Shown piece by piece: positions 1 through 64,000 of a DNA stretch of 64,000 nucleotides (positions within the stretch are counted from its first letter, which is position 1; each line of letters begins with the position of its first letter). The stretch spans positions 124,001 through 188,000 of the forward strand of contig NZ_SELO01000002.1 of the NCBI RefSeq assembly GCF_004146235.1. Direction: 5' to 3'. The notes under the pieces were generated by a model that was not told where the DNA came from, made no database searches, and was given only the letters and a program-made list of their open reading frames with translations. This DNA comes from Tropicimonas sp. IMCC6043. Its GTDB lineage: Bacteria; Pseudomonadota; Alphaproteobacteria; Rhodobacterales; Rhodobacteraceae. Both the position numbers and the translations under genes were made by a program.

Positions 1-34
1 CCGGCCGCGGCCTGTCTCAGCGGGCCGCGGCCGG
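1..34 (-). terminator. GC hairpin downstream of the small secreted-protein gene
   Basis: A perfect 12-bp stem (1-12 with 23-34) encloses a 10-nt loop. It lies about 50 bp beyond the stop of the minus-strand gene at 84-806, so it may be that operon's terminator. Any U-tract would fall outside the window, so termination is an inference. Confidence 0.4.
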
Positions 35-83
35 CGATCTGTTTAGACGGGCGCCGGATATGCTCGTATCGGGGAAAGAACGC

Positions 84-806
84 TCAGGCGGCTTCCTCGT
101 GGTCGTGCCCATCTTCTCCGTCACCACCACTGCCTTTCTTCGCCTTCCCCTGATCGTGGCCTTGGCTGTTGCCTTGGCCCTGGCCGTGACCTTGGCCGTT
201 GCCTTGGCCGTAGCAGTTTCCCTTGCCTTTCCCCTGGCCATGGCCCTGATCCTCGCCGTCATGGCCACCGCCATGACCTGGCTCTTCAGGCTCGGTCGTG
301 GGGTCGGGCTCAGTGGTAGGGTCAGGCTCGGTCGTCGGGTCGGGCTCGGTCGTCGGCTCCGTAACTGGGGTCGAGACGGGCGTCGGCGTGACCGCAGCCG
401 GGGCTGGCGTGGCAGCGGCAGGCGCGCTTGTTGGTGCGGCACTAACCTCTCTACCCGAACCGCCGCCACGTTCATCAGTGGCCCGGTCACGGCCGTCGCG
501 GACTGGCGCGGACCTCAGCGAGGCCGTCGGCAGATCCGTGATGGCAACCGCAAGACCCACGCAGGACGACTCGAACCCGTCGACGAGGTCGAGAAAGTCC
601 GACCGTCGCTGCAGATAGGTCACGGCGCCCCGAGTGATTGCGCCGCAGTTGCACAGGGCGTTCTCCTTGCCCTGGGAAATGGCGGCCCGAACGTAGTCGC
701 GTGTGCAGGCTTGGTTGGTTTGCGCATTCGCGTTGCTTCCCGGCACGAACAAGGCAAGTACCAATATCGCTCCGGAAACTGTTCCAAAAAGATGACTTCT
801 GGTCAT
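84..806 (-). CDS. secreted low-complexity protein, function unknown
   Basis: The 240-residue product is not recognised. Residues 1-29 look like a Sec signal peptide ending in an Ala-Asn-Ala type site. A compact domain at about 30-90 holds four cysteines (two as CNC), which could form disulfides. Next come an Ala/Pro/Thr linker, four copies of a Thr-Thr-Glu-Pro-Asp-Pro type repeat, and a C-terminal tail rich in Gly, Gln, His and Asp. Such composition is typical of extracellular, possibly cation-binding proteins, but no function can be assigned. It follows the larger secreted-protein gene on the same strand after 68 bp, so the two are probably cotranscribed. Confidence 0.6.
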   Translation of the reverse strand: MTRSHLFGTVSGAILVLALFVPGSNANAQTNQACTRDYVRAAISQGKENALCNCGAITRGAVTYLQRRSDFLDLVDGFESSCVGLAVAITDLPTASLRSAPVRDGRDRATDERGGGSGREVSAAPTSAPAAATPAPAAVTPTPVSTPVTEPTTEPDPTTEPDPTTEPDPTTEPEEPGHGGGHDGEDQGHGQGKGKGNCYGQGNGQGHGQGQGNSQGHDQGKAKKGSGGDGEDGHDHEEAA

Positions 807-874
807 TTCAGCCTCTCTTTTCCAAATTGCCCAGGGCCGGCGGCGCAGCTGGCAGCCGCCGGCACCAATCGCGT

Positions 875-2416
875 CTAGTTCGTTGCAGAGTGAGACAGGT
901 CCTCCGGGATGGCATATTCATGGATAAACTCGATCACGGCGCGCGCATCGTCGGCTGCGAGCGTGTAGGCATCGAGAGTGCCGCTTCCGCTTACGTCGTC
1001 TCCCTCGAAAACTTCGAGATAGACATCGACGCTTTTCTCCACCCAGACGCCGTCCTCGAAGACAAGGACATCCACCATCACGCCGCCATAGGTATCCGAA
1101 CGGTCATAGCTGAAGTCCGAATAGTCGATGTTGGCATAGGTGACGCTGTCGATCGTCTCGGTCTCAATGCCAAGGAAGGCATCGATATAGGCGATCTGGT
1201 CGGCGGTGAGTTCGCCCGACTTGTCAGTGGCCGCAGCGAGAAATGCGGTCGAGTAGGCGAGGTCCTCGGCTGTGAGCTGACCGTCGATCAGGAAGTCGAA
1301 CTCATCACCCGGCAGATCGCCGACACCCGGGATCGTGCCCTCTGTCAGAAGGGCGACATAGATCGCCAGGTTCTCGAGCGGCGAGTCGATCGTCTTGGCC
1401 TCTCCGTCGATGGTGAGCACCAGCCTGCCCGCGGCGTCGGTCGTGATCTCGTCCGCATCTTTCAGCACCGCAACAACCTCGTCCTCGCGCGTGCTGAGGA
1501 CATGGGACGGGGACCGCCCCACATTCAGCCGGCCGATCTCGACTTCCTGTGCGAGGTCTTCGTCGATCGGCATGCCCTCCTCGTCGAGCGGGATCAGGTT
1601 GCCGTCAGCGTCCACCGGCTGAACCCAGATGGTCGGGGAGCCGGAAATCACCACAGGCTCTCCGTCGACAAGCACCGGGTCGCCGAGATCATCGACTTCC
1701 ACGAGCAGGTCGCTGCCATCAATGTCCACCAGCCGGACCAGGATGCCGTCGCTGGTGATCAGGATCGGTGTGCCGTCGTCGTAGCGGGCAATCACCCAGA
1801 GGTCGCCGAAGAGATCGCCCTTCCTGTCCGCCGCGCTGTCGGGCTTGCCGCCTCCGGTGGTCGGGCCGCCCGGGACGCCGGCCCATTCCGGTCGGTCGGA
1901 GTCACTGTCGTCGTCGCTCTCTCTTACAACCGGCCGCAGAGATTGAGCCGGGGCATTCCCTCCGCCGCCGCCCCTTGCTGCGGATTTGCCTTTACTGGAC
2001 GGCGCCTTGCTGGGAGCAACATAGACCGGCGCCTTGGGAGCGCTTTCTGTTGCCGCCTTGTCGTGGGAACTGCCGCGGCTGGATTCACGATCCTCGCCAC
2101 CGCCGGAGCGGCCACGATCCGATGAATCCCCGCGGCCCGACGCGCCACCGCGATCGGTCGATCCGCCGTGGTCGGACGGTTCGTCATGATCGGACGATTC
2201 GCCATGATCCGTTGCAGACGATCCGCCGCGCGATTCCGCGCGCCCGGCACCTCCTCTGCCATTTCCCCCAGAATCGTCTCCCTGTCTGCCAGCGGCGCTG
2301 GCAAAGGAGAGGTCGAATTGGCTGAGATCAACGGGGGCTGCAGCGAATACAAATGTCGCTGCGCTGCCCAACAGCAACGTCTTGAAAAGCAATTGGGATT
2401 TTCTGGGTCTGGTCAT
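875..2416 (-). CDS. large acidic secreted protein, function unknown
   Basis: The start is the ATG at 2416, which has an AGGAGG at about 2421-2426; the reading frame runs further upstream without support. The product has 513 residues. It begins with a basic N-terminus and a hydrophobic segment that resemble a signal peptide. A long Ser/Gly/Asp/Arg low-complexity region follows (about 40-190). The rest is an acidic region with many short Asp-Gly turns (for example DIDGSD, DDLGD, DADG), which suggests a calcium-binding or adhesive extracellular protein. No catalytic motif is visible. It probably forms an operon with the smaller secreted protein downstream. Confidence 0.6.
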   Translation of the reverse strand: MTRPRKSQLLFKTLLLGSAATFVFAAAPVDLSQFDLSFASAAGRQGDDSGGNGRGGAGRAESRGGSSATDHGESSDHDEPSDHGGSTDRGGASGRGDSSDRGRSGGGEDRESSRGSSHDKAATESAPKAPVYVAPSKAPSSKGKSAARGGGGGNAPAQSLRPVVRESDDDSDSDRPEWAGVPGGPTTGGGKPDSAADRKGDLFGDLWVIARYDDGTPILITSDGILVRLVDIDGSDLLVEVDDLGDPVLVDGEPVVISGSPTIWVQPVDADGNLIPLDEEGMPIDEDLAQEVEIGRLNVGRSPSHVLSTREDEVVAVLKDADEITTDAAGRLVLTIDGEAKTIDSPLENLAIYVALLTEGTIPGVGDLPGDEFDFLIDGQLTAEDLAYSTAFLAAATDKSGELTADQIAYIDAFLGIETETIDSVTYANIDYSDFSYDRSDTYGGVMVDVLVFEDGVWVEKSVDVYLEVFEGDDVSGSGTLDAYTLAADDARAVIEFIHEYAIPEDLSHSATN

Positions 2417-2903
2417 CACATCCTCCTGCCCTTTGGGGGGACACTCCGATGTGCGCTTTCTGTCGGCGCATCGAAGCGCCATGCAGCGAATGCGAGGGGC
2501 GAGACACTTGAACCGTTGCCACACCCACCATTGGCAACAGGCATCCCTCGCACCCGCCAATGAACTGTAATGTATGTATCAAATACTTAACATAACTGGT
2601 TAAAAAATTAATGATTTAGGTCATTTTACACAGGTGTAACCTATCTTTTTTGACATCCAGAGAATCATGAAGGTTTACGGCTAGGAGACGATCGGGTCGG
2701 CGCGTCCCACCATCGCGACCATTGGAGAGGTCCGACCAGCGCTTAGCCTTGGCAAATGAGTCCATGGCGACATCGCTCGGAGACGGTGTACGCAAGAGGG
2801 AACCGTGGTGCCGACCGTGGCCCGCGGCTATCCAACAGTTCTAATTGAATGTGCAGAAGACCGGCCCAATCGTTGGGCTTCACCGACTCCGCGCCCCTCC
2901 ATC
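2417..2903. promoter_or_regulatory. AT-rich intergenic region with a 14-bp palindrome
   Basis: This 487-bp stretch holds no convincing gene. About 2570-2660 is strikingly AT-rich for this genome and carries TTAA words at 2587, 2600 and 2608. It also has a perfect inverted repeat, TTACAC-AG-GTGTAA, at 2626-2639. It lies upstream of the secreted-protein operon (start 2416) and is the likely site of its promoter and a regulator-binding site. The part at 2660-2903, downstream of the isomerase gene, shows nothing recognisable and does not look like a remnant rpiB. Confidence 0.4.
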
Positions 2904-3671
2904 TCAGATCACTGCCGAGCAACGCGCGAGGATATCGAGATATCCCTCGACCTGCCAGGCCGACCGACCGATGAACAGCCCGTCGATCGACGGGCAACCG
3001 ATCAGTTCCTCGCAGTTACCCGGATTGACCGAGCCGCCGTAGAGGCAGGGCACACGGCGCCCCAGCACATCTCCGGCGACATCGATGATCTCGGCCTGGC
3101 GGGCGTCTGCATAGTCCGATGTCGCCGGAATGCCGTTAACTCCGATCGCCCAGACCGGCTCGTAGGCGAGCAGGATCGTTGCCGCCTTTTCGTCTCCCTC
3201 AAGCAGCGCCAGCGCCCCGCGGACCTCCGCCGAGAGCACCTCCTGCGCCCGCCCCGCCTCGCGCTCCTCCAGCGTCTCGCCGATGCAGAGCAGCGGGATC
3301 AGTCCGTGGCGCACCGCGGCGGCGACCTTGAGCCCTGTCGTCTCGATCGTCTCGCCGAAATTGTGCCGCCGCTCGGAATGGCCGATCTCGACGATGTCGA
3401 GATGGCAGTCAGTCAGCATTACTGGCGAGATCTCGCCGGTCCAGGCGCCGGCATCCTCCCAGTGCATGTTCTGCGCCCCGACCTTCACAGACGTTTCCGC
3501 AAGGATTTCCTTGACCTCCCGTACCGCCGTAAAGGGTGGGATCACGAAACGCTGGATTCGTGCATCGCGCGCCGCGTCGGCCGCGGCCAGCGCCTCGGCA
3601 AAGGCGCGCGCCTCGGCAAGCGTCTTGTTCATCTTCCAGCTGGTGCCGATCCAGAAGGCTGCGTCGGTCAT
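2904..3671 (-). CDS. eryH: L-erythrulose-1-phosphate isomerase (triosephosphate isomerase family)
   Basis: This is a 255-residue TIM-barrel protein. The triosephosphate isomerase catalytic residues are present: Lys13 in a TSWKMN motif, His98 in GHSERR and Glu171 in AYEPVWAIG. The phosphate-binding YGGSVNPGN segment is also there. The TSW variant of the N-terminal motif and the overall sequence match the erythritol-pathway EryH/TpiB enzymes, which interconvert L-erythrulose-1-phosphate and D-erythrulose-4-phosphate, better than glycolytic TpiA. Its ATG overlaps the stop of the DeoR-type regulator by 4 bp, an arrangement known from erythritol loci. The usual partner rpiB (eryI) is not downstream. 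A role as ordinary TpiA cannot be excluded from sequence alone. Confidence 0.85.
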   Translation of the reverse strand: MTDAAFWIGTSWKMNKTLAEARAFAEALAAADAARDARIQRFVIPPFTAVREVKEILAETSVKVGAQNMHWEDAGAWTGEISPVMLTDCHLDIVEIGHSERRHNFGETIETTGLKVAAAVRHGLIPLLCIGETLEEREAGRAQEVLSAEVRGALALLEGDEKAATILLAYEPVWAIGVNGIPATSDYADARQAEIIDVAGDVLGRRVPCLYGGSVNPGNCEELIGCPSIDGLFIGRSAWQVEGYLDILARCSAVI

Positions 3672-4441
3672 TGTATCAGGTCCCCTGCGATGTTCAGTTC
3701 AATCCCCGCCTCGCGCAGTTCGCCGAGACAGGAGCCACCGGGATCCGCATCGGTCAGGATGGCGTCGAATTCGCCAAGCTCGGCCATGACATGCAGGGCC
3801 GAATGGCCAAAGCGCTGGTGGCCGACGAGAAGATACCGCCGGCTCGCCGCCCGCATCATCGCCCGTTTCGCCCGTACCACCGCGTCATCCATGTGAAAGC
3901 TGACGAGGCCGGACACGGCCGGGCTCGATATGAAGGCGACATCGGCACGCAGCCGCGACAGGCTCTCCTCGGTCAGCAACCCGAAGAAGCCGTTGTATTT
4001 GGCCGAATAGCTGCCACCGAGCGCGATCAGGCCGATGCCGCGCTCGGACTGTAGCGCCTCGATCACGGCAAAATTGTTGGTGATGACGGTAAGCGGGCGT
4101 CGTTCGACGAGCATGCCGCCCAGCACCGCGGCCATCGAGCCGTCGTTGACGATCACCGTTGCGCCCGGCTCGACAAGGTTCAGCGCGGCACGCGCCATGA
4201 GCTGCTTGGCCGCGCCGCCCTGTCGCTCGCGGAATCGGAAATCGCTCTCGAACTGGGTGCCGGTTTCGATCGTTGCCCCGCCGCGCACCTTGCGCAGCAC
4301 GCCGGCCTGTTCCAGATCGTCGAGGTCCCGGTGGATCGTCATGCGCGAAACGCCGAAATGTGTCGCCAGAGTTTCCAGCCCGACCGAGCCCTCCTGGACA
4401 AGCATGTCCATGATCTCCTGCCTGCGTACCTCTCGCTTCAC
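3668..4441 (-). CDS. DeoR/GlpR-family transcriptional regulator
   Basis: The chosen GTG start at 4441 has a GGAG 7 nt upstream and gives 257 residues, the usual size for this family; in-frame upstream codons add an atypical extension. An N-terminal winged helix with the family motif SRMTIHRDLDDLE is followed by a sugar-phosphate-sensing domain (about 75-230) containing VNDGSM and TNN motifs. Coupling to the EryH-like isomerase suggests it senses a tetrulose phosphate or related polyol metabolite and represses this small operon. The effector is an inference. Confidence 0.85.
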   Translation of the reverse strand: MKREVRRQEIMDMLVQEGSVGLETLATHFGVSRMTIHRDLDDLEQAGVLRKVRGGATIETGTQFESDFRFRERQGGAAKQLMARAALNLVEPGATVIVNDGSMAAVLGGMLVERRPLTVITNNFAVIEALQSERGIGLIALGGSYSAKYNGFFGLLTEESLSRLRADVAFISSPAVSGLVSFHMDDAVVRAKRAMMRAASRRYLLVGHQRFGHSALHVMAELGEFDAILTDADPGGSCLGELREAGIELNIAGDLIQ

Positions 4442-4901
4442 CAAACGTCTCCGTCCGAGCACGGCCGCATCCAGAGCCGCAAGCGACAATCTAGCCGGAA
4501 ACATCACAAAATCAACATGAAATTCGATTTTTTGTGGCATAAATTAGCAAAAGCGTCACGATAACGTATCAAACTCCCGCCCCGGGCCGACAGGGCAAAT
4601 CCGGTTTGCCTTTCTGCCAGGTGGGCCGAATGGGTCGAACGCAACGCCGCACCACGCGATCGGACATGCCGGCAGGATTGTCGGGTCAAAGCGTTTGCAT
4701 TTGTAGGGGAACGTGCTAAAGGCGGCGCAGTTTTCGGCTCGGTGCTCTCACGGTGGCGGGCCCGGGAAGGACTCCCGCGGCAGACGGGGCAGAGCCTCGC
4801 CACCGGGGCATGAATAAAAACGCCCGCACGGGCAAGGAGATACGCCCAGCCGGGCGCGGAGCAAGAACGGGCATGAATGCCCCAAAGGATGAGGAACTGA
4901 C
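4442..4901. other. intergenic region between deoR-type gene and acpP
   Basis: This 460-bp region separates divergent genes and must hold both promoters. A short AT-rich stretch lies at 4500-4565 next to the regulator gene. The part nearest acpP contains TTGCAT at 4695-4700 and GCTAAA at 4715-4720; their 14-bp spacing is too short for a confident promoter call. A small GCCCG/CGGGC-type hairpin sits near 4830. No RNA gene or small ORF was convincing. Confidence 0.3.
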
Positions 4902-5135
4902 ATGAGCGACATCGCCGATCGCGTGAAGAAGATTGTTGTGGAGCACCTGAGCGTCGAGGAAGACAAGGTCACCGACAGTGCGTCCTTCATCGATGATCTG
5001 GGCGCCGACAGCCTGGACACCGTCGAGCTGGTGATGGCATTCGAGGAAGAGTTCGGCATCGAGATCCCGGACGACGCGGCCGAGACGATCCAGACCTTCG
5101 GCGATGCGGTGAAGTTCATCACCGAAGCCTCCTGA
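4902..5135 (+). CDS. acpP: acyl carrier protein
   Basis: This 77-residue protein is the carrier of growing acyl chains in type II fatty-acid synthesis. The phosphopantetheine attachment site is in the motif [22 protein letters not shown], with the modified Ser in DSL. Acidic helices II and III are typical. It is a single-gene unit here, followed by a strong intrinsic terminator. The usual neighbours fabD, fabG and fabF are not adjacent in this window. Confidence 0.98.
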
Positions 5136-5161
5136 TCGCCACGCGATCCCACTCTGGGAAT

Positions 5162-5185
5162 GGCGCCCGTTTCGGGCGCCTTTTT
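5162..5185 (+). terminator. rho-independent terminator of acpP
   Basis: An 8-bp perfect stem (5162-5169 with 5173-5180) with a TTT loop is followed directly by five T residues. It starts 26 bp after the acpP stop codon. Confidence 0.9.
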
Positions 5186-5338
5186 CTTTGCCCGCTCTCC
5201 GGGGATGCTCCGCATCCCGAGGCGATGATGCCGCTAGCACGAAGAATCTTATGCTGCGCCGCAGCATCAGATTTGACCAACTGCGGTCCTCGGTTACCAT
5301 AGTCCGGTGTTCACATCTTCGCAGCGCGAGAGGCATGC

Positions 5339-6967
5339 ATGCCCAAGGCTCCCATTGACGTCAAACCCGACTGGTGGCGGGGCGCGGTGATCTACCAGAT
5401 CTACCCGCGCTCCTTCCAGGACAGCACCGACAGTGGCTCGGGCGATCTCGCCGGCATCACGCGGCGTCTCGATCATGTCGCTTCGCTTGGCGTCGACGCG
5501 ATATGGATCTCGCCATTCTTCACCTCTCCCCTGGCAGACATGGGCTATGACGTGTCCGACTTCTGCGCGGTGGACCCGTCCTTCGGCACGATGGCGGATT
5601 TTGACGCGCTGCTGGCCAAGGCGCACGCACTCGGGCTCCGGGTCATCATAGACCAGGCCTTCTCGCTCAGTTCGGACCAGCATCCCTGGTTCAGCGAGAG
5701 CCGCCGCAGCCGGGACAACGCCAAGTCGGACTGGTATGTCTGGGCCGATCCAAAGCCCGACGGTTCGCCACCGAACAACTGGCTCTCGGCCTTCGGCGGG
5801 CCGGCCTGGGAATGGGACGGGTTGCGCCGGCAATACTACCTGCACAACCTCCTGATCCAGCAGCCCGATCTCAACTTCCACAACCCGGCCGTGCAGGAGG
5901 CCGTGCTCGAGATCGTGCGCTTCTGGCTCGACCGCGGGGTGGACGGATTCCGGCTCAGCGTGTGCAACTATTACTTTCACGACCGCAAGCTTCGCTCCAA
6001 TCCCCCGCACCCGGTGGACAACAACCGAAAGCTGCCGGCCAACCCGTATGGCATGCAGCTCCACCTGCACGACAAGTCGCAACCGGAAAGCCTCGGCTAT
6101 CTCAAGCGCCTCCGGCTGCTGCTCGATCAGTATTCCTCTCGCATCTCGATCGGCGAGATCATCGCCGAGGAACGCACGCTGGAAGTAGTGTCCGACTATA
6201 CCGGAGGCGGCGACAAGCTGCACATGAGCTACACATTCGACCTGCTGTCGAGCGACGGAACGCCGACCCAGATTGCCAGCGCTATCGAGCGTTTCGAGGC
6301 CGCGGTGCCGGAGGGCTGGGTATGTTGGTCTCTCTCCAACCATGACGTGCCGCGGCATCTGACGCGCTGGCTACGACCGGGTGAGGACCCGACCCGCGTG
6401 GCCAAGCTCGCGGCGACGCTGCTGATGAGCCTTCGTGGCTCGATCTGCTTCTACCAGGGCGAGGAACTCGGGCTCGAGCAATCCGAGATCCCCTTCGAAA
6501 AGATGCAGGACCCACGTGGAATCCGCTTCTGGTCCGCCGACGAGGGCCGCGACGGTTGCCGCACGCCAATGCCCTGGGAGGCCGAGGCCGAGCATGCGGG
6601 TTTCTCCACTGTGGAACCTTGGTTGCCGCTCGATGCGCGCCACGCCGAACGGGCGGTGGACCAGCAGGGGGCGCCCGGCACCGTGCTCGACCACTATCGC
6701 CGGATGCTTGCCTTCCGGAAAGCGCATCCGGCGCTCGTCACCGGAGACATCCAGGTGCTCGAGGGGAGTGGCGACCTGCTCGCGTTCGACCGGATCGACG
6801 GCACCTCCCGGCTCCGGATGGTCTTCAACACAGGGCGCGACACGTTCGTCTACCGTCTGCCCGAAACCGCCCGGCTGCTCGCCCTGCCCGGTTTTCCGGA
6901 TGTCTCGGCAGAGACCGGTCACCTGAAAATGCCGCCGCGATCGGCGGCCTGCTGCCAGATCGACTGA
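5339..6967 (+). CDS. GH13 alpha-glucosidase-like protein lacking the catalytic nucleophile
   Basis: The 542-residue protein has the full fold of the AglA/oligo-1,6-glucosidase group of family GH13, starting with DWWRGAVIYQIYPRSFQD. The acid/base Glu (E273 in IGE) and the transition-state region (NHD, H335-D336) are intact. Two essential positions differ. The region I His is replaced by Leu110 (D105-QAFSL). The nucleophile Asp of region II (GFRxD) is Ser207 in GFRLSVCNYYFHD. The nucleotides read AGC at 5957-5959, in frame and with no sign of a frameshift. It is therefore probably a non-hydrolytic or altered GH13 protein, such as a sugar-binding or regulatory one. It stands alone, with no adjacent transporter genes. 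Confidence 0.85.
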   Translation: MPKAPIDVKPDWWRGAVIYQIYPRSFQDSTDSGSGDLAGITRRLDHVASLGVDAIWISPFFTSPLADMGYDVSDFCAVDPSFGTMADFDALLAKAHALGLRVIIDQAFSLSSDQHPWFSESRRSRDNAKSDWYVWADPKPDGSPPNNWLSAFGGPAWEWDGLRRQYYLHNLLIQQPDLNFHNPAVQEAVLEIVRFWLDRGVDGFRLSVCNYYFHDRKLRSNPPHPVDNNRKLPANPYGMQLHLHDKSQPESLGYLKRLRLLLDQYSSRISIGEIIAEERTLEVVSDYTGGGDKLHMSYTFDLLSSDGTPTQIASAIERFEAAVPEGWVCWSLSNHDVPRHLTRWLRPGEDPTRVAKLAATLLMSLRGSICFYQGEELGLEQSEIPFEKMQDPRGIRFWSADEGRDGCRTPMPWEAEAEHAGFSTVEPWLPLDARHAERAVDQQGAPGTVLDHYRRMLAFRKAHPALVTGDIQVLEGSGDLLAFDRIDGTSRLRMVFNTGRDTFVYRLPETARLLALPGFPDVSAETGHLKMPPRSAACCQID

Positions 6968-7030
6968 CCGCTACTGGCGCGACGGTCGCTGAGAGCCGGG
7001 TGACGGGCTTTCCGGCCTGCCCGGAAAGGC

Positions 7031-9391
7031 TCATGGCGTGGCGCCCTGCCCGGCCATTTCGGCGGAAGCGCAGATCTGCTCGAGCGCCGCGCAGGCGTCG
7101 GACACGCGCAACCGAAGCTCCGATATCTCGACCGCGCCCGGCGGCAGGTCGGTCGATCGTGCCTGTGCTTCGATCTCCCGGGCCAGCCGCTCCACGCCGG
7201 CGATGCCGAGCAGGCCGGAAGCGCCGGCGAGCGAATGCGCGGCGTTGGCGACAGTATCCCGATCAAGCCTGTCGAGACCGGCCCGAATCGCCTCGACATG
7301 ACGCGGCGCGCTTTCGAGGTAGGTCCGGATGACCCGGCAACCGCGTTCCCGCCCGAGCTGAGCGACATGGTGCTCGGCGACGCTCCATTCGGCCGGCGTT
7401 TCGTGGGGGCGTGGCGGTGGCGGTACCACCGGTCGCTCTCCCGTGACTCGCGTAATCTCCTGAGCGAGACTCGCCGCGTCATAAGGTTTGGCGAGAAGCC
7501 CGTCGGGGCGGGCGCGACGCGTGGCCTCAGACCGCATATCCTCGGCCGAGGCGGTCACCAGAATGACCGGGATACCGGGATTGACCCCTCCATCACCGCC
7601 ACGGATCCGTTCCAGAAGGTCGAGCCCGCTGATCTCAGGCATGCGGTTATCGGTGAGCACGAGGTCGAAGCGCTCCCTGGCGAGCATGTCCAGGGCAGCG
7701 GTGGCGGCGGCGGCGCTCTGCGTCGCATGGCCGAGCCGCGCCAGGACGCCCTCGGCCACCATCCGGCTCACGGCGTCGTCGTCGACCACGAGTATCCGCA
7801 ACGGCGCACCCCGCGCCGGTTCGACGGGAGCGACAGCGCCGGCGCGGGCGGGCGTCAGCGGCAGGATGAAGAAGAAGACGCTCCCGCCACTGGCCCCTGG
7901 CCGGCAGCCGATCTCGCCCGCCATCCGCTCGACGATCTTGCGGCAGATCGAAAGGCCGAGGCCGAGACCGCCGCGGGCGCACTTTCCTTGTGAAAACGGA
8001 TCGAAGAGCCGGCCCGTCGGCCCTTCCGGAAGGCCGATCCCGGTGTCTCGCACCTCGAAACGGATGCGGGCTTCTGCTGCATCCGACGCCGCGTCGGTTT
8101 CCGGCAGCACCCGGATCTGAACCGTGCCGGAGTCGGTGAACTTGATCGCGTTATGTGTGAGGTTGAGCAACACCTGCCGGATCATAGAGGCGTCGCCGTT
8201 GAGCCGCGCCGGCAGGTCCCGGGCAATTTCGGTATCGAGCTCCAGCGCCTTCTCACCGGCCAGCGGCTCGGCCACCATCAGCACCTGCCGGACCAATCCC
8301 GCCAGATCGAAATCCTCCGCCACCGGAGGTCGTGCGCCAACCTCGGCCTGGCTGAAGTCGAGGATATCGCCGACCACCCCGGCAAGCAGCTCGGCCGAGG
8401 AGATGATACCGTCGACAATGTGGCGCTGGTCGTCTTCGAGGGGCGTATCGCGCAGCAACCGGGCGAGGCCGAGAGCACCGGCGATCGGCGTGCGGATCTC
8501 GTGGCTCATGGCCGCGAGGAAGGTCGACTTGGCGTGATCGGCCGCGCGCGCCTGGCTGAGCGCGCGCTTGTATTCGGAGACATCGTTGAGGATGATCACG
8601 GTGCCGTCGAACTTGCGGCTGACATCGAGCATCCGTTGCAGCTTGACGTTGAATTCCCGTGTTCCAGCCAGCGTCTCGATCACCATGTCGCTGCCCGCAG
8701 TGGCGCATTTCCGAAGGATCTCGGCGACCTGCGCGGCCAGCAGCGGACTGCGCAGTGCACCGTAGTAGGATGCCCCAGGCGCCACCTCGCCGCAGAACAG
8801 GCGATGGGCGGCGTCGTTGAGATGCACCGGGCCACCCTCTGCGTCGAGCAGAATGACCGGTTCGTGGATCGTCTCGAAGATCGTGAGATACTTGTTCTTC
8901 TCGTTGACGAGCCGTCTGTTCTTGGATTGCAGGTCGCGCAGCCGCCGTTCGTCGGGCACCGCGACCCATTCCTTGCACAGAACGATCTCGAGCCGGTCGA
9001 AAAAGTCGAAAATGTAGTAGCGCAATCGACGCGCATCCTCGGGCGCGACGGTATTCTCGTCGATCAGGTCGAGATAGGCGCGGCGATAATACTTGAGCAG
9101 GCCGATGAAATCGGCGAGCCGGATTCCGCGAGCGCGATGCTGCTCGGCCTGCCTGACCCCGAAGGCGACGATCGAGTCGCGCGCCTGCCCAAAGCCTTCG
9201 GCGGCGGCATCACCTGCATCGACCGCGGCGATGGCTTCGAGGATCGGCCCCGAGAGCCCGCAGATCGAGGCGCGCCAGGCTTCGCGCAGGGTGGAGGTGT
9301 TCTGCGCGAACCCCTCGATGACGGCGTAGTGGACGACGCGGTCGACGAGCCAGTCCTCGTTCTCGACGATCAGGGCTTCGAGCGTCTTCAT
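7031..9391 (-). CDS. soluble hybrid histidine kinase of the tor locus (PAS-HisKA-HATPase-REC-Hpt)
   Basis: The start is the ATG at 9391, which has an AGGAGG upstream and overlaps the stop of the preceding cytochrome-like gene by 4 bp; this gives 786 residues. The order is a helical N-terminal domain (1-150), a PAS domain (about 165-280), HisKA with His297 in MSHEIRTP, an HATPase (about 400-510, GLGLGLSI), a receiver (about 540-660, LTDNRMPE) and an Hpt domain (about 700-786, AHSLAGASGLLG). No membrane segment or periplasmic loop is visible, unlike E. coli TorS. It probably phosphorylates the divergent TorR-like regulator through an H-D-H-D relay. What it senses is unknown. Confidence 0.85.
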   Translation of the reverse strand: MKTLEALIVENEDWLVDRVVHYAVIEGFAQNTSTLREAWRASICGLSGPILEAIAAVDAGDAAAEGFGQARDSIVAFGVRQAEQHRARGIRLADFIGLLKYYRRAYLDLIDENTVAPEDARRLRYYIFDFFDRLEIVLCKEWVAVPDERRLRDLQSKNRRLVNEKNKYLTIFETIHEPVILLDAEGGPVHLNDAAHRLFCGEVAPGASYYGALRSPLLAAQVAEILRKCATAGSDMVIETLAGTREFNVKLQRMLDVSRKFDGTVIILNDVSEYKRALSQARAADHAKSTFLAAMSHEIRTPIAGALGLARLLRDTPLEDDQRHIVDGIISSAELLAGVVGDILDFSQAEVGARPPVAEDFDLAGLVRQVLMVAEPLAGEKALELDTEIARDLPARLNGDASMIRQVLLNLTHNAIKFTDSGTVQIRVLPETDAASDAAEARIRFEVRDTGIGLPEGPTGRLFDPFSQGKCARGGLGLGLSICRKIVERMAGEIGCRPGASGGSVFFFILPLTPARAGAVAPVEPARGAPLRILVVDDDAVSRMVAEGVLARLGHATQSAAAATAALDMLARERFDLVLTDNRMPEISGLDLLERIRGGDGGVNPGIPVILVTASAEDMRSEATRRARPDGLLAKPYDAASLAQEITRVTGERPVVPPPPRPHETPAEWSVAEHHVAQLGRERGCRVIRTYLESAPRHVEAIRAGLDRLDRDTVANAAHSLAGASGLLGIAGVERLAREIEAQARSTDLPPGAVEISELRLRVSDACAALEQICASAEMAGQGATP

Positions 9392-10050
9392 GGGCGTGCC
9401 TCCTCGATGTGGATCGTATCGCTGGCGTGGCGCTGGAGAAAGGCGAGAATGAGCGCCTGGCTCTCCTCGGGAAGGCCGGTGCGCGGCCCCATGACCTTCA
9501 GATAACTGCGCCACTGGTTTGCGGTGTAGTTCTCCGGAACGCGGCGCTCATGGCAGGCCGTGCAACTGGTGGCAAAGAGCGCCCAGGCCGCCTCCCAGAT
9601 CGGCGTGCGGCTGGGGCGGAGCGCCGCTTCGGCCACCCAGCCCTCGAGCCGCATTTCGACCCAGTCGGTCCCGGTGTCGGGATCCGTCTCGCGTGCGACG
9701 GGCACGAGCCGGCCCGTCTGCGCCCGCGGCAAGCGGGCGACGATGACCTGTTTGCCCGGCCAGGCAAAAAGGACCCGCTCGGCGCCAGGGCGGGCCCAAC
9801 CGGTCACGGCGACTTGCCGGTACGCGCCATCTGACGCCAGGGTTTCGACCGCCGCGGCGATGCCGAGTTCGGCTATGGTGACGCTTCTGGTGTCGACCGT
9901 CGCAAGGAGCGGCGCGGGCTCTGCCAGGAAGACCGGATCGGCGGTAGCGGGCAGGACAGGGATCAGGCTGAAGACCAGCCCCCACAGCGCAGATACCCAG
10001 CCGCGCAGGCGCGCGGCCGGGCCGTGAGTGGAGTTCAGTTCGCCGGACAT
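9388..10050 (-). CDS. secreted mono-heme protein resembling the TorC C-terminal domain
   Basis: The ATG at 10050 gives 220 residues with a Sec-type signal peptide ending near residue 38. The mature part has an SH3-like region (about 80-145) and one heme site, CTACH (163-167). It parallels the C-terminal third of the TorC encoded upstream. Both share an EGWV-x-A-x-L block, the heme site, ANQW and a closing HASDT. The NapC/NirT membrane anchor and the first four hemes are absent, so this looks like a free copy of the TorC terminal domain. It follows torA and is translationally coupled to the kinase gene. Electron transfer or signalling are both possible roles. Confidence 0.75.
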   Translation of the reverse strand: MSGELNSTHGPAARLRGWVSALWGLVFSLIPVLPATADPVFLAEPAPLLATVDTRSVTIAELGIAAAVETLASDGAYRQVAVTGWARPGAERVLFAWPGKQVIVARLPRAQTGRLVPVARETDPDTGTDWVEMRLEGWVAEAALRPSRTPIWEAAWALFATSCTACHERRVPENYTANQWRSYLKVMGPRTGLPEESQALILAFLQRHASDTIHIEEARP

Positions 10051-10067
10051 CCCAAGTCCTTGCGGGC

Positions 10068-10086
10068 GGGGCCGTCGCGCGGCCCC
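10068..10086. terminator. GC hairpin between torA and the mono-heme gene
   Basis: A perfect 7-bp stem GGGGCCG/CGGCCCC (10068-10074 with 10080-10086) with a 5-nt loop lies in the 49-bp gap after torA. On the torA strand no U-tract follows it, so it is more likely an mRNA-stabilising or attenuating hairpin than a full terminator. Confidence 0.4.
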
Positions 10087-10099
10087 GGCCCTTTTCGCG

Positions 10100-12565
10100 T
10101 CAGCCCTCGGCGGGGGCCGAGAAGACATCGGGTGCGGGGGCGTCGCCCTCGTATTTCTCGATATCCGCGAGCGCCGTGTGGCCGCAGTTGCCCTGGGCGA
10201 GGCTCGAGGTGCCGATGCCCACGGTCAGGTTGTTGACATCTCCATAGGTGTCGAGAGCGCCGATCTCGCCGCCCGGGGCCGGGTCATACCAGCCGCCCTC
10301 CGCGACGCGGATCACGTTCGGTCGGATCGCGTCGGTCACCATCGCCCCGGCGAGAATCTGGCCGCGGTCGTTGAAGATCCGCACGATGTCGCCATCGACG
10401 ATCCCCTTCGCCTCGGCATCCACCGGGTTGATCATGCAGGGCTCGCGGCCCGAGATCGCGTAGGTCTCGCGCAGCTTGGTGCCGCAGAGTTGCGAGTGCA
10501 GCCGCGAGGACGGGTGCGCGGTGTCGACGTGGAACGGGTATTTCGCCCCTTCCCCGCCAAGCCGCTCGACCGGCTCCATCCATGTGGGATGCGGCGGGCA
10601 GTCGTCGTAGCCCATCTTCTCGATGTTCTTCGAGTAGATCTCGATCAGGCCCGTGGGCGTGCCGAGCGGCTCGAGCAGCGGATCGTCGCGGAAGTCGCCG
10701 TAGCGGACGAACTGCCGGTTCTCCTCGGGGATCTCGAACTCGAGAATACCGGCCTCCCAGAACGCATCGAAGGCAGGCACCTCGATCCCGCGCGCCGGCG
10801 CCTGTTCGGCCGCCGCATCGTAGAAACCCTTGATCCAGGCCATCTCGTCCTTGCCCTCGGTGAAGGCGTCGCGCGCGCCGAGCCGCTCGCAGATATCCGC
10901 GAAGATGTCGAAATCGTTGCGGGCCTCGAACATCGGGTCGATGACCTTCTTCATCGCGACGATCGCGCGGGCCGAGTAGTCGCCGACATTCTCGATGTCG
11001 TTGCGCTCGTAAGCCGAGGTCGCCGGCAGGACGATATCCGCGAAGCGGGCCGTTGCCGTCCACTGGAAGTCATGCACGACGACGGTTTCAAGCTTCTGCC
11101 AGGCCTCGACCATCTGGTTCCGGTCCTGGTGATGCGAGAACGGGTTGCCGCCGACCCAGTAGGCCATCTTCACGTCCGGGAACTTCTGGGTCTTGCCGTT
11201 GAAGTTGAAGTCCTTGCCCGGATTGAGGATCATCTCGACCACGCGGGAGACCGGGATCGACGCCGCGCCGGCATCGGTCATCCAGGCCGCGCCTTCCACC
11301 GCACCGCCGCCGTCGCCGATGCCCGGCAGGACGATCGAGTTGGCGGAGGGCGCGCCGCCATTGGCGTAGTGGTAGGAGAGCCCGAAGCCGCCGCCCGGCA
11401 GTCCGATCTGGCCCAGCATGGAGGCGAGCGTGACCAGCATCCAGTGCGATTGTTCGCCGTGGTGCTGGCGCTGGATCGACCAGCCGGAGCTGAGCATCGT
11501 CCGGTTCGACTGGAAGAGCCGCGCCAGGTCGCGGATCTGGTCGGCGGGCACCTCGCAGATCTCGGAGGCCCATTCGGCCGTCTTCGGCGTGCCGTCGCTC
11601 TCACCGGTCAGATAGGGCAGGAAATCCTCGAAGCCGGAAGTGTATTCGTCGAGGAAGTCGGAATCATGCAGATCCTCTTCATAGAGCGTGTGCGCAATGC
11701 CTAGCATCAGCGCGACGTCGGTATGCGGCCGGATCGGCACCCATTCCGCGTCAAAGAACTGTGCCGTCTCGTTGCGCCACGGGTCGATGACGATGACCTT
11801 CTTCCCGGTGTCCTTGAACGCCTGGAGATAGGGGTAGTTGTCGTGGTCAGCCACGGTCCAGGCGATCTGGTTGGTCCGCACCGGGTCCGCGGCCCAGAAC
11901 ACCAGTACATCGGTGTTCTCGACGACCACCGGCCAGACGGTCTGTTGCTCGTAGACCTCGAGCGTGCCCATGACATGCGGCATAATGATCTGGCTGGCGG
12001 CGGTCGAGTAGTCGCCCGAGGCGTTCACGAAGGCGCCGTTGAGACCGAGGTTCATCATCCGCCGCATCAGGTTCTGGCAATTGTGCAGTTTGCCCGAGCT
12101 CTTCCAGCCATAGGAGCCGCCGAAGATGCCCGTCGGCCCATAGGTCTCGGACACGCGCTTCAATTCGCTGGCGACGAGGTCGAGCGCCTCATCCCAGCTC
12201 ACGCGGACGAAATCGCCCGCACCGCGGGTCTCGGGGCTCGCCCCTGCGCCGCCTTCGAGGAAGGCGCGGCGGACCATCGGATACTTGATCCGCGAGGGCG
12301 ACATCACCGAATCCATGATGCCCGGGAGTTGATGGCTCGGGGCGGGGTCGCCCTCCCAGGGCCGGATCTCGGTCCAGGTGCCGCCGTCGACCTTGGCGTA
12401 GAAGACACCCCAGTGCGAGCCGGTAATCACCTCGCCGTCCATGCCCGCGGCGTGCGCTGCGCCCGCCCTGAGCCAGGCCGGTGCCAGCACCCCCAACGCG
12501 CCGACCGCCGTCGCGCCCTTCAGCACGCTTCTTCTTGAAATCTGGGTGAAGTCTTTTCCGGACAT
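10100..12565 (-). CDS. torA: periplasmic TMAO/DMSO reductase, molybdopterin catalytic subunit
   Basis: The 821-residue protein matches the length of TorA/DorA enzymes, which reduce TMAO or DMSO in the periplasm with a bis-MGD molybdenum cofactor. It starts with a Tat signal (SRRSVLKG, residues 11-18). The Mo ligand is Ser187 in GDYSTAASQ, and the Tyr152/Trp154 pair in GGSYGWKSSG marks this subfamily. There is no N-terminal iron-sulfur cysteine motif, as expected. A GGAGGG ribosome site precedes the ATG. The gene lies downstream of torC and torD but is separated by 177 bp carrying TGTAAAC boxes, so it may also have its own promoter. It could equally be named dorA. Confidence 0.95.
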   Translation of the reverse strand: MSGKDFTQISRRSVLKGATAVGALGVLAPAWLRAGAAHAAGMDGEVITGSHWGVFYAKVDGGTWTEIRPWEGDPAPSHQLPGIMDSVMSPSRIKYPMVRRAFLEGGAGASPETRGAGDFVRVSWDEALDLVASELKRVSETYGPTGIFGGSYGWKSSGKLHNCQNLMRRMMNLGLNGAFVNASGDYSTAASQIIMPHVMGTLEVYEQQTVWPVVVENTDVLVFWAADPVRTNQIAWTVADHDNYPYLQAFKDTGKKVIVIDPWRNETAQFFDAEWVPIRPHTDVALMLGIAHTLYEEDLHDSDFLDEYTSGFEDFLPYLTGESDGTPKTAEWASEICEVPADQIRDLARLFQSNRTMLSSGWSIQRQHHGEQSHWMLVTLASMLGQIGLPGGGFGLSYHYANGGAPSANSIVLPGIGDGGGAVEGAAWMTDAGAASIPVSRVVEMILNPGKDFNFNGKTQKFPDVKMAYWVGGNPFSHHQDRNQMVEAWQKLETVVVHDFQWTATARFADIVLPATSAYERNDIENVGDYSARAIVAMKKVIDPMFEARNDFDIFADICERLGARDAFTEGKDEMAWIKGFYDAAAEQAPARGIEVPAFDAFWEAGILEFEIPEENRQFVRYGDFRDDPLLEPLGTPTGLIEIYSKNIEKMGYDDCPPHPTWMEPVERLGGEGAKYPFHVDTAHPSSRLHSQLCGTKLRETYAISGREPCMINPVDAEAKGIVDGDIVRIFNDRGQILAGAMVTDAIRPNVIRVAEGGWYDPAPGGEIGALDTYGDVNNLTVGIGTSSLAQGNCGHTALADIEKYEGDAPAPDVFSAPAEG

Positions 12566-12675
12566 TGTCCGCCCTCCGCTGATGGCATTGCACGCGAGTC
12601 ACGAGCCCTGGCGCCTTGGGGGCTTTCCACCCCGCGAACGCTGGCCGTGCGCATGGGCGGAGCATAGATTCGCGG

Positions 12676-12736
12676 TGTAAACAGGGTTCTGGAGGGCGGT
12701 GAACCGGCTGTAAAATTATGTAAACGAGGTGTAAAC
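12676..12736. promoter_or_regulatory. phased TGTAAAC heptamer array upstream of torA
   Basis: TGTAAAC-like heptamers occur on the plus strand at 12676 (TGTAAAC), 12698 (GGTGAAC), 12709 (TGTAAAA), 12719 (TGTAAAC) and 12730 (TGTAAAC), spaced 22, 11, 10 and 11 bp apart. The array ends 6 bp from the torD stop codon and lies 111-171 bp upstream of the torA ATG. In torA sense the boxes read like CTGTTTACAC, close to the CTGTTCATAT boxes bound by E. coli TorR. Binding by the local TorR-like protein is an inference. Confidence 0.65.
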
Positions 12737-12742
12737 GGGACC

Positions 12743-13357
12743 TCAGGCGGCGACGGCCAGCTGCGTCTCCACGGCGCGCAGCCAGGCCAACGTGGCCGGG
12801 CCGAGCTCGCGATAAAGCGGGATGGGTGCAAGTCGGGCACAAAGCGCGGCAAGCGTCGGCACCCAAGTCAGCAAATGGTCGCGCAGGTAGCTCGCTTCGG
12901 TCAGCCCCGCGTCTCCGCGCCCGCCGGCAAGCTCGGCGAGGATGTTGAGTTCGATGCCGATGTGGTCCAGGGGCTCGCGGAAACCCGGCGGCGGCGACAT
13001 GTCGAGTTGCGAAAGAACCACTGCGCTTTGCCGCGCCGGTTCCTGCATCAGCAGGCCGCGCTCGCTCAGATAGGCCGAGGCGAAGAGCGGCACGGCGCGC
13101 GGCCCGCCTGTCAGAAAGAGCTTGCCATAGGCGGCCGCGAGATCGAGCCGGAGCGAGTCCGGATCCTGGTCGGTGCAAACAGTCTCGCGCAGCGCAGCGA
13201 CGAGCGGCGCCAGAGACGGCAGGGCCGCGAGTTGGTCGAGCAGCGCGGCGCCGTCCGCGCCACGGTAGAGATCGATCGCCTCCCGGTCGACCTCCCCGAG
13301 AAAGAGCCCCGCAAGCCAGCGGTCGATCTGCTGGCGATCCTCTGTCGATACCGTCAT
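12743..13357 (-). CDS. torD: TorD/DmsD-family maturation chaperone
   Basis: The ATG at 13357 sits 10 bp after the torC stop codon and gives 204 residues, the normal TorD size. The sequence is almost all helical, with the family's GEVDREAIDLYRG, YGKLFLTGG and EPLDHIGIELNIL blocks. TorD proteins bind the Tat signal and apo-form of TorA so that the molybdenum cofactor is inserted before export. Its position between torC and torA is the usual tor/dor order. Confidence 0.9.
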   Translation of the reverse strand: MTVSTEDRQQIDRWLAGLFLGEVDREAIDLYRGADGAALLDQLAALPSLAPLVAALRETVCTDQDPDSLRLDLAAAYGKLFLTGGPRAVPLFASAYLSERGLLMQEPARQSAVVLSQLDMSPPPGFREPLDHIGIELNILAELAGGRGDAGLTEASYLRDHLLTWVPTLAALCARLAPIPLYRELGPATLAWLRAVETQLAVAA

Positions 13358-13367
13358 TCCCGGCTCC

Positions 13368-14543
13368 TCAATGCGTACCGCCCGCCCCGCCCGTGTCACT
13401 GGCGTGCATCTGCAAGTATTTCTGAAGGAAGCGATACTGCTCCTTGTCGAGCGTGATGAAACGTTCCATCGCCTTCATGGTGCCGATCCACTGGTTGGCG
13501 AGGAAATGATCGGCCGCCGGCGCCGAGTGGCACGTGCCACAACTGGCGTTGTTCATCTCTTCGCCATAGGCCCAGAGCGCTTCGACATCGTCGATGAGAT
13601 CGGCCTGGTCGACCCAGCCCTCGATACTGACTTCGTGCCAGACGAGATCGGTATCGGGATCGGTCATGGTGGAATGCTGCTCCACCCGGCCGGTCTCAGA
13701 TTTCTTGACCGTGGCGGTAAAGATCCGTTGGCCGGCGAATTCATAGATCACGCGGTCCACTCCGTCCTGCTGCCAGCCATCGACACGGACTTTCAGAAGG
13801 TCTCCCTGGCGCTCGAGCACCTTCAGATGCGTCGCCCCGAGGATCTGACCGATCTCGTTGTCACCGGATTTCGCGTCATCAGCGCTGGCGTAGTAGGACT
13901 TGGTCTGGATCGTGTAGAGATCATCCGCCTTCGCCCCCTGTTCCGCGGCCTCGGCCACAAGGTCCTCGAACATTTTCTTGTAGCCCTGCGACATGTCGGG
14001 AAGCTTGTGGGCGACACCCTTGTGGCAGTCGATGCAGGTGTCGCCATTGGCGAAGCCCTCCTGCATCCTCTTGGACGCTTCCGGCGTCTGCAACTCGAAA
14101 TTCATCGCATGTTCACTGTGGCAGGACCGGCATTCGCGGGAATCGCTCGCTTCCATCTCCGCCCAGACACGCTCGGCCATCTCCAGCCGGTGCGCCTCGA
14201 ATTTCTCCGGCGTGTCGATCTTGCCGGTCAGCGAACTGTAGAGTTCGCCGATCGCGTAGTAGTGGTCGATTACCATCGGAACGAAAGGCTCGGGCACGTG
14301 GCAATCCGCGCAGCCTGCCTGTACGCCAGAGGCATTCGCGTAGTGTACGCTCTCCTGGTACTCAACATAGACGGTGTCGCGCAACTCGTGGCAGGAAACG
14401 CAGAATTCCGTCGTTTCCATGGACTTGAGCGTGGTATGCGCGCCGAAGAGCCCGACCGCGCCGATGACCGCGCCAACGAACAGCAGGAAACCGCTGGACA
14501 ATACGCCCGACGGGCTTCGAAGCCAGGTCCAGAGTCGTCTCAT
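13368..14543 (-). CDS. torC: membrane-anchored pentaheme cytochrome c, electron donor to TorA
   Basis: The 391-residue TorC/DorC protein has one N-terminal membrane anchor (about 13-35) and five heme sites: CVSCH (48-52), CADCH (78-82), CRSCH (138-142), CIDCH (170-174) and CGTCH (335-339). The first four form the NapC/NirT domain, which takes electrons from quinol. The fifth lies in the C-terminal domain, which passes electrons to TorA and, in E. coli, takes part in autoregulation. It is first in the torCDA unit. Its start lies 81 bp from the nearest of the phased heptamers shared with the divergent regulator gene. Confidence 0.95.
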   Translation of the reverse strand: MRRLWTWLRSPSGVLSSGFLLFVGAVIGAVGLFGAHTTLKSMETTEFCVSCHELRDTVYVEYQESVHYANASGVQAGCADCHVPEPFVPMVIDHYYAIGELYSSLTGKIDTPEKFEAHRLEMAERVWAEMEASDSRECRSCHSEHAMNFELQTPEASKRMQEGFANGDTCIDCHKGVAHKLPDMSQGYKKMFEDLVAEAAEQGAKADDLYTIQTKSYYASADDAKSGDNEIGQILGATHLKVLERQGDLLKVRVDGWQQDGVDRVIYEFAGQRIFTATVKKSETGRVEQHSTMTDPDTDLVWHEVSIEGWVDQADLIDDVEALWAYGEEMNNASCGTCHSAPAADHFLANQWIGTMKAMERFITLDKEQYRFLQKYLQMHASDTGGAGGTH

Positions 14544-14623
14544 CGGTGTGCCCCTTTCGAACAGAATCCGGCCGGGCGCCGATCAACGGCCGCGCCCGGG
14601 TCGGCCAAGGATTAGCGCGGCGC

Positions 14624-14684
14624 TGTAAATCAGCTGTTGAGGGGATATGAATGGCCTGTAGAAAATTGTAAACGCGATGTGAAC
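14624..14684. promoter_or_regulatory. phased heptamer array between torC and torR
   Basis: Six heptamers on the plus strand run at 14624 (TGTAAAT), 14635 (TGTTGAG), 14646 (TATGAAT), 14657 (TGTAGAA), 14667 (TGTAAAC) and 14678 (TGTGAAC). Spacings are 11, 11, 11, 10 and 11 bp. The last three keep the same 10/11 rhythm as the torA array. The array ends 16 bp before the torR ATG and 81-141 bp upstream of torC, so a bound regulator could activate torC and limit its own gene. Confidence 0.65.
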
Positions 14685-14700
14685 AGGTAGGAGAGCGACC

Positions 14701-15444
14701 ATGGAGGCCCCGAAGCGTGTGCTGATCGTCGAGGACGACCCGACGAGCCTCGAGCTGATGGCGGCCTATTTCGAGGAGGAAGGGTTCCGCGTCCTGCGCG
14801 CCAGCGATGGTGACGAGATGGATATCGCGCTTCGGAAGGCCAATGTCGACTTGCTCTGCCTCGACCTTAAGCTGCCCGGGCGCGACGGGTTGAGCCTCTT
14901 GCGCGAGCTCCGGCGCACATCGGACCTGCCGGTGATCGTGGTCAGCGCCAAGACCGAAGACATCGACCGCATCGTTGCGCTCGAGATCGGCGCCGACGAC
15001 TACCTCGACAAGCCCTATAACCCGCGCGAGTTACTGGCCCGCGCCAACAACATCCTGCGCCGGATTGGGCGGTCTCCGCGCACGGCGAAAGTCGAGGTGG
15101 AGGAACGGATCCGCTTCCAGGGATGGGTGATCGACATTGCCGGGAGGCGGCTCATCGCGCCGGACGGCACGGATGTCCACCTGACCCGCGGCGAGTTCGA
15201 ACTTCTGCTGGCGCTGGCGACGCATCGCGGGCGGGTGATGCAGCGCGAGCAATTGCTCGACGCGCTGAGCGGCCGCAACCGCGACCCGTTCGACCGTACG
15301 GTGGACGTGCTGATCGGCCGGCTACGAAAAAAGATCGAGCGCGACCCCAAGAACCCCGACAGGATCATCACCGTTCACGGGATCGGCTATGTCTTTCTGG
15401 ACGGCGGGTCCGCGCAGGAGGAAGCCGCGGCATCGGCCGGCTGA
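14701..15444 (+). CDS. torR: OmpR-family response regulator of the tor locus
   Basis: The 247-residue protein has a receiver domain (acidic pair VEDD at 10-13, phosphoacceptor Asp55 in CLDLKLPG, Lys in DYLDKPY) and a C-terminal winged helix (about 140-235, RTVDVLIGRLRKKIE). It is divergent from torC, and its promoter region holds the phased heptamer array. It is the only response regulator in the locus, so it is the likely phosphate acceptor from the hybrid kinase at 7031-9391. OmpR-type proteins bind direct repeats about one helical turn apart, which fits the array. A TAGGAGAG ribosome site precedes the ATG. Confidence 0.88.
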   Translation: MEAPKRVLIVEDDPTSLELMAAYFEEEGFRVLRASDGDEMDIALRKANVDLLCLDLKLPGRDGLSLLRELRRTSDLPVIVVSAKTEDIDRIVALEIGADDYLDKPYNPRELLARANNILRRIGRSPRTAKVEVEERIRFQGWVIDIAGRRLIAPDGTDVHLTRGEFELLLALATHRGRVMQREQLLDALSGRNRDPFDRTVDVLIGRLRKKIERDPKNPDRIITVHGIGYVFLDGGSAQEEAAASAG

Positions 15445-15472
15445 ACCGCGGATCGACACACTGAGAACCCGT

Positions 15473-16393
15473 TCAGGGGACGAGGTGCTCCGAGAAGAAG
15501 TCGAGCACCGCCGCACGGAACGCGGGCGTCTCCTCGTGTCCCGCGCTGTCGTCGGTGAGGATCCGAAGGGCGTCCTGCGCCGCCTGCTGCCGATATCCCA
15601 CCCGCAACCGATCAAGCGCCGGCCAAAGCGCGGAGGGCGGCGTGAGCGGGTCTTCGAGACCGGCGCAAACGAGCAGCGGCCGCGGCGCGATCATCGCGGC
15701 GACATCGGCGGCGTCATGGGCTTTCAGCAGGCCGGGGACGACCATGTAGATACCGTGCAAGTCGAGCCCGCCCTCGTCGGCCAGCGGCGCGAGATTGGCG
15801 AAAACGCAGAGATGCGCGGCGCAGCGGATTTCGGGCATCAGCGCGGCGAGAAAGTAGGCCAGCGTGCCGCCCATGGAGATGCCGAAGGTGCCGATCCGGG
15901 CCGGATCCACCTCCGGCAGGGCGGCGAGCGCCCTAAACGCAATCGACTGATCCCGCAACATGTCGCCGAGCAGGCTGCGACCGCGCCAGAGAGCCGTCTT
16001 CGCCAGCGCCTGTTCGCTGCCCTCGGCCTGCCGCGCGCCGAAGCCCGGCATGTCGACACAGAGCACGGCGAAGCCGGCACGGGCAAGGACCGGTCCAAGC
16101 GGCGGGTCGAGCAGTGCGGGCCTGCCGTCGACGAGTTCGGATTTGCCAATGTCGTAGCGGTTGCCGTGGGCGTGGCAGTAGAGGATACTGGGAAAGCCTT
16201 TGTCGGAGGGCGGGCCGTCCGGCGTCAGCAACAGCGCCGGGAGCCTGCGCGACCCGGCCGAGAGACGCAGCGAAACCTGCCGGAACCCGGGCAACGCCTC
16301 GCGGGACTCCACGGCAACCGGTTCGGGCGAATCGGCAAATCCTTTGTCGTGGCCCAGAAGCGCCAGAAGCGCCCGCCGATCCAGCTCGGCCAT
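15473..16393 (-). CDS. alpha/beta hydrolase (acetyl-xylan-esterase/dienelactone-hydrolase type)
   Basis: The ATG at 16393 gives 306 residues. The catalytic triad is visible: Ser in GISMGG, Asp in GLEDPLTP and His in SAGHEETP. The strand-turn preceding the nucleophile reads RIGTFGISMGG. The protein has no signal peptide. It converges on the torR-like gene with only 28 bp between stop codons and is divergent from the sugar ABC operon. The 213-bp gap to that operon allows coregulation, for example as a sugar-ester deacetylase. The substrate cannot be told from the sequence. Confidence 0.8.
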   Translation of the reverse strand: MAELDRRALLALLGHDKGFADSPEPVAVESREALPGFRQVSLRLSAGSRRLPALLLTPDGPPSDKGFPSILYCHAHGNRYDIGKSELVDGRPALLDPPLGPVLARAGFAVLCVDMPGFGARQAEGSEQALAKTALWRGRSLLGDMLRDQSIAFRALAALPEVDPARIGTFGISMGGTLAYFLAALMPEIRCAAHLCVFANLAPLADEGGLDLHGIYMVVPGLLKAHDAADVAAMIAPRPLLVCAGLEDPLTPPSALWPALDRLRVGYRQQAAQDALRILTDDSAGHEETPAFRAAVLDFFSEHLVP

Positions 16394-16605
16394 GCCTGTT
16401 CCCACCCTCGTTCTGCCAAAATCGCGGATCGCCGACCGCGGGTCGACCGACGAAATCTTCCCGGGTCCATTCTCGAGTCTGTGGGGAAAAAAATCGAGTT
16501 TCAATTTCCGCGCTTGAAATGTCAGCGCTCAGGAGATTTGCTGAAGCCGCGATCAGAGAGGTTTCGCTTCAGGAATCCGGCGATCGGCAATCTAGGGAGG
16601 AATGA

Positions 16606-17880
16606 ATGCAGAAACTTGTTCGTGGCTTGCTGCCTGTAAGTCTCGTTGCCGTGTCGCTCGCGACATCGGCCACGGCCCAGACCGAATTGCGGATGATGTG
16701 GTACAATGACGGAATCGAGGGCGAGGTGATGCAAGGCATCCTCGACCGGTTCGAGGAAGCCAATCCCGACATCTCGGTGACGCTGGACGTCGTTCCCTAC
16801 AAATCCGTGCTCGAAAGCCTGCCGGTGCAGCTGGCCTCCGGACAGGGTCCGGATATTGCGCGCGTCACCGACCTCGGCGGCCTGTCCCAATACTACCTGG
16901 ACCTCACGCCCTACATCTCGGACCCGTCCTATTGGCAGGAGAATTTCGGCCCGTTCCTGAAATGGCTCGACCCCCAGGGCGAAGCAATCTCGGGCTTCAT
17001 GACGCAGCTCACCGTGACCGGCCCCTACGTCAACAAGACGCTCTTCGAACAGGCCGAGGTCGAGATGCCCGGCGAAGGCGCGACCTGGGACGACTGGGCG
17101 ACAGCCGTGGTCGAGGTGGCCGACAAGCTCGAGATCCCGATCCCGATGGCCTGGGACCGCTCCGGCCACCGCGTCGCCGGCCCGGCGATCTCGATGGGTG
17201 CCCAGATGTTCGACGCCGAGGGCAACCCGGCGCTCGTCGATGACGGGCTCAAGGCGATGGCGCAGCGGCTCTATGACTGGCACCAGGACGGCACCATGTC
17301 CAAGGAGCTTTGGGGGTCGGTGTCGGGCAACACCTATCTCGGCGCCAACGAGGACTTCGCCAACGCCCAGGTCGTGATGTACATGTCCGGCTCTTGGCAG
17401 ATCCCGCAATTTGCCGACAAGATCGGCGACGCTTTCGACTGGTGGGCCGTGCCCGCGCCCTGCGGCCCGGCCGCCTGCACCGGAATGCCCGGCGGCGCCG
17501 CGCTGGTGGCGATCAAGGACACCGAGCATCCCGAGGAAGTCGGCAAGCTGATGGACTTCCTGACCCAGGAGGAAAACCTCGCCGAATTCTACGGCAAGAC
17601 GCTCTTCATCCCCGGCCATCTCGGCCTCGCCAAGGGCGGCGTCGAGTTCGCGACCGACGATCCGCGCGCCAAGCATGCGCTCGAGACCTTCGCCGGCGCC
17701 GTGCCGACGATCTCTCCGATCGCCTTCGACCTGCAGGGCTATGTCAACAACCGCATCATGTTCAACGCGCTGATCTCGCGTCTGGGCGAGGCGATCGTCG
17801 GCGAGCTCACGCTCGACGAGGCCTATGAGCGGATGACCGACGACGTCGCCAAGCAGCTCGCCGAAAAGGGACGGCAGTAA
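16606..17880 (+). CDS. ABC transporter sugar-binding protein (extracellular family 1)
   Basis: The 424-residue periplasmic protein has a clear signal peptide (1-24, ATA-Q site) and the family 1 solute-binding fold, with GQGPDIARV and MYMSGSWQIP blocks. It binds a sugar, oligosaccharide or polyol and delivers it to the two permeases encoded next. A GGAGG-type ribosome site precedes the ATG. The gene is followed by a strong hairpin that probably raises its expression over the permease genes. The ligand is unknown; the oxidoreductases downstream point to a sugar or cyclitol rather than a starch-type glucan. Confidence 0.92.
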   Translation: MQKLVRGLLPVSLVAVSLATSATAQTELRMMWYNDGIEGEVMQGILDRFEEANPDISVTLDVVPYKSVLESLPVQLASGQGPDIARVTDLGGLSQYYLDLTPYISDPSYWQENFGPFLKWLDPQGEAISGFMTQLTVTGPYVNKTLFEQAEVEMPGEGATWDDWATAVVEVADKLEIPIPMAWDRSGHRVAGPAISMGAQMFDAEGNPALVDDGLKAMAQRLYDWHQDGTMSKELWGSVSGNTYLGANEDFANAQVVMYMSGSWQIPQFADKIGDAFDWWAVPAPCGPAACTGMPGGAALVAIKDTEHPEEVGKLMDFLTQEENLAEFYGKTLFIPGHLGLAKGGVEFATDDPRAKHALETFAGAVPTISPIAFDLQGYVNNRIMFNALISRLGEAIVGELTLDEAYERMTDDVAKQLAEKGRQ

Positions 17881-17888
17881 TACATCCC

Positions 17889-17913
17889 GCCCGGCCCCCA
17901 CGCGGGGCCGGGC
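17889..17913 (+). terminator. intercistronic hairpin after the binding-protein gene
   Basis: A perfect 10-bp stem (17889-17898 with 17904-17913) with a CACGC loop is followed by TCTCT. It sits between binding-protein and permease genes, where such hairpins commonly cause partial termination or protect the upstream mRNA. Confidence 0.7.
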
Positions 17914-17934
17914 TCTCTACTGGGGCCGAGCGTC

Positions 17935-18951
17935 ATGGCTGATCCCGCCACCCTCACGATGTCCGAGCGCCTGACGGCACTTGTCGCCCTGCCGGCGCGG
18001 ATGGTCTTCCAGGTGCTGGAATACCCGCTGATGCTGATCCAGCGGCTGGTCGGCATCCGGGGCATGCCGTGGGTCTTCCTGCTGCCGAACCTCGCCTTCT
18101 TCGGCATTTTCGTGGTCATCCCGCTCTTCATAAACTTCGCTTTCTCGCTGACCGGGGGTACCCAGCTTTTCCTCGCCGACCGGGTCTATACGGGCACCGA
18201 GCAATACGCCTATCTCTTCGACTGCGGCAATTACCTCGATCCCACGACCTGCCGCGAAGACCGGTTCTGGAAGGGCATCTTCAATACCTCCGTCTTCATT
18301 TTCTTCCAGGTCAGTTTCCTGGTCTTGTTCTCGCTGATCACGGCGCTGATCCTGAACCAGAAGATCCGCGCCCGCGGATTCTTCCGCGCTGTCTATTTCT
18401 TCCCGGTCCTGCTGTCGCCCGTCGTCGTGGCGCTGATCTGGAAATGGATCCTGCTGCGTGACGGTGTGCTCAACGCCTTCCTTGTCTGGCTCGGCTTCGA
18501 CAAGATCCTTTTCTTCGTCAGCCCCGAATGGGCGATGTTCTGGGCGATCTTCGTCTCGATCTGGGCCCATATGGGCTTCTACACGCTGATCCTGCTCGCC
18601 GGTCTGCAGGCGATCGCACCCGATCTCTACGAGGCGGCCGAGATGGACGGCACCTCGCGCGAGCGCGTCTTCTGGCGCATCACCCTGCCGCTCCTGTGGC
18701 CCAACATGCTGGTGGTGATCGTGCTGGCGCTCATCAAGGGCGTGCAGATTTTCGACGAGGTCTTCGTGCTGACCGGTGGCGGCCCGGGCACGGCGACACA
18801 GTTCATCGTGCAATACATCTACAACACCGGCTTCACACAGCAGGTGCAGAATTTCGGCCTCGCCGCCGCGGCCTCGGTCGTTCTCGGCGTCGTGCTCTTC
18901 GTCCTGACGATGATCCAGCTCGCCGTGACCCGGAGACGCGACAATGGCTGA
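17935..18951 (+). CDS. ABC sugar transporter permease (MalF/UgpA type)
   Basis: The 338-residue polytopic inner-membrane protein has about six transmembrane helices. The ABC-permease EAA loop, which contacts the ATPase, is at about 235-265 (EAAEMDGTSRERVFWRITLP). It is the first of two permeases that form the channel. Its end overlaps the second permease gene by 8 bp. The start lies 54 bp after the binding-protein stop codon, beyond the hairpin. Confidence 0.93.
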   Translation: MADPATLTMSERLTALVALPARMVFQVLEYPLMLIQRLVGIRGMPWVFLLPNLAFFGIFVVIPLFINFAFSLTGGTQLFLADRVYTGTEQYAYLFDCGNYLDPTTCREDRFWKGIFNTSVFIFFQVSFLVLFSLITALILNQKIRARGFFRAVYFFPVLLSPVVVALIWKWILLRDGVLNAFLVWLGFDKILFFVSPEWAMFWAIFVSIWAHMGFYTLILLAGLQAIAPDLYEAAEMDGTSRERVFWRITLPLLWPNMLVVIVLALIKGVQIFDEVFVLTGGGPGTATQFIVQYIYNTGFTQQVQNFGLAAAASVVLGVVLFVLTMIQLAVTRRRDNG

Positions 18952-20020
18952 GACGCTCTACGAACGCCCCTCGGTCGCGGAGGTCGTCACCGCGAAGCGC
19001 GGCCGCGGCGGTCGGCTCCACTGGACCGACATCTTCACCTATGTCTACCTCACCCTCGGCGTCCTGCTGATGTTCGGGCCCGTCGTCTGGCTGGTCCTCT
19101 CGTCCTTCAAGACGCCGGCGGGCCTCATCGAGTTCCCGCCAACCCTGCTGCCGCTCGGGCAGATCTCGGTCGATGTCGAGGGTTACGACAAGCCCCTGCC
19201 GCTCTTCCGCGCGACGCTCGAGGACGGCAGCGTCCGGGATCTCGCGCAGGTCCGCCGGATCGGCATCGTAAGCCAGATGGTCGACCCGGCCGACCCGGAG
19301 ACCACGATCAAAGTGCCGATCGGGCAGCGCGAGCCGGTACGCGAGTTCCGCCTCGCCTGGGAGAACTACAAGGACCCGCTCGAGCGCTTCAACTTCATGC
19401 GCTACCTGATGAATTCGGTGATCGTCACCACCGCGGCGACGCTTGTGACGCTGTTGATCAACTCGATGGCCGCCTACGGGCTTTCGATCTACGAGTTCCG
19501 CGGCCGGGGCGCGATCATGCTCTTCGTCATCGGCACGCTGATGATCCCGATCACGGTGATCCTCGTACCGGTCTATCTCGTCGTCACCAAGCTCGGCATG
19601 GTTAACACGCTTTGGGCGGTCATCCTGCCCGGCGCGGCAACGCCAACCGGGGTTTTTCTCCTGCGCCAATACATGCTGACGATCCCGAAGGATCTTATCG
19701 AGGCCGCGCGGATGGACAAGGCCAGCGAATGGGCAATCTACTGGAAAGTGGTGCTTCCGCTTGCCATGCCGGCCATCGCGGTGCTGGCGATCTTCTCGAT
19801 CATGTGGCGCTGGAACGAGTTCCTCTGGCCGCTGATCGTGCTCAACCGCTCCGAGGTCTACACGCTCCAGGTGGGGCTCAACGCCTTCCAGGGCGAGCTT
19901 GACGTCCAGTGGCACTATATCCTGGCGATGACGGTGGTGACATTGATCCCGGTGGTGCTCGTCTTTGCCTTCCTGCAGAAGTTCATCACCACGGGCATAG
20001 CCAGTTCCGGAATGAAATGA
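18944..20020 (+). CDS. ABC sugar transporter permease (MalG/UgpE type)
   Basis: The 358-residue permease has six predicted membrane helices and the EAA loop EAARMDKASEWAIYWKVVLP in its last third. It carries an extended periplasmic segment of about 90 residues between the first helix and the core (about 60-150), longer than in a minimal MalG. This may reflect contact with a particular binding protein. Its stop codon overlaps the start of the next gene as ATGA. Confidence 0.93.
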   Translation: MAETLYERPSVAEVVTAKRGRGGRLHWTDIFTYVYLTLGVLLMFGPVVWLVLSSFKTPAGLIEFPPTLLPLGQISVDVEGYDKPLPLFRATLEDGSVRDLAQVRRIGIVSQMVDPADPETTIKVPIGQREPVREFRLAWENYKDPLERFNFMRYLMNSVIVTTAATLVTLLINSMAAYGLSIYEFRGRGAIMLFVIGTLMIPITVILVPVYLVVTKLGMVNTLWAVILPGAATPTGVFLLRQYMLTIPKDLIEAARMDKASEWAIYWKVVLPLAMPAIAVLAIFSIMWRWNEFLWPLIVLNRSEVYTLQVGLNAFQGELDVQWHYILAMTVVTLIPVVLVFAFLQKFITTGIASSGMK

Positions 20021-21027
20021 CCGAACCGCTGATCTTTCTCGATCCGTTCCCCCGCAACGAGGCGATGGTCTACACGCCCGACACGGCGGAGGCATTGGCC
20101 CGAATGGGCCGCGTCGTGACCCATTTCGGTTCCCGCGCGCCGGACGATCTGGTCGAGCAGAATCTCGCGGAGATGATCGTGCTCGTCGGCCAGACCGCAA
20201 TGCCGAAGGAGCGGCTCGACCGCGCGCCGAACCTGCGCGCGATCCTCAATGTGAAGGCCAACTGGGAGCCCAATATCGACTATGCCGAGGCCGCGGCGCG
20301 CGGCATTCACGTGCTCTCGGCCGCGCCGGCAATGGCGCCGGCGGTGGCGGAGTTCTGCATCGGCCAGGCGATCGCACTGGCCCGCGGCCTGCCACAGGCC
20401 AACGCACTCTTCCGCACCGGCAGGGAGAAATACGGAATCGCCGGCAACGGGCGGGCGGTCTCGCTCTATGACGCCCCGGTCGGCCTCATCGGATACGGCA
20501 ATCTCGGTCGCGAACTGGTGCCGCTGCTGCGCCCCTTCACACGCGACATCGCGGTCCACGACCCTTGGCTCTCGGACGGCTACCTTGCAACCCAAGGCGT
20601 CCGGCCCGTGGCGCTCGACGCGTTGCTGGCACAGTCCCGCGTGATCTTCATCCTCGCCGGCGTCACCTCGGAGAACGAAGGCTTTCTCGACGCCGCGTCC
20701 CTCGGGCGGATCGGTGAGGATGCGCTCGTCATCCTCGCCAGCCGCGCAGAGGTGGTGGATTTCGACGCGCTTCTGGCCGAAGCCGCGTCGGAGCGGCTGC
20801 GCGTTGCCATCGACGTCTTCCCGGAGGAGCCGGCGCCGGCCGATCACCCCGCACGAAACACGCCCAACGTGCTCTTCACCGCGCATCTGGCCGGCGGTCT
20901 CGCACCGTCCTATGCCCGCATTCGCGAGATGATGCTCGACGACATCGGCCAGATCCTGAAGGGCCTGCCGCCGCTCCGGATGCAGCGCGCCGACCCGGGG
21001 CTCGCCGCCAAAATGCGCAGCCGATAG
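20017..21027 (+). CDS. D-isomer-specific 2-hydroxyacid dehydrogenase
   Basis: The ATG at 20017 overlaps the permease stop codon by 4 bp and gives 336 residues. The Rossmann NAD site is GYGNLGRE at about 170. The catalytic triad is visible as Arg in LASRAEVVD, Glu in FPEEPAP and His in TAHLAGG. Enzymes of this family reduce or oxidise 2-keto/2-hydroxy acids such as glyoxylate, hydroxypyruvate or sugar acids. Its place between the permease and ATPase genes indicates a role in catabolism of the imported compound. Confidence 0.88.
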   Translation: MTEPLIFLDPFPRNEAMVYTPDTAEALARMGRVVTHFGSRAPDDLVEQNLAEMIVLVGQTAMPKERLDRAPNLRAILNVKANWEPNIDYAEAAARGIHVLSAAPAMAPAVAEFCIGQAIALARGLPQANALFRTGREKYGIAGNGRAVSLYDAPVGLIGYGNLGRELVPLLRPFTRDIAVHDPWLSDGYLATQGVRPVALDALLAQSRVIFILAGVTSENEGFLDAASLGRIGEDALVILASRAEVVDFDALLAEAASERLRVAIDVFPEEPAPADHPARNTPNVLFTAHLAGGLAPSYARIREMMLDDIGQILKGLPPLRMQRADPGLAAKMRSR

Positions 21028-21042
21028 GAAGCGGAAATCACC

Positions 21043-22127
<1,085 letters not shown>

Positions 22128-22131
<4 letters not shown>

Positions 22132-23159
22132 GTGAAAGGTTCGGCCTCGCCGTGGTCGGCTGCGGCATGGCCGCCAAGCCGCACGCCCTGGCGTTGCAGG
22201 CGCTGAAGGATCAGGTCGAGGTCGTGGGGGTCTTTGCCCGTGACCGCGCCCGCCGCGAGGCGTTTGCGTCGGAATACGGCTTCCCGGCCGCGGAGAGCGC
22301 CGAGGCGCTGGCCGCAGATCCGAGGGTGCAGGGCCTCCTGCTCCTTACCCCGCCAAACGCCCGTCAGCCCTACGTCGAGATGTTCGCCGCCGCCGGCAAG
22401 CACATCCTGAGCGAGAAGCCGCTGGAACGGAGCGCGCCCGCGGCGGACATCATCGCCGCGATCTGTCACAAACACGAGGTAACGCTCGGGGTGGTGTTCC
22501 AACACCGGTTCCGCGCAGCGTCCGAAGCGCTGGCCCGGCTGCTGGAGAGCGGCAATCTCGGTGCGATCCGAATGGTCCGCGTCGAGGTGCCCTGGTGGCG
22601 CGAGCAGGCCTATTACGACGAGCCGGGCCGCGGCAGCTATGAGCGCGACGGCGGCGGGGTGCTGATCAGCCAGGCGATCCACACGCTCGACCTGATGCTC
22701 TCGCTCACCGGTCCGGTGCGCGAGGTCCAGGCGATGGTCGCGACGACGCCGCTCCACAAGATGGAATCGGAGGATTTCGCCGCCGGCGCGATGCGGTTCG
22801 CAAGCGGTGCGGTCGGGGCCCTCTTTGCCACTACTGCCGCCTATCCGGGCGAGGCGGAATCGATCCGGCTCGACTGCGACAGGGGCTCGGCGCTGCTGAA
22901 ATCCGGCACCGTGACCATCGACTGGCGCGACGGACGGCGCGAGGTGGTGGGCGCGGAGGCCGGCACTGGCGGCGGCGCGGACCCGATGGCCTTCCCGATG
23001 GACTGGCACCGGGACCTGATCGCCGATTTCTGCGCCGCCGTTTCCTCCGGCAGGCCCCCGCGGGTCACCGGCGAGGACGCGTTGCGGGTCCAGAGGTTCA
23101 TCGCCGCCATCGAGCGCTCCTCGCGCGACGGGCGGTCCGTGACGATTGGAGAAGAGTGA
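22128..23159 (+). CDS. Gfo/Idh/MocA-family oxidoreductase (first of three)
   Basis: The 343-residue protein has an N-terminal Rossmann site (VVGCGMAAKPH), the family EKP motif (SEKPLE), and a C-terminal substrate domain with GGGVLISQAIHTLDL. The family oxidises or reduces sugars, cyclitols and their derivatives with NAD(P). It overlaps the ATPase gene by 4 bp. Alone it cannot be assigned a substrate, but three such enzymes in a row imply a keto-sugar or inositol-type pathway with serial redox steps. Confidence 0.88.
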
Positions 23160-23160
23160 C

Positions 23161-24180
23161 ATGGAACCGCTGACACTTGGCGTCATCGATATCGACCACC
23201 GCCATATCTATGGCCAGCTCGCCAACCTTCTGGCCCTCGGATGCACCTGCAAGGGCTGGTGGACGGAGGGAGAACCGGGCACGCTCGAGGGCTTCGTCGA
23301 GCGTTTTCCGGACGTTCCGCGCGTGGCCGACCGACGCGCGCTGCTGGACGATCCCGAGATCGACGTGATCCTGATGGCCGGCATCCCCGCCGTCCGGGCC
23401 GACCACGCCATCGAGGCGATGCGCGCCGGCAAGGACGTGATGACCGACAAGCCGGGCTGCACCACCATGGAACAGCTCGCCGCGCTGCGCACCTGCGTTG
23501 CCGAGACCGGTCGGATCTGGTCGATCGACTTTTCCGAGAGATTCGAGGTGCCGGCAGTGAGCCGCGCCGCCGAGCTCGTGCGCGCGGGCGCCATCGGCCA
23601 AGTCGTCCAGACCGTCGGGCTGGGGCCGCACCGGCTCAACCGGGATACGCGTCCCGACTGGTTCTTCGAGGAGGAGCGCTATGGCGGCATCCTGACCGAC
23701 ATCGCCTCCCACCAGATCGACCAGTTCCTGTTCTTCACAGGGGCCGAGGACGCGGAGGTCGTCTCCGCCAGCGTCGGCAATTTCGCCAACCCGGACGACA
23801 AGGGCTTGCAGGATTTCGGCGAGATCCTGCTCCGCAGCGAAGCCGGCCAGGGCTATATCCGCGTCGACTGGTACACGCCGGACGCACTGCCGACCTGGGG
23901 CGACGGCCGGCTTACAATCCTCGGCACCGAGGGCTATATCGAACTCCGCAAATATGTCGATGTCGCCGGGCGGCCCGGGACCGACCACCTGTTCCTCGTC
24001 AACGGCGATCGCTGCGAGCATATCGACGCCTCCGGCGACCCGCTGCCCTATTTCGAGAACTTCATGCGCGACGTCCGGGACCGCAGCGAGACGGCGATGG
24101 CGCAGAGCCATTGCTTCAAGGTCATGGAACTGGCGCTCCAAGCGCAGGAGAAGGCCGTGCGGCTGGGCAACCTGCAATGA
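23161..24180 (+). CDS. Gfo/Idh/MocA-family oxidoreductase (second, divergent N-terminus)
   Basis: The ATG at 23161 directly follows the previous stop codon and has GGAGAAGAG upstream; it gives 339 residues. The fold and the motif GGILTDIASHQIDQ match the family. Two family hallmarks differ. The N-terminal glycine motif reads GVIDIDHRHIYG, and the usual EKP is DKP (TDKPGC). It may therefore bind its cofactor differently or do a different reaction from its two neighbours, such as an elimination or hydrolysis that begins with oxidation. That is inference. Confidence 0.85.
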   Translation: MEPLTLGVIDIDHRHIYGQLANLLALGCTCKGWWTEGEPGTLEGFVERFPDVPRVADRRALLDDPEIDVILMAGIPAVRADHAIEAMRAGKDVMTDKPGCTTMEQLAALRTCVAETGRIWSIDFSERFEVPAVSRAAELVRAGAIGQVVQTVGLGPHRLNRDTRPDWFFEEERYGGILTDIASHQIDQFLFFTGAEDAEVVSASVGNFANPDDKGLQDFGEILLRSEAGQGYIRVDWYTPDALPTWGDGRLTILGTEGYIELRKYVDVAGRPGTDHLFLVNGDRCEHIDASGDPLPYFENFMRDVRDRSETAMAQSHCFKVMELALQAQEKAVRLGNLQ

Positions 24181-25244
24181 CCTACCGAGTCGCGATCCTC
24201 GGCGCCGGGATCGGGCGCGAGCATATGGATGGCTATACCGCGCTCGGAGAGCGTTTCCGGGTGACACAAGTCTGCGACCTCGACGCGGCGCGGGCCGAGG
24301 CGCTCGCCGCGCCCGTCGGCGCCGCCTGCGCGAGCAGTATCGACGCGGTCCTCGCCAATCCGGAGGTCGATATCGTCGATATCTGCCTGCCGCCCTCGCT
24401 GCACGTTCCGACCGCGGAACGGGTGCTCGCTTCCGGCAAGCACGTGATCTGCGAAAAGCCGATCGCGGGCTCCCCGAAGGATGCCGGTGCGCTGGCCGAT
24501 GCCGAAGCCACGTCCGGCAAGCGATTCTTTCCGGTGTTCCAGTATCGCTTCGGCCCGGCCTTCTCCGCTCTCGAGGCATTGCGCACGGCCGGCCTGCTCG
24601 GCGCACCGCGCGTCGCAGCGGCCGAAACCCACTGGAACCGAAAGCGCGACTATTACGCGAATCACTGGCGCGGCACCTGGGCGCACGAGATGGGTGGCGC
24701 GGTGCTCAGCCACGCAATCCACATCCACGACCTTCTGCGGCACGAATTCGGCCCGGTAGCCGAGGTCTCGGCCTTTCTCGACACACTGATCAACCCGATC
24801 GAGACAGAGGATTGCGGCGCGATCCTGTTCCGCTTCGCAACCGGCGCGCTTGCAACCTCGTCGATCACTCTCGGCGCGGCAGACGACTGCTCGCGGCTCA
24901 AGCTTGTCTACGAACACCTCACCGCCGAGAGCGACAGCCTGCCCTACCAGCCCGGACAGGGCAACTGGCGGTTCCTCGCGCGGACCGCGGACGCCCAGGC
25001 CGAGGTCGACAGGATCGTGGCCGACGCCTCCGCGCGACGAGCGAATGGCTTCGCCGGACTGTTTGAGGCGATAGCCGATGCGCTCGACGGGGCCGACGAA
25101 AGGGCGCCGACGCTCGCCGACGGCATCGCTTCCATCCACCTCGCGGCGGCGATCTACCGGTCCCAACGCCACGGAATGCCGGTCGCGCTGCCGCTCGACG
25201 CGTCCAGCGAGGAATATGCAAGGCTCGCCCCCGAAGGTGCCTGA
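24177..25244 (+). CDS. Gfo/Idh/MocA-family oxidoreductase (third)
   Basis: The ATG at 24177 overlaps the preceding stop codon by 4 bp and gives 355 residues. It has a classical cofactor site (ILGAGIGREHM), EKP (CEKPIAG) and the C-terminal motif GGAVLSHAIHIHDLL. It ends the operon that began at 16606. The 162-bp gap beyond it separates it from a convergent LysR-type gene, and no clear terminator was found there. Confidence 0.88.
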   Translation: MTYRVAILGAGIGREHMDGYTALGERFRVTQVCDLDAARAEALAAPVGAACASSIDAVLANPEVDIVDICLPPSLHVPTAERVLASGKHVICEKPIAGSPKDAGALADAEATSGKRFFPVFQYRFGPAFSALEALRTAGLLGAPRVAAAETHWNRKRDYYANHWRGTWAHEMGGAVLSHAIHIHDLLRHEFGPVAEVSAFLDTLINPIETEDCGAILFRFATGALATSSITLGAADDCSRLKLVYEHLTAESDSLPYQPGQGNWRFLARTADAQAEVDRIVADASARRANGFAGLFEAIADALDGADERAPTLADGIASIHLAAAIYRSQRHGMPVALPLDASSEEYARLAPEGA

Positions 25245-25406
25245 CGCCGACCATGGGCCATGGCCGTCGCGCCATGTCAGCGGTCGGACGCATATCCGTT
25301 CCCAAGAAGATCGGCTTTCCTCCATACCGGAGCTTGGCCGCTTCCATTTCGGTGTCGCCATTTCCGACCGTGTCCGCGCAGAACCGCTCGCCGTCTTGAA
25401 AGCCTC

Positions 25407-26375
25407 TTAAGCAGGCCGCTCGCCGTCGGGATCGGCATGCGGGCCCTTCTCCAGATGCTCTTCCGTCTTCGCCTGCATGTCCTGGATGGCATCCGTCAGA
25501 TGGGATGAGAACGCCTGCTCGAGCCGGGCACGGCTGGCATAGGCCGGGCGGAGAATCGACACGCTGCTGCTGACACGCGGCCGAAAGCGGCGCATGACAA
25601 GGTCTCGATGACCGGCCCCCAGGAGAATATGGCTGTAGGCCGTGATCATGTCGCACACCATGTAGCAGAAACCCTGGGTCACGAATTCCAGACCCGGAAG
25701 GGATGTCCGCAACTCCAGGCGCTTGTTGAACCGCGCCCCGGCCGATGCGAAGGCCGCCTCGGTCTGCGTGGCGGTCGTATGTTGCTCGAAGAGAACGGCC
25801 ATCGGCTTGCCGTCGAGATCTCCCGGCGTGATCTCCCGGAGGCGGGCGAGCGGGTCCCCGACCGGCAGGATGCAGACGCATTCGAGGTCGAAATCCACCT
25901 GGCTGATGGACGCCCGGCGGGACGGTGTTTCCGCAAAACCGAGATCGAACTGCTGAGAGGCCACGAGATCCTCGATGAGGTCGGAGGAACGCATAATGAG
26001 CGCGATATCGACGTCGCGCTTGTCGGCGAGAAACCCGGCCAGAAGGCGCGGCATGAAAAGGCTGGACGCGGCCGGATGGCAGGCGACACGAAGGCGGCCG
26101 GTTTCGAGGGATCCGATCCGGATCAGCGTCTGCTTCGTGCGTTCGAGCCGTCCAAGGATGGCCTCGGCCTCCTCGAGGAAAAACTGCGCTTCGGGCGTCG
26201 GCGTCAGCTTGCCATGCTCACGGATGAACAGGGCGAAGCCCAGTTCCGTCTCCAGCGTGGCAATCATCGTGCTTACCGCGGGCTGCGTTCGCCCAACCGT
26301 CTTGGCCGCCCGCGAAATCGATCCGCTGCGCATCACTTCCCGAAAGGTGGTGAGTTGGCGGATCGAGAGATTCAT
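25407..26375 (-). CDS. LysR-family transcriptional regulator
   Basis: The ATG at 26375 gives 322 residues. An N-terminal winged helix-turn-helix (about 1-60, with GSISRAAKTVGRTQPAVSTM) and a LysR substrate-binding domain (about 90-295) are clear. It is divergent from the TRAP operon, with 117 bp between them holding an AT-rich segment with a short palindrome. It most likely controls that operon in response to the imported compound or a metabolite of it. Confidence 0.92.
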   Translation of the reverse strand: MNLSIRQLTTFREVMRSGSISRAAKTVGRTQPAVSTMIATLETELGFALFIREHGKLTPTPEAQFFLEEAEAILGRLERTKQTLIRIGSLETGRLRVACHPAASSLFMPRLLAGFLADKRDVDIALIMRSSDLIEDLVASQQFDLGFAETPSRRASISQVDFDLECVCILPVGDPLARLREITPGDLDGKPMAVLFEQHTTATQTEAAFASAGARFNKRLELRTSLPGLEFVTQGFCYMVCDMITAYSHILLGAGHRDLVMRRFRPRVSSSVSILRPAYASRARLEQAFSSHLTDAIQDMQAKTEEHLEKGPHADPDGERPA

Positions 26376-26492
26376 GACACCAGCATAAAGTAGATTTATG
26401 ATTTCAGAAAAATTATCAAATTGATTTAATGTCTCCTGTCCAGTGAAATCCAACGAAAGCTACGCCGGAAGAGCGTTGCACCGGGGGACGCC
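26376..26492. promoter_or_regulatory. divergent LysR/TRAP promoter region
   Basis: The 117-bp gap is AT-rich between about 26385 and 26432. It contains the near-perfect palindrome ATCAA-A-TTGAT at 26415-26425, a plausible LysR operator (T-N11-A class). It must drive both the regulator gene and the transport operon. Confidence 0.5.
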
Positions 26493-26963
26493 ATGGACAC
26501 CTTTTCGAAATACCTCCTCACGATCCTGATCGGCGTCGTCGCGCTCGGTCAGTTCGTGCAGGTGATCACGCGCTACGTTCTCCAGATTCCCGTCATGGGG
26601 CTGGAAGAGACGATGCTCTACCCGACCGTCTGGCTCTACATGCTCGGCGCGGTGAACGCCTCGCGTGAGAACACGCATATCCGCGCCAATGTTCTCGAGA
26701 TCTGGCTGACCACCAAGCGGCAGCACACGATCCTCGCGATCGTCGGCGAGATCATCAGCCTTGTCGTCGGCCTCTGGCTGCTGAGCTGGGCGTGGGACTT
26801 CACGCGCTATTCCTGGCGTGTCTGGAAGGAGAGCCCGACCCTCTACATCCCGACGTTCTATTCCGACATCGCACTCTTCGTCGGTCTGACGCTGATGATG
26901 GTCTACACGGTGTGGCACCTGCTGCGACACATCCGCAGCCTCTCCAGGGAGACGGCCCGATGA
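26493..26963 (+). CDS. TRAP transporter small permease (DctQ family)
   Basis: The 156-residue protein has four predicted membrane helices and the DctQ pattern (ITRYVLQIPVMGLEE and ENTHIRANVL). It is the small membrane subunit of a tripartite sodium-linked transporter that takes up carboxylates, amino acids or related compounds. It overlaps the large-subunit gene by 4 bp. Confidence 0.93.
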   Translation: MDTFSKYLLTILIGVVALGQFVQVITRYVLQIPVMGLEETMLYPTVWLYMLGAVNASRENTHIRANVLEIWLTTKRQHTILAIVGEIISLVVGLWLLSWAWDFTRYSWRVWKESPTLYIPTFYSDIALFVGLTLMMVYTVWHLLRHIRSLSRETAR

Positions 26964-28258
26964 TCGAGATTGCACTCCTTGCCATCGCCGTACTTGTCCT
27001 GACTCTTACGCTGGGTGTTCCGCTGCCCTACTGCTTCGGCGCCGCCCTCATGGTGATGTATTTCATCGGCGACGTGACGATGAAGGGCATGATGCTCTGG
27101 GGCTTCCAGCAGCTCGGCAACCCTGTCCTGCTGGCCATCCCGCTCTTCGTGCTCGCCGGGACGATCATGTCTGAAAGCGGGATCGCGGCGTCGCTCCTGC
27201 GCTTCGTCAACGCCTTTATCGGCCATATTCGTGGTGGCCTCGGAGTCGTCGCCGCCGTGTCCTGTGCGGTCATCGGCGCCATTTCCGGCTCCGGCCTCAC
27301 GGGCATTGCGGCGATCGGACCGCTGCTCATCCCGGAAATGGAGAAGCGTGGCTACCCGAGGGAATACGCCACAGCGCTCATCGCCAATTCCTCGATCCTC
27401 GGCCTGCTGATCCCGCCCTCGGTCACGATGATCGTCTATGGCTGGGTGACCGACACCTCGATCCTCGCCTGTTTCCTGGCGACGCTTGGACCGGGCCTCT
27501 TCATCATGTTCAACTTCTCGGTCGTGAACCTCTGGATGAGCCGCAAGTTCGACCTGAAGCTCGACGAGAAGCCGAGCTTCAGCGAACTGTCGAGCGAGGT
27601 CGTCAAGCGCGGTTTCAACGCGACGCCCGCGCTGCTCATGCCGGTGATGATCCTCGGTGGCATCTATGGCGGCATCATGACGCCCACCGAGGCGGCCGCA
27701 CTCTCTGTGATCTACGCCATCCCCGTGGGCTTCTTCGTCTACAAGGGCCTGCGTTGGGAGAACTTCCTCGGTGCGGGCAAGGAGGCCGCGACCGCCGTGG
27801 GCGCGATTATGGTCATGATCCTCTTCTCGATGATCCTTGGCCAGATGTATGTCTACGAGAGCATCCCGCAGCAACTCGTCAGCGCGATCTTCGGCATCAC
27901 CGAGAACAAGGTGATCCTGCTGATCCTCATCAACATCCTTCTGTTCCTGGTCGGCATGGTTGTGAATGACGTGACCGCCATCATCCTGATCGCCCCGCTC
28001 CTGCTGCCGCTGATGAACGCCATCGGCGTCACCCCGGTGCAGTTCGCCGCGATCATGGGCGTCAATACCGCGATGGGGGGCGTGACGCCGCCCTATGCCT
28101 CGATCCTCTATCTCGGCGCGCGGATCGGCAACGTGAAGGTCACCAAGGTGATCCCGCCCGCCATGGTCCTGATCGTCACGGGCTATGTGCCGGTCGTCTT
28201 CCTGACCTCGCTCTGGCCCGACCTGTCGCTCTTCCTGCCGAGGCTCTTCGGCTACTGA
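26960..28258 (+). CDS. TRAP transporter large permease (DctM family)
   Basis: The ATG at 26960 overlaps the dctQ-type stop codon and gives 432 residues, the usual DctM length. It has about twelve membrane helices and the conserved segments SGSGLTGIAAIGPLLIPEM and PPSVTMIVYG. It forms the ion-coupled transport channel with the small subunit. A reading frame extending further upstream overlaps dctQ and is not supported. Confidence 0.95.
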   Translation: MIEIALLAIAVLVLTLTLGVPLPYCFGAALMVMYFIGDVTMKGMMLWGFQQLGNPVLLAIPLFVLAGTIMSESGIAASLLRFVNAFIGHIRGGLGVVAAVSCAVIGAISGSGLTGIAAIGPLLIPEMEKRGYPREYATALIANSSILGLLIPPSVTMIVYGWVTDTSILACFLATLGPGLFIMFNFSVVNLWMSRKFDLKLDEKPSFSELSSEVVKRGFNATPALLMPVMILGGIYGGIMTPTEAAALSVIYAIPVGFFVYKGLRWENFLGAGKEAATAVGAIMVMILFSMILGQMYVYESIPQQLVSAIFGITENKVILLILINILLFLVGMVVNDVTAIILIAPLLLPLMNAIGVTPVQFAAIMGVNTAMGGVTPPYASILYLGARIGNVKVTKVIPPAMVLIVTGYVPVVFLTSLWPDLSLFLPRLFGY

Positions 28259-28301
28259 CCAACCCCACGACGACCCTTTGAAATCCAACGGAGGACTACC
28301 C

Positions 28302-29294
28302 ATGAAACGCTTTCTGATCGGCACCGCCGCCACCGCCCTGATGGCGCTCTCGAGCGTCGCCACCGCGGCGGATCTGAAGATGAGCCATGTGCGTCCGCAG
28401 GACGCCACCATCGACGTCGAACTGCGCGCCTTCTCGGAGGCTGTCGCAGAGGCCACCGGCGGCGACGTGACCATCAACATCTTCCCGGCCTCCGCGCTCG
28501 GCGACTACACGACCGTGCAGGAGCGGGTCAGCGTGGGCGCCATCGACATGGCCACCCAGCCCGCCGCCACCGCCGCCGACCGGCGCATGCAGATCAGCTC
28601 CTTCCCTTATCTCGCGAATAGCTGGGAAGAGGCCCGTGCGGCCTACGGCCCCGACGGCCCGGTCCGCACTGTCATGGCGGATCTCTATGCCGAGCAGGAC
28701 ATCACCATGCTCGCCGCCTACCCGGTTTACTTCGGTGGCATCTCGCTCAACACCGATCCGGTGAACCCGGGCGATCCGAGCCAGTCGAACGGCATCAAGG
28801 TTCGGGTGCCCGGCATCAAGTCCTTCCAGCTGACCGGCGAGGCGCTCGGCTACATCCCCTCGCCGATCCCGTTCTCCGAGGCGTTCACCGCGATCCAGAC
28901 CGGCGTCGTCGACGGCGTGATCGGCTCCGGCGCGGAGGGCTACTACGCCTCGTTCCGCGACGTGACGAAGGCCTATATCCCGGCCAACACCCATTTCGAG
29001 GTCTGGTACATGATCATCTCGAACGGCTCGCTGGCCGAGCTCGACGCCGAGGATCAAGAGGCCCTGAAAGCCGCCGCTGCCGAGTTCGAGGCACAGCGCT
29101 GGACCGTCGCAGAGGCGGACCAGGGCAAGTGGGAACAGCGTCTCGTCGACGAGCTGGGAACCAACCTGGTGGAACTGACGCCGGACCAGCTCGCCGCAAT
29201 GGCCGCCAAGGTCCGCGAAGAGGTCTGGCCGATTGTTCTGGAAGACGTCGGCGCCGAGTGGGGCCAGGGCATCCTCGACCAGATCGGAAAGTAA
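28302..29294 (+). CDS. TRAP transporter solute-binding protein (DctP family)
   Basis: The ATG at 28302 follows a GGAGG and gives 330 residues. There is a signal peptide (1-22, TAA-D) and the DctP fold. The Arg that usually holds the ligand carboxylate lies in the GIKVRVPG segment. A PFSEAFTAIQTGVVDG block is typical of the family. This implies a carboxylate-bearing ligand. The gene is followed by a strong hairpin that may raise expression of this subunit. Confidence 0.93.
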   Translation: MKRFLIGTAATALMALSSVATAADLKMSHVRPQDATIDVELRAFSEAVAEATGGDVTINIFPASALGDYTTVQERVSVGAIDMATQPAATAADRRMQISSFPYLANSWEEARAAYGPDGPVRTVMADLYAEQDITMLAAYPVYFGGISLNTDPVNPGDPSQSNGIKVRVPGIKSFQLTGEALGYIPSPIPFSEAFTAIQTGVVDGVIGSGAEGYYASFRDVTKAYIPANTHFEVWYMIISNGSLAELDAEDQEALKAAAAEFEAQRWTVAEADQGKWEQRLVDELGTNLVELTPDQLAAMAAKVREEVWPIVLEDVGAEWGQGILDQIGK

Positions 29295-29302
29295 CGACGT
29301 TC

Positions 29303-29325
29303 GGGGCGGCGCATCGCGCCGCCCC
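29303..29325 (+). terminator. intercistronic hairpin after the DctP gene
   Basis: A perfect 10-bp GC stem (29303-29312 with 29316-29325) with an ATC loop lies 8 bp after the dctP stop codon. No U-tract follows. It probably gives partial termination or mRNA protection, leaving lower expression of the downstream catabolic genes. Confidence 0.65.
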
Positions 29326-29358
29326 GCTCCCGGACCACTCTCTCCCAAGGACAAGACG

Positions 29359-30459
29359 ATGGAAGCGGACTATGCGATCATCGGCGGGGGAGTCGTCGGC
29401 CTTTCAGTGGCCTGGGGACTCCTGAAACGCGACCACCGCGTCATCGTGCTCGACGGCGATGACGGATCCTTCCGTGCCAGCCGGGGGAATTTCGGCCTGG
29501 TCTGGGTGCAATCCAAGGGCATGAACCAGCCTTGTTACGCCCGCTGGTCGCAAGAATCCGCCGCGATCTGGGCAGAGTTCGCCGAGGAACTGGGCAACAA
29601 CACCGGCCGCGAGGTGCCGCTGGAGCAGAAAGGCGGCTACGACCTGCATTTCTCGGAGGAGACGCTGGAAGCAACCGTCGAGAAATACGAGGTGCTCAAA
29701 GAGCAACTCGGCGGCAACTACCCGTACGAGGTTCTCGGCCACAACGCCCTTCGCAAGGAGGAGCCGCATATCGGCCCGACCGTCGTCGGAGCGATCCTGC
29801 ACTATCAGGACGGGCACGCGAACCCGCTGAAGCTCCTGAGGGCGCTGGCCGATGACGTGCGCCGCATGGGCGGGCAGGTCCTGACCGGCAAGACCGTCAC
29901 CGAGGTCGGAAAGCCGGATGGCTTTCGTGTGCAATGCAGCGACGGCACGACTGTCGAGGCGGCAAACGTCGTCCTGTCCGCCGGTCTCGGTGCGGCCGAA
30001 CTTGGACCAAAGCTTGGCTTTAAGGCACCGGTGCGCCCGCAGCGCGGGCAGGTGCTCATCACCGAGAAACTGCCGAAGATGATCAACCGCCCCTCCCTGA
30101 TCGCGCGCCAGGTGGACGAGGGCGGCATCCAGATCGGCGCCACCAACGAGGAAGTGGGCTTCGACGACCGCGTAACGCAGCCGGGCCTCTCCGGCCTCGC
30201 CGCACAGGCGATTGCAGCCTACCCGGCGCTCGGCAGGGCACAGCTTGTGCGCAGCTGGGCAGCGCTCCGGGTGCTGTCGCCCGATGGGTTGCCGATTTAC
30301 CAGGAGAGCCGGGACATGCCCGGCTGCTACCTCGTCACCTGTCACAGCGGCATCACGCTCGCCGCCGCCCATGCCCGCTACCTGCCGGACTGGCTGGAGC
30401 GGACCGATGCCGCCCCGGATCTGGAGGTGTTCAGTGAAGACCGATTCAGCGTTTCTTGA
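29359..30459 (+). CDS. FAD-dependent D-amino-acid/opine-type dehydrogenase, catalytic subunit
   Basis: The ATG at 29359 gives 366 residues of the DAO family. The FAD site is IIGGGVVGLS near the N-terminus, and the C-terminal block CHSGITLAAAHARYLPDWL is typical. With the two genes that follow, it forms the three-subunit arrangement known for octopine/nopaline oxidases and D-hydroxyproline dehydrogenases. This subunit would oxidise the C-N bond of a secondary amine. It overlaps the small iron-sulfur subunit gene by 26 bp. The substrate is not determined. Confidence 0.85.
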   Translation: MEADYAIIGGGVVGLSVAWGLLKRDHRVIVLDGDDGSFRASRGNFGLVWVQSKGMNQPCYARWSQESAAIWAEFAEELGNNTGREVPLEQKGGYDLHFSEETLEATVEKYEVLKEQLGGNYPYEVLGHNALRKEEPHIGPTVVGAILHYQDGHANPLKLLRALADDVRRMGGQVLTGKTVTEVGKPDGFRVQCSDGTTVEAANVVLSAGLGAAELGPKLGFKAPVRPQRGQVLITEKLPKMINRPSLIARQVDEGGIQIGATNEEVGFDDRVTQPGLSGLAAQAIAAYPALGRAQLVRSWAALRVLSPDGLPIYQESRDMPGCYLVTCHSGITLAAAHARYLPDWLERTDAAPDLEVFSEDRFSVS

Positions 30460-30742
30460 GCTGGAGGACAGCCCGCGTGTCGCGGTCTGGTTCGACGGTG
30501 CGGAACTGGAATTGCCCGAAGGGGCAAATCTCGCCGCCGCGCTCCTCGCCGCCGGTGTCGGGGTCTTTCGCCACACGCCGGTCTCTTCCGAGCCGCGCGG
30601 CCCGTTCTGCATGATGGGCGCCTGTTTCGACTGCCTTGTCGAAATCGACGGCATCGTGCGCCAGGCCTGCATGACGGAGGTTGTCGAGGGGCTGCGCGTG
30701 TCCAGGCCGCACGGGACAGGGGGCGAGCATGAAGCGGAGTGA
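30434..30742 (+). CDS. (2Fe-2S) ferredoxin-like small subunit of the amine dehydrogenase
   Basis: The GTG at 30434 has a GGAGG 6 nt upstream and gives 102 residues; longer reading frames in this phase overlap the upstream gene without support. The protein is a small ferredoxin-like domain with cysteines in GPFCMMGACFDCLVEIDG and RQACM, matching the gamma subunit of three-part opine and hydroxyproline dehydrogenases. It passes electrons between the two flavoprotein subunits. It overlaps both neighbouring genes, indicating tight coupling. Confidence 0.85.
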   Translation: MKTDSAFLELEDSPRVAVWFDGAELELPEGANLAAALLAAGVGVFRHTPVSSEPRGPFCMMGACFDCLVEIDGIVRQACMTEVVEGLRVSRPHGTGGEHEAE

Positions 30743-32123
30743 CCTCGTCATCATCGGTGCCGGGCCCGCAGGGATGGCCGCGGCCACAACCGCGGCAGAG
30801 CACGGCCTGAGCGTGACACTTCTGGACGAACAGTCCCGCCCGGGCGGTCAGATCTACCGGGATGTCGACCGCGCGGTAGAGAAACGCGGCGGCATTCTCG
30901 GGCCCGACTTCGGGCACGGCAGGACCCTGACCCGAGCGCTCCGCGAGAGTGCAGTCGAGCATGTGACCGGAGCGGTGGTCTGGTCCATCGAGGACGGCTT
31001 CCGGATTTCCTACACCAAGGGGGGCCGCGCCGCGCAGGTTGCGGCCGACAGGATCCTCCTTGCCACCGGCGCGCTCGAACGGCCCATGCCGGTTCCGGGC
31101 TGGACCCTGCCCGGCGTGATGACTGCGGGGGCGGCGCAGATCCTGCTCAAGCAGTCCGGCGTGATCGCGCGCCGCGCCGTTCTCGTCGGCTCCGGCCCGC
31201 TGCTCTACCTCATCGCGGCGCAGATGGTGCGCGCGGGAACCCCGCCGCTGGCGCTTGTCGAGACTCAGTCGCGTGCCGATCTGCGCCGCGCGGCCCGCCA
31301 TGCCGGCGGCGCGCTGCGCGGCTGGCCGTATCTTGCCAAGGGGCTGAAGCTTATGGCGGAAATCGCCCGGGCACGGGTGCCCCGCTTCACCGGTGCAACC
31401 GACATCGCAATCGAGGGCGCGGGGCGCGCCGAGACCGTGAGCTTCCGGAGCGGAGGAAAGAGCCGGCGTCTCGTATGCGACACGGTCCTGCTGCATCACG
31501 GTGTCGTCCCTAACACGCAGGCCGCGAGGTCGATCGGGGTGGCCCACCGCTGGAACGCGACACAGGCAGCGTTTTCGCCGGTTGTGGACCGATGGGGCAT
31601 AACCGGAGTGGAAGGCGTCTATATCGCTGGAGACGGCGCCGGGATCGGCGGTGCCGAGGTCGCCGAGGTCGCGGGGCGCCTTGCATCCTTGCAGATCGCC
31701 GCAGAGGCCGGGCGGCTCTCCGAGGCCGAACGCGACAGGCTCGCCGCGCCGCTTTTCCGGAAAAAGGCGCGGGACATGGCGATCCGTCCGTTCCTTGATG
31801 CCGCCTTCCCGCCCGCCACCGAAGCGCTCCTGCCCGAGGACAAGACGATCATCTGCCGCTGCGAGGAGGTCACGGCGGGCGATATCAGGCGCTACGCTCA
31901 GATGGGCTCCCTTGGCCCCAATCAGACCAAGGCGTTCGGCCGGCCCGGCATGGGCCCCTGCCAGGGCCGCTATTGCGGGCTGACCGTCACCGCCATCCTG
32001 TCGGAGGCCAACGGGCAGACACCCGACGAGACGGGATATTTCCGGATCCGGCCGCCGCTGAAGCCAGTGACGCTGGGTGAGTTGGCGGCAATGGAAACGC
32101 CGCAACAGGACGCTGCGGAATAG
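30729..32123 (+). CDS. NAD(P)/FAD oxidoreductase subunit with C-terminal BFD-type iron-sulfur domain
   Basis: The ATG at 30729 gives 464 residues. It has an FAD site (IIGAGPAGMAAA), a second dinucleotide fold (LVGSGPLLYLIAAQ), and a C-terminal cysteine cluster (IICRCEEVTAGD with GPCQGRYCG) that should hold an additional 2Fe-2S centre. This is the large subunit of the three-part opine/hydroxyproline dehydrogenase type. It relays electrons from amine oxidation to the respiratory chain. It overlaps the ferredoxin-like gene by 14 bp. Confidence 0.87.
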   Translation: MKRSDLVIIGAGPAGMAAATTAAEHGLSVTLLDEQSRPGGQIYRDVDRAVEKRGGILGPDFGHGRTLTRALRESAVEHVTGAVVWSIEDGFRISYTKGGRAAQVAADRILLATGALERPMPVPGWTLPGVMTAGAAQILLKQSGVIARRAVLVGSGPLLYLIAAQMVRAGTPPLALVETQSRADLRRAARHAGGALRGWPYLAKGLKLMAEIARARVPRFTGATDIAIEGAGRAETVSFRSGGKSRRLVCDTVLLHHGVVPNTQAARSIGVAHRWNATQAAFSPVVDRWGITGVEGVYIAGDGAGIGGAEVAEVAGRLASLQIAAEAGRLSEAERDRLAAPLFRKKARDMAIRPFLDAAFPPATEALLPEDKTIICRCEEVTAGDIRRYAQMGSLGPNQTKAFGRPGMGPCQGRYCGLTVTAILSEANGQTPDETGYFRIRPPLKPVTLGELAAMETPQQDAAE

Positions 32124-32391
32124 GACCGCAACGGCGAGAGGATCGACCGGTTCGGAACCGGACTGCGAATAGGCCGCAGCGTCAGTCGCATTGGCGAAGA
32201 CAGGCCTTTCTGTCGGCACGGCAGACTCAGGTGTCCCGGCATCGATCGGCTTCCGCGGCGCCTGAGACCCGGACCTAGCTCCATTCGCCATGCGTCCGGA
32301 ATTAATACTATAGATATATACCCCTGACCGAATTCTCCGAATCGCGTGGATGCTGCACCCTGCGCCAGACCCAAGATTTCAGGAGCGATTC
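32124..32391 (+). promoter_or_regulatory. intergenic region before the ureohydrolase gene
   Basis: This 268-bp gap holds no gene. An AT-rich patch at about 32300-32325 (AATTAATACTATAGATATATAC) stands out and probably carries a separate promoter for the ureohydrolase and binding-protein genes. No operator palindrome was clear. Confidence 0.4.
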
Positions 32392-33363
32392 ATGCCCGAC
32401 GATTCCAGTGTGACCCCGGTGGCCGGCGATCTTGCCTTCACCCGAGAAGATTCTCGCGGGGTCGTTCCGGAGGCGAGCTATGCCGGCGCGCTCAGCTTCA
32501 TGCGCCGTCGCTACACACGGGACCTCTCAGACGCCGATGTGGCGGTGATGGGCGTGCCGTTCGACCTCGCCGTTTCGAGCCGGTCCGGCACGCGTCTCGG
32601 GCCGCGCGCGGTACGCAGCGGCTCCTCGCATATCGCATGGTCCGCGCCATGGCCTTGGGCCGAGGACCCCTTCGAGGCCCTTCGCGTGGTAGACTACGGC
32701 GATTGCCAGCTCGACACCGGCTATCCGCAGGATGTTCCCCGTCAGATCGCCGAGGCCGCACGCCGGGTGTTGGCGAGCGATACGGCCCTGCTTTCCATCG
32801 GCGGCGACCATTTCATCACCTACCCGCTCTTGCAGGCGCATGCCGAGAAATACGGCCCCCTGAGCCTCATCCAGTTCGACGCCCACACCGACACATGGGC
32901 CGACGAGCCGGGACGTATCGATCACGGCACGATGCTCTGGCATGCCACCCGGGAAGGGCTGGTCGACCCCAGCCGCTCGGTGCAGATCGGCATCCGAACC
33001 CACAACCCCGAACCGCTCGGCTTCAACATCATCGATGCCATCGAGCTGCATCGCACCGGCCCGCAGGCCGTCGTCGAGAAGGCCCATGCGATCGTCGGAG
33101 GGAGTCCGTGCTACGTCACCTTCGACATCGACGCGCTGGAGCCGGCCTCTGCGCCGGGTACCGGCACGCCGGTGATCGGCGGGCTAAGCCCGTTCCAGGC
33201 GCAGGAGGTGCTCCGCGGCCTGGCGGGACTGGACGTCGTCGGGATGGATGTGGTCGAGGTCGCGCCGGCTTATGACATCTCCGAGATCACCGCGATTGCC
33301 GCGGCCACTATTGCGAACGACCTTCTGTGCCTGCACGCCGCGGCACGCGCCAAGACCCGCTGA
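32392..33363 (+). CDS. ureohydrolase (agmatinase/guanidinobutyrase family)
   Basis: The ATG at 32392 follows an AGGAG and gives 323 residues. The two-manganese site is complete: His in GGDHFITY, DAHTDT, and DIDALEPASAPGTG. These enzymes cleave a guanidino compound into urea and an amine or acid. The overall form is closer to agmatinase (SpeB) than to arginase. Beside an opine-type dehydrogenase and a polyamine-type binding protein, the locus appears to break down a guanidino-amino compound. The exact substrate is not readable from motifs. Confidence 0.88.
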   Translation: MPDDSSVTPVAGDLAFTREDSRGVVPEASYAGALSFMRRRYTRDLSDADVAVMGVPFDLAVSSRSGTRLGPRAVRSGSSHIAWSAPWPWAEDPFEALRVVDYGDCQLDTGYPQDVPRQIAEAARRVLASDTALLSIGGDHFITYPLLQAHAEKYGPLSLIQFDAHTDTWADEPGRIDHGTMLWHATREGLVDPSRSVQIGIRTHNPEPLGFNIIDAIELHRTGPQAVVEKAHAIVGGSPCYVTFDIDALEPASAPGTGTPVIGGLSPFQAQEVLRGLAGLDVVGMDVVEVAPAYDISEITAIAAATIANDLLCLHAAARAKTR

Positions 33364-33382
33364 CCCGAGAGGACCAAAAAAG

Positions 33383-34477
33383 ATGCAGACACGCTTCAGC
33401 ACCACCGCGATCCTTGCGCCGCTCCTTCTCGTCGCCACGGCCCTGCCGAGTGCCGCACAGTATCTGTCGATCTACAACTGGGCAGACTATTTCGGCGAGA
33501 CCACGATCTCCGGCTACGAGGCCGAGACCGGCACGAGCGTTGCCCTCGACTATTTCGACTCCAATGAGTTGCTCGAAACCAAGCTGCTGACCGGCGGCTC
33601 CGGCTACGATGTCGTCTTCCCCGCCGCCTCCAACGCCGAACGCGAGTTCGCCGCTGGCGCGCTTCAGGCCATCGACCCGGCTCGGCTGCAGAACTACGGC
33701 AACCTGGACCCCTGGATCCTCTCCGCACTCGACCGTGTTCCCGGCGGCCGACAGCTCGGTGTCCCCTATACATGGGGCACCATCGGCATTGCCTATAACA
33801 GCGAGATGATCGCGGAGCGGCTCGGCGAGGCGACCATCGACAGCTGGGATGTCCTCTTTGACCCAGAAATGGCGGCAAAGGTCGCGGATTGCGGTATCGC
33901 GGTCCTGGATTCTCCGATCGAAATGATCTCGATCGCCCTCAACTCCCTCGGCCACGACCCTTACTCGAACGACCCGGCCGCGCTCGACGCCGCCACGGCG
34001 CGGCTCACCGAACTTGCCGGATCAGCGCGCTATTTCTCGATCCAGAAGGCAGTGAGCGATCTTGCGGCCGGAAATGTCTGCATGGCGATCGTCTACAGCG
34101 GCGATGCCGGTATCGCCCAGGCCCGTGCCATGGAGGCCGAGAACGGGCCGGAGATCGTCTACGCGATCCCAAAGGAAGGGACGCTGCTCTGGATCGACCT
34201 GATGGCGATCCCAGCCGACAGCGGCAATGTCGATGAAGCCTATCGGTTCATCGACTACATGTTGCGCCCGGAGGTGATCGCCGAGGTGACCGACACGGTC
34301 TTCTTCGCCAACGCAAATGCGGCCGCGGACGCCGTCATCGACCCCGCGATCCGCGCCGATCCCGGAATTTACCCCGATGCCGAGACCCGCGCCAGACTGT
34401 TCCCGGACAAGAATGTCGACGCCCGAACGCTGCGCACGCGCACCCGGATCTGGACCAAGGTCAAGTCCGGCGTGTGA
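33383..34477 (+). CDS. orphan polyamine-type ABC solute-binding protein (PotD/PotF family)
   Basis: The ATG at 33383, just 19 bp after the ureohydrolase stop codon, gives 364 residues. A signal peptide (1-24) precedes the PotD/PotF fold, which opens with LSIYNWADYF. Conserved polyamine-site features are suggested by YTWGTIGIAYN and EGTLLWIDLMAIP. No permease or ATPase genes follow, so it must use transporters encoded elsewhere or act as a sensor or scavenger. It could bind agmatine, putrescine or the same guanidino compound processed by its neighbours. Confidence 0.87.
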   Translation: MQTRFSTTAILAPLLLVATALPSAAQYLSIYNWADYFGETTISGYEAETGTSVALDYFDSNELLETKLLTGGSGYDVVFPAASNAEREFAAGALQAIDPARLQNYGNLDPWILSALDRVPGGRQLGVPYTWGTIGIAYNSEMIAERLGEATIDSWDVLFDPEMAAKVADCGIAVLDSPIEMISIALNSLGHDPYSNDPAALDAATARLTELAGSARYFSIQKAVSDLAAGNVCMAIVYSGDAGIAQARAMEAENGPEIVYAIPKEGTLLWIDLMAIPADSGNVDEAYRFIDYMLRPEVIAEVTDTVFFANANAAADAVIDPAIRADPGIYPDAETRARLFPDKNVDARTLRTRTRIWTKVKSGV

Positions 34478-34503
34478 GACCCGGGCAGACCGGACACCCG
34501 TTC

Positions 34504-34536
34504 CCGGCCACGACCGCAATCGGCGGGCGTGGCCGG
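34504..34536 (+). terminator. hairpin at the end of the amine-catabolism unit
   Basis: A perfect 9-bp stem CCGGCCACG/CGTGGCCGG (34504-34512 with 34528-34536) with a 15-nt loop lies 26 bp after the binding-protein stop codon. There is no U-tract, so termination strength is uncertain. Confidence 0.5.
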
Positions 34537-34698
34537 CCTGTGTTCTAGCCCGAAACCACCTCGAGGGACGTTTCGCCGTGCACCGGGACACTAGGCGTTG
34601 CCAAGTTCCGAACCGGCAGCCTATCAATGCCGCTGAGTCGCGGCGTCATGCCTCTTTGGCGTCAGGGCTTATTGCGCCACCAGTTTGAGAGCATCTAG

Positions 34699-35661
34699 GT
34701 GTCTGAAATACAATCCGTTTCGGTTATTGTCCCGTCGCGCAACAACGCGGAGTCGATTGCCGAGACCCTGCGATCCTTTCTCGATGACACGGTCGTTCGC
34801 GAGGCGATTGTCGTCGATCACCGGTCAACAGACGGAACGGTCCAAGTGGCGCGCGATCTCGGCGATCCGAGGGTCAGGGTGATCGAGGACGACGGCCGAG
34901 GGATCTCGCGCGCGATGAATATCGGGCTTGCGGCATCGACGGCGCCCTATGTCGCCAAGATCGACGCAGACGATCTGGTGCCGCGCGGCCGGTTCGCTTG
35001 GCAGGCCGACTTTCTCGACCGGACATCGGACGTGATGGCGGTCTGCGGCGCGTTCGAAGCGATCGATGATGCAGGGCGACAGCTCGAAACTTTCGCGGCG
35101 ACCGATGCCGCACGCGACGTCACGGAGGAATATCTGCAGCAGAAGCGTCCGACCCATTTCGGGGCATGGCTTTGCCGGCGGGAAGGTTGGGAGGCAGTCG
35201 GCGGCTTTCGGGAATGGTTCGTCACGGCCGAAGACATCGACATGCCCTTTCGCCTCGCGCATGCCGGACGGATCAGTTTCGAGCCCCGCCTTTCCTATTC
35301 CTACCGAATCCGGACCGGGTCGATCACACGCACTCAGTCGAACACGCTGCGAGAGTTCTACGAGAATTCCGCAATCGAATTCGCCCGCCAGCGCCTCGCG
35401 ACCGGCAGCGACGATCTCGACCGCGGCACCCCCCCGGCATTGCCGTCGAGCCAGTCAAAGAATCACACTTTAGCCGGTTCCCAAGCGGCCGGTTTTCTCA
35501 CCGGTCGCGCGTGGCGCGAACACCACAAGGGGCAGCGGATACGTGCATTGAGAACGATGGCGCAAAGCGTTGCCGCAGCCCCGCCGCGTCAACGCTTCCG
35601 CCAGATCCGCGGATTTCTCGTCATGCTCGCCAAGTCGGCGGTTCCTCCGCGCGAGATGTGA
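34699..35661 (+). CDS. family 2 glycosyltransferase
   Basis: The GTG start gives 320 residues. The GT-A domain opens with VSVIVPSRNNAESIAETL. The nucleotide-sugar/metal motif is DADD in KIDADDLVPRGR, and an acceptor-side acidic motif ED is in TAEDIDMPFRLAHAG. No membrane helix is clear, so it is probably cytosolic and adds a sugar to a surface polysaccharide, lipid or protein. It stands alone between the amine operon and the sigma-factor cluster, with 221 bp upstream. Confidence 0.85.
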   Translation: MSEIQSVSVIVPSRNNAESIAETLRSFLDDTVVREAIVVDHRSTDGTVQVARDLGDPRVRVIEDDGRGISRAMNIGLAASTAPYVAKIDADDLVPRGRFAWQADFLDRTSDVMAVCGAFEAIDDAGRQLETFAATDAARDVTEEYLQQKRPTHFGAWLCRREGWEAVGGFREWFVTAEDIDMPFRLAHAGRISFEPRLSYSYRIRTGSITRTQSNTLREFYENSAIEFARQRLATGSDDLDRGTPPALPSSQSKNHTLAGSQAAGFLTGRAWREHHKGQRIRALRTMAQSVAAAPPRQRFRQIRGFLVMLAKSAVPPREM

Positions 35662-35779
35662 CGTCTCAGAAAGTCTGACTGGCTGGTGCCGGCAATCGTC
35701 TGGCCGCGCCGCAACCTGGGGCTAACCAGCACACAGATCGCCGGATCGCCCAGTGGGTGGGCGATGTCGATTTGCAGTG

Positions 35780-36382
35780 TCAGTTCGGAGCGGGCTGAGG
35801 AGGCGGCGGCGGGACGCGACCATCCCTCGGGCCCCTGCCCATCCGCCCGTCTCCCATCCGCCCGTCTCCCATGCGGTCGTCCTGCATGCGGCCCCACCGC
35901 TCACTCCGGTTTGCGAGCCGGTCAGCGAAGGCCGCGCGTTCGGCAGCGTTCATCCCCTCGAGCTGGCTTGTCATGATCTCGACCCCGACCTGACGGCTGC
36001 GTGCGGCAAGATCGGCCTGCGCCTCCATCACGGCGCGAAAGCGATCCGCGTCGAACGGCTCGCTGCGGATCGCCTCGAGCGAGGCGATATAGAGCCGGCG
36101 CCACGCGTCCCGGTCCTCGCGAAGTTCGCCGCGATGCGACCGCGCCTGCCGGTCGAGGGCGCGCCGGTCATTCGAGTCCATCGCCAGGACGAAGGGGCCG
36201 AGGCCGAGTTCGCGCGCGATGATCCAGGGGTGATCGTCACCGCGAGACACGTTCAGATACGCGCCGCCAACTATGCCGATCACCGCCAGGTTCAGCGCCA
36301 ACGACAGGAAGAGAAGGATCCGCAACCCGGTCCGGCGACGCGGCGGGCGGGGCTCGATGGGCGTTGGGGTTTCCCCGGTCAT
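35780..36382 (-). CDS. periplasmic metal-sensor/CpxP-like protein (CnrX type)
   Basis: The 200-residue protein has one N-terminal membrane helix (about 20-42) and a helical periplasmic domain with the CnrX/ZraP/CpxP pattern (RELGLGPFVLAMDSNDRRAL, then FRAVMEAQADLAARSRQVG). The tail is rich in Met, Gly, Arg, Asp and Pro, including three Asp-(Asp/Gly)-Arg-Met-Gly type repeats, and could bind metal. It is the last gene of a three-gene unit with an anti-sigma-like protein and an ECF sigma factor. This matches the sensor role of CnrX in cobalt/nickel systems. The signal is not known. Confidence 0.75.
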   Translation of the reverse strand: MTGETPTPIEPRPPRRRTGLRILLFLSLALNLAVIGIVGGAYLNVSRGDDHPWIIARELGLGPFVLAMDSNDRRALDRQARSHRGELREDRDAWRRLYIASLEAIRSEPFDADRFRAVMEAQADLAARSRQVGVEIMTSQLEGMNAAERAAFADRLANRSERWGRMQDDRMGDGRMGDGRMGRGPRDGRVPPPPPQPAPN

Positions 36383-36394
36383 CTCAGCAAGCTC

Positions 36395-36778
36395 CTATCC
36401 ATCCGCCTGAACCTCGTCGAGATCGAGGATCGAGGCACTGAGCCCGACATCGTAGCCGTAGCTCTCGTTCAAGAGCGCCAGCGTCAGGCTGTCGAAGGCC
36501 GCCGGCGGATTGTATCCGATCCAGACCCCCGCGAGCGTCGCCGTCGCCAAGCCGGCCAGGGCCGGCCAGCCGCCAATCATGTCGATCAGGTTGCGCAGCC
36601 ATCCCCTGCGCGGCGCTGGCGCGGCCGGTGCGACCGCCGTCCGGGCATCCTGCTCGGCGTATCCATCGGCCAGCACCCGCGCCAGAAGCTCCGGCGACGG
36701 CTCTTCGCGCGCCGCTCGCAGCGCCTCGAAGCAGGCGTCCAGTTCCCGCTCCATGTCTTTCGAGATTTCAGCCGTCAT
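36395..36778 (-). CDS. membrane anti-sigma-like protein (CnrY type)
   Basis: The 127-residue protein has a cytoplasmic N-terminal half that is helical and acidic, a single membrane helix at about 70-90 (PALAGLATATLAGVWIGY) and a short periplasmic tail ending in acidic residues. It overlaps the sigma-factor gene by 11 bp and lies 12 bp before the periplasmic sensor gene. This layout suits an anti-sigma factor that holds the sigma factor at the membrane. No zinc-binding ZAS motif is present, so the role rests on context. Confidence 0.75.
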   Translation of the reverse strand: MTAEISKDMERELDACFEALRAAREEPSPELLARVLADGYAEQDARTAVAPAAPAPRRGWLRNLIDMIGGWPALAGLATATLAGVWIGYNPPAAFDSLTLALLNESYGYDVGLSASILDLDEVQADG

Positions 36779-37367
36779 CGCTCAACCCCAGTTCTGCACG
36801 CCGTCGCCCGAGCAGGGCGACCAGCGCGCGTTTGCCCCGGGCGGTCAGGCTTTCGACCGCCTCGATGCCGATTTCCATCACAGCGGCGATCTCGGGGTTC
36901 GACAACCCCTCCAGATGCCGAAGCACCACGGCCTGCCGCTGCCGTTCGGGAAGCTCCGACAGCGCCTGGTGCAGCGCCCGGGCCCTGCCGTCGGCGTGCA
37001 TCCGCTCCTCGACGGCCGGCTGCTCGTCGGCAGGCTCGGCGCCTTCGCCGAAAGCCTCCTCGATTCCCACGCCGCGCCGGCGCCTGAGCCGGTCGGTGCA
37101 GAGATTGGCCGCCACGCGGTAGAGCCAGGTCGAGACCTGTGCCTCGCCGGGACGCCAGTCGGGCGCCATTTTCCACAACCGCAACATCGACTCCTGCGCC
37201 ACGTCCTCTGCCTCGCTCCGGTCGCCCAGCATCCGCACCGCCAATGCCAACACGCGCGGCGTGAGCCGCAAGGTCAGGATGCGCGCGGCTGCCCGGTCGC
37301 CACCGGCGTATTGCGCCAGCAGGGCGTCGTCGGAGATCTCTGGATTGGCATCGAGAGGCATGGTCAT
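36768..37367 (-). CDS. ECF-type RNA polymerase sigma factor
   Basis: The 199-residue protein has sigma region 2 (about 20-90, with DVAQESMLRLWK) and region 4 (about 130-185, with LPERQRQAVVLRHLEGLSNPEIAAVM). A charged linker of about 35 residues joins them. As in other ECF groups there is no region 1 or 3. It is first in the sigma/anti-sigma/sensor unit and should activate this unit and probably other promoters. Confidence 0.93.
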   Translation of the reverse strand: MTMPLDANPEISDDALLAQYAGGDRAAARILTLRLTPRVLALAVRMLGDRSEAEDVAQESMLRLWKMAPDWRPGEAQVSTWLYRVAANLCTDRLRRRRGVGIEEAFGEGAEPADEQPAVEERMHADGRARALHQALSELPERQRQAVVLRHLEGLSNPEIAAVMEIGIEAVESLTARGKRALVALLGRRRAELGLSDDG

Positions 37368-37432
37368 GGCATCCGTGGCCTAGCTCCGTTTCTGTCCCGG
37401 TGGCAATGGCCCGGCGCGATACGGGGCGCGTG

Positions 37433-37448
37433 GCACGCGGCCGCGTGC
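37433..37448. repeat. 16-bp perfect palindrome upstream of the sigma-factor gene
   Basis: The self-complementary sequence GCACGCGGCCGCGTGC lies 66 bp upstream of the sigma-factor ATG and 21 bp after the stop codon of the EF-hand gene. It could be a regulator site or part of a transcription-ending structure. No U-tract adjoins it. Confidence 0.4.
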
Positions 37449-37468
37449 ACCCTTTCACGTCAGGCGTC

Positions 37469-38098
37469 TCACTGACGCCAGAACGGCATCTGATCGCCTC
37501 GCTGGCCCCTGCCACGGCCGTCAAAGCTGCCGCGATTGCCGAAGTTGCCGCGCATGCCGCGGACGTCCTGGCCACCGCGCGGACCGAATCCAACCATCTG
37601 CTGTGCAGCGGCGAACTCGGTTTCGCTCAATGCGCCGTCCCGGTCGCTGTCGAATCGGGCGATCATGCGCGCGCCCGGATCGGCGGCACCCGGCCGAAAC
37701 TGGCCGCGGCCGGCCTGGAGCGCGGCAAACTCCTCCTGGCTCACCAGACCGTCCTTGTCGGTGTCGAGCCGCGCAACCATCGCCTGCATACGCGAGGCGG
37801 CAACGCCAGCCCGATACGCCTCCATGCCGGCCTGCAACTCCGCGGCGCTGAGCTTGCCGTCCCCGTCCGTGTCGGCATCCAGAAAGCGCGCGGTCAGGCG
37901 CGTTTCGCCGAAGGTCCGGAATTCCTCGACCGTCACCTTGCCGTCCGCATCGGCATCGAGTTCGGCAAAGACGGGCGGTTGCGCGGGCACCATGAAGCCG
38001 CCGAAGGCCGGAGCATTTCCGCGCGCCTCGGCGCCCGTGGTTGCGGCGAGGCCGGCGAGGATTGCGGTGGTCAGAAGTGCATTTCGGGTCATGTCCAT
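37469..38098 (-). CDS. secreted EF-hand calcium-binding protein
   Basis: The ATG at 38098 gives 209 residues; an ATG six bases later is also possible. There is a signal peptide (about 1-25). Four EF-hand loops are visible: DADADGKVTVEE, DADTDGDGKLSAAE (irregular by two residues), DTDKDGLVSQEE and DSDRDGALSETE. The C-terminal tail is rich in Gly, Arg and Gln. It lies upstream of the sigma-factor operon on the same strand, 101 bp away, and is likely one of its partners or targets. The physiological role is not known. Confidence 0.85.
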   Translation of the reverse strand: MDMTRNALLTTAILAGLAATTGAEARGNAPAFGGFMVPAQPPVFAELDADADGKVTVEEFRTFGETRLTARFLDADTDGDGKLSAAELQAGMEAYRAGVAASRMQAMVARLDTDKDGLVSQEEFAALQAGRGQFRPGAADPGARMIARFDSDRDGALSETEFAAAQQMVGFGPRGGQDVRGMRGNFGNRGSFDGRGRGQRGDQMPFWRQ

Positions 38099-38295
38099 CT
38101 CCTGTTCTTGGTGTCGTCGTCTTCGGTGGCCTGTTCGCCTCCTTGTGCATCTCCAACGCGCCAGAAGAGCGTTTCCGTCGCGCGCCTTCGCGACATCGCG
38201 CCGCAAGGGCCCCACCGCCGCCTGCAAAGCCGCGCGAAAGCTGTCATCCTCGCCGGCGCGAACAGGATGCGACACAGGACAGAGAAGGAGACGTC

Positions 38296-38712
38296 ATGGC
38301 GTCGGGGGAACGGACGGATCGGGAACGACCGCTCAAGCAGGCACTCGTGCGCGGCTGGCACCGGCGCTGTCCGAATTGCGGCCGCGGACCGCTGTTTTCC
38401 GGCTATCTCTCGGTGGCCGACCATTGCCCGGTCTGCGACCAGCAGTTTCACCATCATCGGGCCGATGACGGACCGGCCTATATCACCATCCTTCTGGTGG
38501 GCCATCTCGTGGCGCCGCTGCTGATAACCTCCTACACCTGGTTCCACCCGGACCCGCTGATCATGGCAACGCTTCTCTCGGTGCTCTGCGTGACGCTGTC
38601 GCTCTACCTCCTGCCGCGGATCAAGGGGGCATTCATCTGCTTGCAATGGTCGCGGCGGATGCACGGCTTCGAGGCGGACGAGAGCGGCGCCGGCTTTCGA
38701 TCGCAGGGGTGA
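38296..38712 (+). CDS. DUF983 family membrane protein
   Basis: The ATG at 38296 gives 138 residues. Two cysteine pairs near the N-terminus (CPNCGRG and CPVCDQQ) form a zinc-ribbon-like unit. Two membrane helices follow (about 62-82 and 90-108). This is the DUF983 pattern common in alphaproteobacteria. Function is unknown; the family often lies beside Nudix and cytochrome-oxidase-related genes. Here a Nudix gene starts 2 bp after its stop codon. Confidence 0.88.
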   Translation: MASGERTDRERPLKQALVRGWHRRCPNCGRGPLFSGYLSVADHCPVCDQQFHHHRADDGPAYITILLVGHLVAPLLITSYTWFHPDPLIMATLLSVLCVTLSLYLLPRIKGAFICLQWSRRMHGFEADESGAGFRSQG

Positions 38713-38714
38713 GA

Positions 38715-39395
38715 ATGGCCGCCGGAACGGACAAGACGGCCATTCGCGACGCCGCAACAGTGGTGCTCTGGCGACAGGGCAATACGGGGGCCGAAGTGCT
38801 CATGGGCCAGCGCGGCGCGTCCGCGGCTTTCATGCCGGGCAAGTTCGTCTTCCCGGGCGGAGCGGTGGACTCGACGGATGCCGAGGTTCCGCTCGAGGGG
38901 CAGCCCGGCACGACCTGCCTGAGGCGGCTCGCGGTCGAGACCGACCCCGCCCGCATCCCGGCCCTGCTTGCGAGCGCCGTGCGCGAGCTCTGGGAGGAGA
39001 CCGGCCTGATCCTCGGCCGGCCCGCGCACTGGCAACCGACCGGCGACGACTGGACACGCTTTGCCGAAACCGGCCACGCCCCGTCCGCCGAGGCGCTGAC
39101 CTATATCTTCCGTGCGATCACCCCGCCGGGTCGGTCGCGGCGCTTCGATGCGCGCTTCTTCCTGGTTCCGGCGAGCGCCGTTCAGGGCGATCCGGAGGAT
39201 TTCACCCATGCCTGCGACGAGCTGAGCCACCTGCAATGGATCCCGCTGGCGCGTGTGCGCGAGTTCGACCTGCCCTTCATCACAACCATCGTATTGGCCG
39301 AACTGGCGCCGCTGATCGCCGCCGGCGGTCCGCCACCGAGCGTTCCCTTCGTGCGAAACGACGACATCGTATCGGGAATAACGCGGATCGCCTGA
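38715..39395 (+). CDS. Nudix hydrolase family protein
   Basis: The ATG at 38715 gives 226 residues. The Nudix helix core is AVRELWEETGLIL (about 90-102), preceded by the glycine-rich FPGGAVD loop of the CoA/NAD-type subgroup. It hydrolyses a nucleoside diphosphate linked to another group; the specific substrate is not evident. The gene is closely linked to the DUF983 gene, a pairing frequent in Rhodobacterales. Confidence 0.88.
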   Translation: MAAGTDKTAIRDAATVVLWRQGNTGAEVLMGQRGASAAFMPGKFVFPGGAVDSTDAEVPLEGQPGTTCLRRLAVETDPARIPALLASAVRELWEETGLILGRPAHWQPTGDDWTRFAETGHAPSAEALTYIFRAITPPGRSRRFDARFFLVPASAVQGDPEDFTHACDELSHLQWIPLARVREFDLPFITTIVLAELAPLIAAGGPPPSVPFVRNDDIVSGITRIA

Positions 39396-39400
39396 GCGGC

Positions 39401-40315
39401 TCAGACCACCAGGACCAGCACGACGACGCTGACCGTCAGTAGCGCAGCGCCCGCATACTCCCGCCGCGAGAGGCGCTCGCCGAAGAAAAGCGCGCCGCCT
39501 AGGATGGAGAAGATGAGCTCGGTCTGGCCGACCGCATAGACATAGGCGGCGTTCTGCAGCGCGAAGGCGGAGAACCAGCAGAAGCTGCCGGCCATGCTCG
39601 CCGCGGCGAGCGCCAGTCCGGGGCGCCAGGCGGCCAGAACGCGGGCGATCTGGCCCCGGTCGCGCCAGAGGAACCAGGCAAGCATGAGAAGCGCCTGCGA
39701 GCCGGTGATCAGTGTCAGTTGCCAGGCCGCCCGGAGCGCCAGCGGTGCGTCGCCCAGCGACAGCATGGCGCCGCGATAGGCCACTCCAGCCAGCGCGAAG
39801 AAGATCCCGCTCGTCAGCCCGAGCGCGGCGGAAGGCGTGACGAGGCGCCGGAGCGCGCCCTGTCCGGGAGGTGGAATGACGGCGGTCTCCTTCGACAGCA
39901 TCAGGAGCGCAACGGCGCCGAGCGCCAGTGCGGCGAGCCCGGCGCCCGAGGTCGCCTCGCCGAGGACGAGCCAGCCGACCAGCGCCGTCAGCAGCACCTC
40001 GGATTTCTTCAGCGTGATGCCGACGGCAAAATTGCGCCGCGAGAACAGCGCCACCACGCAGATCGTGGCGAGGATCTGACCGATCCCGCCAGCCAGCGCA
40101 AAAATCCAGAAGCGCGTCGAGAGCGGTGGCAGCTCCGTCCCGGTCGTCGCCGTCAGGAGCATCATCCCCACCGCCATCAGCGGTGCCGACCACAGGAAGC
40201 GCACCCACGTGGCCCCGGCTGCCGAGAGACCGGCCGTCTTCAGCCGCTTCTGCAGCGCGAAGCGGGCCGTCTGGAAGAACACCGCGGCAAGCGTGAAGGC
40301 GATCCAGATTTCCAT
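39401..40315 (-). CDS. EamA/DMT-family membrane transporter
   Basis: The 304-residue protein has ten hydrophobic helices arranged as two EamA repeats (about 1-135 and 150-300). Arg/Lys-rich cytoplasmic turns such as ALQKRLK are typical. Drug/metabolite transporters of this type export amino acids or other metabolites. It converges on the Nudix gene with 5 bp between stop codons and is 9 bp downstream of a small lipoprotein gene on the same strand. Confidence 0.87.
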   Translation of the reverse strand: MEIWIAFTLAAVFFQTARFALQKRLKTAGLSAAGATWVRFLWSAPLMAVGMMLLTATTGTELPPLSTRFWIFALAGGIGQILATICVVALFSRRNFAVGITLKKSEVLLTALVGWLVLGEATSGAGLAALALGAVALLMLSKETAVIPPPGQGALRRLVTPSAALGLTSGIFFALAGVAYRGAMLSLGDAPLALRAAWQLTLITGSQALLMLAWFLWRDRGQIARVLAAWRPGLALAAASMAGSFCWFSAFALQNAAYVYAVGQTELIFSILGGALFFGERLSRREYAGAALLTVSVVVLVLVV

Positions 40316-40324
40316 CCCGTGCCG

Positions 40325-40660
40325 TCAGTCCTGGCAGAACTCGGCCACCTGGCCGTTTTCCAGCAACACCTCATGGCAGCCGATGAGCGGGATGACCGGA
40401 GCGCAGGTCCGCGAGCGGGCGAGGCACTGGCCCTCGCAATCGGTGGCCGTCGAACAGGACTGGTTTGCGTCTTTCGGTGTCACGTAGCAGATGTTGACCA
40501 CGCCCGCGCTGCCGCTGCCGAAATTTCCACCGCGCGCTTCGCAGCGCGCGCGCGCCTGCTCGACGAAGGCTTGCGTGCCCTCCTCCGCCTCAGACGTGCG
40601 CGATCCCGAGAGCGGGTTGCAGGCGGCGAGGGCGAGAAGGCCGACGAGGACGAGGCGCAT
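40325..40660 (-). CDS. small cysteine-rich lipoprotein, function unknown
   Basis: The ATG at 40660 gives 111 residues; reading frames beginning far upstream overlap the aldo/keto reductase gene and are not supported. A lipobox (LALAAC, Cys14) marks it as a lipoprotein. The mature part has eight further cysteines, including CSTATDCEGQC, which suggests a disulfide-rich domain. It starts 12 bp inside the coupled region after the aldo/keto reductase gene. No function can be assigned. Confidence 0.75.
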   Translation of the reverse strand: MRLVLVGLLALAACNPLSGSRTSEAEEGTQAFVEQARARCEARGGNFGSGSAGVVNICYVTPKDANQSCSTATDCEGQCLARSRTCAPVIPLIGCHEVLLENGQVAEFCQD

Positions 40661-40671
40661 GGGGCTGCCTT

Positions 40672-41715
40672 TCAGAATGGCATCGGGTGGTCGCGATGGG
40701 CGGCATTGATCTCGTTCCGGACCTCCTCGGAGAGAGTCATCCCGATCCCCGCGAGGATGTGTTCGAGCTGGTCGACCCCGGTCGCCCCGAAGATCACAGA
40801 CCCCATAAAAGGCCGGGCCGCGCAGAACGCCAGGGACATGTGCACAAGGTCGAGCCCGTGCCGCTCCGCGATCGCCGCATAGGCTTCGACGGCCGCATGC
40901 GCGCGCGGGTTCGCCCGTCCGCTGAGATTGGCGTTGATCGACATCCGGCTGCCCGGCGGCACGGCGCCGCCGCGATACTTGCCGGTCAGCAGGCCGGTGC
41001 CGAGCGGGGAATAGGCCAGCAGGCCGACCTCCTCGCGAACGGCAAGCTCGGCGAGGTCGGTGTCGAACTGGCGGCAGAGCATCGAGTATTCGTTCTGGAT
41101 GGAGATCATCCTCGGCGCGCCGATCTCCGCGGCCAGCCGCAGCCACGCGGCGGTGCCCCAGGTACTCTCGTTGGACAGGCCGAAATGGCGCACTTTGCCC
41201 TCCCGCTGCAGGCGGGTCATCGCCTCGAGAACCTCAACTATGTTTGCCTCGATCTCGGCTTTCGTGCCGCCGCCTGGGACGTAGTCCCAATGCTGGCGGA
41301 AGTGAAAGGAGCCGCGGTTCGGCCAGTGCAGCTGGTAGACGTCGATCACGTCTGTCTGGAGCCGCTTCAACGACGAGTCGACGGCCTCGATCATCGTGTC
41401 GCCGTGGATCCCCCGCCCTCCGCGCACGGTGCCGCCGTTCTCGCCGGTGATCTTGGTGGCCAGAACAATCTCCCCGCGCCGTCCGGACGCCGCGATCCAG
41501 CGCCCGATGATCTCCTCGGTCCTGCCGACGGTCTCGGCCCGAACCGGGTTCACCGGATACATCTCGGCCGTGTCCACGAGGTCGATCCCGGCGTCGAGGG
41601 CCATGTCGATCTGCCGGTGGGCATCCGCCTCGCTTGTCTGGCTGCCGAAGGTCATGGTGCCGAGGGCGAACTGGCTGACCTCGAGATCCGATGTGCCCAA
41701 GAGTGTCCTGCGCAT
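40672..41715 (-). CDS. aldo/keto reductase (Tas type)
   Basis: The ATG at 41715 gives 347 residues, matching E. coli Tas (346). The AKR catalytic set is visible: Asp and Tyr in DTAEMYPVNP, Lys in LATKITGENG and His in YQLHWPNRG. The NADPH-binding end is conserved (GVDQLEHILAGI). Physiological substrates of Tas-type enzymes are uncertain; Tas can replace a prephenate dehydrogenase step in E. coli. Its stop region overlaps the small lipoprotein gene's upstream end only slightly. Confidence 0.9.
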   Translation of the reverse strand: MRRTLLGTSDLEVSQFALGTMTFGSQTSEADAHRQIDMALDAGIDLVDTAEMYPVNPVRAETVGRTEEIIGRWIAASGRRGEIVLATKITGENGGTVRGGRGIHGDTMIEAVDSSLKRLQTDVIDVYQLHWPNRGSFHFRQHWDYVPGGGTKAEIEANIVEVLEAMTRLQREGKVRHFGLSNESTWGTAAWLRLAAEIGAPRMISIQNEYSMLCRQFDTDLAELAVREEVGLLAYSPLGTGLLTGKYRGGAVPPGSRMSINANLSGRANPRAHAAVEAYAAIAERHGLDLVHMSLAFCAARPFMGSVIFGATGVDQLEHILAGIGMTLSEEVRNEINAAHRDHPMPF

Positions 41716-41854
41716 ATTCGCTCCTGTCTTGCTTTTGACGCCAAGGGATACCGCGCGCCGCCGTGAGGGCAAGCCCTGAACGACTGGAGCCCAACGGGGT
41801 CGCCGCAATTCTTCGGGAGTTTTCCAGGGCATCTGGCCCTGCTATGGGGGCGGC

Positions 41855-42220
41855 ATGACCACGCTTACGATCTGCATCACCTGCCGCAATGCCGAGACCC
41901 GCGAGAGCAAGCCGGGCGAGCCCACCGGCGAGTCCTTTCTCGCGGCGATCCGCGCCGCCACCGAGGGAAGGCCGTTCCGCGTCAGGAGCGTCGCATGCCT
42001 GATGGGCTGCGACCACGGCTGCAACATGGCGATCTCTGCCGAAGGCAAGCTCACTTATGTGCTCGGCCGGTTCGACGGTACCGCCGAGGATGCCGCGGCG
42101 CTCTCCGACTATGCGGCGCTCTACCACGAGAGCGAGACCGGCCGCGTCCCGTTCCGGCAATGGCCGCAAGGCGTGAAGGGGCATTTCATTGCCCGCGTCC
42201 CACCGCTCGACGCGGAGTGA
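41855..42220 (+). CDS. DUF1636 metal-binding protein of the cobalamin cluster
   Basis: The 121-residue protein has cysteines in TICITCRN and in SVACLMGCDHGCNMAI, a pattern of a ferredoxin-like or metal-binding DUF1636 protein. Genes of this family often border cobalamin or cobalt genes. Here it faces cobQ, with only 3 bp between the two stop codons. It may handle cobalt or be an iron-sulfur electron carrier; neither is shown. Confidence 0.85.
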   Translation: MTTLTICITCRNAETRESKPGEPTGESFLAAIRAATEGRPFRVRSVACLMGCDHGCNMAISAEGKLTYVLGRFDGTAEDAAALSDYAALYHESETGRVPFRQWPQGVKGHFIARVPPLDAE

Positions 42221-42223
42221 CGC

Positions 42224-43684
42224 TCAGCTTTCGTCGGCCGATTTCGCCACGGCGAGCAACCCGTCCAGATCCATGTGGCGTTCCAGATGCGCGGCCAGTG
42301 CGTCGAGCGTCTCCTCGACGCGGGCGCCATAGCCGAGAGCGGATGCCTGCCCGCCGAGACGGCCGAGGAAGGCCGCCCGGAAGCCGTCATCGGCAAAGAG
42401 CCCATGGAGATAGCTCCCCATGACCCGTCCGTCCCGCGAGATCGCCCCTTCCGGCCGCCCCGCCACCTCGGCAAAGGGCCGCGCCCGGTCCGGACCGTCG
42501 CTGCGGCCGATATGAATCTCGTATCCGCGGATCTCGCAGCCCGTGTCCACGTGCCGAGCATTGACCCGTGTGAGCCGCTTCTCGGGCACCATCTCGGTCT
42601 CGATGTCGAGCAGCCCCAGCCCCTCGGTTACGCCAGCCGGCCCCTCCAGACCGTCCCGGTCGACAATCCGCCGGCCCAGCATCTGGTATCCGCCGCAAAG
42701 CCCCAGCAACCGCCCGCCTCGCCGCAGATGCGCCGTGATGTCGATGTCCCAACCCTGCGCGCGCAGATAGGCGAGATCGCCGCGGGTGGATTTGGTCCCC
42801 GGCAGCACCACGAGATCCGCGTCGCCCGGGATCGCCTCGCCCGCCCGCACCATGCTGAGCCGCACCCCCGGCTCCTGCGCCAAGGGGTCGAGATCGTCGA
42901 AATTGGCGATACGCGACAGCACCGGGCAGGCAATGTGGAATGCCCCCGCCCCTTGCGTGCCGCGCAGGTCCAGCGCGTCTTCCGCCGGCAACCGCCCCGC
43001 CTCGGCAAACCACGGGACGAGCCCGAAGCCGCGCCAGCCGGTCCGCGCCTCGATCAGCCGGTAGCCGTCCTCGAACAGCGCCGGATCGCCGCGGAACTTG
43101 TTGATCGCGAAGCCGTGGATCAGCGCCGCGTCCGCAGGATCGAGCACCGCCCGCGTGCCGACAAGTTGGGCGATCACCCCGCCACGGTCGATATCGCCCA
43201 GCAGCAGCACCGGGCAGCCCGCCGCGCGCGCGAAACCCATATTGGCGATGTCGCCGGCGCGCAGATTCACCTCGGCCGGGCTGCCCGCCCCCTCGACCAG
43301 CACGAGATCCGCCTGATCGCCAAGCCGCTGGAAACTCTCCAGCACTGGCGCCAAAAGCCGCGGCTTCAGCCCCGCGTAATCACGCGCCGCCACCGTGGCC
43401 ACGCGCTGGCCCTGCACCACGACCTGCGCGCCGGTCTCTGTCTCGGGCTTGAGCAGCACCGGGTTCATGTCCACCACCGGCTCGACCCCGCAGGCCAGTG
43501 CCTGCAATGCCTGCGCCCGGCCGATCTCCCCGCCATCGGCGGTCACGGCAGCATTGTTGGACATGTTCTGCGGCTTGAACGGCCGCACGGCGAGGCCGCG
43601 GCGGACAAAGGCCCGCGCCAGCCCGGCGACCAGCATCGACTTGCCGACATTGGAGCCGGCACCCTGGACCATCAGCGCGCCCAT
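42224..43684 (-). CDS. cobQ: cobyric acid synthase
   Basis: The ATG at 43684 gives 486 residues. The N-terminal P-loop domain ([12 protein letters not shown]) and C-terminal glutamine amidotransferase domain (Cys in [13 protein letters not shown] in SYLHGLF) are complete. It amidates four carboxylates of adenosylcobyrinic acid a,c-diamide using glutamine and ATP. It is the last gene of the riboswitch-led operon and starts 5 bp after the yrhK-like stop codon. Confidence 0.96.
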
Positions 43685-43689
43685 GCGGC

Positions 43690-43953
43690 TCACTTCCTGG
43701 CGTCGCCGGGCAGCGGCAGCCGGGCGAGGTGGAACTCGCGCAGGAACCGGACCGCGAGGCGCGCGGCGAAAAAGACCGAGCCAACGAGGAAAAGCCACGT
43801 TCCGGGGATCTGCCAGGCATCGAAGAAGAACATCACCGAACCAACGACGAAACAGAGCGCGGCGGAAAGGTCGATCATGGTGTAAAGCTTCTCGTAGAAG
43901 CCGTAGACCGCGATGTGATCCGGCCCGGCATCGTGCAGCCGCGGGTCGAACAT
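43690..43953 (-). CDS. YrhK-domain membrane protein
   Basis: The 87-residue protein carries two hydrophobic helices (about 28-45 and 52-70) with the YrhK-family [10 protein letters not shown] block. The family has no firm function. It overlaps the cobO stop codon region as ATGA and precedes cobQ by 5 bp, so it is translated with the cobalamin genes. A role in cobalt or precursor handling at the membrane is possible but unproven. Confidence 0.82.
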
Positions 43954-44576
43954 CAGAACTCGACCCCCGCCTGCGCCTTCACGCCGGAGCGGAACGGGTG
44001 TTTCAGGAGTTCCATCTCGGTCGCGAGATCGGCGATCTCGATCAGCTCCTCCTTGGCGTTGCGCCCGGTGAGCACGACATGGGTCATCGGCGGCTTGTGC
44101 TCTGTCAGGAAGGCGACCACCTCGGCGATGTCGATGTAGTCATAACGCAACGCGATATTGATCTCGTCGAGCAGCACCATCCGGTTGGTCTCGTCGGCGA
44201 TCAGCTCCTTCGCCTTCGTCCAGGCCGCCTGCGCCATCTCGATATCCCGCGCGCGGTCCTGCGTCTCCCAGGTAAAGCCCTCGCCCATGGCATAGAACGG
44301 GCAGGCATCGGCGAAATGCTCCTGAATCAGCGTCCGTTCGCCGGTCTCCATGCCACCCTTGATGAACTGCACCACGGCGCAGGGCATTCCATGCGCGATG
44401 CAGCGAAAGATCATCCCGAAAGCGGCCGAGGACTTCCCCTTGCCCTTGCCGGTATGGACGATGATGAGGCCCCGCTCCTCGGTCTTGCCGGCCATGATCT
44501 TGTCGCGCGCGGCCTTCTTCTTGGCCATCTTGGCATTGTGACGGTCAATCTCGTCGCGGTCTGTCGGTTCGCTCAT
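43953..44576 (-). CDS. cobO: cob(I)yrinic acid a,c-diamide adenosyltransferase
   Basis: The ATG at 44576 gives 207 residues. The BtuR/CobO P-loop is [14 protein letters not shown], and the Walker B-like [11 protein letters not shown] follows. It transfers the adenosyl group of ATP to the corrinoid cobalt. Its ATG overlaps the stop codon of a small 82-residue gene, and its own stop codon overlaps the yrhK-like start. Confidence 0.96.
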
Positions 44577-44821
44577 TCGGGCTCTCCCTCGGTGGCGCCG
44601 CGCGTGTAGCGGGGCAAGTCGTCGTCGATCCTGAGCCACGGCAGATGGGCGCCGTGGTGGACAAGGAATGTCGATTTCAAATCTGCCTGCATCTCCGGCA
44701 AGGTCGTCGGCGGCAGCGATCGGCGCGACCGTGCCAGCGGAGCCGACTGCCGTTCCTGGACGATCCGACGCCGGTGCCCGTCGCAGGAGCCATGGCTCGC
44801 CTCCGGGATCCCGCGACTCAT
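44573..44821 (-). CDS. small basic protein coupled between cobN and cobO, function unknown
   Basis: The 82-residue protein is not recognised. It overlaps the cobN stop codon at its start and the cobO start codon at its end, in both cases as ATGA, which argues strongly for real translation. The N-terminal half is Arg/Ser/Pro-rich and may be disordered. The C-terminal half contains a more compact segment, STFLVHHGAHLPWLRIDDDL. A chance ORF would not be expected to join both neighbours this way. It could assist CobN or CobO, but nothing in the sequence shows how. Confidence 0.7.
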   Translation of the reverse strand: MSRGIPEASHGSCDGHRRRIVQERQSAPLARSRRSLPPTTLPEMQADLKSTFLVHHGAHLPWLRIDDDLPRYTRGATEGEPE

Positions 44822-47800
44822 TCTGCGCGCTCCGCTCTCAGATCAGCCAGCATCGCACGAGCCGAGTTCGAGCGCGGCACCCAGAGGCCGCGCTCGATCG
44901 CCTCCTCGAAGCGCTCCGCCATTTCCCGCAGCGCCGGAGCGTTCGCTTCGGCGATGAAATCCCGCGTCTCGTCGTCGTCGAGATAGGCCTCGTAGACGAG
45001 GTCGAAATGGTGGTTCCTGACCGCCCGCGTCGTCGCGGCAAAGGCAAAGAGATAATCGACCGTCGCTGCCATCTCGAACGCGCCCTTGTAGCCGTGACGC
45101 TTCACGCCCGCGATCCATTTCGGGTTGGCGGCCCGGGCACGGACGACGCGGCCGATCTCCTCGTCAAGCGTGCGGATCACCGGGCGCTCTGGGCGGGAGT
45201 GATCGTTGTGATAGACCTGAGGCGCCTCGCCGCGGAGCGTCTCCACCGTCGCCGCCAGGCCGCCCTCGAACTGGTAGTAGTCGTCGCTGTCGAGAAGGTC
45301 GTGCTCGCGGTTGTCCTGATTCTGGACCACCGCCTCGACGCGCGCCAGCCGTCCGGCGAAGTCGTCTCGCGCCGCCGTGCCCTCGGCGCCTTCGCCATAG
45401 GCATAGCCGCCCCAGGTCAGGTACGCCTCCGCGAGATCGCCCCTGCTCTCCCAGAGCTTCTCGTCGATCATCGCCTGCAGGCCGGCACCATAGGCCCCCG
45501 GCCGCGAGCCGAAGACGCGATAGCCTGCACGCGCCGCGCCGACCGCCTCCGCCTCCACCCGGTAGCGCGCCGCCGCCGGGTTCTCTGCCTCGGGCTCGTC
45601 GAGCTGCATGACCGCGCGCGCGGCGGACGCCACGAGGTCCACCTGCGCCGGGAAGGCGTCGCGGAAAAAGCCCGAGATCCGCAGCGTCACATCCACCCGC
45701 GGGCGCCCGAGCGCCGAGGCCGGGATGATCTCGAAGCCGGTCACACGGCCCGACATCTCGTCCCACACCGGCTTCACCCCCATCAGCGCCAGCGCTTGGG
45801 CGATGTCATCGCCACCCGTACGCATGTTCGCCGTGCCCCAGGCCGTGAGCGCCAGGCGGCGTGGCCAGTCGCCATGCTCCTGCAAATGCCGGTCAATCAG
45901 GAGGCTTGCGGATTTCCACCCCAGCGACCAGGCCGCCCGCGTCGGGATCGCGCGGGCATCGACCGAGAAGAAGTTCCGTCCCGTCGGCAGGACGTCGAGC
46001 CGGCCCCGTGTCGGCGCGCCGGAGGGGCCGGGCGCAAGGAAGCGACCGTCGAGCGCCATGAGAAGACCCTCCATTTCGTACCGGCCGGTTGCGGCGATGA
46101 CAGGGCGCAGGGACGCATCGATCTCCTCCAGCACCTGCGCGGAGGCCGGACCCGGCGCGGATTCGGCGCCGGATTCAACCAGCCGGGCGGCGAGGATCTC
46201 CAGCCGCTCGACGGTGTCACCGGCGCTGCGCCAGAGCGACCCCGCCTCCTCGGGCGACATCTTCGGCCCGGCGAGCGCTTCCGGACGGGGCCCGTCCCAA
46301 GGCGCGGCCATGTCGCAATCCAGCGGGTCGAACGCCATGCCGAAATCCGCCGCAAGCGCCCGCAGCAGGGAGGCATCGCGCCCCTCGCCCCTGCCGCGCG
46401 GCACACGCGTCAGCGCCACCAGCAGGTCGGTCGCCAACCGCCCCTCCGGCGCCTGCCCGAAGACATGCAGCCCGTCACGGATCTGGCTCTCTTTCAACTC
46501 GCAGAGATAGGCGTCGAGCTTCTGGAGCCGGCTGTCGGAATCGTCGCCGTCCCGGACACCGGCATCCACGGCGAGGCCGGTCGCCTCCATCAGCGACAGG
46601 ATCTCGTCCCTGAGATAGCCGATCCGCCGCGGGTCCAACCCGGCGGCCTGGTAATACTCGTCGACCAGCGCTTCGAGATCGCGCATCGTCCCGTAGCTCT
46701 CGGCGCGGGTCAGCGGTGGGGTCAGGTGATCGACGATCACCGCCTGCGCGCGGCGCTTGGCCTGCGTGCCCTCGCCGGGATCGTTGACGATGAACGGGTA
46801 GACATGCGGCATGGGTCCCAGCACCGCCTCCGGAAAGCAGGTTTCCGAGAGCGCGACCGCCTTGCCGGGCAACCATTCGAGGTTGCCGTGCTTGCCCATG
46901 TGGACGATGGCATCGGCGGCGAAGACCTCCCGGCACCAGATGTAGAAGGCAAGGTAGTTGTGCGGCGGCACGAGGTCCGGCGCGTGATAGGTCTCCTCGG
47001 GGTCGATGTTGTAGCCACGTGCCGGCTGGATGCCGACCACCGCGTTTCCGTAGCGCAGGATCGACAGCGCGAAGCCCGCGCCGTCGCAGAACGGGTCGGC
47101 CTCAGGCGGGCCCCACCGATCCTCGATCTGCTGGCGGAGTTCGAGCGGCAACGCGTCATAGGCCTTGCGATACGCTTCCAGCGACAGCCGCTCTCCACCC
47201 TCTCGCGTCGCGCGGTCGGTCAGCCAGTTGGTCGGCCCGGCGAGGATCTGCGCCATCAGCTCAGCCGACTCCGCCGGTGCGCCCGCGACGCCATATCCGG
47301 CCTCCCGAAGCGCAGTCAGAACCTTGATCGTCGCGGCCGGCGTGTCGAGCCCGACGCCATTTGCGAGCCGCCCGTCCTTGTTGGGATAATTCGCCAGCAC
47401 CAGCGCCACCCGCCGCTCCGGCGCCGGTTTGCGCCGCAGCCGTGCCCAACGCGCCGCAAGCTCTGCGACGAACTGCACCCGGTCGCCGCGGGCGCGATAG
47501 GCGGCGATGGCGCATTGCGTCGCCTCATCGAAATAGGCCTGGCTCTTGAAACTGATCGCGCGGGAAAGGATACGCCCGTCGACCTCAGGAAGCGCCACGT
47601 TCATCGCGATGTCGCGCGCCGACAGCCCGCGCGCGGCCTCCGCCCAGGCCGCCTCCGAGCCGCCCGACAGAACCACCTGCAACACCGGCGCACCGGGCGC
47701 GTCGAGCACGGTGGCAGGCCGCGCGCCACCCCAGGCCGCCGGGTCCGGCGACGAGACCGCGAAGCTCGTGCCGTTCAGCACCACATCGGGCAGCGCCTCG

Positions 47801-48564
47801 GCAAAGATGCCCTCAAGCGTGGCAATCGAGACCGGGTCCTTCAGCGACGCGACGAAAACCGGCAGCGGGTTCAGCCCGCGCCGGAGCAACGCCTTGACAA
47901 GCTGGTTGACCGGGTGGAGCCCCGCTCCCTGGAGCAGCGCGCGGTAAAACGTGATCGCCGCGACCGGAGCGCCGGGCGTCCAATGCGCCCGCAGCGTCTC
48001 GAGATCCGCGCGCGCCGCACCCGGCCAATAGAGCCCGGCGCGCAGCAACGGCTCGGCATCGGGCGGGCGCTCCCCCTGCCCCAGCATATGCGCGGTCAAC
48101 TCTAGGAAATGCCGCGCATTCTGTGGACCGCCTTCGATGCAATAGGCCCAGAGCGCCTGCCAGTCGGCGCGCGAAACGGTGGAAAGAGCGAGCAGCTCCG
48201 CGTCGGGCTTGTCGTCGCCCGGCAGCAGGACAAGCGGCACATTCGCGGCGCGCAGCCTCGCCGAAAGCTGCTCGACCGCATATTGCCAATAGGCCGCGCC
48301 ACCAAGGACGCGCGCGATGACCATCCGCGACCGTTCCGCAGTGTCACCGACGTAACGGTCCACCGAGAACGGATGGCCGAGCCAGCCGAGGTTGGCCAGC
48401 CGCAGGCTCGGAGCGTCCTCGCCGAGCCCCTGGCGGGCCTCCGAGAGTGCGGCGAGCTCGGTATCGGCGGCCGACAGAAAGATCACGTCGGCCGGGCTCT
48501 GGCCGGGGTCGACCGGTTCGCTGCCGTCCGAAACCTGTCCGGGCGTCGCCGCGAGCAGATGCAT
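44818..48564 (-). CDS. cobN: aerobic cobaltochelatase large subunit
   Basis: The ATG at 48564 gives 1248 residues, the CobN size. It is homologous to magnesium-chelatase BchH. Conserved segments include HMGKHGNLEWLPGKAVALS, EDKWG-type loops and the C-terminal GYKGAFEMAATVDYLFAF block. With CobS and CobT, not in this window, it inserts cobalt into hydrogenobyrinic acid a,c-diamide, the mark of the aerobic route. It follows a GNAT gene with a TGATG junction. Confidence 0.97.
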   Translation of the reverse strand: MHLLAATPGQVSDGSEPVDPGQSPADVIFLSAADTELAALSEARQGLGEDAPSLRLANLGWLGHPFSVDRYVGDTAERSRMVIARVLGGAAYWQYAVEQLSARLRAANVPLVLLPGDDKPDAELLALSTVSRADWQALWAYCIEGGPQNARHFLELTAHMLGQGERPPDAEPLLRAGLYWPGAARADLETLRAHWTPGAPVAAITFYRALLQGAGLHPVNQLVKALLRRGLNPLPVFVASLKDPVSIATLEGIFAEALPDVVLNGTSFAVSSPDPAAWGGARPATVLDAPGAPVLQVVLSGGSEAAWAEAARGLSARDIAMNVALPEVDGRILSRAISFKSQAYFDEATQCAIAAYRARGDRVQFVAELAARWARLRRKPAPERRVALVLANYPNKDGRLANGVGLDTPAATIKVLTALREAGYGVAGAPAESAELMAQILAGPTNWLTDRATREGGERLSLEAYRKAYDALPLELRQQIEDRWGPPEADPFCDGAGFALSILRYGNAVVGIQPARGYNIDPEETYHAPDLVPPHNYLAFYIWCREVFAADAIVHMGKHGNLEWLPGKAVALSETCFPEAVLGPMPHVYPFIVNDPGEGTQAKRRAQAVIVDHLTPPLTRAESYGTMRDLEALVDEYYQAAGLDPRRIGYLRDEILSLMEATGLAVDAGVRDGDDSDSRLQKLDAYLCELKESQIRDGLHVFGQAPEGRLATDLLVALTRVPRGRGEGRDASLLRALAADFGMAFDPLDCDMAAPWDGPRPEALAGPKMSPEEAGSLWRSAGDTVERLEILAARLVESGAESAPGPASAQVLEEIDASLRPVIAATGRYEMEGLLMALDGRFLAPGPSGAPTRGRLDVLPTGRNFFSVDARAIPTRAAWSLGWKSASLLIDRHLQEHGDWPRRLALTAWGTANMRTGGDDIAQALALMGVKPVWDEMSGRVTGFEIIPASALGRPRVDVTLRISGFFRDAFPAQVDLVASAARAVMQLDEPEAENPAAARYRVEAEAVGAARAGYRVFGSRPGAYGAGLQAMIDEKLWESRGDLAEAYLTWGGYAYGEGAEGTAARDDFAGRLARVEAVVQNQDNREHDLLDSDDYYQFEGGLAATVETLRGEAPQVYHNDHSRPERPVIRTLDEEIGRVVRARAANPKWIAGVKRHGYKGAFEMAATVDYLFAFAATTRAVRNHHFDLVYEAYLDDDETRDFIAEANAPALREMAERFEEAIERGLWVPRSNSARAMLADLRAERAE

Positions 48565-49022
48565 CAGAGGGCCTTTTCCAGGAAGGTCGAATGCGGGCTG
48601 TCGGGATATTCGCCGAAGCGCTCGCAATCGGTGAATCCGTGGCGCAGATAGAGGCGCATCGCGTGGTGGAGCCCGTCGCAGGTTTCCAGCTTGATCCGCT
48701 TCAAGCCGCGTTCCTTCGCCACCTCGATGACATGCTCCAGCAGAAGGTCACCAATGCCGAGGCCGCGGCCGTCGGGATCGACGAAATGCGACTTGACCTC
48801 GCCGTAGTCGGGTCGCTCGGCCAGCGCAATGCAGCCCAGGCTGCGCCCGCCCCGCTCGGCGACGAAGAAATGGATACCCGGCATGCAGAGCCGGTCAACG
48901 GCGCTTGTAAGGCCGGGATCGCCCGGCCCGGCATGCCCGATCACGCCATGACTTGCCTGCAGGAGAACCATCGCACCGTGATCACGCGGACTGCATCGGC
49001 GTATGAAGACGTTCTCGCTCAT
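48564..49022 (-). CDS. GNAT-family N-acetyltransferase inside the cobalamin operon
   Basis: The 152-residue protein has the GNAT core: motif A around DPDGRGLGIGDLLLEHVIE (acetyl-CoA phosphate loop), followed by LKRIKLETCDGLHHAMRLYLRHGF. Its start overlaps cobW by 4 bp and its stop is fused to the cobN start as TGATG. Acetyltransferases are not part of the known cobalamin pathway, so its job there is unknown. It may modify a corrinoid, a pathway enzyme or an unrelated substrate. Confidence 0.87.
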   Translation of the reverse strand: MSENVFIRRCSPRDHGAMVLLQASHGVIGHAGPGDPGLTSAVDRLCMPGIHFFVAERGGRSLGCIALAERPDYGEVKSHFVDPDGRGLGIGDLLLEHVIEVAKERGLKRIKLETCDGLHHAMRLYLRHGFTDCERFGEYPDSPHSTFLEKAL

Positions 49023-50092
49023 GTCACCAGCGCCTGCTCGATCGCCAACCGGTCGAGCCCGGCCTGGCCGATCACCACGAGCCGCGTCTCGCGTGGCTCG
49101 TGCGCGGCAAAGGGACGGTCGAAATAGCTGTCGACCCGAGGTCCGACGGCCTGAAAGGTCAGCCTCATCGGCTTGCCCGAAACCGCCGCGAAGCCCTTGA
49201 GCCGCAGGATGTCATGGGTCCGGATCACCGCGGCCACCTGCTCGGCGAAGGCGGCCGGATCGGCGATCTCGGCGCGGTGGACAACGAAGCTCTCGAACTC
49301 GTCATGCCCGTGGGCATGCGCGTGGTCATGATCGTCGTCGTCATCATCGTCGTCGTCATGGTGATGATGGTGATGAACCTCGTGGCGGCCTTCCATGTCG
49401 TCCTCCGCGCCGATGCCGAGCCCGAGCAGGACTGCCGCATCGACAACGCCCATCTCCGACTGCAACACCGAGACGCCGGCGCGCACTTCGCCGCGCAACT
49501 TCGCCGTCAGGGCGCTCGCCGCCGCCGCACCCATCAGGTCCGCCTTGTTGACCACAACCATGTCGGCGCAGGCGACTTGGTCCTCGAAAAGCTCCGAAAG
49601 GGGCGTCTCGTGGTCGATCGTGTCATCTGCCTCCCGCTGCGCGTCTACCGCGGCCTCGTTGGCGGCGAACCTTCCCTCCGCAAGCGCCGGCCCGTCGACC
49701 ACCGCGACGACGCCGTCGACGGTCACGCGGGTGCGGATGTCGGGCCAGTTGAAGGCGCGCACCAGCGGCTGCGGCAGAGCGAGTCCGCTGGTCTCGATCA
49801 CGATATGGTCGGGCGCCTCGTCGCGGTCGATCAGCTTCTGGATCGCGGGCAGGAAATCCTCGGCCACGGTGCAGCAGATGCAGCCGTTCGACAGCTCCAC
49901 CACGTCTTCCTCGGCACAGCCCGAGATGCCGCAACCCTTGAGGATCTCGCCATCCACACCGAGATCGCCGAACTCGTTGATGATGAGCGCGATGCGACGG
50001 CCATTGGCGTTCTCGACCAGGTGCCGGATCAGCGTCGTCTTTCCGGCGCCGAGGAAACCGGTCACGACCGTTGCAGGGATCTTCTGTGCCAT
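49019..50092 (-). CDS. cobW: CobW-type metal-chaperone GTPase
   Basis: The 357-residue protein has a P-loop (GFLGAGKTTL), the CxCC metal site GCICC, a NKAD guanine motif (VVNKADLM), and a CobW C-terminal domain (about 260-350). A linker of six His, nine Asp and further His-Asp-Ala pairs (about 240-265) probably binds metal. CobW-type proteins deliver cobalt to CobN in a GTP-dependent way. It is the first gene behind the cobalamin riboswitch, and cobN follows one gene later. Confidence 0.96.
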   Translation of the reverse strand: MAQKIPATVVTGFLGAGKTTLIRHLVENANGRRIALIINEFGDLGVDGEILKGCGISGCAEEDVVELSNGCICCTVAEDFLPAIQKLIDRDEAPDHIVIETSGLALPQPLVRAFNWPDIRTRVTVDGVVAVVDGPALAEGRFAANEAAVDAQREADDTIDHETPLSELFEDQVACADMVVVNKADLMGAAAASALTAKLRGEVRAGVSVLQSEMGVVDAAVLLGLGIGAEDDMEGRHEVHHHHHHDDDDDDDDDHDHAHAHGHDEFESFVVHRAEIADPAAFAEQVAAVIRTHDILRLKGFAAVSGKPMRLTFQAVGPRVDSYFDRPFAAHEPRETRLVVIGQAGLDRLAIEQALVT

Positions 50093-50207
50093 CGCTCAGG
50101 CTCCTAAGCCACATTGTTCCACGGGTGCAGATCGTCGCGCGGGACGGGCCGGACGCCCAGAACACCCGAGGCACCCCGCCCGAGTCGTTTCCCGCACCGG
50201 CCGGGAC

Positions 50208-50395
50208 CGGGCATGCGAGGCAGGTCTCCTGGCTCACGGGTCCCTGCTCGCGCCGGCCTTCCCGGTGGCAACACCAGTGGCACGGGGCGCGCGCTCGCCG
50301 CATACAGTCGCGGGGGCGGCTGCGATTGACCCGCGCTTCAGCGAAGGCCGTCGCATTCCCTCTTCGCCCGGGCCGCGCCCGGGAACCTCGTGAGC
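50208..50395 (-). ncRNA. cobalamin riboswitch upstream of cobW
   Basis: On the minus strand, the conserved B12-box (GTGAGCCAGGAGACCTGCC) reads from 50236 toward 50217. Other cobalamin-riboswitch elements precede it in order: a GGTTCCCGGG stem start near 50386, a GGGAATGCGA element near 50358, CCCCCGCGACTGTATGCGG near 50318-50299, and a GCCACTGGTGTTGCC/GGGAAGG stretch. The aptamer sits about 115 bp before the cobW ATG. It should repress the cobW-to-cobQ operon when adenosylcobalamin is abundant. Confidence 0.9.
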
Positions 50396-50399
50396 GCGG

Positions 50400-51164
50400 T
50401 TATGGAGCCCCGCCCGAAGCAGTGTCAAGCGCCAGCCGCTCGGCGATCCGCGCGCTCAGGGCGGCGACATTGTCGAGGGTCTCCCCCTCCGGCGGCGACA
50501 CGGGGCGCGCAATCATCAGTACCTCCACGCCAAGCGCGGCAGCGGCCGTGAGCTTGGCACGCCCGGCCCCGCCGGAATTTCGGGTCACCAGATGGGTGAT
50601 GCGGTGTTGCGTCATGAGGGCGCGCTCCCCTGCCTCGGTGAAGGGCGGGCGGGCGAGAATCGGCTCGACTCGCGGCGGCAGGTCCGCGGGCATCTCGATG
50701 GCACGCAGGATCAACGTCACGTCGGGCCGCTCGGCCAGGGCTGCCAACCGGCGGGATCCCGTGGTCAGCAGCGCCCGCGCGCCCGCCGGAAGGGCGAGCA
50801 AAGCGGCTTCCAGCGAGGCATGGGTCTGCCAGCGCTCCCCGGGCGCGGGCCGCCAGGGCGAACGTTCGAAGCGCAGAAGCGGGCACCCCACCTGCGCGGC
50901 GGCCGCGGCCGCATTGGCGGATATCGCCTCCGCAAAAGGATGCGTCGCATCCACCAGCAGGTCGACCGACTGCGCCTCGAGCCAGTCCGCAAGACCGGCC
51001 GCTCCGCCGAAGCCTCCGGTCCGGAGGCGACCCGGAACAGGCGCCGGCGCCTGGGTCGCGCCCGCCAGCGACACCGTAAGGTCGAGCGGCCAACCCGCCA
51101 GCATTCCGGCAAGCTGCCGCGCCTCGGAGGTTCCCGCCAGCAGCAGGACATGCGGCCGGCTCAT
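50400..51164 (-). CDS. cobK: precorrin-6A reductase
   Basis: The ATG at 51164 gives 254 residues, the normal CobK/CbiJ length. The family blocks HVLLLAGTSEARQLA, VDATHPFAEAIS and LVTRNSGG are clear. It reduces precorrin-6A (or its cobalt form) with NADPH. It overlaps the cbiD stop codon by 4 bp. The cobalamin riboswitch lies right after it, so it belongs to a separate transcription unit from the cobW operon. Confidence 0.94.
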   Translation of the reverse strand: MSRPHVLLLAGTSEARQLAGMLAGWPLDLTVSLAGATQAPAPVPGRLRTGGFGGAAGLADWLEAQSVDLLVDATHPFAEAISANAAAAAAQVGCPLLRFERSPWRPAPGERWQTHASLEAALLALPAGARALLTTGSRRLAALAERPDVTLILRAIEMPADLPPRVEPILARPPFTEAGERALMTQHRITHLVTRNSGGAGRAKLTAAAALGVEVLMIARPVSPPEGETLDNVAALSARIAERLALDTASGGAP

Positions 51165-52237
51165 CGGCTCCGCGCCCCCGCGGCGTCGGCCAGCGCGACG
51201 AGGTTTCCCGCCCGGTCGATCAGCAGGATATCGAGCGCGATCCCGGCCGACGCGACCATCGCCTGCGCCCGTGCCTGCGCGGCCGCAGCGACCGCAAGTG
51301 CGAGCGGCGGGCCGACGCGAGACAGCGCCTCGCTGGCGGTGTTGCAGGCGGCGACAGCCTCCCGGTCCGCGCCGAGACTGGCCGCCATCGCCGCGAGACG
51401 GTCGAAATCGACCCGGCTGCGGGCGGAATGAAGGTCCAGCGCCCCCTGCGAGAGCTTGGTGAGCTTGCCGAACCCACCCGCGATGGTGACCCGTTCGACC
51501 GGGTGCCGGGCGAGATATTTCAACATGCCGCCGGCGAAATCCCCCATGTCGATCATCGCGTGATCCGGCAGGCCGAAATGCGCCTGGGCGACCCTCTCGG
51601 ATGTCGCTCCGGTTGCGCCCGCGACATGGGTCAGCCCCGAGGCGCGGGCAACGTCGATCCCGCGGTGGATCGAGGCGATCCAAGCGGCACAGGAAAACGG
51701 GCGGACGATGCCGGTGGTGCCGAGGATCGACAACCCGCCGACGATGCCGAGCCGCGGGTTCCAGGTCTTCTCGGCCAGCGCCGCGCCGCCGGGAATGGCG
51801 ATGGTGACGTCGAAATCGGGCGCCACACCGAGATCGCCGAGCGCCCGGGCGATCATCTGACGCGGGACAGGGTTGATCGCGGGTTCCCCCACCGGCACCG
51901 GCAGGCCCGGTCGCGTCACCCTGCCAACCCCCTCACCGGCCAGGAAGCGCAGACCCTGTCCCGGTTCTCCCGCGCGGACGGTCACGGTGACCCGCGCGCC
52001 ATGTGTCACGTCCGGGTCATCGCCCGCGTCCTTGATGACGACGGCCCGCGCCCAGCCCGCGCCCGTTTCCCGCTCCGCCAGCGGGAACATCACTCGCTGA
52101 CCGCGCGGCAGGGTGATCTCTACCGGATCGACCCAGGTGCCCGTCACGAGGGCTCCGGCCGCGGCCGCAGCCGCGGCGGTGGCGCAGGCGCCGGTGGTGA
52201 AGCCCGTGCGCAGGGGTCTTGTCGGTTCACGGTCCAT
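51161..52237 (-). CDS. cbiD: cobalt-precorrin-5B C1-methyltransferase (CbiD)
   Basis: The ATG at 52237 gives 358 residues. CbiD features include the N-terminal LRTGFTTGACATAAA, a GITGTTGI-like ILGTTGIVRP segment and AGGFGKLTKL. The protein methylates C1 and removes the acetyl fragment of the corrinoid ring. It normally appears in anaerobic cobalamin clusters, where cobalt goes in early. Here it shares a region with the late, aerobic cobaltochelatase gene cobN. It probably replaces CobF; the substrate form is uncertain. Confidence 0.93.
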   Translation of the reverse strand: MDREPTRPLRTGFTTGACATAAAAAAAGALVTGTWVDPVEITLPRGQRVMFPLAERETGAGWARAVVIKDAGDDPDVTHGARVTVTVRAGEPGQGLRFLAGEGVGRVTRPGLPVPVGEPAINPVPRQMIARALGDLGVAPDFDVTIAIPGGAALAEKTWNPRLGIVGGLSILGTTGIVRPFSCAAWIASIHRGIDVARASGLTHVAGATGATSERVAQAHFGLPDHAMIDMGDFAGGMLKYLARHPVERVTIAGGFGKLTKLSQGALDLHSARSRVDFDRLAAMAASLGADREAVAACNTASEALSRVGPPLALAVAAAAQARAQAMVASAGIALDILLIDRAGNLVALADAAGARSR

Positions 52238-52320
52238 GGCGCAGCTATAGCCCGGATGCGACATCTCGCGACAGGGGCAAAGACCGGCGCGGTCTCTCGC
52301 CATCGCTGCCGCGCGGCGAT

Positions 52321-53193
52321 ATGCTGGACGCCATGACTCAGGACACCCAGATCATCTTGCCCGACCATGACTGGCCGGACTTCCCGCCGGGCCTTGTCTG
52401 GCTTGTCGGCGCCGGTCCGGGCGAGCCCGGGCTCCTGACCCTGCAGGCGCTCCACGCGCTCAGGCTGGCCGACGTGGTCGTGCACGACGCGCTGGTCGAT
52501 GACCGGATCCTGGCGTGGCGCCGGCCCGGAAGCGCGCTGGAATATGCCGGCAAGCGCGGTGGCAAGCCGTCTGCACAGCAACGCGACATCTCGCTCCGCC
52601 TCATCGATCTCTCCCGTGCCGGCAAGCGGGTGCTGCGTCTCAAGGGCGGCGACCCATTCGTCTTCGGCCGAGGTGGCGAGGAGGCTCAGACGCTGGTGCA
52701 GGCGGGCATTCCGATCCGTGTCACGCCCGGCATCTCGGCCGGGATCGGCGGCCTCGCCCATGCCGGCATCCCCGTCACCCATCGGGACGTCAACCAGGCT
52801 GTCACTTTCCTGACCGGGCACGACCAGACCGGGCTCGCGCCCTCGGCGGTCGACTGGAAAGCGGTGGCCAAGGGCAGCCCGGTGATCGTGATCTACATGG
52901 CGATCAAGCATCTGGCGCAGATCAGCGGCGAGCTTCTGGCCTCGGGGCGCGACGCGGGCGAGCCGGTCGCCATCGTCTCCAACGCAACGCTGCCGCAGAT
53001 GCGGGTGCTCGAAACCACGCTCGGCGACGCAGCGGCGGATGCGACGGCGCATGGCATGGAGGCGCCGGCCATCGTCTGCGTCGGCCGGGTGGTCCTTCTG
53101 CGGAAGGTGATCGACTGGGCCGGCCAGCTTCGCGGCGAGCCGGTGCGCGACCCAGACCCGCTCGGCACCGGAGGATCGCGGCAAGTCTCATGA
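52321..53193 (+). CDS. cobA: uroporphyrinogen-III C-methyltransferase
   Basis: The ATG at 52321 gives 290 residues; a second ATG 12 bases later is equally possible. The SAM-binding tetrapyrrole methylase motifs are clear: VGAGPGEPGLLTL, KRGGKPS, RLKGGDPFVFGRGGEEA and VTPGISAGIGG. It makes precorrin-2 by methylating C2 and C7 of uroporphyrinogen III, the branch point to cobalamin and siroheme. It is divergent from cbiD and overlaps the cobB start by 4 bp. Confidence 0.95.
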   Translation: MLDAMTQDTQIILPDHDWPDFPPGLVWLVGAGPGEPGLLTLQALHALRLADVVVHDALVDDRILAWRRPGSALEYAGKRGGKPSAQQRDISLRLIDLSRAGKRVLRLKGGDPFVFGRGGEEAQTLVQAGIPIRVTPGISAGIGGLAHAGIPVTHRDVNQAVTFLTGHDQTGLAPSAVDWKAVAKGSPVIVIYMAIKHLAQISGELLASGRDAGEPVAIVSNATLPQMRVLETTLGDAAADATAHGMEAPAIVCVGRVVLLRKVIDWAGQLRGEPVRDPDPLGTGGSRQVS

Positions 53194-54485
53194 GCGCACG
53201 TGGGTTCGTGATCGCCGCTCCGACGTCCGGAGCCGGCAAGACCACCGTGACCCTCGGGCTGCTCCGGGCGCTCAAGCGTCGTGGGATCGACATCCGCGCG
53301 GCCAAGAGCGGCCCCGATTATATCGACCCCGCCTTCCACGAAGCCGCCTGCGGATCACCCTCTGTCAATCTCGATGCATGGGCGATGCCGCCGGACGCCC
53401 TGCGAGGACGGGCCGCGGCGCAGGGGGGCGCGCTGCTCCTCGTCGAAGGCGCGATGGGCGTGCTCGACGCCGGCCGCGACGGTCGCGGCTCGGCTGCTGA
53501 CCTCGCCGAGATCCTCGGGCTCCCGGTCGTGCTGGTGCTCGACGTGGCGAAATCCGGCCAGTCCGCGCTCCTCCCGGCTGTCGGCCTGCAGTCACTGCGC
53601 CCCAAGCTCCCGCTGGCCGGGGTGATCCTGAACCGCGCCGGAACGGAGAGCCATGCCGAGCTGGCGGCAAAACCGCTCGCGGCGGCAAAGGTGCCTGTCT
53701 TCGGCGCTCTCCTGCGCGACACCGCGCTGCACCTTCCGGAGCGCCATCTGGGGCTCGTGCAGGCGGCCGAGACCGAGGGGCTCGACACGTTTCTCGAGCA
53801 CGCAGCGGACCGGGTCGAAGCGGCGATCGACCTCGACGCGCTTGTCGGTGCCGCCCAACCACTCGCCTCCGCCGGTGACTTGGGCGGCTTCCCCCGCCTG
53901 ACGCCGCCAGGCCAACGGATCGCGGTTGCCGCCGATCCCGCCTTCGCCTTCGCCTATCCGCATCTGCTGGCCGACTGGCGCGCCCAGGGCGCTGAGATCC
54001 TTCCCTTCTCGCCGCTCGACGACGAGGGGCCGGCCCCCCTGGCCGATTCCGTCTTCCTGCCCGGCGGCTATCCCGAGCTCTTTGCCGGACAGCTCGCCGC
54101 GGCCAGCCGGTTCCATGCGCTCATGCGCGCGGCCGTCGACCGCGGGGCACTGATCTATGGAGAATGCGGCGGCTTCATGGTGCTCGGCGAGGGGCTCGTC
54201 GATGCTGAAGGCACGCGCCACGAGATGCTCGGCCTACTACCGCATTCCACGTCGTTCCGCCAGCGCAGGCTGACTCTCGGCTACCGCAGGCTTTCTCCCC
54301 TGCCCGGCGCTCCCTGGAGCGCGACCCTTCTCGGGCATGAGTTCCACTACGCGACGATCCAGTCGGAAGGCGCGGCCGACCGGCTCTTCGAGGCCACGGA
54401 CGCCGCCGGCACGCGCCTTGCGCCGATGGGCCTGCATATCGGCCGTGTCTCCGGCTCCTTCGCCCATGTGATCGGACCGGCCTGA
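53190..54485 (+). CDS. cobB: hydrogenobyrinic acid a,c-diamide synthase
   Basis: The ATG at 53190 overlaps the cobA stop codon and gives 431 residues. It has an N-terminal P-loop domain (APTSGAGKTTV) and a C-terminal glutamine amidotransferase domain (Cys in YGECGGFMVLGEG, HEFHYAT). It amidates the a and c carboxylates of hydrogenobyrinic acid, or of the cobalt-containing cobyrinic acid. CbiA and CobB are the same family, and the presence of cobN supports the cobalt-free substrate. Confidence 0.95.
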   Translation: MSARGFVIAAPTSGAGKTTVTLGLLRALKRRGIDIRAAKSGPDYIDPAFHEAACGSPSVNLDAWAMPPDALRGRAAAQGGALLLVEGAMGVLDAGRDGRGSAADLAEILGLPVVLVLDVAKSGQSALLPAVGLQSLRPKLPLAGVILNRAGTESHAELAAKPLAAAKVPVFGALLRDTALHLPERHLGLVQAAETEGLDTFLEHAADRVEAAIDLDALVGAAQPLASAGDLGGFPRLTPPGQRIAVAADPAFAFAYPHLLADWRAQGAEILPFSPLDDEGPAPLADSVFLPGGYPELFAGQLAAASRFHALMRAAVDRGALIYGECGGFMVLGEGLVDAEGTRHEMLGLLPHSTSFRQRRLTLGYRRLSPLPGAPWSATLLGHEFHYATIQSEGAADRLFEATDAAGTRLAPMGLHIGRVSGSFAHVIGPA

Positions 54486-54566
54486 TCGCGGATCTGTCAG
54501 TGAACGACGCTTGTCGCGCGGCCCCGCTTCGCTAGGGTGGCGCCGGACGTCCCTTTGGAGAATGAC

Positions 54567-55742
54567 ATGCACCGCCTCGCCGCCCTCGCCCTCCTCGCCC
54601 TGATCCCGGCATCCGCGCGGGCCGAGATCCCCTGCGGCGGCTCTTTCTCGGAGTTCCGGGCAGCAATGCAAGCCGAGGCGATCGCCCGCGGCCACGACCC
54701 TGCCGCCGCGGAACGCTTTTTTGGCGGGCTGCGGCAAGACCCCAAGGTGCTGCAACGCGACCGCGCGCAGGGCATCTTCCAGCTCCCCTTCATCGACTTT
54801 TCCCGCCGGGTTATCAGCCAGAACCGGATCCAGAACGGCCGTGCCAACCTGAAAACCTACGCGCCGATCTTCGAACGGATCGAACGCGAGCAGGGCGTTA
54901 GTCCGGGCGTGCTGCTGGCCTTCTGGGCGCTCGAAACCGATTACGGGGCGGTCCAAGGGAATTTCAACACCGCCAACGCGCTGATGACGCTGAGCCACGA
55001 CTGCCGCCGGCCCGAGCTCTTCCAGCCGCAGGTCTTCGCGGCGCTCACGCTCTACGAGCGGGGCGATTTCGACCCTGCGAGTGTGACCGGTGCCTGGGCG
55101 GGCGAGATCGGCATGGTGCAGATGCTGCCCGGCGACATTCTCGAGAACGGCGTCGACGGCGATGGCGACGGGCATGTCTCGCTCAAGACCTCCGTGCCGG
55201 ACGCGCTGATGTCCGGTGCGGCGATGCTGCGCGCACTCGGCTGGCGGCCGAACGAGCCGTGGCTCCAGGAAGTCACGGTGCCTGCCGGGCTCGACTGGGC
55301 GCTGACCGGGCTCGACCATCCCCGCCTCGCAGCCGACTGGGCCGCTCTTGGCGTGACCCCGCGCGGCGGGCCTCTGGCCGCGCCCGGGCTACCGGCGGCG
55401 CTGATTCTGCCGCAGGGCAAGGACGGGCCGGCCTTCCTCGCCTATCCGAATTTCAACATCTATTTCGAGTGGAACCAGAGCTTCACCTATGTCCTGACTG
55501 CGGCCTATTTCGCAACGCGGCTCGAAGGCGCTCAGATCTATGACGCGGGCAACCCGGCTCCCGGCCTCTCGGGCGAGCAGATCCAGGCGCTCCAGCGCAA
55601 GCTCGTCGAACGTGGCCACGACGTGGGCGGAATTGACGGCATTCTCGGCGAAAAGACCCGCGAGGCCGTGCAAGCCGAACAGCTTCGGCTGGGGATGCCG
55701 GCGGATGCCTGGCCGACGCCAGCGATGCTGAACGCGCTCTGA
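54567..55742 (+). CDS. lytic murein transglycosylase (MltB type)
   Basis: The ATG at 54567 follows TTGGAGAATGAC and gives 391 residues. A signal peptide (1-19) precedes the SLT/MltB domain, with catalytic Glu123 in FWALETDYGAVQGN. A peptidoglycan-binding domain follows at about 335-391 (GEQIQALQRKLVERGHDVGGIDGILG). It cleaves glycan strands of the wall to give 1,6-anhydro ends. It is 81 bp from cobB and not obviously coupled to it. Confidence 0.93.
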   Translation: MHRLAALALLALIPASARAEIPCGGSFSEFRAAMQAEAIARGHDPAAAERFFGGLRQDPKVLQRDRAQGIFQLPFIDFSRRVISQNRIQNGRANLKTYAPIFERIEREQGVSPGVLLAFWALETDYGAVQGNFNTANALMTLSHDCRRPELFQPQVFAALTLYERGDFDPASVTGAWAGEIGMVQMLPGDILENGVDGDGDGHVSLKTSVPDALMSGAAMLRALGWRPNEPWLQEVTVPAGLDWALTGLDHPRLAADWAALGVTPRGGPLAAPGLPAALILPQGKDGPAFLAYPNFNIYFEWNQSFTYVLTAAYFATRLEGAQIYDAGNPAPGLSGEQIQALQRKLVERGHDVGGIDGILGEKTREAVQAEQLRLGMPADAWPTPAMLNAL

Positions 55743-55766
55743 CCGACACCCAGAGACAGGGCCGGC

Positions 55767-58700
55767 TCAGGCGACCAGCGCCTCGGCCTTCTTGAGATCA
55801 ACCGAAACGAGCTGGCTCACGCCCTGTTCCTGCATCGTCACCCCGAAGAGCCGGTCCATCCGGCTCATCGTGACGGCGTGGTGGGTGATGATCAGGAAAC
55901 GCGTGTCGGCGCGGTTGACCATCTCGTCGAGCAGGTCGCAAAAACGGGTCACGTTGGCGTCGTCGAGCGGCGCGTCGACCTCGTCGAGCACGCAGATCGG
56001 CGCCGGGTTGGCGAGGAAGACCGCAAAGATCAGGGCCAGCGCCGTCAAAGTCTGCTCGCCCCCCGACAGCAGCGACAGCGTCGAGAGCTTCTTGCCCGGC
56101 GGCATGCACATGATCTCGAGACCAGCCTCCAGCGGGTCGTCGCTCTCCACCAGTTCCAGCTTCGCCTCGCCGCCGCCGAAGAGATGGGTAAAGAGCAGGC
56201 GGAAATTGCCGTTGACCTCCTCGAAGGCCGTCAGCAGCCGCTCGCGCCCCTCGCGGTTGAGGCTTGCAATGCCGCCTCTCAGCGCGCGGATCGCCTCCTG
56301 GAGATCGCGCTTCTCCTCGACCAGCGCGGCATGTTCGCCCGCCACCTCCTTGGCGTCCTCCTCGGCGCGCAGGTTCACCGCACCGAGCGCGTCGCGGCCG
56401 CGGCGCAGGCGGGCAATGTCCGCCTCGATCGCCTCCATGGATGGCATCGTCTCCGGGTCGGCATCGAGCGCTTCCAGCAGCGCCTCCGGGGTCGTCTCCA
56501 ACTCTTCGCGGATCCAGCTCACCGCGCCGTCGAGCACCTCTTGCGCCGCCTCGGCGCGAGCCTCGGACGCAGCACGCGCCTCACGGGCGTGTCCGGCGAA
56601 CTTCTCCGCGTCCCGCTCGGCGCGTTCGGCCTCGCGGAACACGGTTTCGGCGGCAGCAAGCGCATCTGCCGCCGCACGCCGCCGGGCTTCCGCCGCCTCA
56701 AGCCCAACGGTCAGCTTTTCCTTGCGCACGGCGATCTCCTCCGGCGCGGCGCGGGCGATCTCGAGATCCTCCATCGCCGCCTCCTTGCGCGCCTCGAGAT
56801 CGGCGCTCCGCGCCTCGGCATTGTCGAGCCGCTTCTGCCAGCCGTCGATGTCGCGAGCGATCTCCTTCAGGCGCCTCTCGCGCGCCTCCCCCAGCCTCCT
56901 CAACTCGTCCTGCGCAGCCCGCGCCGCCATCATGTCGCGCCGTGAGCCCTCGACCTGCGCCTTTGCCGTCTCGATCCCGAGCCGCGCCTCGGAGAGATCC
57001 GCCAGCTCCGCGCGCGCCGCGCGCGCCTCCTCCAACCGCTCACGCGCCGATTCCGCCTCGTCGCGGTGTCTCGCAACGGCGAGTTCCGCCGCTTCCAGCC
57101 GCGTCTCGGCCATTGCGCGCTCGTTCTCCGCCCGGCTCAGCGCCCGGCTCGCCGCTGCCAGCGCCGTGTCGGCGTCCTTGCGCGCCTGGCGTGCCGCCCG
57201 ATCCGCCTCACTCAGCTCCTGCAACTGGCGGTGCAGGAGGGCATGGGCATGGGCCGCGCCTTCGGAGCGTGCGGCCGCGTCCTCCAAGTCGCGCTTCAGC
57301 GCAACCAGACGGTTGAGCTGCTGGAGACGCAGCGCTGCGGCCGAGGGCGCATCCGCCGCCGCCGCTCGGAACCCGTCCCATCGCCAGAGATCGCCCTCCG
57401 GGCTCACCAGCCGCTGCCCCGGCTTCAGCGCTGCCTGCAACCGCGGCCCGTCCGTTGCCGCCACCAGACCGACCTGCGCCATCCTCCGGCCCAGGACGCC
57501 GGGCACGTCCATCCGCTCGGCCAACGACTCGACGCCATCCGGGAGAGATTGCGCCGCCTCGTAGGGCGGCAGAGGTGCCCAGCCGGAGCCGACCGCCTCC
57601 GACCCGATCTCGGGCGCGCGCAGATCGTCGGCCAGCGCCGCGCCAAGCGCCTTTTCGAATCCGAAATCGACCCGGATCCGGTCCATCACCTGGTCGCCCT
57701 CGCTGGCGTCACGCTCGACCAGCCGTGCCAGCGCGGCAACCTCGGCGCGCAGCGCCTGGGCCTCGCCCTCGGCCGCCGAATGCTCCGCCCGCGCCTCGGC
57801 CTCACGCGCAGCGCAGTCTGCGCGCGCGGTGTCGGCCTCCGCCAGCGTCGCCTCGGCCTCCTCGGCCATCAGGGTCGCCGCCTCGAGTCCGGCCTCGGCC
57901 AGCTCCAGCGCCTCGGTCGATCCCGAGAGAACGCCGCTCGCTTGCTCGACGACCGCTTGCGCCGACCTTGCCTCCTGCTCGTGGCGCGAAACCGCCTGCG
58001 TGGCGTCCGTCTCCATGCGCTCGGCCGACTGGTGGCGTGCCGCAAGGCGGGCGACGTCTTCGGTCAGCGCCGCCAGGTCGCTTTCCCTGCCTTGCAGGTT
58101 CGAGGCGGCGATCCGCGCCGCCTCGACCGCTGCCGCCAGGGCTTCCGCGTGTCCCTCGGTCTCGGTGGCCAGAGCGTCGCGTTCCTGCGCCAGCCGGGCG
58201 ATCGTCTCGCCGGCGTCGCGGTTTAACCCTGCCTCGCGCTCGACATCCTGCGCCATCTGCAGGATCTGCCGCTCGAGCGTCGCGATGGAATTCCTGGCGC
58301 GGTTCTCCTCCTCGCCGATCGCCCCGAGTTCGACCTGAAGGCGCTGCAGCACCGCGGCGGCGATCGCTTCCTCCTCACGCAGCGGCGGCAGCGCCTCGTC
58401 TGCCGTCTCGCGCCGTCGTGCCGTCTCGACCGCCAGCCGCTCGGCCTTTGCCGCCGCAGTCATCCGCTCGCGAAGCTCCGTCCGCGCTGCCTCCAGCGCA
58501 TCGGACGCCTCGCGCCAGCGCCGGTAGAGCAGCAAGCCCTCAGCACGACGCAGCTCGGCCCCGATGGTCCGGTAGCGCTCAGCCTGTTTCGCCTGCCGCG
58601 CAAGCTGCGCAAGCTGTCCGGCGAGCTGCTCGATTACGTCATCGACCCGCGCGAGGTTCTGTTCCGCCGCGTTCAGCTTCAGTTCCGCCTCGTGGCGGCG

Positions 58701-59225
58701 CTGATAGAGGCCGGAGATGCCGGCCGCCTCTTCAAGGATGCGGCGACGGTTCTTCGGCTTGGCGTTGATCAGCTCGCTGATCTGGCCCTGACGGACCAGC
58801 GCGGGCGACTGGCTGCCGGTCGAAGCGTCGGCAAACAGCATCTGGATGTCGCGCGCCCGCACGTCGCGGGCATTCGCCTTGTAGGCAGAGCCGACATCGC
58901 GCGTGATCCGCCGGATGATCTCAAGCGAATCCGCCTCGTTGAATCCGGAAGGCGCAAGCCGTTCCGAATTGTCGATCATCAGGCAGACTTCGGCGAAATT
59001 GCGCGCTGGCCGGCTTGCCGCGCCGGCAAAGATCACGTCCTCCATGCCGCCGCCACGCATCGCCGTCGGGCGGTTTTCGCCCATTACCCAACGCAGCGCC
59101 TCGAGGAGGTTTGACTTGCCGCAGCCGTTCGGTCCCACCACGCCCGTCAGCCCGTCCGCGATCACCAGTTCGGTCGGATCGACGAAGCTCTTGAAGCCGT
59201 TGAGTCGCAAACGTGAGAATCGCAA
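55767..59225 (-). CDS. smc: chromosome segregation ATPase
   Basis: The 1152-residue protein has the full SMC layout: N-terminal Walker A (GPNGCGKSNLLEAL, about 32-45), long coiled coils rich in Ala/Glu/Arg, a hinge at about 510-660, a second coiled coil, and a C-terminal signature (LSGGEQTLTALALIF) with Walker B (PICVLDEVDAPLDD). It compacts and helps separate newly replicated chromosomes together with ScpA and ScpB, not seen here. It converges on the transglycosylase gene. Confidence 0.97.
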   Translation of the reverse strand: MRFSRLRLNGFKSFVDPTELVIADGLTGVVGPNGCGKSNLLEALRWVMGENRPTAMRGGGMEDVIFAGAASRPARNFAEVCLMIDNSERLAPSGFNEADSLEIIRRITRDVGSAYKANARDVRARDIQMLFADASTGSQSPALVRQGQISELINAKPKNRRRILEEAAGISGLYQRRHEAELKLNAAEQNLARVDDVIEQLAGQLAQLARQAKQAERYRTIGAELRRAEGLLLYRRWREASDALEAARTELRERMTAAAKAERLAVETARRRETADEALPPLREEEAIAAAVLQRLQVELGAIGEEENRARNSIATLERQILQMAQDVEREAGLNRDAGETIARLAQERDALATETEGHAEALAAAVEAARIAASNLQGRESDLAALTEDVARLAARHQSAERMETDATQAVSRHEQEARSAQAVVEQASGVLSGSTEALELAEAGLEAATLMAEEAEATLAEADTARADCAAREAEARAEHSAAEGEAQALRAEVAALARLVERDASEGDQVMDRIRVDFGFEKALGAALADDLRAPEIGSEAVGSGWAPLPPYEAAQSLPDGVESLAERMDVPGVLGRRMAQVGLVAATDGPRLQAALKPGQRLVSPEGDLWRWDGFRAAAADAPSAAALRLQQLNRLVALKRDLEDAAARSEGAAHAHALLHRQLQELSEADRAARQARKDADTALAAASRALSRAENERAMAETRLEAAELAVARHRDEAESARERLEEARAARAELADLSEARLGIETAKAQVEGSRRDMMAARAAQDELRRLGEARERRLKEIARDIDGWQKRLDNAEARSADLEARKEAAMEDLEIARAAPEEIAVRKEKLTVGLEAAEARRRAAADALAAAETVFREAERAERDAEKFAGHAREARAASEARAEAAQEVLDGAVSWIREELETTPEALLEALDADPETMPSMEAIEADIARLRRGRDALGAVNLRAEEDAKEVAGEHAALVEEKRDLQEAIRALRGGIASLNREGRERLLTAFEEVNGNFRLLFTHLFGGGEAKLELVESDDPLEAGLEIMCMPPGKKLSTLSLLSGGEQTLTALALIFAVFLANPAPICVLDEVDAPLDDANVTRFCDLLDEMVNRADTRFLIITHHAVTMSRMDRLFGVTMQEQGVSQLVSVDLKKAEALVA

Positions 59226-59458
59226 ATGCCTGCCCTGCGCGAGTCGTGAAGCTGCGAGAGTCTGGCAAAGACGCGCAAATTGTCAAGCGACACCCCAGAA
59301 TGTGGGACAGGTGAACTGGCGGTCCACTATATCTATTCGCCAGACGTCCCAGATGCCCTGCGCCACAAAAAACTGAACGGAACAGTTCAAATATACTTGC
59401 CATACAGCTTTTTCCTCCGTAAACACATTCAATAATGCGAATACAAAAGGAGTGACTC
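59226..59458. promoter_or_regulatory. divergent region between smc and the membrane-protein gene
   Basis: The 233-bp gap is AT-richer in its last 110 bp (about 59340-59450). It ends in an AAAAGGAGTG ribosome site before the ATG at 59459. It must hold both divergent promoters; no operator was clear. Confidence 0.4.
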
Positions 59459-60679
59459 ATGGACACCGTCTCCCGTCCCGCGGACAGATATTCCCCGCTC
59501 TACTTCCTCGGCTCACTCGGCGCCGGGGGATTGTCGGTCACCTTCTTCATGTATCTCTTCATGTGGGTGCCTCATCCCGGCATCCCGGTGCCGACCTTCG
59601 AGCACATCTGGTCCGCCTACACCGAAGGCGGCGTCCTCCAGCAGGCCGGCATCGCCATTGCCTGGGCCGGCATTGCCGTTTTCGTTTACCTGAACCTGAA
59701 ATACCTCCTCTGGAACCTGCGCGCTTATCGCGCCTTCAAGAAGACCCCGGTCTATGAAGAGCTGCGCAATTCCAACGCCGAGACCACGATCACGGCCATG
59801 CCCCTGGCGCTTGCGATGTCGATCAACGGACTGTTCATCGCCGGTCTCGCCTTCGTGCCTGGGCTCTGGTCGATCGTGGAATATCTCTTCCCGCTTGCAA
59901 TGATCGCCTTCGGCGTCGTCGGCGTTATAGCGCTCCGGATCATCGGCGACTTCCTCGGCCGGGTGCTGAGCAAGGGCGGCGTGTTCGACGTCACGGCCCA
60001 CAACTCCTTCGCCCAGCTGACACCGGCATTCGCGCTCTCCATGGTCGCCGTCGGCTTCGCCGCGCCCGCCGCGATGAGCCACAACACGGTGACGGTCGGC
60101 CTCGCCCTGGTGATCTCGACCTTCTTCGCCGTCGCTTCTGCGCTCTACATGGTCGTCGCCGCAATCACCGCCTTCAACTCGATGCTGCATCACGGCACGG
60201 CGAAGGAATCCGGCCCCACGCTGATGATCATCGTTCCGATCATGACCATCCTCGGCATCACCTTCCTGCGCCAGTCTCACGGGCTGCACGCGACCTTCGA
60301 CGTCCACAGTGCCGCCACCGACTCGCTGATGATGCTGTCGCAGCTCCTGACCGTGCAGATCATCTTCCTGATGCTCGGCCTGCTCGTTCTGCGCCGTCAG
60401 GCCTATTTCAGCGACTTCGTCTTCGGATCGAAGACCTCGCCGGGCTCCTACGCGCTGGTCTGCCCCGGTGTCGCGCTCTCGGTCATGCTGCAATTCTGGC
60501 TGAACAAGGGCCTCGTGGCCTCGGGCGTGGTCGATAAGTATTCCCTCGCCTTCTGGATCGTCTCCGCCATCGCTGTCGCATTCCAGTTCGCGATGATCGC
60601 CCTGCTGCTGCGGCTAAACCGGCAGCACTTCGGCCGGACCGCGGTCCGCCACGGCGCGATCGCAACGCCTGCCGAGTAA
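59459..60679 (+). CDS. polytopic membrane protein, possibly TsoY-like
   Basis: The 406-residue protein has about ten membrane helices with short loops. It starts with a SPLYFLGSLGAGGLSVTFFMYL helix and contains conserved-looking segments TITAMPLALAMSINGLFIAG and HNTVTVGLALVIST. The arrangement recalls the TehA/SLAC1-like anion-channel group and the poorly known TsoY proteins, but the resemblance was judged by eye only. It is monocistronic, with a strong ribosome site and a hairpin beyond its stop codon. Confidence 0.7.
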   Translation: MDTVSRPADRYSPLYFLGSLGAGGLSVTFFMYLFMWVPHPGIPVPTFEHIWSAYTEGGVLQQAGIAIAWAGIAVFVYLNLKYLLWNLRAYRAFKKTPVYEELRNSNAETTITAMPLALAMSINGLFIAGLAFVPGLWSIVEYLFPLAMIAFGVVGVIALRIIGDFLGRVLSKGGVFDVTAHNSFAQLTPAFALSMVAVGFAAPAAMSHNTVTVGLALVISTFFAVASALYMVVAAITAFNSMLHHGTAKESGPTLMIIVPIMTILGITFLRQSHGLHATFDVHSAATDSLMMLSQLLTVQIIFLMLGLLVLRRQAYFSDFVFGSKTSPGSYALVCPGVALSVMLQFWLNKGLVASGVVDKYSLAFWIVSAIAVAFQFAMIALLLRLNRQHFGRTAVRHGAIATPAE

Positions 60680-60687
60680 GGAAATCC

Positions 60688-60707
60688 GGGCGGCGTGATC
60701 GCCGCCC
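60688..60707 (+). terminator. hairpin after the polytopic membrane-protein gene
   Basis: A perfect 8-bp stem GGGCGGCG/CGCCGCCC (60688-60695 with 60700-60707) with a TGAT loop begins 8 bp after the stop codon. There is no U-tract, so termination strength is uncertain. Confidence 0.55.
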
Positions 60708-60805
60708 GCTCCCCGTCGCCGAAACGTCGCCCGCATGGCTCGTTGCCGTTGCGGGCGCGTTCTTTCAGAGCCCCTGAACTCTCTTGGGCGGTCCCGGCGC
60801 CGCCT

Positions 60806-62002
60806 TCAGGCCCGCGCGAGCACCGTCGCGGCCTCCTCCAGCGCACCGGACCCGTGTGGAATGCCAAGCGCCTTCAACCCTGTGTCGATCGCGCCGAGCG
60901 CCCCCATTACCATCTGGGCATTGACGTATCCCATATGCCCGATCCGGAAGACCCCGTCCGAGGCCGGATCCTCAGGGCTCGCCATGCCGAGCCCGATGCC
61001 GAGCGTCAGGCCGGCATTGACACTCACCCAGTCGCGCAGCCGCGTCCCGGCGCCGCCGCCGGCGCGCACCGTGGTTACCGCGTGGCTGCGAATGCCCGGC
61101 TCCGGCACGTTGAGCTCCAGCGGGCCGGCCGCGCCCCAGGCATCGACCGCCGCCCAGATGGCGCGGGCCAGCGCCGCGTGCCGCGCCCAGATCTGTTCCA
61201 TTCCCTCCTCGCGGATCAGGTCCAGCGCCGCGCGCAGGCCGTAGAGGTGGTGCGTCGGTGCGGTGCCGTTGAAATACTGGTAGAAGGCCTCTGCCCGAAC
61301 TCTCGGCCGCCAGTCCCAATAGGCGGTCGCAAGGTCCGAGCGCTCCCGCGCCGCATCCGCCTTCTGCGAGAAATAGACGAAGCCCAGCCCCGGTGGCGTC
61401 ATCAGCCCCTTCTGGCTGGCGGTCACCATCACGTCGACACCCCATGCATCCATGTGAAACTCGTCGACCGCCAGACTGGCGATGCAATCGACCATCAGCA
61501 GCGCCGGGTGGCCGAGCCGGTCGAGCACGGCCCGCAGCCCGGCGATGTCGTTCTTCACCGAGGTCGCGGTGTCAACCTGCACCGTCATGACGGCGCGGAT
61601 CTCGTGGTCGCGATCCGCGTCCAACGCCGCGGCGACCGCATCGAGATCCACCGCCGCGCGACGCCCGAAATCGAGGCGCGCAACCTCGACGCCCAGCCGC
61701 TCCGCCGTCGCCGACCAGCCCTCGCCGAACCGCCCGGTGACTAGCCCGAGCGCCTTGTCGCCGCGCCGGAAGACATTGCTGAGCGCGGCCTCCCAGGCCC
61801 CATGGCCGTTGCAGATGTAGAGCGCCACGTTCTGATCGGTTTTGGCAACCTGTTTCAGGTCCGGGATGATCGTATCTACAATATCGTGCAGTTCGCCGGT
61901 ATAGATGTTCGGCGCCGGCCGGTGCATGGCGCGCAGGACGGCCTCGGGCATGACCGATGGTCCGGGGATGGCAAGGTAGTGAGAGCCGCGAGACAGGTTC
62001 AT
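60806..62002 (-). CDS. class V aminotransferase (alanine/serine-glyoxylate type)
   Basis: The 398-residue protein has the class V PLP fold. The cofactor Lys is K198 in ASQKGLMTPPG, and the Asp that contacts the PLP ring is in MVDCIASL. The N-terminal PGPSVMPE and the C-terminal FRIGHMGYVN are typical of alanine- or serine-glyoxylate aminotransferases. It would convert glyoxylate to glycine with an amino-acid donor. It converges on the membrane-protein gene and is divergent from a phosphatase-like gene. Confidence 0.9.
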   Translation of the reverse strand: MNLSRGSHYLAIPGPSVMPEAVLRAMHRPAPNIYTGELHDIVDTIIPDLKQVAKTDQNVALYICNGHGAWEAALSNVFRRGDKALGLVTGRFGEGWSATAERLGVEVARLDFGRRAAVDLDAVAAALDADRDHEIRAVMTVQVDTATSVKNDIAGLRAVLDRLGHPALLMVDCIASLAVDEFHMDAWGVDVMVTASQKGLMTPPGLGFVYFSQKADAARERSDLATAYWDWRPRVRAEAFYQYFNGTAPTHHLYGLRAALDLIREEGMEQIWARHAALARAIWAAVDAWGAAGPLELNVPEPGIRSHAVTTVRAGGGAGTRLRDWVSVNAGLTLGIGLGMASPEDPASDGVFRIGHMGYVNAQMVMGALGAIDTGLKALGIPHGSGALEEAATVLARA

Positions 62003-62177
62003 GGGACGACGCTCCGGAACTGGGACAGCCGCTCCTAGGACGCTGCCGAAGGAAGGTCAAATACCACACCGCTCCCACGACCGACGCGGGGCCGGGACAC
62101 CCAGCCTTGCCCATCTGGCGCGAACGGGCTAGACCCCGGCGACTTCGGGTGCCTTGGCACGTATTCGAGCAGGTTGC

Positions 62178-62912
62178 ATGTTCAGACGGCTCTCAGACTG
62201 GGTCGAGACCGCGGAACGCCGTCTCCGGCGCTCTTTCGGCAACGACATATCGACGCCGCGCATGCGTCGGCAGGCCTGGTGGCATTTCAATCTCTTCGAT
62301 CACGCCTTCCTGCGCGTGCCCTGGACGAACTTCGACAAGGTCGCCGAGGGTGTCTACCGGTCCAACCACCCCGGCCCCAGGCGGCTCGTGCGCTACAAGG
62401 AGATGGGCATCCGAGGCGTGCTTAACCTGCGCGGCGACGACGGCTACTCTCCCTGGCTCTTCGAGAAAGAGGCGTGCGAGGCGCTCGGTCTGGACCTCCG
62501 GGTGGCGAAGATCTACGCGCGCAAGGCGGCCGGGCGATCCGAGATCATCTCCCTTATCGACACGATGCGCGAGATGCCGAAACCCTTCGTGATGCATTGC
62601 AAGTCGGGGGCGGACCGCGCGGGCTTCGCCTCGGTGCTCTACAAGGTCATCTTCGAGGGTACGCCGGTCGAGGAGGCGCGGAAGCATCTTGCCGTGAAAT
62701 ACATCCATTTCGACTGGACCGAGACAGGCATCGTCGACCACATCATCGATCTCTACGAACTGCGGAACGCCGCTGCGCCGATCGACATGGAGAGCTGGTT
62801 CCGCACCGAATACGACCAGCCTCTTGCCACCGAAACCTTCCGGCTGAAGCGCGCGGGCAAACCGTGGAAGGCGCTCCTGCCGATGCCGGAGGCAGAAGGT
62901 CACGCGCCGTAG
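62178..62912 (+). CDS. dual-specificity/tyrosine phosphatase-like protein
   Basis: The ATG at 62178 gives 244 residues; an in-frame TTG eight codons earlier lacks support. The phosphatase signature HCKSGADRAGF (Cys-x5-Arg) is intact, with an Asp-containing loop ahead. The fold resembles protein-tyrosine/phosphoinositide phosphatases of the bacterial DSP group. No signal peptide or membrane helix is clear. Its end overlaps the convergent glycosyltransferase gene by 13 bp. Confidence 0.82.
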   Translation: MFRRLSDWVETAERRLRRSFGNDISTPRMRRQAWWHFNLFDHAFLRVPWTNFDKVAEGVYRSNHPGPRRLVRYKEMGIRGVLNLRGDDGYSPWLFEKEACEALGLDLRVAKIYARKAAGRSEIISLIDTMREMPKPFVMHCKSGADRAGFASVLYKVIFEGTPVEEARKHLAVKYIHFDWTETGIVDHIIDLYELRNAAAPIDMESWFRTEYDQPLATETFRLKRAGKPWKALLPMPEAEGHAP

Positions 62913-63580
62913 GACCGCGCCAGCTTCGTCGGGTCGGCCCCGGCAAGGTAACGACCGAGCAGCCAGAGATTGCGCGCCCCGCGCCGGAACCAGCCCTCGG
63001 CCTCATAGCGCGCGGCCGAGGTGGTCAACACCGCCGGCATGAGCGCGACACGACCCCGAAGCGCCCGGACCAGCGCCACATCCTCCATCAGCGGAATGTC
63101 GGGGAAGCCACCCACGGCGTGATAGAGCTCTTTCGAAATCAGCAGCCCCTGGTCCCCATAGGGCAGGCGGAAGAGCCGGCTGCGCAGATTCGCCCAGCCT
63201 GCGACGAGACGCGGCGCAAGCCCGCGCGCGCGAAACGCCAGCTTGAAGGCATGCGCCCGTGCCGGATCGGTCATCGCTGCCTGGACAGGGGCGACCCAGC
63301 CCTCTGGCAGACCGCTGTCAGCATGCAGCACGAGGATCCACGTCCCCCGCGCGGCCGCCACGCCGCGCCGGAGCTGCTCGCCGCGCCCCGCGGGACCGAG
63401 GACGAGCTCCGCCCCCACCGCCTCGGCCAGTTCCGAGATATCGTCCGTCGACCCGCCATCGCTCAGGATCACCTCGCGAACGACGCCCTCGGCCACCCCG
63501 TCCATCAGCCGGCTTAACAGCGCCGCCACTTCGGGGGCGGACTCCAGCGTGGGAATGACGATGGACAGTGGCGCGGGCAT
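62900..63580 (-). CDS. family 2 glycosyltransferase (TIGR04283-like)
   Basis: The ATG at 63580 gives 226 residues; the reading frame running to 63976 overlaps a divergent gene and is not supported. The GT-A domain opens with LSIVIPTLESAPEVAALL, followed by the conserved SDGGSTDD and the metal motif HADSGLPEGW. Late motifs are YGDQGLLISKELY and IPLMEDVALVRAL. Proteins of this subgroup are often near arsenic or lipid-modification genes, but no such link is visible here. Confidence 0.85.
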   Translation of the reverse strand: MPAPLSIVIPTLESAPEVAALLSRLMDGVAEGVVREVILSDGGSTDDISELAEAVGAELVLGPAGRGEQLRRGVAAARGTWILVLHADSGLPEGWVAPVQAAMTDPARAHAFKLAFRARGLAPRLVAGWANLRSRLFRLPYGDQGLLISKELYHAVGGFPDIPLMEDVALVRALRGRVALMPAVLTTSAARYEAEGWFRRGARNLWLLGRYLAGADPTKLARSYGA

Positions 63581-63649
63581 TGCAGAACTCCGGGCTGGCG
63601 GGCAGGCGCGCAGGACGTATAAGACGGAAAGGCGCAAGGGGAGCATGCA

Positions 63650-64000
63650 ATGTCGACAACAGCGATCATCGGACGCAGGATCCTGGCAATTTCCGGCGCG
63701 GACCGGACGACCTTTCTGCAGGGGCTTGTTACCAACGATCTCGCACGGCTCTCCGAGGGGCTGGTCTATGCCGCGCTGCTGTCCCCGCAGGGCAAGTATC
63801 TCGCCGATTTCTTCCTGCTCGAGGACGGCGATCGCATTCTCCTCGACACCGCCGAACCGCTGGCGGACGGCCTCCTGAAGCGGCTTTCGATGTATCGGCT
63901 CAGGGCCGATGTCACGATTGCCGAAACCGGGTTGCAGGTGGCGCGCGGTATCGGGGCGGCGCCTGATGGTGCGCATGCCGATCCGCGCGATCCGGCGATG
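63650..64000 (+). CDS. YgfZ/GcvT-like folate-binding protein (3' end outside the window)
   Basis: The ATG at 63650 follows AAGGGGAGC and opens a reading frame of 117 codons that continues past the window end. The N-terminus ISGADRTTFLQGLVTNDL and the block LLSPQGKYLADFFLLEDGD match YgfZ, a tetrahydrofolate-binding protein needed for repair or assembly of certain iron-sulfur proteins. The YgfZ signature KGCYxGQE would lie downstream and cannot be checked. It is divergent from the glycosyltransferase gene, with 69 bp between starts. Confidence 0.85.
   Translation, partial: MSTTAIIGRRILAISGADRTTFLQGLVTNDLARLSEGLVYAALLSPQGKYLADFFLLEDGDRILLDTAEPLADGLLKRLSMYRLRADVTIAETGLQVARGIGAAPDGAHADPRDPAM

Follow-up and report, generated by a model that had tools for sequence, protein, structure and literature searches.

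The tor locus of Tropicimonas sp. IMCC6043 holds two rows of short boxes related to TGTAAAC, and the question is which regulator they serve and which genes it would control through them. The window, meaning the whole stretch of 64,000 nucleotides analysed, has torC, torD, torA, a torE-like gene and a torS-like kinase gene in this order on the minus strand, and torR diverges from torC. Array 1 occupies the torC/torR intergenic region and array 2 lies between torD and torA (Table 1). From the letters alone, an earlier note had proposed that one TorR-like protein binds both arrays and governs torC, torA and its own gene.

Table 1. Genes, boxes and candidate promoter elements of the tor locus, in window positions
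Feature	Position	Strand	Sequence or basis
torR, OmpR-family response regulator	14701..15444	+	NCBIfam profile match
torC, pentahaem cytochrome	13368..14543	-	461 bits (cut-off 478); five CXXCH
torD, chaperone	12743..13399	-	109 bits (cut-off 132)
torA, TMAO-reductase-type molybdoenzyme	10100..12565	-	PRK15102, 1036 bits (cut-off 909)
torE-like, free-standing TorC-C-terminal-like monohaem cytochrome, one CXXCH	9388..10128	-	start within frame provisional
torS-like hybrid histidine kinase, without clear membrane span	7031..9391	-	profile matches, hydropathy
Array 1 box 0, promoter-proximal	14624..14630	-	TGTAAAT; ATTTACA in torC sense
Doubtful sixth position, array 1	14635..14641	-	TGTTGAG; 4/10 versus E. 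coli decamer
Array 1 box +22	14646..14652	-	TATGAAT; torC-sense decamer CCATTCATAT, 8/10 versus E. coli
Array 1 box +33	14657..14663	-	TGTAGAA
Array 1 box +43	14667..14673	-	TGTAAAC; GTTTACA in torC sense
Array 1 box +54	14678..14684	-	TGTGAAC; torC-sense decamer CTGTTCACAT, 9/10 versus E. coli
Array 2 box 0, promoter-proximal	12676..12682	-	TGTAAAC; GTTTACA in torA sense
Array 2 box +22	12698..12704	-	GGTGAAC
Array 2 box +33	12709..12715	-	TGTAAAA
Array 2 box +43	12719..12725	-	TGTAAAC
Array 2 box +54	12730..12736	-	TGTAAAC
Candidate torC -10 element, 9 bp past proximal box	14609..14614	-	TAATCC; inferred
Candidate torA -10 element, 9 bp past proximal box	12661..12666	-	TATGCT; inferred

Both arrays place their boxes at offsets of 0, 22, 33, 43 and 54 (array 1, 14624–14684; array 2, 12676–12736), and the corresponding boxes stand a constant 1948 bp apart at all five positions. 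Thus, the final 11/10/11 rhythm pointed out before is indeed shared. The heptamers of array 2 and their steps of 22, 11, 10 and 11 bp are also as claimed. For array 1, described before as boxes in steps of 11, 11, 11, 10 and 11 bp, the spacing stands but the sixth box at 14635 is weak, so five boxes are credible. This position has no counterpart in array 2, where 12687 reads TTCTGGA, and none in E. coli. The distance of 16 nt from the end of array 1 to the torR ATG was read correctly in the earlier note, and AGGAG, a likely ribosome-binding site, stands in between.

Compared with the E. coli TorR decamer CTGTTCATAT, the box at 14678 matches at 9/10 and that at 14646 at 8/10, while the eight other credible boxes match unevenly at 4–7/10. 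The likeness to the E. coli sites suggested before is uneven across the boxes. A match of at least 8/10 is no rarity, being reached at 17 places in the window, and 9/10 is reached only at 14678. Because the decamer match is poor in eight of the ten boxes, the word identity rests on a looser core. The part shared with the E. coli sites, as far as the sequences tell, is the GTTYAYA core together with the geometry.

The arrays as observed are real. Exact TGTAAAC occurs four times in the window, always inside the arrays, versus an expected mean of 0.54, and none of 100 shuffles reached four. The five-box layout score is 33/35 for array 2 and 31/35 for array 1, versus 21 for the runner-up in the window. 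The maximum in 100 dinucleotide-preserving shuffles, used as the layout control, was 24. When up to 3 mismatches are allowed, the three-box pattern is met at two places in the 5.46-Mb genome, both of them these arrays, and its backwards control at none.

The two-box pattern with 0 or 1 mismatch is likewise found in the genome only at the two arrays. With 3 mismatches allowed it is uninformative, giving 38 places, fewer than the 97 of the backwards control. Elsewhere in the genome, at G000:C58:41110–41127 (L003), the two boxes are matched with 2 mismatches. Being AT-rich within a region of about 65% G+C, the boxes might be put down to chance or to compositional A-tract curvature with no regulator involved. 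To this we give practically no probability, in view of the shuffle controls, the whole-genome count and the conservation of the words.

By TorR, the closest relatives are Tropicimonas and Aliiruegeria. In the stretches fetched, nine distinct relatives have torC beside a divergent torR. They are the Tropicimonas and Aliiruegeria records L038–L043, two of which come from uncultured isolates, and L023, L024 and L026 of the same family, with G007 and L039 counted as one relative. Loss of both word and spacing in the intergenic regions of relatives, which the earlier note held to speak against its proposal, is not what we found, as array 1 is kept at 0, 22, 33, 43 and 54 in all nine. Single boxes are sometimes weak, for instance box +22 of L024 with a match of 4/7. 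The torC–torR gap varies from 118 to 272 bp among the nine despite the fixed offsets.

Array 2 is present at the same offsets in 6/6 of the closest relatives (L038–L043), and no array was seen before torA in L023, L024 and L026, where wider stretches were scanned too. Among the window and the six close relatives, the boxes are on average 96% identical pairwise in array 1 and 95% in array 2. The bases between boxes are 69% and 75% identical, respectively. Identity falls to 45% and 61% in the 30 promoter-side bases and to 47% and 34% in the 25 bases at the far end.

Two stretches beside these boxes are also kept. GCTGTT at 14633–14638, next to box 0 of array 1, is retained in 7/7 close genomes though it makes a poor box. 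TTC(C/T)GG(A/C)(A/G)GG at 12683–12697, in the gap that separates box 0 of array 2 from box +22, is retained in 7/7 genomes compared.

The origin of array 2 as a segmental copy of array 1 was considered and rejected. The between-box identity of the two arrays is 37% within genomes and 33% over all pairs, close to the 28–34% of the flanks, so no trace of copying is left, and independent assembly and an old copy look the same. Confinement of array 2 to the Tropicimonas–Aliiruegeria group was also rejected, as arrays stand before torA in G724 and G504, which belong to other families of the class.

In E. coli K-12, the tor boxes are at 0, 22, 43 and 53, three of them exact CTGTTCATAT and one matching at 7/10. 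Compared with these, the distal box of the window arrays is 1 bp further out, the GTTTACA words are looser, and one extra box stands at +33, where E. coli matches at 3/7 only and no box is seen. The same decamer and a weak box 3 are given for Salmonella in a part of PMC9239176. The layout 0, 22, 33, 43, 54 recurs in 20 of 29 arrays compared, all 20 alphaproteobacterial, and the agreement comes partly from selection because several of the 29 were picked by layout.

The Azospirillum array has three boxes (0, 22, 33) and the torC array of G724 fits 0, 23, 33, 42, 53. Seven arrays are from outside the class, namely those of E. coli, Photobacterium and five further genomes of the phylum. They follow 0, 22, 43, 53 in six cases and 0, 21, 42, 52 in one. 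A joint 1-bp shift of all three G724 arrays, as a case of co-variation within a genome, was looked for and discarded, since only the torC array is shorter.

The -10 was not a criterion in picking the 29 arrays. Nevertheless, 28 of them have a -10-like TA at 9 bp beyond the proximal heptamer, L026 being the exception. In the first set, TA at 9 bp was counted in 25/26, every other offset in at most 5, and 5000 shuffles gave a maximum of 8 at any offset. The E. coli element at the 9-bp position is TAAGAT, and a passage of PMC10845959 places the E. coli torC -10 site here. With the ruler shared by the distant E. coli, geometry seems to be more strongly constrained than sequence.

As an alternative, array 2 may not be a working torA promoter but a relic or just a decoy for TorR, with torA transcribed by read-through from torC. 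This would fit with torC, torD and torA running in one direction and with the lack of an array before torA in L023, L024 and L026. It fits badly with the 95% identity of the array 2 boxes in seven genomes versus 34% in the 25 bases beyond, and with the TA 9 bp past array 2 in 7/7 (the window and the six relatives).

Moreover, L038, L040, L041 and L042 have no TorD match between torC and torA, yet they keep array 2, and G724 and G504 too have an array before torA. The read-through alternative appears improbable to us, and array 2 would rather be a further TorR promoter, serving torA.

The window regulator scores 229 bits for the TorR equivalog NF008034 of NCBIfam, which is below the cut-off of 275, yet the best of 97 models. 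Its identity is 39% with E. coli TorR and 47–49% with three Rhizobium regulators outside tor loci. The recognition-helix stretch, however, reads RTVDVLI in both the window and E. coli TorR versus R(S/T)IDAQ(I/V) in the three Rhizobium proteins. The helix word DVL is found in 18/18 regulators from tor loci or beside arrays versus 1/19 others (L072), the latter including L063, whose helix was not found by the pattern used.

In a tree of 37 proteins, 16/16 tor-locus TorRs fall on one side of one branch with moderate support of 79/75 (80% of 200 bootstrap trees). This group does not include the two regulators next to the G130 and G125-C13 arrays. Seventy-four loci (L044–L117) were brought in by TorR similarity and have no TorA, TorC or TorD match. 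No array scoring 27 or more was found in them, and scores of 25–26 were reached at 29 places versus 27 for the reversed-core control.

Thirty-one torC-type loci were scanned for the array layout. The score is at least 26 in five of them (L124, L129, L132, L137 and L138). L142 scores 23 with its proximal box misplaced by the scan, and fits 0, 21, 42, 52. The other 25 score at most 22, L125 among them having only 90 bases upstream of torC.

The torC-type loci with a TorR match in the fetched stretch, L124 and L129, both have an array, and TorR is about 1.5 kb upstream of torC at L191, the locus of L142. The layouts of L132, L137 and L138 are E. coli-like, and no TorR was found within about 4 kb at their loci (L188, L189 and L190). 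This genome and the sister genome G007 have three further torC-type loci that lack torR (L036, L035 and L037), and no array was seen in them. A second torD-torA-torC set was seen in the same genome at 4013–8399 of L186 (contig C90 of G000), with no array and no torR match nearby.

Recognition of 7+4 bp repeats is common to OmpR-family members according to parts of PMC4415409 and PMC4832192, and putative ArcA motifs may overlap the E. coli TorR sites according to a part of PMC10845959. In line with this, the 11-bp repeats could be bound by another regulator of the family, e.g. an ArcA- or PhoB-like one, or by several, with TorR not the main one. This is very unlikely in our estimate, as the array is beside torR in 9/9 relatives with the torC–torR pair, the three-box pattern is confined in this genome to the tor locus, and L036, L035 and L037 lack torR and array alike.

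The conservation of array 1 in all nine relatives, the E. coli ruler and the E. coli-type recognition helix together argue for TorR. It is therefore the earlier proposal that we favor, with both arrays being, with high probability, TorR operators in the control of torC(D), torA and torR. In comparison with torR-torCAD of E. coli, they would very probably represent a TorR operator that carries one more box and is present in two complete copies.

The two systems are alike in the divergent torR and torC, the head-to-tail boxes (0, 22, 43, 53/54), the proximal box 9 bp from the -10 and the DVL helix word of TorR. They differ in the second complete array before torA, in the gene order C-D-A with the kinase behind, in the lack of a clear membrane span in the window kinase and in that no close TorT was found.

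The Pho boxes are another relative in architecture. PhoB binds 7+4 bp direct repeats head to tail and contacts sigma-70 (in a part of PMC4415409). The window arrays resemble them in the 7+4 bp direct repeats, the proposed OmpR-family regulator and the head-to-tail order. In contrast, the E. coli Pho word is CTGTCAT, and two repeats make up a unit there instead of five on a 54-bp ruler.

Mechanistically, TorR~P is expected to bind head to tail at 0, 22, 33, 43 and 54, near one face of the DNA. Box 0 is 9 bp before a weak -10, near the place of the -35, and no good -35 was seen by eye at the arrays, which points to activation by contact with RNA polymerase. Most likely, TorR at box 0 would recruit the polymerase in a PhoB-like way. 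Array 1 would in this manner activate torC(D).

Occupancy of array 1 would probably repress torR. With just 16 bp to the ATG, the torR promoter should overlap array 1 or lie behind it, so the autoregulation is likely repression. Autoactivation is common in two-component systems as stated in a part of PMC2820520, and occupancy of array 1 might activate torR instead. We find this rather unlikely with such a short distance, which also holds the likely ribosome-binding site, between the last box and the ATG. Hence, repression is the sign that we prefer for torR.

Array 2 may also drive the genes beyond torA. The torE-like frame overlaps the end of torA, and its stop overlaps the kinase ATG (ATGA). 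Because of these overlaps, array 2 probably serves torA, the torE-like gene and torS together, which would put the kinase in its own regulon. Induction would then raise the kinase in a feedback. As a separate observation, the torE-like protein is 28% identical to the window TorC and 51% to its L038 counterpart in alignment.

The kinase scores 336 bits with TIGR02956, below the cut-off of 676. Its top 19-residue hydropathy mean is 1.57 versus 2.24 for the TorC anchor and 2.10 for Azospirillum TorS, and it does not show the membrane-spanning form with a periplasmic sensor domain. Its N-terminal region of about 280 residues has no Pfam match at E 0.001, where E. coli TorS has the periplasmic sensor. 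The genome has seven distant TorT-like matches, the best with 23% identity and E 1.7e-11, none on the contig of the window (C79), and no close TorT was found in it.

In related bacteria, the DMSO/TMAO reductase of Rhodobacter is regulated by the TorR-like DorR/DmsR. Neither DorR/DmsR binding sites nor an earlier report of such arrays in alphaproteobacteria was found in the literature searched, with subscription journals mostly outside it. The arrays offer a testable grammar of TorR promoters, as to which positions matter and to the 9-bp link to the -10. The TorR targets in alphaproteobacteria would become predictable from spacing. In addition, a regulator with a second complete operator in its own gene cluster would alter the balance among cytochrome, enzyme and kinase.

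More broadly, the TorR operator may be a promoter module both rigid and portable. Its 61-bp box ruler and the 9-bp distance to the -10 would be more strictly maintained between gamma- and alphaproteobacteria than the words, and the module would be placed whole before further genes. Its second copy in the clade of the window would put the kinase gene under TorR via torA-torE-torS, and a third copy, in G724, stands before an alpha/beta-hydrolase gene followed by torS. We hold this generalization to be evenly balanced between holding and failing.

A search with the three-box pattern through the family gave 32 places in 27/394 genomes. The backwards control also had matches, so most places with 3 mismatches are not read as sites. 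Of the nine places with 0–2 mismatches, seven are in tor loci or beside a torS-like gene (two in G000, two in G007 and one each in G125, G250 and G130). The other two, in G200 and G366, have no tor-type match in the 3 kb examined and may be chance.

Three arrays are found in G724, one each ahead of torC, torA and the alpha/beta-hydrolase gene preceding torS, and G504 has one, before torA. The third full array of G724, ahead of the hydrolase gene and then torS, was seen at 12841–13803 of L182, and the hydrolase gene is possibly a new TorR target. In G130, three phased boxes have a torS-like kinase gene on one side and the gene of a cytochrome with a TorC-like tail on the other.

Such phased boxes before torS-like kinase genes were seen at 8038–8065 of L177 (G130) and 7652–7679 of L178 (G125), with 1 and 3 mismatches, respectively. 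Neither place belongs to a torCDA cluster like that of the window. The regulators next to them share only 33–36% identity with the window TorR and do not join its group, but DVL is kept in them.
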